Virus record (IMG/VR): IMGVR_UViG_3300034418_010231
Coordinates: 1 to 23,274 of that record
Reading direction: 5' to 3' (one strand)
Origin: a virus
DNA: 23,274 bases
The notes beneath the pieces are model-generated. The model was not told the origin of the DNA and did not search any database. It saw only the letters and a program-made list of their open reading frames with translations. The position numbers were made by a program, and so were the translations under genes. Below, piece by piece: positions 1 to 23,274 of this stretch; position 1 is the stretch's first letter; each line of letters opens with the position of its first letter.

Positions 1-3000
1 TGGTGGTCTTCTTACTATGACTCTAGTCTGTCTATAAGTATCTACGATTCCACTTGTAGAATATGTTGTTTCACCACTACTAATTAATAGACTTCCTGGA
101 AGTGGAGTTGCATTTGTTGAGCTTGAAGTCAACTTAAAGGTCTTGGTGCCAGTTGTAAATCTAAGTGGTGGTAATGGTGATGCAAGAGGATCTCTGAAGA
201 AGATTGCACCGCCAACATCACCAAAGGTATCAGAGATAACTCTGATATTTGATACTGATGCTTGAGCACCACTAGTTTCACCCAACAATACCATGCCAGT
301 AGTGATATACCCATTGTATCTACCAACAACATCATCCGATAAAGATTGAGTATCGATATTCAATACCGTAGATGATGCTGAATAAGAAGTTGGAAGAGTT
401 ACTGATTTGTTGTATGGGTTGAGTGAGAATGTTGTTGTTGGATTATTATAATCTCCAGTTTTGTGATTTGGTTGTACAACTCTTGCACTGAAAAGATTTT
501 GTGATCCAATATAACCCTTGACGGTTTCTCCAGCTTCAAACACACCAGAAGTCATTGTGATTTCAATGAGTTTTGGAATGATGTCAATTCCACTAGTGCC
601 ATCAAAGAATGGATAGTATCTTGTAAGTGGTTTTAATCCACCAGCAATGAATGTGACATTTCTTGAGCGAATATGTGTATCTGGTGCGCTAGAAATCTTA
701 ATAGTCTCAATATAAGACCCATTAAAATCACCAGTGATTGTTCTTTCGCCACCATTAACATAAATGTTTCTGACCCAGTTATCGGAAGCTGGTGATAGTT
801 GAATTCTTCCAATAAATTCAATCATATTAAATGGATTTACATTTTCAACCCTAGATGCTAGTGGTTGCTCAATCCAATTCTTTTCAGAATACTTGAGAGT
901 GATTAAATCTCCAGTTTTTTGGACATTTGAATCAAGAAGACTTAAATCGGATGAAAAATCTGCAGTATCTGTATTGATTGATGGAGTTAATGCTATTTCT
1001 GGTTTTAGTGAATAAAAATCAATAGGTGTCAGTAGTTGACCATTATTAGTGTCAATGTTTACGCTTGATAAATTTTTATCTAATCTTTGTACATCTCTGA
1101 AATCATCTACAAAGAATCCTGACTTAAATCTATCAAATCCATCAATATCTCTAACCTGTAAAGTTTTTGTGTCAATTTCTAAGAGTGAAAGTGATGTAAG
1201 AGTTTCTAAATTAGTAACTCTATCATCAATCTTTCCAATATCTCTCATAGTATATCTTCTATTATCTACAAGAGTAATCTTGGCATCATCTGGATTATAA
1301 AGATATGCTGGATATTGGATTATAGCGATATCCATCGCCTCTTCTACATTAACTGGCTCCTTTGGATTGAGTGAAGAAACACCCTTAATAACACTAAAGT
1401 TGCCCAGTTTATCTAATACAACTCTATCAATTCTTGGAAGATAGAAATCATAACCAATCAAAGAACTTTCTGATGGAGAAACAACTAGGGTTGGATTAAT
1501 CCCTGATGTTTGGAAATTTCTACTAGAGAAAGCAAATGGTGAAGATGTAGTTGAAGTAAATCTTGCAACTCTTGGTCTAAAATCGAGAGTATCTGAAGAT
1601 CTTGATCCATTCGGCAAATATGGAATGTCCTCAGCAAATCTCTCTTCATCATAAGAGTTTACAGTATAGACATCGCCAGTATCATTAGTTGGAATTGAAT
1701 AATAGTCAAATATTGCCATCAATTTATGTGATGGAATATATGAATTATTTTTTCTAACTAATCTAGAATAGTCATAGTAGTGCTCTCTTTGCCCTTTATC
1801 TAAGTAGAAATTATCTGTAATATCCTGATAAGCACCTTCATTGACAACTTGTACCGTTGTTGTAATATTAGACTCTTGGAAATCTACTACTTCCCCAACA
1901 GAGAATCTATTTGAATTTAAGTGTACAACTTCTACTTTTGTTGCTGATGAGCGAGTTACAATTTGAGCAATAGCTCCATTGTCTCTACCAACAATCCTTT
2001 CACCAAGAATGGAATTGCTGTTTAATCCAAGACCAGATGGAAACTCTAAAGAATCTAAAACTGGATTACTGGAATCATATGATTCGTAAACGGCAATTAC
2101 CTTTACTACATCTGGTAAATTCAAAGATAACTCTTTATCTTCAACTCTAGTTCCATAGAATCTGCTGGTTGTTAATCCACTAATACTTGTGGATACACCA
2201 GAAACAGTTTTAGATATGGTTACCTTTTCACTTCTTACATAATCTTTTTTCTTATTTCTAATATTGTTTTTCTTAACAGTAGTATTAACAGTAACTCCTG
2301 ATGCGCTTGGAGTCAATCCTTTAAAAGTGATTTGACCTCCTCCAGAAGACAAAGTAAACTGGTCTGAGGTTAAGTCTTCAATAATTCCATTTGAGTAGAT
2401 TATACTATATCTTTCAGAATCATAAGCTTCAAAGAAAGCACTAGTAATTCCTACTGATGAGATGGGAACTGTCATAGTTCCACTAGCATCTGTAGATTCG
2501 CCAGTTATCTGCTTAACTACAATTAGATTTGAGTCTGATAGATTTACAGATGCTACATTATCAGAGGAAATTTTGGAGTATAACCCACCATTTTCTCTAA
2601 CTAAAGGATTTCCTAAAGAGAAAGAAACAGTCTCTGTAGAAGCTGGTAATCCACCATCACAGACGCCATATACATCTGAAATTGCTACAACGGTCATCGA
2701 AGACCCATCTGCAGAAACCGCAGAAACTCTATTGTATGTTTCTGTTGTCACTCCAGATATTTGATATCTAAGAATAGAATCGGTTTTAATACCTGCAAAA
2801 TATTTTCCTGGAGATGTTACCGTTCCCCCGCTAGTAATACTGATAGTATCATTGATACCAAAATTCTTTGGCAGAGTTTTTTGTAAGACGGTATCAGCAA
2901 CAAAGTCTGCAGTTAAACCTGCAAATGCTGAAGTATTCTGCCATATCGATTTTACATCCTGAATTCCATATGCTACAGATGATTTGACAGACCTAGAAAT

Positions 3001-4590
3001 TTCAGTAGTCTCATTAATGAAAAGTTGCTCACCATCAATAAAGGTTCCAGATGTTTGTGTAAGAGTTATCTCTGCTCCTGAGGCAGCAGTTACGACATAA
3101 CCAGATGCTCCACTGCTTACACCTCTAATGAATGATGTTGCTGGACATTGTGAAGAGTTTAGAGATTGATTTAATGTTAACTTTGTATATGTCTGCACAT
3201 CAAACAGATACAAATCCCACTCAGTCGAATCATCAGTGTATGAAGCATCAGTTAGACTAAAGGAATATATTCTAGCTTCTCCAATTTCAACACCTGTGCC
3301 ACTGGAAGAAGATGCTCTTCTTTGACTATACAGGTATACAGTATTTGAGTTGTTATTAACACCAATGAAAGGAGTGCCAACAACATTATTGATTCTCATC
3401 AAAGTTCCAAACTCAAATGGAACTAAGGACTGGGAAATAGTTTTCTTATCTCTAGGTTTTTCTACATCGACAACAGTAGTTGCTACCGTTTCTACATCAT
3501 ATCCTCTAACATATGCTTTTCCTGCTGATACCTTAACTGCCAGCAAGTCATCTGATGGAGTATTTCCATTGTCTGTTTTCTGTGATGATGTGTAAACACC
3601 TTCATTGGACAGACCATTATTCAATGACTCTTTAACTTCAACATTAAATCTGCCAACAGAATAATCACCAGACTCTTCGTAAGTTCTCTTAGCAAAATAA
3701 TCTTTAATTATACTATACTCAGATTTATTCTGCAGTTTTTTAATTTCACCATTTTCAATTCTCAATAACTCTATAAAAGTTTTATCATCATAATCACCCA
3801 AACTCTTTTTGGATAATATTGTTGAGATTTTTAATCTATCTGCACCTGGAGCAGAATAGTTTGTAAATCCTTTTGCATTATCAAATAAAGATGAATCATC
3901 TTTTGCAGTTATTAATTCTTCCGATACTGTCAGTCCAACTCTATATGAAGGGCTTGAAGTATAAGGGTCTAAAATTATCTTGTCTGATGCAACATCTACA
4001 AATGTGCCTCTAATAAAATAAACACCTGCTCCAATAGAAACTGCAGTTCCTCTTGCACATGCATCTTGTGCTACCAGAGTTGCAACAGTGTCTCCTTCAC
4101 TTACTGGAGTATTTCCATATGTAAAAGCATCATCCGTAATTAATACTTCCCCATCGGTAAAGTATGCTACATCATTATCTGTACCTGATGATAAGTATTT
4201 TACGAAAAGTGTTAAATCTGTGATTCCGTCAACATCAGAAACTGGCAAATATTTGTCTACTACTGCAACAATATCTGAGGTTTCACCTCTTAATCTTTTA
4301 CCAACTAAACTTGAAGCATATGCCTCAACATCAATTCCAAGATGCTCTTGATTTATTCTAACAGAATAATATTCAGAATCATATGCTATATTTCCTGGGA
4401 TCACCATTGATCCCTCTTTGAAGATATGACTTCCGAATGACTCTACTTGATTTTGTAGAATTGATTGTAAAGTCGTTAATTCCCTAGCTTGAATAGGAAA
4501 TCCTGGTTTAAATAAGACCCTATAAAAATTGTCATACTTATCAAAGTCATCATAATAAGGGCTTATATTGAGGTTCGTTTTCTGTGGCAT
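1..4590 (-). CDS. Large virion structural protein, DUF4815-type (partial, C-terminus off the left edge)
   Basis: This frame is open from an ATG at 4590-4588 to base 1, giving 1,530 codons without a stop, so the C-terminus lies outside the window. The N-terminus reads MPQKTNLNISPYYDDFDKYD and continues with FKPGFPIQARELTTLQSILQ, which I recognise as the start of cyanophage DUF4815-type structural proteins. Further in are AVKVSAGKAYVRGYDVE (about residue 365), YIPSHKLMAIFDYYSIP (about 955), DFYLPRIDRVVLDKLGNF (about 1045) and YPAYLYNPDDAKITLVDNRR (about 1100), all typical of cyanomyovirus particle proteins. The start is three bases after the gp8 stop codon and lacks a strong ribosome site, so coupling to gp8 translation is likely. 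Its position after gp8 suggests a baseplate or fibre-attachment role, possibly where T4 has gp9 and gp10. The exact function is not known to me. Confidence 0.85.
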   Translation of the reverse strand, partial: MPQKTNLNISPYYDDFDKYDNFYRVLFKPGFPIQARELTTLQSILQNQVESFGSHIFKEGSMVIPGNIAYDSEYYSVRINQEHLGIDVEAYASSLVGKRLRGETSDIVAVVDKYLPVSDVDGITDLTLFVKYLSSGTDNDVAYFTDGEVLITDDAFTYGNTPVSEGDTVATLVAQDACARGTAVSIGAGVYFIRGTFVDVASDKIILDPYTSSPSYRVGLTVSEELITAKDDSSLFDNAKGFTNYSAPGADRLKISTILSKKSLGDYDDKTFIELLRIENGEIKKLQNKSEYSIIKDYFAKRTYEESGDYSVGRFNVEVKESLNNGLSNEGVYTSSQKTDNGNTPSDDLLAVKVSAGKAYVRGYDVETVATTVVDVEKPRDKKTISQSLVPFEFGTLMRINNVVGTPFIGVNNNSNTVYLYSQRRASSSSGTGVEIGEARIYSFSLTDASYTDDSTEWDLYLFDVQTYTKLTLNQSLNSSQCPATSFIRGVSSGASGYVVTAASGAEITLTQTSGTFIDGEQLFINETTEISRSVKSSVAYGIQDVKSIWQNTSAFAGLTADFVADTVLQKTLPKNFGINDTISITSGGTVTSPGKYFAGIKTDSILRYQISGVTTETYNRVSAVSADGSSMTVVAISDVYGVCDGGLPASTETVSFSLGNPLVRENGGLYSKISSDNVASVNLSDSNLIVVKQITGESTDASGTMTVPISSVGITSAFFEAYDSERYSIIYSNGIIEDLTSDQFTLSSGGGQITFKGLTPSASGVTVNTTVKKNNIRNKKKDYVRSEKVTISKTVSGVSTSISGLTTSRFYGTRVEDKELSLNLPDVVKVIAVYESYDSSNPVLDSLEFPSGLGLNSNSILGERIVGRDNGAIAQIVTRSSATKVEVVHLNSNRFSVGEVVDFQESNITTTVQVVNEGAYQDITDNFYLDKGQREHYYDYSRLVRKNNSYIPSHKLMAIFDYYSIPTNDTGDVYTVNSYDEERFAEDIPYLPNGSRSSDTLDFRPRVARFTSTTSSPFAFSSRNFQTSGINPTLVVSPSESSLIGYDFYLPRIDRVVLDKLGNFSVIKGVSSLNPKEPVNVEEAMDIAIIQYPAYLYNPDDAKITLVDNRRYTMRDIGKIDDRVTNLETLTSLSLLEIDTKTLQVRDIDGFDRFKSGFFVDDFRDVQRLDKNLSSVNIDTNNGQLLTPIDFYSLKPEIALTPSINTDTADFSSDLSLLDSNVQKTGDLITLKYSEKNWIEQPLASRVENVNPFNMIEFIGRIQLSPASDNWVRNIYVNGGERTITGDFNGSYIETIKISSAPDTHIRSRNVTFIAGGLKPLTRYYPFFDGTSGIDIIPKLIEITMTSGVFEAGETVKGYIGSQNLFSARVVQPNHKTGDYNNPTTTFSLNPYNKSVTLPTSYSASSTVLNIDTQSLSDDVVGRYNGYITTGMVLLGETSGAQASVSNIRVISDTFGDVGGAIFFRDPLASPLPPLRFTTGTKTFKLTSSSTNATPLPGSLLISSGETTYSTSGIVDTYRQTRVIVRRPP

Positions 4591-4593
4591 TTT

Positions 4594-6141
4594 TTAAAAT
4601 TCCAGGATAATTTTAACGTCTTCTTTTTGTCTAGAATTTCTTGAAATCACGGGGCGGTTATCAAGATAAATTATATCCCCTGACCCTTTATTTATCTCAG
4701 ATGAGGAAAGTCCGTTTGTAAATTGAGAACCAAGACTAATAACTTTGGATCCACTTGGATTTGTAGTAATACCTGTAAAATTGGTATTAACTGACCCTGA
4801 AAATCCTCCAGTTGTTGTTACAGCATTTCCACTCGATTCGAAATCTAATACTTTGGATAATGTTGAAATTCCAACATAATCTGTAGTATCAAAAGTAGTC
4901 TGATTTAAGAATAAAGACCTATCTTGGAAATACTTTAATACTTTTGTTTCAGTATCATATGAAGAAACAAATCCTTTTGCAACGCCATTAGTAACTGTTT
5001 GATTTACTCTATCTCCAATAGATACAGTCCCTGTTACTGAAGAGAATAATATTGATCCCAATGAAGAGAATTGATTCTCAGTGAATAATGATGTAGATCC
5101 AATAGAAGTTGGATTTTTAACAATTCCAATTTGACCAAAACTAGTGTCTATTGGAAAATCTCTAGTGGAGTCATCAAATCTTGCATAGACGAGAACTTTG
5201 TCTGCACCCAATTCTCTATAGATGTCATATCCATGTCCCTTTGAAGGTGGGATGATTGGGATTAACTTCGCTTTAGTTGAAGAACTTGCATTAATAGACC
5301 CTAAATCTACCACACCATAGGAGTATCCTTTACCACCAGAAGAAATAGTAGTATTGGTTATGTTTCCGGAGCTATTTACTTCAACAACAACTTTTGCACC
5401 ACTACCATCACCAATAATGTTTAATTCATGCGATCCCTGCGAATAACCAGCACCACGATTATCAATGTAAACTTTCTTTATCTGATTCTCATTTACATCA
5501 GAATTTGCATTGGACCTGACTGCAGATATTTGTGTATTTGTTGATGACTGCCAATTATTTGGTAAAGAAATATACTCAGTAGAATCAAATTTAATGATGT
5601 CACTTGGGGAAATAGTGAAAAGATATTTCCAAATATACCCATCACCACTAACACCTGCTTTAGATGGTTCTAAATCAGTGAAAGTTGGCTCATCTAATGA
5701 TGCGTTTCCTGTTGTATTAATACCAGAAGATCCATTGTCAATACAAATATAAACCTTATATTCACTATTAACTACATAATAATTCGCATCATAAAGTCTT
5801 GATGACTTTGTAATGGGTGATAAATTAGTCAGACTATAATCATGACGATACATCTCATATTTTGTGCCTCTAGCCCAAGTATTTTTCTTCGCCAGTCTTC
5901 TAACATTGGTAGAGGTTACCCTCTTACCATACATCATACTGTCTCCAACAAAGTTTGAGTAATTAAAATTATCAGTTGGTGTTGGAGTGTCAGTATCCCA
6001 ATCAGAGTCTCTGCCAAACCCAGATGCAGTTGGATTTGATAATCCTACAAAAACATAATAAGAATTAGAATCATTACTGACAGAATTTACAAAATTTTCC
6101 GCATTTAATATTCTAAACTGATCTGTTACAATTGCCGCCAT
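4594..6141 (-). CDS. 8: Baseplate wedge subunit gp8
   Basis: This 515-residue protein resembles T4 gp8, a wedge component that binds gp7 and gp10 in the tail baseplate. The opening IVTDQFRILNAENFVNS (residues 4-20) matches the T4 gp8 N-terminal pattern (AIVTSKFRTEKMLNFYNS). GDGYIWKYLFTISPSD (166-181) matches T4 GDGYVWEYLFEIPPD, and the end DIIYLDNRPVI (489-499) through IILEF matches T4 EMIYMENRPPI through INILFTF. T4 gp8 has 334 residues, so this one is about 180 longer. Much of the excess is a glycine-rich section (about 224-282) with two GxGY-type units, and a serine/threonine-rich stretch (about 340-480). The ATG follows a T4-type late promoter by about 20 bases, and the ribosome site is weak. 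The downstream structural gene begins three bases after its stop. Confidence 0.92.
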   Translation of the reverse strand: MAAIVTDQFRILNAENFVNSVSNDSNSYYVFVGLSNPTASGFGRDSDWDTDTPTPTDNFNYSNFVGDSMMYGKRVTSTNVRRLAKKNTWARGTKYEMYRHDYSLTNLSPITKSSRLYDANYYVVNSEYKVYICIDNGSSGINTTGNASLDEPTFTDLEPSKAGVSGDGYIWKYLFTISPSDIIKFDSTEYISLPNNWQSSTNTQISAVRSNANSDVNENQIKKVYIDNRGAGYSQGSHELNIIGDGSGAKVVVEVNSSGNITNTTISSGGKGYSYGVVDLGSINASSSTKAKLIPIIPPSKGHGYDIYRELGADKVLVYARFDDSTRDFPIDTSFGQIGIVKNPTSIGSTSLFTENQFSSLGSILFSSVTGTVSIGDRVNQTVTNGVAKGFVSSYDTETKVLKYFQDRSLFLNQTTFDTTDYVGISTLSKVLDFESSGNAVTTTGGFSGSVNTNFTGITTNPSGSKVISLGSQFTNGLSSSEINKGSGDIIYLDNRPVISRNSRQKEDVKIILEF

Positions 6142-6159
6142 CTTAATAGCTTTTTTCTA

Positions 6160-6167
6160 TATTTATA
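6160..6167 (-). promoter_or_regulatory. T4-type late promoter for gp8 and the downstream structural gene
   Basis: Read on the minus strand this is TATAAATA, the full T4 late promoter box recognised by the gp55-type late sigma factor. It begins one base after the stop codon of the giant gp7-like gene. Transcription would start near 6153, leaving a leader of roughly 12 bases before the gp8 ATG at 6141. No -35 element is expected for this class. Confidence 0.8.
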
Positions 6168-6168
6168 A

Positions 6169-9100
6169 CTATCCCAGATCTTTTCTCAAACTTCCAGTAT
6201 CTCTTAATCCATATCCCCTTCTTTGTATTGTTGGGAATGTGGTCAATCCAGAGTCAACTGTCAGTCCAGTAACACCAATTGAAATCGGAGAAGATGCTCT
6301 AGTAAATCCAGAAAGTCTACCCCAAGAGAATCTTCCAACAGGGTTTGCCGTAGATCCAGTGGTTGATAATCCAGTAGTGTTAGTACCAGAGTCAACATTT
6401 ACAATTATGTTTGCATTGGATCCTCCAGGAGTATTCAATGTATGAATAGTGTAAATATTATTTGCAAAACTTGTGCCAATACCAACCACAGCACTATCAC
6501 TTGTATCAATAGATGTCACACCTGATCCAACAGTTGTATCAAAGATATAGATTGGATATCCAGTGGAAAGACCTGTAAAGGAAGTAGAATTCAAGAAGAA
6601 TTGAATTGCTAATGGATTTCCTGAAGTTCCAGTGGTTGTTGAAATGCCAGTTATAATACCTGAGAATCCTTGTACCGTATCAATTTCGATAATGTTTTCA
6701 TAGGATACATTAGATGTTGGAGCAAGAACTATTGGTGGATTTGATGTAGTATATCCAAATCCTGGATTGGTAATTGATACTGCAGTAATGATACCAGAAG
6801 TAATTGATGCAGTTGCGGTTGCAGTTGTGCCAACACCAACTCCAATAGACTTAGGAGCAGCAATGGATAATGTTACAGAGGACCCAGTATATCCAGACCC
6901 ACCATCACCAATTGACAGTGAACTAATTGTGCCAGCAGCAGAAACTACTGCTGTTATTGCAGCTGCTACTGGATCATTTCCAGTAACAATGAGAGCGTTA
7001 ACATCACTGATTACAATAGAAGACTCATTTTCTTCATAGTTGAAGAATTGTGCATCATCAACGAAGATTTCAGTATCAGATGTGGAAAGATCTCCAATGA
7101 TTCTCGCTGTTGGATAAATCTGAGCTTCAATAGAATCTCTGGACTTGTAAATTGTTTCTCCCCCAATGTTGAAGTCAACTTTCTGCTTTGTCCAATCAAA
7201 TGGTTTATAATTTGTTTCATCAATACCGAGACCTGTATAGATGTCAGTCTCTAAAGTATCAGAAGCAACAATATTGCTAATGTATCTTAAATCTTGAGCA
7301 ACAGTATTATCAATATTAACATTCTTTTGAATCTGAATAGAATCACCTGGTTTTATGGTTTCATTTACTTGTACTGTTAAACTATCAGTATTACGAGTTC
7401 CTCTATAGAAGAAGATATCAACATTATCGCCTATCTGAGGAGGAGTTGTGAATGAGAATGTTGTGCCTCCTTCGAAAGTATAACTTACTCCTGGTTCCTG
7501 AATTACTCCATTAATGAATATCAACAACACATAATTCATATCAATCTGAGAGGATATGTCATCATCTGTATCAATTTCAAAACTCAGAAGATTTCCATTG
7601 TAATATAATGGGAATCTAACTCTAGACCCATTAATTAAGGTGTCAATTGGGTCAATGAAGTCTAATTCACCAAATTGCCAACTAGAGAATGAATCTGAGA
7701 ATGTATCAAGAACTGTTATCTCAAACTGCTCTACGGCAGAAGGAACGTTTCTATCAGTTACAAGACCGACTGGAGTAAAGACATCCCCAACTCTAAATCC
7801 ATATCCAGGTCTAGAAATCTTAAATGATGATACTTCAAATAGAGTAGATCCGATTCCAGTTCTACTACTTGCTGATACATCCAGTGATACTAATAATCCA
7901 GTTCCAGTATCTGTAGTTGCTCCAAGACCTACTCTAGATACTCCAACAACTTCTAAATCTTCATATGATGGTTCTGATACAAATATTGCAGGACTACTAT
8001 ATCCAGTGCCGCCAGATCCAACATTAAATGTTAATGTGCCTCCAGCTCCAACGGATGCAGTGATAGAAGCAACATCTCCAACATGTCCACTTTCATATAC
8101 GGAAATTCCAATTGAAACTATTCCATTATATCCAGATCCAACAATATCCGTGCTACCCAAACCAACAGATACAATTGATCCTCCAGCACCTACAACTGCA
8201 GTTACGGATGCTCCAACAAGAGGTGCGTATCCTAAACCAGGAGTAGAACCTAAGGAAACAATAATTCCCCCTCTTGGCAACTGATTTTGATTTACATCAT
8301 AGTCAGAAATTAAGATTCCTCCAGAAGTAGTAATTCCAGTGAATATTACACTTGATACTCCAACATTCTCAGAGAAACTATAGTTATTTCCAACATTGTT
8401 TTCAGTAGTTGGTGTTTGGAAAATATTATTAATGAATAATACCCCACTTCCCGTTTCAATTCCAGTTGTGTTTGCACCACCAACGGTTAATGTATATGTT
8501 TGACCAATACCTGTAAATGATTTTGAAATATTGTCATAAATTTGGTTAGTCGAATAATCCTGTCTAAGATAAACTCTACCACCGAAGGATGATCTTGGGG
8601 TTGGAATGTTACTTGCATCTACAGCATCTGTGCTATTTCCTCTAGGAGGCTCAGTGAAGAATATCTTACTTCCAACAATATTGAAAGATCCAATGTAAAC
8701 TCTAGCAGTTGCTCCATCATTATGAGTTGTTGCAGAAGACCCAACAAATCCTCTATTAGACTTGATTAAGTTGAATGATCCAGTTCCAGTGATTGGTCCA
8801 ACTGAGGTTGTGCCAAGTCCTACTGAATCAACCTTTACATACTCATCATCAATTCTAAGAAGGTCTCCAGGTAAAATAGAAGATATACCAGAAATCGAGA
8901 AATATGTTGCTGCTGCACCAATAGATCCACCATTATCCGTGAGAGTGTAATTTAGGGAAGTGAAAGCAATTGGACTTTGGACGACACCATCAATTGTGAC
9001 GATGGATTTTTCCATCTTCTTATTCATCTCAAGTTTGTGTGCATTTCCACTTCCAGCGGAACTAAATGTTACTGCTACACCAGAATTTGCATTAGACTCA

Positions 9101-12100
9101 CTGGTTGCTAATTTAAATTCATCATTGTTAACCCTAATTGCATAAACTTCATTAGGAAGACTGCTAGCACCAGAGACTTGAATATCACTTGCAGAACTAC
9201 CTGTGAAGGAAGATGCTGAAGAGTAGAGCAGTTTTTCTCCAGTATTGAAGTAGTGATCCTTAATTTTGAATACACCAGTAGAAGCATTTAATACATCTGT
9301 GTCTGATGGATTGAATGTCTTCTCAAAGATTGGATTACCTTCGTGCTTCATATCAAAATCTAAACGATTAACTCTATTTCCATTTCTTCCATTGTATGCT
9401 GAAATATCAAGAGTTTCTGTAATACTTCCATAAGTCAATACTTCAGGAATGTTTATCAGATCACTTTCAGTTTGAATGACTTCACTATAAGTTTGTATGA
9501 GTAATGTATCAGTGATAGATGCATCAGGATAGAATTTGACCAGCAGGTTTGACCCAGATATTTCAGCTCCGAAAGTTCCAATTCCAGTTACGCTATTGTT
9601 TGACAGGAATGGATATTGAGTTACATAAGAATCAGTGCCATCATTTACAACCAATATCTGGTGTAAGGAGGATGTATTTCCATATCCAACTCTTGCTATA
9701 GATTTGACTGATGTGACATCACTAGAAGATAATGTAAATATTGTTGAAACGCCAGAAGAAGAAATAAAGTTTGTTTGCAGTCTTGCAGTTTTCTCTGATC
9801 CGTCTGGTTGCCCAGAACTCTTAAATCTATATGTGCCAATTCCAGACGCTGTGGTTCCAAATCCAACAACTTTAGATTTTACAAATACACTATCAGATTC
9901 GGTATTTTCATATTTCAGGGAAATAATTCCAGAAGAGATACTTGCAGTGAAAGTGCCAATGTAACCATCAGATATTTCAGATGAAGAATCATTATCAAAG
10001 AAGTATTCTGAGAAATTAGTATCAGTGCCATTATGGTCAATATACATCTCCACATAATTAATCTGATTAGTGGTGGTATTCTTAACTTCGGCGTTGACAA
10101 ACAGAGATTTGATATTGCTTGTCGAGGCATTGAATATTGTTGAAGTTGTTGCTGAAGCAACAGAAACATTTGATCCTGTAAGATTTACAAATCCAACAGT
10201 CTGTGTCCCAATACCAGCAATGTTGCTTGAGAAATTATTCTTGAGAATCTTAATATCATAATCTGAATTATATTTTTCAGTTGGGATGAATCTCAATGAA
10301 AGATTATTATCGACATCAGAAATAAATCCAGTTAACTCACCAATTTCTGTATTACGGTTGTAGACGGATCCTTTTTCAACAGTAATGATATCACCAGATA
10401 CTGATGGTAATGTAATTATTTCTGTAGTCTGCCTTTCACTACTATTTGGATTGACAATCTGAACTAAGAATCTATTATATCCAGAGTTGATATCATAATC
10501 ATCAACATCTGCATACAATTCAGTATCACCTTGACCACTGGAGAATAAAGATTTAATATCATCAATAGATATTACTCTGTTACTCAAACACTTGATGTAA
10601 CTTGATAACTTCTTATTTTGCAGTTTTACAAACTTAGATTTTGTTTGAGATAAGGTGTCAATGTCTAATGCAAAGTCGTAAGAATTGATAGTATCAACTC
10701 TCTTTTCACCAATAATATCAATTAATGCAATACTGGATGAAAGATTAGTTTTTCCTATAGAAACCAAAGACTCACTTAATACCTCTGTGTCTGCAAAATT
10801 TTTGAGACCACTAGTATGAAGTAATCTATTAACGGGATTGATTAAATCTGTATATTCTATTGGACTACTGACGCTATAAGACAGATTTTGATAGTAATCA
10901 TTGTCAGCAATAACCTGATAGTCTTCATTCAGTTTCCCAATATCATTAGACCAACCAATGTCCTTCTTCAGAGAATAGTTAACTCTAAAGAATGCTCTAT
11001 TATTAGTAATAGATTCGATAGTTGCAATAGTGCCAGAATCTTTTCCAAGAATAACTTCAGCATCGCTTAATTCATAACTTCCATAAACCTTTACACTATC
11101 ACTTAGATTTTCTGTTACGATTAAATCTCTTTCAACATAAATTGATCCATCCAAAGTTAAGAGTTTTTCGCCAACAATGAATGTTAAAGTTTCTTGAGCT
11201 ACTGAGAATACTGGGTAGTTTGATTTCTTAATTATAGATGCGTATCCACCTTGTTCAGTAACAGCAATACCTGCATTTGTAGTATAGTCGGATATGTCAA
11301 CTACAACTTGTGCTGGGTTTGAATTTGTGTATCCAATAACTGGGAAGAAATTGTATTGATGATTTTCGGAATTGAAACCTTCACCGTCACTACCAAACTT
11401 AACAATATTTTCTAAGAATACTCTTTCACCAACAGTAAATGCATCTGTGGAAAATCCAGCTATTGGAGTTCTTAAAATGCAAGTGATAATTCCTGAAGTT
11501 GAAGATACACAACTCTTAATACCAATTCCGTTGCTGTTGTTAACGGCAAAAACTTTATTTACAGAATCTGATAATCCTCTTGGCGTTTCTATAATATCAA
11601 CTTTAGAAATTGAAGATCCTGTAAGTTTTGCGTCTAGTATTCCGTTAGAATATGTTTGATATGTTATTGGATTTACAATTATCAAATCTGGGGCAGAAGT
11701 ATAATTCGATCCTCCAGAGACTATGCTAACCCCAGTAATAGTATTTCTATTAACTAGATTTACAATAGGTGAAACAAAAGCTTCTGGACTCAGTGTTTTA
11801 TCTGCAGAAAAATCAAATCCTTGATCTTCAATAGTAATCTCTTTGATTCTTCCAATATTTGTTGACTGTGGAATTATATCAACACCTCTACCAGTTGTAG
11901 ATGCAATGCTTACAAACTTTGGAAGCTCCTTATAATTTGTCCCCTTTGAAGTGATTCTCATCGAATCAACTCCACCTCTAGCAGTTAAAGAAGTTGTTGT
12001 GTATTTTAAAATATCAGTATTGGTTTGAGTGTAATTTAAGGATTCTGGTTTTGAATCAAGAGAGATTTTGAATGTATTTGTTCCCAAACCAGAAACTGAA

Positions 12101-15100
12101 TAGTTACCATTATAGACACTATTTTTAAACAGTATCTCAGAATTATTTTTAACATCAGTATCAGATGTGCTGATATAACCAGATTTCTCTAGTGAATAAT
12201 ACAGTTTGGTTGGTAAATTTTCGCTATAGTCTAATGTTACTGTAGCATTAGTGGAAACTCCTACTGTCCCCACCCCACTTACACTGAATGTAGTGGTAGA
12301 TCCTGTTGAGACTAATTCATTATAGAAGTTTCTATCTTCAAATATTTTAAAATTATATCCACTCAGAGAAGAATGCGATACATCAAATACTAAATTATTA
12401 TTTCTAACTGTTGGGATTTGTGGATTGATTAATGAAAGTTCTTGTTGAGAACCTCCAGAAGAAGCAATGCTAACCAGTGTTGGTGGAGCACTATTAACAT
12501 CAATCAGCGTTTCTCCCAATTGAATGAGATTATCATTTATTCTGTAGACATAATATGATCCAGTGGAAAGTCCGCTAGCAGATTCTCCAGTAGCACTATA
12601 GAAAACTTTATCTCCAGTTTTTAATCCATGATTACCAAGACTCAATCTATCATTATTAACTTGGACTGAAGAAGATGTAAATCCAATTGGATTGATTAAA
12701 AGTTTATTGTTTGTTGAATTATATTTGACAACAACAGGATCTGTAGTATTAATTCCTGCAGACTGACTTGGATTTACTGTAAGTGTTATAGTATCGTTAG
12801 CAGTTAATAAATGAGATTCTGATACTGTTAATGTGGATACGATTTTTTCAACTTTTGCTGTTACCTGAGTATAATTCGACTCTAATGCATATTGATAATC
12901 GGTATCATCACCATTAGCAGTGAAAGATCTAAAATACAATCCACCAGTATTTGTAGTCAATCCAACTTGAGTTGTTAACCCAATGTAATCCTTAGACTTA
13001 TTAATTACATAAAGTGTCTGTGAATTTCCTGATGGAATATTAAAAGTGCCACTAGTTTCTGTATTTGATGCAGAAACACTGTTAGAACCAGATACCTTTG
13101 AGAATACTACTGGTTGAGAGGTCTTGAATGGATGGTTTGGTAAATATATGCTTTGAATTGGTACTGATACATTCTTAGTAAGGTCACCAATGGTATAACT
13201 CTTAGATACTGAAGTACCAGTTGTTGTGCCTATCGCAATGGATTCTGACGCATTGAAATAAACCTTATCATTCAATCTAGAATTAAAATATGGTGTCTTG
13301 ACCGAAGCAGTCAATTTTCCAGTTAATACTGCCGCTTCCGTTGATGCTGTGTGAGCAGTACCAGTTACCCCTCTTAAAGCTCTAACAACTTTATTTTCTG
13401 GGAATATATTGATAACAGAGAGTCTCTCAGTTCCAATCGCAACAGTAGATCCTATAGAAAGAGATACTGGTATTTTTGAAACATATATGTCAGTTACCAC
13501 TCCAGAAGTTGCGTTAGTGGGAACTTGTTTAATAAGATATGTTTTTTCTGTTGTAACTCCAACCAAATGTGATTTTGTAAGACCTGAGATGAATGTTGAT
13601 AAACCAGATACAACAACACTATCTCCATCTACAATCGTATTAATTTTATCAATATGGAAAGATACGGTATTTGAATCTTCCCAAATAATTTTTGCATCCG
13701 TATAAGTGTCTATTGATGTTGCAAGGTCTGTAATTGATTTTCCAACTATACTCTTAACATCAGCACTCAATCCACCTCCAAATGTATCGGTATTATCAAA
13801 TGATGCAATGTCTCCAACCGCATAACCACTTCCAGGCAAGTTTACATATAAATTATCAACACTGCCTTTTGTTATGGAATCAATATTAGCACTTTGAACT
13901 AAAACTTCATTTGACTCATAAATGAAGTCATTGTCAGCATATCTATCACCAACTTTGTATGGGAAAGTATTCCTAATCAACTCTGAGTTATTAAAGTCAA
14001 AGTCTTGGTCTACTGTCTGTAAAACTGGAAGAGATCTATATGTGTTTCCTATGAAGTATGGGAATACTGACTTATATGTTGATGATGAAATAGATGCAAA
14101 GTATGCATAGATTCCATTTGGAAATTCTGGTGTTTTACAGAATCTTCCATTGTATTGGTCAAGGTCTCCCGAGTTTGTATACTTATAGTCTTCAACAAAG
14201 AAACCAGAAGAGAAACTAGATGGTCTATCTGTGATGTCTGATGTTGACAGAGAATAACCAGAACTTAATATTTTGATTGCTGAGTCGGAGTCTGTCGAAT
14301 CGGAATATCCATAGCATCCATAGATTGGATTTCCATCATAAGCCCAACCAATGATTGGAGAATGTCCTGATCCCGTATCATAAAGTTGGTTACCAATAGA
14401 TGTAGTATATCCAACTAAACCGTATTCAATTCCTTGCAGATTAACTGGATTAATTGATAAAATTTCATCACCATATTTTACCTGATTATTAACCGTCAAA
14501 GACCTTACAGAAGCTTCTGCAAAAGCACCTTTACCCATTGGGATTGCAGTTACAATCGTATTGGAATCATATCCAACTCCAGGATTTATGATAACTACCT
14601 CAGTTATCTTACCTGCAGATACAACCGCTCTTAACTTAGCACCAATTCCAATACCAGATACTGTCAGTAATGGTGCTGAAGTATACTCACTTCCGGCATT
14701 GGTTACCTGCACACTTACAATTTTTCCGCCAGAAACAATTGGTTTTATTTCAGCATCCTTTCCAGTCTTGATAGTTAGTGATGGTCTCTTGTGGAAATTA
14801 AGTACTTCCGACCCATATCCAGTTCCATTCTCATAAAGGTATAAGTTTGTGATTTCTCCAACAACAATAGGAGTTGCTGTTATAATTCCTGATGGTCCAT
14901 CATATTCTGCACTAATATTCAATTGAATGTCTTCATAACTAAAATTATGATATCCAGATCCTACTGACAAGAGATTTACATAATTTCCTCTCTCATAGTT
15001 TGTCTTGATGGTTGCTCCGACACCAGCATTCGCAAGTCTGAATTTATCATCATTTTGCTTTATAATGTAGTAACTAACTGATGTGGAAAGACCAGAAATT

Positions 15101-18033
15101 GCAGTTCCTGTGGTGGTATAATTTACAATATCGCCATCAGAGAATCCATGATTTTCAAATGTAATATTATCTTCAGAAATAGATACATTTGACGGTTTAA
15201 CTATGAGTTTCTTATTCTCATATCCACTTCCTGGATTGATAACCTTAATAGACCTTAAAGTATTTCTTCCTTCGAAAGTTCTGAATTTGTGAATTCCTTG
15301 CGTATTTGATGTAGTAAATCCAACAGTATTGATTCCACTACTGTAGTCAGATTGGGATTCGTAAAGTTTAATGGTTGTGCCATTAACAACTTGTGCATAA
15401 TAAACTGAGCCACTACTTAATGTAGTTCCTAAATCTGCATTACTTCCACCAAAAGATCCTACACCAACTGCACTATTTCCATTTCTGTTGTAAATAATTG
15501 CATCTCCACTGGAGAGATTATGTGAAGTTGTAAATGTGAGTGTATCTGCTGTAATATCAATTCCACCACCACTAGTAGAAACTCTTGAATCAAACTCAAT
15601 TTCACGATATCTTTTTTCCAAAACTGGTTGTAAAATAGCTCCAGTTCCATTTCCTCCTGTGAGAGTAACTGAAGTAATTCTCTTAATATCAAAATCTTGC
15701 TTATCTACGATAACTTCTTGTAAATGACCCTTAAGAGCAGGTCTTACCAAAGCAGTAGTTCCACTGCTTGGTGCTGATATTGTTATCTCAGGTGGATTGA
15801 TAACATCATATCCACTTCCTCCATTGTATAAAGAAATGGAATCCAATGGACCATAATAGATTTTGTCTTCTGATTTATAGTTAATTAATTCAACACCATT
15901 AACAAGGATTCCAGTAGAACCTGGAATTGTTTGTGTGTCATTTCCAACTTTTATGTTTCCATGATTTGGAAACTTTTTAAGTATTTTTTGTGGACTGATT
16001 ACTCCATCCTTTTGAGATGATAATGTAAAATTATGTGCTCCACTTGCTGTAGCAAAAGTAAATTCAATTGGATTATCACTAACAATCAGTGATCTTGACA
16101 GATATAATTTTATTTGGTTTGTTGATGTTAAAACTTTTACATAATAATACCCTTCAGATAATCCAGATAATGCAGTTCCTTCTGGCTTATAATAGACTTC
16201 ATCTCCAGTTATAAATGGGACACTGGAAGTGAAAGAAATAATAGAATACTTCTCAGTCTCACTATTATATCCTTTTATATTTGCTGAAGAAGCTGCTGAG
16301 ATAGTTGCCTTCTTAATCGTTTTTGTTATATCGTAAGATGGCAGTGAATTTGACGCAACATAAAAATATTCATCATTCTCATTATAGAGACTCTGAATAT
16401 TTGATGTTAGGGTATTATTTCCATAAATGATTGGTGTACCAGAACTTGTTGCAGTCTCCAGTTTTCTTCTAATGGAGTAATCTAAAGTAGAGTCAGCAGT
16501 AAATCCTACCAGATTATTCAGTGTAATCTGATTACCAGATACTGATGCTACAACAGCGTTGGAATGAGCAACATTTTCTGTAGATCCTAATAAAATATCT
16601 ACAACATCACCTACTCTAAGACTAGACTTGTCTACTTCAGATTTCAATACAAAATTAGATCCACTAATACTATCAACTTGATATCTGGAACTTGTATTAT
16701 AAATCCAAGAATTTGCAAAGAGTTGCTTATAAGTTTTATCTAACTCTGGGTTTGCAATTTTTTCACCAACATTTTTTACATATACCTTCTGCCCTTCTGT
16801 CGAAAGTTTGATATCACTAATTGTTTCAAACTTGGACAAAACTCCAGTTAAACGAATTTCAACTTTCTTTGTAATATCTCCATCTTCATATCCATAGAAT
16901 ACTTCATCAGTCGTGATATCATCTTTGGTTGAAATGGCACTATCAACACCACTACAACCTAAAAATTCATTTACTGTTTTAGATGTGTAGGTAATTGTAT
17001 TATTACCAGAAATCAGTGTGCCAGCAGCAGGGAAACCAATTGTAGAATCAACTATGATGGTCGATGCCCCAGCAGAAACTGGATTAATGACTTTTGTTTT
17101 TGGTTGAATTTCGAAAGTGCCTTCGATTAAATCTCTATCATCATATCCAATAAAAAGACCAATCTTGAAGTATGTGCTTATTCCAGATCTTGTAAAAATC
17201 TCTACTTCAGACACAGATGCTTGAGTTGCTGAATCTGAAGATTTTTTAATTGTTTGTCCTACTAATTTATTTGGATCGCCAGAAACTCTTTCAGCTACTA
17301 CAATTTCTCTTCTTACATATTGTGCAGAAGAGGGTTTTACTAAACGATCTTCTAAATCATATACCTTTGGAGTTACTCCATAAAGTACTCTGAAGAGAAT
17401 CTTGAAAGATTCTTCTGTGCCTTTTGATTCATAAAGAGATCTTGCCTCTTTGATGAAGTTGTTTACATCCAAATTGGATACAAAGTCAACATCTTCAAGA
17501 CCAGGAGTAAAGGTATACTTGAGTTTCTTGTAGAATTCTTTCAGAAACTCAGAGCTCAGATTCTTTACAGTAGCGCCAGATGTGTGTGCTGCCTGCTCAG
17601 TTTCTTTGAAAACTAATTCTTCTGGATTTAATTCTGAACGATAAGAAGTAATTCCACTAAATCCTCTTACACAACCAGTAAAAGTATTTGTGGTGATACC
17701 AGTGTAGGTAAAAATTTCATCATCAATCTGGAAAAGACCATACTGAGCAGGGAATCCTTTGGTAGAACCTACCTGTACAGTGTCTACGGACGAAGAAATA
17801 TTAGAAGACAGAGTGGTAGTGCCACTGATAACCTCTGGAGTGAGATTATCAATCTTCAGATATTGGTCTAAGTTATTAGCAAGGTCTGCTGGAGCACCTT
17901 GATATTCCTGAGATATGTAATATTGCTTTAGAAAATCTACTGCCTTAGGACTTTCGGAACGTAAAAACTCTGGTAATTGGTTCTCAATAATTTGCTGAAC
18001 TTTTACCCTCGTCTCAAATCCAGTTTTTATCAT
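6169..18033 (-). CDS. 7: Giant baseplate wedge protein, gp7-like N-terminus with very long repeat-rich extension
   Basis: This unbroken 3,954-residue frame sits exactly where T4 has gene 7, between gene 6 and gene 8. Residues about 200-300 resemble the C-terminal third of T4 gp7: SLYESKGTEESFKILFRVLYG aligns with T4 YDFYSTKGIEASYKFLFKVLYN, and KLVGQTIKK with T4 DLVGQTIYT. T4 gp7 has 1,032 residues, so here a gp7 core of about 300 residues is followed by some 3,600 more. The extension is glycine-, serine- and threonine-rich and modular. It carries at least 13 GxGY-type units, about six units of the pattern HGxxTGDxVxYxxxG, three IxGVxQxP units, four RG..H..G units, and a YHYH-like domain at about 1218-1335. 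The C-terminus holds a WGRLSGF motif and IQRRGYGLRDTGSLRKDLG. The start follows a GAGG ribosome site by 7 bases and the gp6 stop by one base. I saw no signal peptide or membrane segment. The extension may form a baseplate spoke or a host-contact surface; that is inference. Confidence 0.8.
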   Translation of the reverse strand: MIKTGFETRVKVQQIIENQLPEFLRSESPKAVDFLKQYYISQEYQGAPADLANNLDQYLKIDNLTPEVISGTTTLSSNISSSVDTVQVGSTKGFPAQYGLFQIDDEIFTYTGITTNTFTGCVRGFSGITSYRSELNPEELVFKETEQAAHTSGATVKNLSSEFLKEFYKKLKYTFTPGLEDVDFVSNLDVNNFIKEARSLYESKGTEESFKILFRVLYGVTPKVYDLEDRLVKPSSAQYVRREIVVAERVSGDPNKLVGQTIKKSSDSATQASVSEVEIFTRSGISTYFKIGLFIGYDDRDLIEGTFEIQPKTKVINPVSAGASTIIVDSTIGFPAAGTLISGNNTITYTSKTVNEFLGCSGVDSAISTKDDITTDEVFYGYEDGDITKKVEIRLTGVLSKFETISDIKLSTEGQKVYVKNVGEKIANPELDKTYKQLFANSWIYNTSSRYQVDSISGSNFVLKSEVDKSSLRVGDVVDILLGSTENVAHSNAVVASVSGNQITLNNLVGFTADSTLDYSIRRKLETATSSGTPIIYGNNTLTSNIQSLYNENDEYFYVASNSLPSYDITKTIKKATISAASSANIKGYNSETEKYSIISFTSSVPFITGDEVYYKPEGTALSGLSEGYYYVKVLTSTNQIKLYLSRSLIVSDNPIEFTFATASGAHNFTLSSQKDGVISPQKILKKFPNHGNIKVGNDTQTIPGSTGILVNGVELINYKSEDKIYYGPLDSISLYNGGSGYDVINPPEITISAPSSGTTALVRPALKGHLQEVIVDKQDFDIKRITSVTLTGGNGTGAILQPVLEKRYREIEFDSRVSTSGGGIDITADTLTFTTSHNLSSGDAIIYNRNGNSAVGVGSFGGSNADLGTTLSSGSVYYAQVVNGTTIKLYESQSDYSSGINTVGFTTSNTQGIHKFRTFEGRNTLRSIKVINPGSGYENKKLIVKPSNVSISEDNITFENHGFSDGDIVNYTTTGTAISGLSTSVSYYIIKQNDDKFRLANAGVGATIKTNYERGNYVNLLSVGSGYHNFSYEDIQLNISAEYDGPSGIITATPIVVGEITNLYLYENGTGYGSEVLNFHKRPSLTIKTGKDAEIKPIVSGGKIVSVQVTNAGSEYTSAPLLTVSGIGIGAKLRAVVSAGKITEVVIINPGVGYDSNTIVTAIPMGKGAFAEASVRSLTVNNQVKYGDEILSINPVNLQGIEYGLVGYTTSIGNQLYDTGSGHSPIIGWAYDGNPIYGCYGYSDSTDSDSAIKILSSGYSLSTSDITDRPSSFSSGFFVEDYKYTNSGDLDQYNGRFCKTPEFPNGIYAYFASISSSTYKSVFPYFIGNTYRSLPVLQTVDQDFDFNNSELIRNTFPYKVGDRYADNDFIYESNEVLVQSANIDSITKGSVDNLYVNLPGSGYAVGDIASFDNTDTFGGGLSADVKSIVGKSITDLATSIDTYTDAKIIWEDSNTVSFHIDKINTIVDGDSVVVSGLSTFISGLTKSHLVGVTTEKTYLIKQVPTNATSGVVTDIYVSKIPVSLSIGSTVAIGTERLSVINIFPENKVVRALRGVTGTAHTASTEAAVLTGKLTASVKTPYFNSRLNDKVYFNASESIAIGTTTGTSVSKSYTIGDLTKNVSVPIQSIYLPNHPFKTSQPVVFSKVSGSNSVSASNTETSGTFNIPSGNSQTLYVINKSKDYIGLTTQVGLTTNTGGLYFRSFTANGDDTDYQYALESNYTQVTAKVEKIVSTLTVSESHLLTANDTITLTVNPSQSAGINTTDPVVVKYNSTNNKLLINPIGFTSSSVQVNNDRLSLGNHGLKTGDKVFYSATGESASGLSTGSYYVYRINDNLIQLGETLIDVNSAPPTLVSIASSGGSQQELSLINPQIPTVRNNNLVFDVSHSSLSGYNFKIFEDRNFYNELVSTGSTTTFSVSGVGTVGVSTNATVTLDYSENLPTKLYYSLEKSGYISTSDTDVKNNSEILFKNSVYNGNYSVSGLGTNTFKISLDSKPESLNYTQTNTDILKYTTTSLTARGGVDSMRITSKGTNYKELPKFVSIASTTGRGVDIIPQSTNIGRIKEITIEDQGFDFSADKTLSPEAFVSPIVNLVNRNTITGVSIVSGGSNYTSAPDLIIVNPITYQTYSNGILDAKLTGSSISKVDIIETPRGLSDSVNKVFAVNNSNGIGIKSCVSSTSGIITCILRTPIAGFSTDAFTVGERVFLENIVKFGSDGEGFNSENHQYNFFPVIGYTNSNPAQVVVDISDYTTNAGIAVTEQGGYASIIKKSNYPVFSVAQETLTFIVGEKLLTLDGSIYVERDLIVTENLSDSVKVYGSYELSDAEVILGKDSGTIATIESITNNRAFFRVNYSLKKDIGWSNDIGKLNEDYQVIADNDYYQNLSYSVSSPIEYTDLINPVNRLLHTSGLKNFADTEVLSESLVSIGKTNLSSSIALIDIIGEKRVDTINSYDFALDIDTLSQTKSKFVKLQNKKLSSYIKCLSNRVISIDDIKSLFSSGQGDTELYADVDDYDINSGYNRFLVQIVNPNSSERQTTEIITLPSVSGDIITVEKGSVYNRNTEIGELTGFISDVDNNLSLRFIPTEKYNSDYDIKILKNNFSSNIAGIGTQTVGFVNLTGSNVSVASATTSTIFNASTSNIKSLFVNAEVKNTTTNQINYVEMYIDHNGTDTNFSEYFFDNDSSSEISDGYIGTFTASISSGIISLKYENTESDSVFVKSKVVGFGTTASGIGTYRFKSSGQPDGSEKTARLQTNFISSSGVSTIFTLSSSDVTSVKSIARVGYGNTSSLHQILVVNDGTDSYVTQYPFLSNNSVTGIGTFGAEISGSNLLVKFYPDASITDTLLIQTYSEVIQTESDLINIPEVLTYGSITETLDISAYNGRNGNRVNRLDFDMKHEGNPIFEKTFNPSDTDVLNASTGVFKIKDHYFNTGEKLLYSSASSFTGSSASDIQVSGASSLPNEVYAIRVNNDEFKLATSESNANSGVAVTFSSAGSGNAHKLEMNKKMEKSIVTIDGVVQSPIAFTSLNYTLTDNGGSIGAAATYFSISGISSILPGDLLRIDDEYVKVDSVGLGTTSVGPITGTGSFNLIKSNRGFVGSSATTHNDGATARVYIGSFNIVGSKIFFTEPPRGNSTDAVDASNIPTPRSSFGGRVYLRQDYSTNQIYDNISKSFTGIGQTYTLTVGGANTTGIETGSGVLFINNIFQTPTTENNVGNNYSFSENVGVSSVIFTGITTSGGILISDYDVNQNQLPRGGIIVSLGSTPGLGYAPLVGASVTAVVGAGGSIVSVGLGSTDIVGSGYNGIVSIGISVYESGHVGDVASITASVGAGGTLTFNVGSGGTGYSSPAIFVSEPSYEDLEVVGVSRVGLGATTDTGTGLLVSLDVSASSRTGIGSTLFEVSSFKISRPGYGFRVGDVFTPVGLVTDRNVPSAVEQFEITVLDTFSDSFSSWQFGELDFIDPIDTLINGSRVRFPLYYNGNLLSFEIDTDDDISSQIDMNYVLLIFINGVIQEPGVSYTFEGGTTFSFTTPPQIGDNVDIFFYRGTRNTDSLTVQVNETIKPGDSIQIQKNVNIDNTVAQDLRYISNIVASDTLETDIYTGLGIDETNYKPFDWTKQKVDFNIGGETIYKSRDSIEAQIYPTARIIGDLSTSDTEIFVDDAQFFNYEENESSIVISDVNALIVTGNDPVAAAITAVVSAAGTISSLSIGDGGSGYTGSSVTLSIAAPKSIGVGVGTTATATASITSGIITAVSITNPGFGYTTSNPPIVLAPTSNVSYENIIEIDTVQGFSGIITGISTTTGTSGNPLAIQFFLNSTSFTGLSTGYPIYIFDTTVGSGVTSIDTSDSAVVGIGTSFANNIYTIHTLNTPGGSNANIIVNVDSGTNTTGLSTTGSTANPVGRFSWGRLSGFTRASSPISIGVTGLTVDSGLTTFPTIQRRGYGLRDTGSLRKDLG
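6700..6925 (-). repeat. Pair of GxGY protein repeats near the C-terminus of the giant protein
   Basis: Two units, GDGGSGYTGSSVTLSIAAP and TNPGFGYTTSNPPIVLAP, lie about 44 residues apart (about 3706-3778). They are separated by an alanine/threonine-rich strand and ITSGIITAVSI. The arrangement repeats that of the cluster near residue 1110 and the pair in gp8 (about 228-276). Confidence 0.7.
14029..14382 (-). other. YHYH-like domain inside the giant gp7-like protein, key histidines replaced
   Basis: Residues about 1218-1335 read in order H1224-SPIIGWAYDGNPIYG, then LDQYNGR (1291-1297), Y-A-Y-F (1309-1312) and FPYF (1324-1327). This is the layout of the YHYH domain family, which has a GxAYDGxPIYG segment, an LDxxNG segment, the YHYH signature and an FPY segment. 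Both histidines of the signature are replaced here (YAYF). The fold may be kept while any histidine-dependent role is lost. Confidence 0.6.
14540..14850 (-). repeat. Cluster of three GxGY protein repeats in the giant gp7-like protein
   Basis: Three consecutive units occur at residues about 1062-1165: YENGTGYGSEVLNF, TNAGSEYTSAPLLTVSG and INPGVGYDSNTIVTAIP. They are joined by lysine/valine-rich strands that end in I-x-x-V-x-V or similar. The spacing is about 35-45 residues. Comparable single or paired units lie at about residues 735, 935, 1400, 2030, 2105, 3265-3305, 3340 and 3405. Confidence 0.7.
17134..18033 (-). other. gp7-like core domain (residues about 1-300 of the giant protein)
   Basis: The helical opening (VQQIIENQLPEFLR) corresponds to the region of T4 gp7 just before its C-terminal domain. 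An ESKGTEESFKILF segment near residue 205 and VGQTIKK near residue 260 complete the resemblance. A 'GFPxxxxxxxIDDEIFTYTG' unit with a following RG..H..G motif (residues about 85-155) is inserted within the core and has no T4 counterpart that I can recall. Confidence 0.65.
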
Positions 18034-18034
18034 C

Positions 18035-19915
18035 TTATACCCTCTTTAGTTCTCCGTTTAAGTAGCTAGAAGTCGTCTTATATCCGACACCGGATATCTG
18101 TTCGCCAGAAGTAATAGTATCCTTAATCATATTTATCTTGCTATCGGCAACTGAGAAGCTAAGATAAAGGTCCTTGAGACCAATGACATCATTAGACTCT
18201 GGGTATGCCTGAATCTCAATAATATTATTTTCTTTCACTGTAGATGTAATATTCAAGGTGTTGAGATTAATCTCACCTGTTGTGTAATTAACAGTACCTG
18301 CAGACTTAACTTCAATAATATTTTTTCCAGCAGAAGTAGATTCTTTCACAATTGATATGACACCAGTGCCATTTGTTCCTGGCGTATCTGTTAGATAGAA
18401 AGTTCCAGTTCTTCCTGCCAAAGTAAATCCAGTGCTCTTGATATTAAATCCTTCTGGACTGTAATGGAAAGTATTACCAAAGCATAACTCATACTGAGCA
18501 GACTGATTAATCAGTGCTTTGAGGTTTCTTCTAATGATAACTCTAGTAATATTGGATGTGATAGCATTATCTGCATTATCAATCGTTTGACACAACTTAC
18601 TATACTTAAATCTGCCGCCAAACTTATTGATATTTGATGTGCTGAAAGTATTCAGAATGCTTGTAATGGATGTTTTAAGACTGTTTACATTTGTGACCTG
18701 AGAGGGATTGTAGTAAACAGCAGAGTCAATCTCAACATAAAGAACCTTAAGGTCAATAATCTGTTGATTGATACCAGATAATGAATAATTCTTCAGTTTA
18801 CTGAGAATCGTTTGCTTGTCAAAATCAGAAACATAATCACCATTCTTTGGTTTGATGCTGATGATTACATTACCATATTGTGGTGGGTCTAATTCTTCAC
18901 CACCGACAACAGCAACTGATTCTGTGTTGGGATAGATGGATTGAATAATCGCTTCGTAATCGCGTGCTGTAACCGCCCTGTACTGTGATGAATAGATTCT
19001 TGGGGCAAAGTATTTGATTGAGTCAATACTCTCAATGTCGCCGCCGTTAGATGCCCTAGAAACGGTAGTAACCGTAACCGTATTTGTAGGAACTACAACA
19101 TTATTCAGAGAGTCTACAACTCTTCCAGAGAATGCAAAACTAGAAGCACCATTACCATCCTTACCATCAGTAATGATATAGGATACAGTAACAACAGCAC
19201 CATTCTCTAGTTTCTTACCAAAGTATCCATCTCCAAAGAGAATCTCATACTTTTCGTCTTGTACTTCTTGCAGTAAGAAGATTTCTGATGTTGAATCAAT
19301 ATTTAAAATATTATTGACTAACGAATATTCCCTACCTTCTCCAGTATCTGCTATACCTTTGACTTTAACGACAATGGTAGAAGAGTCAATAAAGGAATTA
19401 TTCAGAATAAATCTCTGATCCAGAGATCCATCAACTGTAAATACATTCTTGACATAAGTTCCTTGTAAGACATCGATACCAGTAAAGGATGCTGTGCCAG
19501 AATTTACTGTTGTTGTGATGTCTTCGGGAATTGAAAAGATATAACTTGTCTCATTCGTCTGTCCTACGCACACCAGACCCGCCTGTAAGGTCAATGTAGG
19601 AGTGTCACTACTGGTTGTGACCGAGAAACTTACATTTGCCTTAGCGGCGCTTCTAGAGCGAGGCACATAACCGATGTTTCTTGCCAATGATACGACATTT
19701 TCCCTCAATGTTGCCGAATCCAAGAAGGATTCATTGACAATCATGTTGGAATTGAATGCCGTAATGTAGGTATTATAGGCAAGAGTGTCAATTAGAACAG
19801 AAAAATTGGACCCTTCGAAGTCAAAATCCGTAAAATTGGAATTTGCACGAAGATAATCCTTAATTTGTGCTCTTATTTGGTCAAAATCTAGGTTTGTAAA
19901 CTTAGTAAAAGGCAT
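18035..19915 (-). CDS. 6: Baseplate wedge subunit gp6
   Basis: This 626-residue protein is close in length to T4 gp6 (660), the wedge protein that dimerises to build the inner ring of the baseplate. The segment FTDFDFEGSNFSVLIDTLAYNT (residues about 27-48) matches T4 FLDYDFEGSRLNVLCDLLAYNT, and the following NESFLDSATLRENVVSLARNIGYVPRSRSAAK matches the T4 pattern ESFMRTANLRSSVVQAAQDNGYLPTSKSAA. A later stretch with TARDYEAIIQSIYPN (about 318-332) and ELDPPQYGNVIISIKP (about 340-355) is typical of the gp6/gpJ baseplate family. AAGG precedes the ATG by about 4-5 bases, and the start lies one base after the gp25 stop. Its own stop is one base from the next start, so these three genes should be translated together. 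Confidence 0.94.
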   Translation of the reverse strand: MPFTKFTNLDFDQIRAQIKDYLRANSNFTDFDFEGSNFSVLIDTLAYNTYITAFNSNMIVNESFLDSATLRENVVSLARNIGYVPRSRSAAKANVSFSVTTSSDTPTLTLQAGLVCVGQTNETSYIFSIPEDITTTVNSGTASFTGIDVLQGTYVKNVFTVDGSLDQRFILNNSFIDSSTIVVKVKGIADTGEGREYSLVNNILNIDSTSEIFLLQEVQDEKYEILFGDGYFGKKLENGAVVTVSYIITDGKDGNGASSFAFSGRVVDSLNNVVVPTNTVTVTTVSRASNGGDIESIDSIKYFAPRIYSSQYRAVTARDYEAIIQSIYPNTESVAVVGGEELDPPQYGNVIISIKPKNGDYVSDFDKQTILSKLKNYSLSGINQQIIDLKVLYVEIDSAVYYNPSQVTNVNSLKTSITSILNTFSTSNINKFGGRFKYSKLCQTIDNADNAITSNITRVIIRRNLKALINQSAQYELCFGNTFHYSPEGFNIKSTGFTLAGRTGTFYLTDTPGTNGTGVISIVKESTSAGKNIIEVKSAGTVNYTTGEINLNTLNITSTVKENNIIEIQAYPESNDVIGLKDLYLSFSVADSKINMIKDTITSGEQISGVGYKTTSSYLNGELKRV

Positions 19916-19916
19916 A

Positions 19917-20318
19917 TTACCTTGTCGCCTCTAGGATGAATGTAAAATCTTGAGTCGGAAAGTCTTGACCGATGATATCAAAGATGATATTACACTCAAA
20001 AGTGTTGTCATCAGGCTGTGGATTCACCTGAACTTCTACATTTGTCACTCTTGGCTCAAAATTCTCAATCGTTGTGAGAATTTGTTGCTGAATTACGGTC
20101 GCCGTGCCGTAATCAACGAAGTCAAAGAGACTTGATCTCACATCTGACCCCAAGAGAGGTTGAAAAAACCTCTCTGTAGGGATAGTTTCGACTAAATTTC
20201 TTACAGAACGACGTATTGCATTCTCATTTTTCAAAATCGGAAGGTCTTTTGTCACCGGATGGGGGTCAAAAGACAGACTAATGTCCTTAAATGCTCTTGA
20301 TATCCGCGTGACTGCCAT
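19917..20318 (-). CDS. 25: Baseplate wedge subunit gp25
   Basis: The product has 133 residues, nearly the length of T4 gp25 (132), a small GPW/gp25-fold protein that joins the baseplate wedge to the tail sheath. ERFFQPLLGSDV (residues 49-60) and the family's EPR motif (ENFEPRV, EPR at 88-90) are both present. The following alternating strands (VTNVEVQVNP, FECNIIFDI) fit the fold. The ATG at 20318 lies about 24 bases downstream of a TATAAATA late promoter. There is no clear Shine-Dalgarno sequence before it. It is the first gene of the gp25-gp6-gp7 transcription unit. Confidence 0.95.
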   Translation of the reverse strand: MAVTRISRAFKDISLSFDPHPVTKDLPILKNENAIRRSVRNLVETIPTERFFQPLLGSDVRSSLFDFVDYGTATVIQQQILTTIENFEPRVTNVEVQVNPQPDDNTFECNIIFDIIGQDFPTQDFTFILEATR

Positions 20319-20341
20319 TGGTCAGAGAGTTTTCTTGGGAT

Positions 20342-20349
20342 TATTTATA
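20342..20349 (-). promoter_or_regulatory. T4-type late promoter for gp25-gp6-gp7
   Basis: The minus-strand reading is TATAAATA, identical to the T4 late consensus. It begins one base after the stop codon of the 86-residue gene. Transcription would start near 20335, giving a leader of about 17 bases before the gp25 ATG. Confidence 0.82.
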
Positions 20350-20350
20350 C

Positions 20351-20611
20351 TTACGACCAAGGATTTCCGTATGTTGGCTCTGTTCCATACTGCCAATCAT
20401 CATAATCATCATCATTTCTGATTTTTTCATGAAGTTGTGACTGTTTCTTTAGGTCATGAGTCTTCTCATAGTCCATAATTTCTTGAAGAAATTCCTTCTT
20501 CTCTTCATAAACATTGATTCTTTCCATCGAACCATAGTCTGAGACGAGACGATTCGTGCCCCACATCTCTCTCATGTAGTCTGAGTTTCTATCGACAGGT
20601 GAATTTCCCAT
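20351..20611 (-). CDS. Hypothetical acidic protein (86 residues) upstream of gp25
   Basis: I do not recognise a function. The frame is open upstream to a TTG at 20632, but the ATG at 20611 has an ideal AGGAG five bases before it, so I chose it. The product starts MGNSPVDRNSDYMREMWGTN, then has a charged helical middle (EEKKEFLQEIMDYEKTHDLKKQ) likely to be a helix or short coiled coil. It ends with an acidic, aromatic tail (DDDYDDWQYG..YGNPWS). No cysteines or membrane segments are visible. It lies just upstream of the gp25 late promoter and after a terminator, so it is transcribed separately from the glycosyltransferase unit. A particle or assembly role is possible from position alone. Confidence 0.8.
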   Translation of the reverse strand: MGNSPVDRNSDYMREMWGTNRLVSDYGSMERINVYEEKKEFLQEIMDYEKTHDLKKQSQLHEKIRNDDDYDDWQYGTEPTYGNPWS

Positions 20612-20619
20612 TTTAGCTC

Positions 20620-20637
20620 CTGTTTTATACAAAACAG
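20620..20637 (-). promoter_or_regulatory. Hairpin touching the ribosome site of the 86-residue gene
   Basis: The sequence CTGTTTTGTATAAAACAG forms a 7-bp stem with a GTAT loop on the transcript. Its 3' arm ends in the AG that begins the AGGAG ribosome site of the gene starting at 20611. It could modulate translation or protect the 5' end. The TATAAAA inside it could also act as a weak -10 element. Confidence 0.5.
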
Positions 20638-20668
20638 AACTTTTAGAGGGGTTGCTATCCCTTACCGC

Positions 20669-20676
20669 TATTTATT
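20669..20676 (-). promoter_or_regulatory. Possible variant late promoter for the 86-residue gene
   Basis: The minus-strand reading is AATAAATA, one base from the T4 late box TATAAATA. It lies just downstream of a terminator and about 58 bases upstream of the ATG at 20611, where a promoter is needed. The mismatch at the first base makes this uncertain. Confidence 0.35.
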
Positions 20677-20681
20677 TTCAT

Positions 20682-20703
20682 AAAAAAGAGGGGTGTCCCC
20701 CTC
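20682..20703 (-). terminator. Intrinsic terminator of the glycosyltransferase unit
   Basis: On the minus strand GAGGGG and CCCCTC form a 6-bp GC-rich stem around a GACA loop, followed directly by TTTTTT. It lies 7 bases beyond the stop codon of the 45-residue gene. Confidence 0.9.
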
Positions 20704-20709
20704 CTGATA

Positions 20710-20847
20710 TCAACCTTTACCTTGACCGCGATACTTCTTTTTCGCTTTATTGCGAGAAGTAGCGGCATACTTCGTATTCATACCAGCTCCCTGACGAGTT
20801 TTCTTAGGAGCACCCTCCACATAACCGCCACCTTTACGCATAGCCAT
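20710..20847 (-). CDS. Small basic glycine-rich protein (45 residues)
   Basis: The frame starts MAMRKGGGYVEGAPKKTRQG and ends YRGQGKG, with 13 lysines or arginines and 9 glycines in 45 residues. I recall small proteins of this type in cyanomyoviruses, always annotated as hypothetical. The strong positive charge and low complexity suggest it binds nucleic acid or an acidic protein; this is inference. AGGAG lies 8 bases before the first ATG at 20847. A second in-frame ATG two codons later is less well placed. The gene begins two bases after the stop of the 55-residue gene and is the last before the terminator. Confidence 0.8.
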   Translation of the reverse strand: MAMRKGGGYVEGAPKKTRQGAGMNTKYAATSRNKAKKKYRGQGKG

Positions 20848-20849
20848 AA

Positions 20850-21017
20850 TCAATTCTCCTTAATGATTTCAGTGTATAAGTCTTCAGGACTTGGTGAACC
20901 TGTCTCATAAAACTCTTGGGACAGGTCCTCCATAATATCGAAATATTCGTCCTGTGTCAAGTCTGAGTAAATCTTACTACCCTTACAGTAAACATTGTAA
21001 GATTCGTTAGACATCAT
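20850..21017 (-). CDS. Small acidic hypothetical protein (55 residues)
   Basis: The protein reads MMSNESYNVYCKGSKIYSDL and continues with TQDEYFDIMEDLSQEFYE and SPEDLYTEIIKEN. It has an N-terminal strand-like segment followed by an acidic helix, a pattern I associate with small cyanophage proteins of unknown function. The first ATG (21017) overlaps the glycosyltransferase stop as TGATG and is 7 bases from AAGGA. A second ATG immediately follows, so the true product may be 54 residues. The overlap points to translational coupling with the glycosyltransferase. Confidence 0.78.
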   Translation of the reverse strand: MMSNESYNVYCKGSKIYSDLTQDEYFDIMEDLSQEFYETGSPSPEDLYTEIIKEN

Positions 21018-21778
21018 CAGATAATCCTTGTCTTTTCGTGACCAACTCTAATACGAGGATCACACCAGATTTCAAAACCTGCTGAGATTGCATCCAAACA
21101 GAAACTTACATCTTCTCCACACATATCTTGAACCTCTCCAGATTCAAAGACTTGCATCTTAGGTGCAAACCATGGATACTTCATCTCAGAATGCTCAAAG
21201 ACACCCTTCTTGATAATCAACCATCCAAATCCAACATAATCAACAGTGAATGGTTTCTTACGACGAGACATCGTTTCTAATGTCTCATGATTCATTACTC
21301 CACCATTGTTTCGGAAATCATCCTCTTCCATCCAATGTGCAACAGAAGTCGTCTGCCCGTCTTCCGTACAATACCAACCACTTGAGATATCCTTATCTAA
21401 CAAAATAAGTTGATAAAACTTCTCAGTATTAAAAACAATATCACTATCAATCCACAGTTGATAATCATAATTCAGTTTGCCGTCCCAAGGTACTTGGTCA
21501 GGTCCTCTGAGTACATTCGCACCTAGACACTTACAACGTGCAAAATTCACCATTGATGAATAGTCTTGGGAAATCTGAATGCTTCCCCCTGCTTGCACAA
21601 TGTCAAAACACAATTGCACGAAATTTTTGAGAAATGTATATGACACCCCACGTCCAGGTAAACAGAATACGATCGACTTGCCACGAATCATCTCCCGTGC
21701 CTTGTCGTAATCCCACTCAGGTGCTTCGTTCCCCTGTGGTGTCGGTGCCTTTGCTTTTACAGTAAATCCTTTAGCCAT
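21017..21778 (-). CDS. Putative glycosyltransferase (GT-A-like, 253 residues)
   Basis: The likely role is transfer of a sugar from a nucleotide-sugar donor to an unknown acceptor. Sequence signs of a GT-A fold are SIVFCLPGRGVSYTFLKNF at about residues 35-53 (an opening strand and loop), YQLWIDSDIVF (106-116) with the DxD metal-binding motif at D111-S-D113, and CGEDVSFCLDAISAG (220-234), where GED is the usual acidic site before the C-terminal helix. A conserved-looking histidine, H247 in VGHEK, follows as in many metal-dependent family members. The protein is short, about one catalytic domain, with no membrane segment. It has its own sigma-70-like promoter and heads a unit with two tiny genes. 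Modification of phage particle proteins or host surface glycans are both possible. The fold call is better supported than the substrate. Confidence 0.72.
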   Translation of the reverse strand: MAKGFTVKAKAPTPQGNEAPEWDYDKAREMIRGKSIVFCLPGRGVSYTFLKNFVQLCFDIVQAGGSIQISQDYSSMVNFARCKCLGANVLRGPDQVPWDGKLNYDYQLWIDSDIVFNTEKFYQLILLDKDISSGWYCTEDGQTTSVAHWMEEDDFRNNGGVMNHETLETMSRRKKPFTVDYVGFGWLIIKKGVFEHSEMKYPWFAPKMQVFESGEVQDMCGEDVSFCLDAISAGFEIWCDPRIRVGHEKTRII

Positions 21779-21782
21779 AAGA

Positions 21783-21796
21783 AAGTAACGTTACTT
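21783..21796. promoter_or_regulatory. 14-bp perfect palindrome at the predicted start site of the glycosyltransferase promoter
   Basis: AAGTAACGTTACTT equals its own reverse complement. It spans about -3 to +12 relative to the start site predicted from the -10 element at 21801-21806. That is a classical operator position. It shares a TAACG core with the repeats upstream of the AbrB-like gene. Confidence 0.55.
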
Positions 21797-21800
21797 CAGT

Positions 21801-21829
21801 ATCATACAGTAATTTATACGCGAAGTCAA
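21801..21829 (-). promoter_or_regulatory. Sigma-70-type promoter of the glycosyltransferase gene
   Basis: On the minus strand TTGACT and TATGAT are separated by exactly 17 bases, each one base from the sigma-70 consensus. The predicted start is near 21794, about 15 bases before the ATG. The spacer contains TATAAATT (21811-21818), one base from the phage late box, so early and late use may overlap here. The -35 lies just after the stop of the AbrB-like gene. Confidence 0.75.
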
Positions 21830-21832
21830 TCC

Positions 21833-22027
21833 TTATTCTTTGACTTCAGTAACAACAATGCAGTCTCCCTCAACTTCCATATTCACTACAGTGCCCTCAT
21901 ACCACCCAAAGTCATTCAATATCCACTCAGGAATCGTTACATAATACTCCCCCGTTATTGGATCGACCTCTACAGTCGTAAAATTTTTGTCCGGATTTTT
22001 TTGCATTGAAGGTTTTTGTGTTTCCAT
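21833..22027 (-). CDS. SpoVT/AbrB-type DNA-binding protein (64 residues)
   Basis: The core VEVDPITGEYYVTIPEWIL (19-37), followed by NDFGWYEGTVVNMEVEGD (38-55) and CIVVTEV, has the layout of the AbrB/MazE swapped-hairpin fold: strand, 'xIPxxIxxxxGxxEG' turn, strand, then the paired strand 'xVEGDxIxV'. Such proteins bind DNA as dimers and act as transition-state regulators or antitoxins. No toxin-like partner is adjacent, so a regulator is the better guess. The frame is open to a GTG at 22060, but I chose the ATG at 22027 because the domain begins soon after it and the upstream residues look non-conserved. There is no Shine-Dalgarno sequence. An in-frame ATG seven codons later is possible. No terminator separates it from the glycosyltransferase, so read-through is likely. 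Confidence 0.75.
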   Translation of the reverse strand: METQKPSMQKNPDKNFTTVEVDPITGEYYVTIPEWILNDFGWYEGTVVNMEVEGDCIVVTEVKE

Positions 22028-22033
22028 TTTAGT

Positions 22034-22061
22034 TTTATATAGAGCTGTCGAGTGTAACACT
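22034..22061 (-). promoter_or_regulatory. Possible promoter with palindrome before the AbrB-like gene
   Basis: TATAAA (22034-22039) lies exactly 6 bases before the ATG at 22027, so transcription could start on the A of the start codon (a leaderless message). An 11-base inverted repeat, AGTGTTACACT (22051-22061), covers about -24 to -34, where a repressor could block binding. No good -35 is visible, so the call is tentative. Confidence 0.35.
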
Positions 22062-22093
22062 TTATAGCTTAGAGGGACCCGTGACTTTATGAA

Positions 22094-22150
22094 CCGCCTA
22101 ACGCCCGCTAAGTATAAAGAATTAACGCGCCGCTAACTGTCAATTAACGC
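22094..22150. repeat. Short direct-repeat array upstream of the AbrB-like gene
   Basis: On the plus strand TAACGC occurs three times (22099, 22123, 22145), the last two within the 9-base unit AATTAACGC (22120 and 22142). CCGCTAA occurs twice (22105 and 22130), with a related CCGCCTAA at 22094. The spacings of about 22-25 bases are roughly two helical turns. The minus strand also has a perfect TTGACA here (22138-22143), though no -10 at the right distance. A multi-site operator for the adjacent regulator is the simplest reading. Confidence 0.55.
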
Positions 22151-22165
22151 ACACACAGTAAGCAT

Positions 22166-22192
22166 AAAGAAAGGGGGCAACACTGCCCCCTC
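22166..22192 (-). terminator. Intrinsic terminator of the nuclease gene
   Basis: On the minus strand GGGGGCA and TGCCCCC form a perfect 7-bp stem around GTGT, followed by TTTCTTT. It lies just beyond the stop codon at 22203. It separates the GC-richer right-hand module from the AbrB-like region. Confidence 0.92.
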
Positions 22193-22202
22193 TCACTAAC
22201 AC

Positions 22203-22790
22203 TCAACCCAGAAGAACTTCAGTGGGGAGAGGAATGAATTGCAGGAACTTTTGAGCGGGTTTGATGATACCCATTTGAGAGAGAATACAATCCTCTTCAC
22301 CCACAATCAGTTGCAGTTGAGAGAAAGAATCCTTACGCCCAGAAGATGCTGCCCACACGTTAGATTCGGTGAGGTTAGTATCAATCAAAACCATGCCGAA
22401 AGTATCAATCTGGTTAGCGTTGAAGGTGTACTTAATGCTCCACACGAGGTTAGTTTTAGCACCACCAAAGTGGGAGGTTTTGTTACCCGTAGCAAACGAA
22501 GATTTAGAAGCGCCACCCATTAACTTAAACTCAACAGGTTGCCCTTCGATGATGTAATCGTAACCAGCAACTTCTTCACGCTTGCCGTTGATACCCAACT
22601 CTTTAATACCTGCCTCAATGATCTCATTCACGATGTATTGGAAGATCTTCGTGAAATCAGCAGTTTCCATACCGCTATCTTTAATCTGCTGCAGAGTCTT
22701 ACCATACAGGCGGAACTCCTCAGCAACGTAGCGGTTGGTTTCCTTGATAACGAAAGCGGTGAGGGTTTCCAGAGTAGCGGTGAGGGTCAT
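22203..22790 (-). CDS. Putative PD-(D/E)XK nuclease-like protein (195 residues)
   Basis: The section GYDYIIEGQPVEFKLMGG (76-93) is a strand-turn-strand with D78 and E87-x-K89, the arrangement of the PD-(D/E)XK active site of restriction enzymes and other nucleases. A preceding helix (VNEIIEAG, 54-61) supplies candidate acidic residues, and the strand FGMVLIDT (131-138) follows. The D to ExK spacing is short, and several subfamilies would fit: orphan restriction enzyme, homing enzyme or repair nuclease. I found no methyltransferase nearby. I chose ATG 22790; the frame stays open to a GTG at 22859, inside an inverted repeat. No ribosome site is well placed for either start. Many codons end in C or G, unlike the structural genes, and GC is about 40-50%. 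A terminator closes the unit. Confidence 0.55.
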   Translation of the reverse strand: MTLTATLETLTAFVIKETNRYVAEEFRLYGKTLQQIKDSGMETADFTKIFQYIVNEIIEAGIKELGINGKREEVAGYDYIIEGQPVEFKLMGGASKSSFATGNKTSHFGGAKTNLVWSIKYTFNANQIDTFGMVLIDTNLTESNVWAASSGRKDSFSQLQLIVGEEDCILSQMGIIKPAQKFLQFIPLPTEVLLG

Positions 22791-22801
22791 CTGAGTTTGG
22801 G

Positions 22802-22897
22802 GAGTGTGGAAGGTCCGTTGCCCTCCGTTGGAATTAATATACAGGAACCAGGAGGGCACCTACCGGACCGTGTGCCACTAAGGCAGGTGGCACACTC
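22802..22897 (-). other. Nested inverted repeats between the 88-residue gene and the nuclease gene
   Basis: On the transcript, GTGTGCCAC pairs with GTGGCACAC (22887-22895 with 22870-22878, loop of 8). GGTCCG pairs with CGGACC (22864-22869 with 22812-22817), and inside it TGCCCTCC pairs with GGAGGGCA (22851-22858 with 22819-22826, loop of 24). The distal GAGTGTG (22891-22897) can instead pair with CACACTC (22802-22808), which excludes the first hairpin. There is no U-tract, so a simple terminator is unlikely. Confidence 0.65.
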
Positions 22898-23162
22898 AAT
22901 AGCGGCAGGCGAGGTCGCTGTGCTCTACGTTCGACTTCAGGCGGTCCAGAGCAGCGGCACGACGATCCGCCTTTGCCTGAGCGGCGAAGCGCTTAGCGTT
23001 GGCGTCCTTGTCTCCGACCCACTGGCGACCCAACCCGACGACAGGGGTGATAGTGAAGGCGCGACCGCTGCCAGCGGATCCATTAACGGGGCAGGTGCCC
23101 TTAAGGGCACCGTCTCCCTTGCTGATCTGACCTTTGGTTTGACGGGCGTTAGGGCGAAGCAT
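22896..23162 (-). CDS. Hypothetical basic protein (88 residues) in the GC-rich end
   Basis: I do not recognise this protein. It starts MLRPNARQTKGQISKGDGAL and has a glycine-rich middle (NGSAGSGRAFTITPVVGLGR). It ends with a basic, alanine-rich helix (AKRFAAQAKADRRAAALDRL) that could bind nucleic acid or form a coil. Codons are strongly C- or G-ended, consistent with real coding in a GC-rich genome and unlike the structural genes. No Shine-Dalgarno sequence precedes the ATG, but an extended -10 promoter lies 24 bases upstream. Its stop codon overlaps the outer arm of the inverted repeats. Alternative frames here are less convincing but cannot be excluded. Confidence 0.55.
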   Translation of the reverse strand: MLRPNARQTKGQISKGDGALKGTCPVNGSAGSGRAFTITPVVGLGRQWVGDKDANAKRFAAQAKADRRAAALDRLKSNVEHSDLACRY

Positions 23163-23185
23163 GGAGTGAAGTGCGTTGTGAGAGT

Positions 23186-23194
23186 ATTGTAGCA
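23186..23194 (-). promoter_or_regulatory. Extended -10 promoter before the 88-residue gene
   Basis: The minus-strand reading is TGCTACAAT, an extended -10 element (TGn followed by a hexamer one base from TATAAT). The start would be near 23179, about 17 bases before the ATG at 23162. No -35 is recognisable, which is usual for extended -10 promoters. Confidence 0.5.
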
Positions 23195-23210
23195 GATCGG
23201 GGGTGACCCC

Positions 23211-23274
23211 TTAGAGGTCCGCCAGCATCTCATCCAGGGCAGCGGTGTCGATCGTGCCATCCATCCAGCGGGCA
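23211..23274 (-). CDS. C-terminal end of an unknown protein (partial at right edge)
   Basis: One frame reads ARWMDGTIDTAALDEMLADL and then TAA (stop at 23211-23213). The helix-like pattern and GC-ended codons look like a genuine protein terminus, and the stop is followed by a promoter for the next gene. Only 20 residues are in the window, so the family cannot be named. A short GGGG/CCCC inverted repeat follows the stop but lacks a T-run. Confidence 0.5.
   Translation of the reverse strand, partial: ARWMDGTIDTAALDEMLADL

Follow-up and report, generated by a model that had tools for sequence, protein, structure and literature searches.

A putative yfr2-type operator-promoter cassette in front of a nuclease-like gene of a T4-like cyanophage

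The intergenic stretch that separates a nuclease-like gene (P1) from its upstream neighbour (P2) in a T4-like cyanophage is probably an operator-promoter cassette for P1, built on a site of the host yfr2 type, used in a PeSL-like fashion and acting as a seam for gene exchange. We propose that a dimeric DNA-binding protein would recognise a 22-bp dyad located just past the upstream stop codon, that the P1 mRNA would start at about position 22829 from a sigma70-type promoter whose -10 box lies 30 bp beyond the dyad, and that this mRNA would open with a small hairpin. The protein that binds the dyad would most likely be the host GntR-family regulator of yfr2, PMM1637/PlmA, and the cassettes, up to 25 per phage and mostly gathered in one small-gene cluster, may double as recombination seams for the swap or loss of genes. 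The initial annotation had regarded this stretch as a control region of the nuclease gene, and this idea is supported here in the form of an operator-promoter cassette.

The window, i.e., the whole stretch of DNA analysed (23,274 bases), belongs to a T4-like cyanophage, as indicated by its gp6- and gp25-like baseplate proteins and by its near matches among cyanophage records. Beside the feature, the minus strand carries the end of a third gene (P3), then P2, the intergenic stretch and P1 (Table 1), so that the flanking genes are those described initially, a small gene of unknown function and a nuclease-like gene. Searches of P1 against Pfam, NCBIfam and PDB sequences yielded no match of note. 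Its predicted structure, of low confidence (mean pLDDT 59.9), matched EcoRV chains at E values of about 5e-3 and none at 1e-3, and the residues D78/E87-x-K89 are invariant among the P1 relatives compared; the weak EcoRV-like fold match together with these residues is compatible with a PD-(D/E)XK nuclease. Relatives of P1 were located at 17 loci, and the one from P-TIM40 (32% identity) adjoins a DNA methyltransferase gene (L074 2839-4285). One possibility is that P1 is an enzyme of the restriction type. Next to P1 in the window, no partner gene was seen. At another P1 locus (L012, about 300-345), a tandem duplication of about 27 nt across the start codon creates two in-frame ATG starts.

Table 1. 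Features of the intergenic stretch and of the genes around it (window positions)
Feature	Position	Strand	Remarks
P1	22203..22790	-	195 aa; phrog_11812 (unknown function); nuclease-like
Outer 7-bp arm pair	22802-22808/22891-22897		
Leader hairpin GGAGGG-N7-CCTTCC	22808..22826	-	5' end of the predicted P1 transcript
6-bp stem GGTCCG/CGGACC of the initial annotation	22812-22817/22864-22869	-	encloses the -10 box
8-bp stem TGCCCTCC/GGAGGGCA of the initial annotation	22819-22826/22851-22858	-	encloses the -10 box
Predicted P1 transcription start, about 22829	22827..22831	-	placed from the -10 position
-10-like box TATATT	22836..22841	-	30 bp after the dyad
9-bp arm pair	22870-22878/22887-22895		
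22-bp dyad GTGCCACCTGCCTTAGTGGCAC	22872..22893	-	half-sites GTGCCACCT and, on the other strand, GTGCCACTA
P2	22896..23162	-	88 aa; no family; stop codon 22898-22896
-10-like box TACAAT of P2's own promoter	23186..23191	-	by eye; no dyad at the P2 promoter
P3, C-terminal end	23211..23274	-	relative of S-H9-2 QPB08281.1

The dyad is the core of a 9-bp hairpin, begins 3 bp past the P2 stop codon and has its sole exact copy of the window at this place, but its pattern, GTGCCA-N10-TGGCAC, with a broader half-site TGTGMCASTT, is dispersed through T4-like cyanophages. When the spacer was left free (4-24), 37 copies were found in 14 of 20 related records, 18 of them chosen by gene homology and 2 by the leader, and the spacer was 10 in 36 of the 37 copies; the reversed pattern gave 1 match in the same 20 records. 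A second set of 16 records, chosen for holding copies and sharing 4 records with the first set, had spacer 10 in 72 of 75 copies. With relaxed half-sites (GTG[AC]CA), 124 pairs were counted at gap 10 versus 8 at all the other gaps from 0 to 60, in 15 regions (232,892 b) chosen because copies cluster there. The arm types at gap 10 were C..G (79), A..G (32), C..T (8) and A..T (5), i.e., the arms carry uncompensated mismatches in 40 of the 124 copies. Likewise, the inner positions 7/16, the C/G just inside the arms, are Watson-Crick in 48 of 128 sites, below the 60.2 expected if they were independent. Thus, with compensation neither between the arms nor between the inner positions, the arms are not kept for RNA pairing. 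Fixed letters, a fixed spacer and a free centre are, on the other hand, what a dimeric DNA-binding protein would need.

In whole phage records, exact copies are present in ACG-2014f (25), S-CRM01 (11), P-SSM2 (6), P-TIM40 (6), S-PM2 (5), Syn9 (2) and P-SSM4 (1), and the reversed control gave 0 in all 14 named phages. No exact copy was found in the whole records of S-H9-2, S-CAM3, S-SZBM1, Ma-LMM01, P-SSP7, T4 and RB49, even though the first three belong to the Kyanoviridae. Most of the ACG-2014f copies (23 of 25) fall within 27-55 kb, and in one isolate, KJ019097.1, 23 dyad-promoter modules are packed in 28 kb (L323, 27224-54634), some of which have a G/C hairpin and a T run around the -35 position. 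A scan of genome contigs across phyla gave scattered single matches in many phyla, which we have taken as chance. In the literature searched, the dyad was not reported for cyanophages; an earlier mention may nevertheless exist.

The dyad has a counterpart in the host. A short version of the pattern was present in 117 cyanobacterial genomes, which is close to the level of its reversed control. The full consensus TGTGMCASTT-N4-AASTGKCACA gave 7 matches in 6 of 386 cyanobacterial genomes and 0 with the reversed control, and shortly after 5 of these 7 dyads lies the Cyano-1 RNA (RF01701), which we take to be the Yfr2 sRNA family. When all 7 full-consensus loci were scanned together with 6 of the 11 short-pattern loci, picked by eye, Cyano-1 followed the dyad in 7 of the 12 distinct loci (L340 and L349 being the same locus), and 5 of the 12 had a dyad without the RNA. 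Starting from the RNA side, a covariance-model search for Cyano-1 gave a match in 20 of 59 genomes; a dyad scoring at least 15/20 and ending at -36 to -44 was present in 12 of 22 loci above the cut-off, the other 10 scored loci having no dyad, and a score of at least 15/20 was reached anywhere in 8 of 627 control segments. This scoring left out L366, a short locus, and included two loci also known from the dyad search (L370 and L384). Seven Cyano-1 loci below the cut-off, scored apart, had no dyad at -36 to -44, and one of them (L374) scored 15 at -48. The spacing is also preserved, since the host yfr2 dyads have their -10 offset within 28-34 in 9 of 12 cases, at 31-32, and in 9 of 12 host loci the distance from the dyad core to the start of the Cyano-1 RNA is 41-42 nt. 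In yfr2 of the picocyanobacterial type, the half-site TGTGACAGTT stands at or near the same place in 5 of the 8 stronger matches among 40 small-genome records (L389, L390, L401, L391 and L392), where half-sites are single or back to back.

The host yfr2 promoter element is therefore like the phage cassettes in having a dyad or half-site at an equal distance to the -10 box and the RNA start. It differs from them in driving an sRNA and in having few copies per genome, whereas the phage dyad serves protein genes and reaches 25 copies; no RF01701 match was found in the six phage regions scanned.

Some of the host dyads lie elsewhere. Those of L341 (1523-1544) and L355 (1502-1523) have no Cyano-1 downstream, and, by eye, a gene resembling a hydrogenase small subunit follows the former dyad at about 260 bp. 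Two small contigs of cyanobacteria that carry a tyrosine-recombinase-like gene (L346 1537-1558 and L347 1539-1560) have the dyad in the phage layout, with a further small gene about 65-73 bp past it; this fits the plasmid role reported for PlmA. A CRISPR-like spacer at L345 (about 1510-1540) resembles, by eye, the dyad region of L346 and comes from the same genome (G134), and it may target the L346 contig.

As the same dyad is found at the same distance to the start in front of the host yfr2, the host GntR regulator of yfr2 (PMM1637/PlmA) is the most likely binder. PMC6778093 describes PMM1637 as a GntR-family regulator shared by all cyanobacteria and as a binder of yfr2 promoters with the CGRE1 motif, and our guess is that the dyad could be CGRE1 itself. 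PlmA represents a cyanobacterial subfamily of GntR regulators that interacts with PII-PipX; a link of PlmA to plasmid maintenance and to yfr2 has also been made (PMC6243067 and PMC5083789), and the former paper called its regulon undefined in 2018. As a guess, bound PlmA would activate and not repress. It is also conceivable, although we consider it unlikely, that the dyad binds a phage-encoded repressor or activator of early genes resembling the host regulator, and not the host protein: phages have far more copies of the dyad than hosts do, and regulators encoded by phages exist, such as that of the MarR type in P-SSP7 (PMC9692554), but the same site and spacing before the host yfr2 are more simply explained by a host binder.

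The position of the dyad with respect to the predicted promoter is nearly invariable. Of 128 phage sites, 94 could be oriented because just one side had a -10-like box at 28-34, so that the orientation was set by the box itself, and in 92 of them the box starts at offset 29-31; the other 34 sites were dropped, 23 with a -10 on both sides and 11 with none. With an orientation based on ORFs, the 128 sites have a -10-like box on the gene side in 91 cases and on the opposite side in 49, and 26 sites were re-oriented by the -10 box. We have attributed the boxes on the wrong side to the unreliable ORF-based orientation, although part of them may be real. Matches to the -35 box of at least 4/6 appear in 33 of the 94 oriented sites versus about 9 expected from shuffles; the dyad promoter of the window has no good -35. 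For 23 copies in ACG-2014f, and from its GenBank annotation only, the distance from the dyad to the start of the following gene is 58-64 bp in 20 cases, and in 19 cases the preceding gene terminates no more than 40 bp from the dyad start. The aligned P1 leaders carry TATACT, TATAAT or TATATT at the -10 position, and the P1 transcript of the window would begin where Table 1 places it.

The stretch had first been noticed for its inverted repeats, and all four arm pairs are present where they had been located. They had been described as three nested repeats; this holds for the 8-bp pair, which lies inside the 6-bp pair, while the 9-bp hairpin stands beside both. The 9-bp and the outer 7-bp pairs are mutually exclusive because they share bases, so the competition between them proposed earlier does exist in the sequence. 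Among 3000 shuffles of the same 96 bases, a perfect repeat of at least 9 bp (loop 3-60) appeared in 1.0% and one of at least 8 bp in 3.8%. Both strands of the region were folded, and the minus-strand (coding) RNA reached -43 kcal/mol (z -2.75), with 1 of 200 shuffles as good.

These repeats had suggested a switch of mutually exclusive RNA stems, in which the 9-bp and 7-bp pairs would alternate, the 6- and 8-bp stems would hide a ribosome site, and read-through from P2 would keep the nuclease silent. The stability of the fold is in line with it, and so is the 8-bp stem, which covers GGAGGG in a read-through RNA. In T4, soc, e and I-TevI have ribosome-site hairpins with an internal promoter that silence the read-through RNA, and the P1 stretch is like them in having a promoter inside a stem that such an RNA could form; it differs in that 30 nt separate GGAGGG from the start codon and in the lack of conservation of the stem among P1 leaders. 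The GGAGG that had been read as a ribosome-site-like sequence is, at this distance from the P1 ATG, too far for such a site.

The comparison of leaders does not favour the switch. We have aligned 18 leaders (12 distinct), comprising 16 of the 18 P1 leaders plus those of L068 and L072, which have an unrelated gene downstream; L005, which is truncated and has the stems, and L009, with a different leader that lacks the dyad, were left out. In this alignment, the covariation of the 9/6/8-bp stem set was no better than in shuffles (its score was equalled in 104 of 500), and the 6- and 8-bp stems are not in the consensus fold; what this fold does retain is a short hairpin, GGAGGG-N7-CCYTCC, along with base pairs between the right arm of the dyad and a GTGCC close by. 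Complete 6- and 8-bp stems occur in just the window, L006 and L005 (truncated), and L012 has them with one mismatch, i.e., they are mostly limited to close relatives, and most P1 leaders lack them. The sole observation that hints at an RNA stem is a complementary 6-mer pair of different letters in L018. In L003, L004, L007 and L008 the P1 leader persists with a degenerate left half-site, which speaks only partly against the switch, as another gene lies upstream and the gene order is not the same. Furthermore, the 5' arms of the 6- and 8-bp stems lie upstream of the conserved -10 box, and thus P1's own transcript would lack them and keep only the short hairpin; both stems could possibly form in read-through RNA only. 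Altogether, we regard the RNA switch as quite improbable. The short hairpin is paired in 95.8% of the cells of the 12 distinct leaders, its changes being to G-U only, with no double change. No known RNA family matched the window at gathering level, the matches being weak (E 0.36-2.7). By eye, many modules of other regions (L150, L194 and L090) apparently open their RNA with a hairpin right after the -10, e.g., GGGTGG...CCACCC.

A similarly low probability can be assigned to the dyad being a transcription terminator for the RNA of the upstream gene, that is, the terminator half of a PeSL. Its location at the upstream stop codon would agree with this function, and the S-CRM01 record labels two dyads as 'Rho independent terminator' (L324 3363-3392 and 32135-32162). 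However, TTTT follows the dyad within 10 nt in 1 of the 94 oriented sites and no T run was seen by eye in the window; a strict test for a terminator-like hairpin plus T run between the dyad and the -10 was positive in 2 of 94. Termination, moreover, needs neither fixed letters nor a fixed spacer and is hard to reconcile with the uncompensated arm mismatches mentioned above, and the host copies stand before a promoter.

Regarding the operator-promoter cassette as a seam, the gene upstream of the P1 leader is P2 in the window, L006 and L012, it is P3, directly, in L003, L004, L007 and L008, and it is another gene in L010, L011 and L013-L019; hence most of the other carriers do not have P2 immediately ahead of the P1 leader. 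In L068 and L072 the same leader stands ahead of an unrelated gene, and the string TGCTACAAT of the P2 promoter region recurs before a P1 relative in L009. Two ACG-2014f isolates, KJ019097 and KJ019105, differ by the absence of 3.4 kb encoding a DNA methyltransferase and a helicase, and their junction is one composite module, the left part resembling the left module and the right part the right module. Isolate junctions touch a module in 9 of 13 cases, a crude count in which shared events are counted repeatedly and genes end at modules anyway. The recombination site that had been suspected at this boundary is thus supported, in that comparable regions are recombination seams where genes are swapped.

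T4-type phages reportedly contain PeSL (promoter-early stem-loop) cassettes that take part in gene shuffling. The cyanophage modules resemble them as intergenic composites of a dyad and a sigma70-like promoter, present in many copies among variable small genes, and as elements with a gene-loss junction inside, of which there is one clear composite isolate junction. By their sequence, with the fixed -10 offset and the -35 enrichment, the promoters are of the early (host sigma70) type, so the P1 cassette would presumably be expressed early. Unlike a PeSL, the dyad has fixed letters and a fixed spacer and matches a host sRNA promoter element, a terminator role of the stem-loop finds no support, nearly all the dyad copies lacking a T run, and RB49 and T4 have no exact copy of the dyad. 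For the S-PM2 region that they studied, the authors of PMC4503421 describe few stem-loops and doubt a PeSL-type mechanism there.

That the dyad serves a site-specific recombinase of the dif or integron kind, which would mobilise gene cassettes, is very improbable, since the gene swaps at modules and the tyrosine-recombinase-like genes beside the dyad on two small cyanobacterial contigs are outweighed by an isolate junction that whole-module homology accounts for and by a fixed distance to the -10 box and yfr2 that a recombinase site leaves unaccounted for; the dif-like reading was set aside because Cyano-1 follows the host dyad at a fixed distance.

The use of a host regulatory site by phage genes has a parallel, as cyanophages carry host-type PhoB boxes. 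Both are sites of a host regulator borne by phage genes, and the difference is that PhoB boxes are another site in few genes, whereas the dyad serves a whole cluster of early-type genes. To our knowledge, the control of early genes in T4-like cyanophages is poorly known. We tentatively suggest, as a reading somewhat less likely than not, that their early-gene cluster may be wired to the host PlmA through up to 25 yfr2 operators at yfr2 spacing, so that its expression would read the nitrogen and light state of the cell (PII-PipX-PlmA), or else the phage DNA would soak up PlmA and shut off yfr2, with the cassettes acting as seams for the trade of genes. If this is true, a host regulator of these phages would be named and infection would be tied to the nitrogen and light status of the host; the modules would be the cyanophage counterpart of the T4 PeSL cassettes and a route for variable genes; and the dyad would offer a site consensus for PlmA, the candidate binder.
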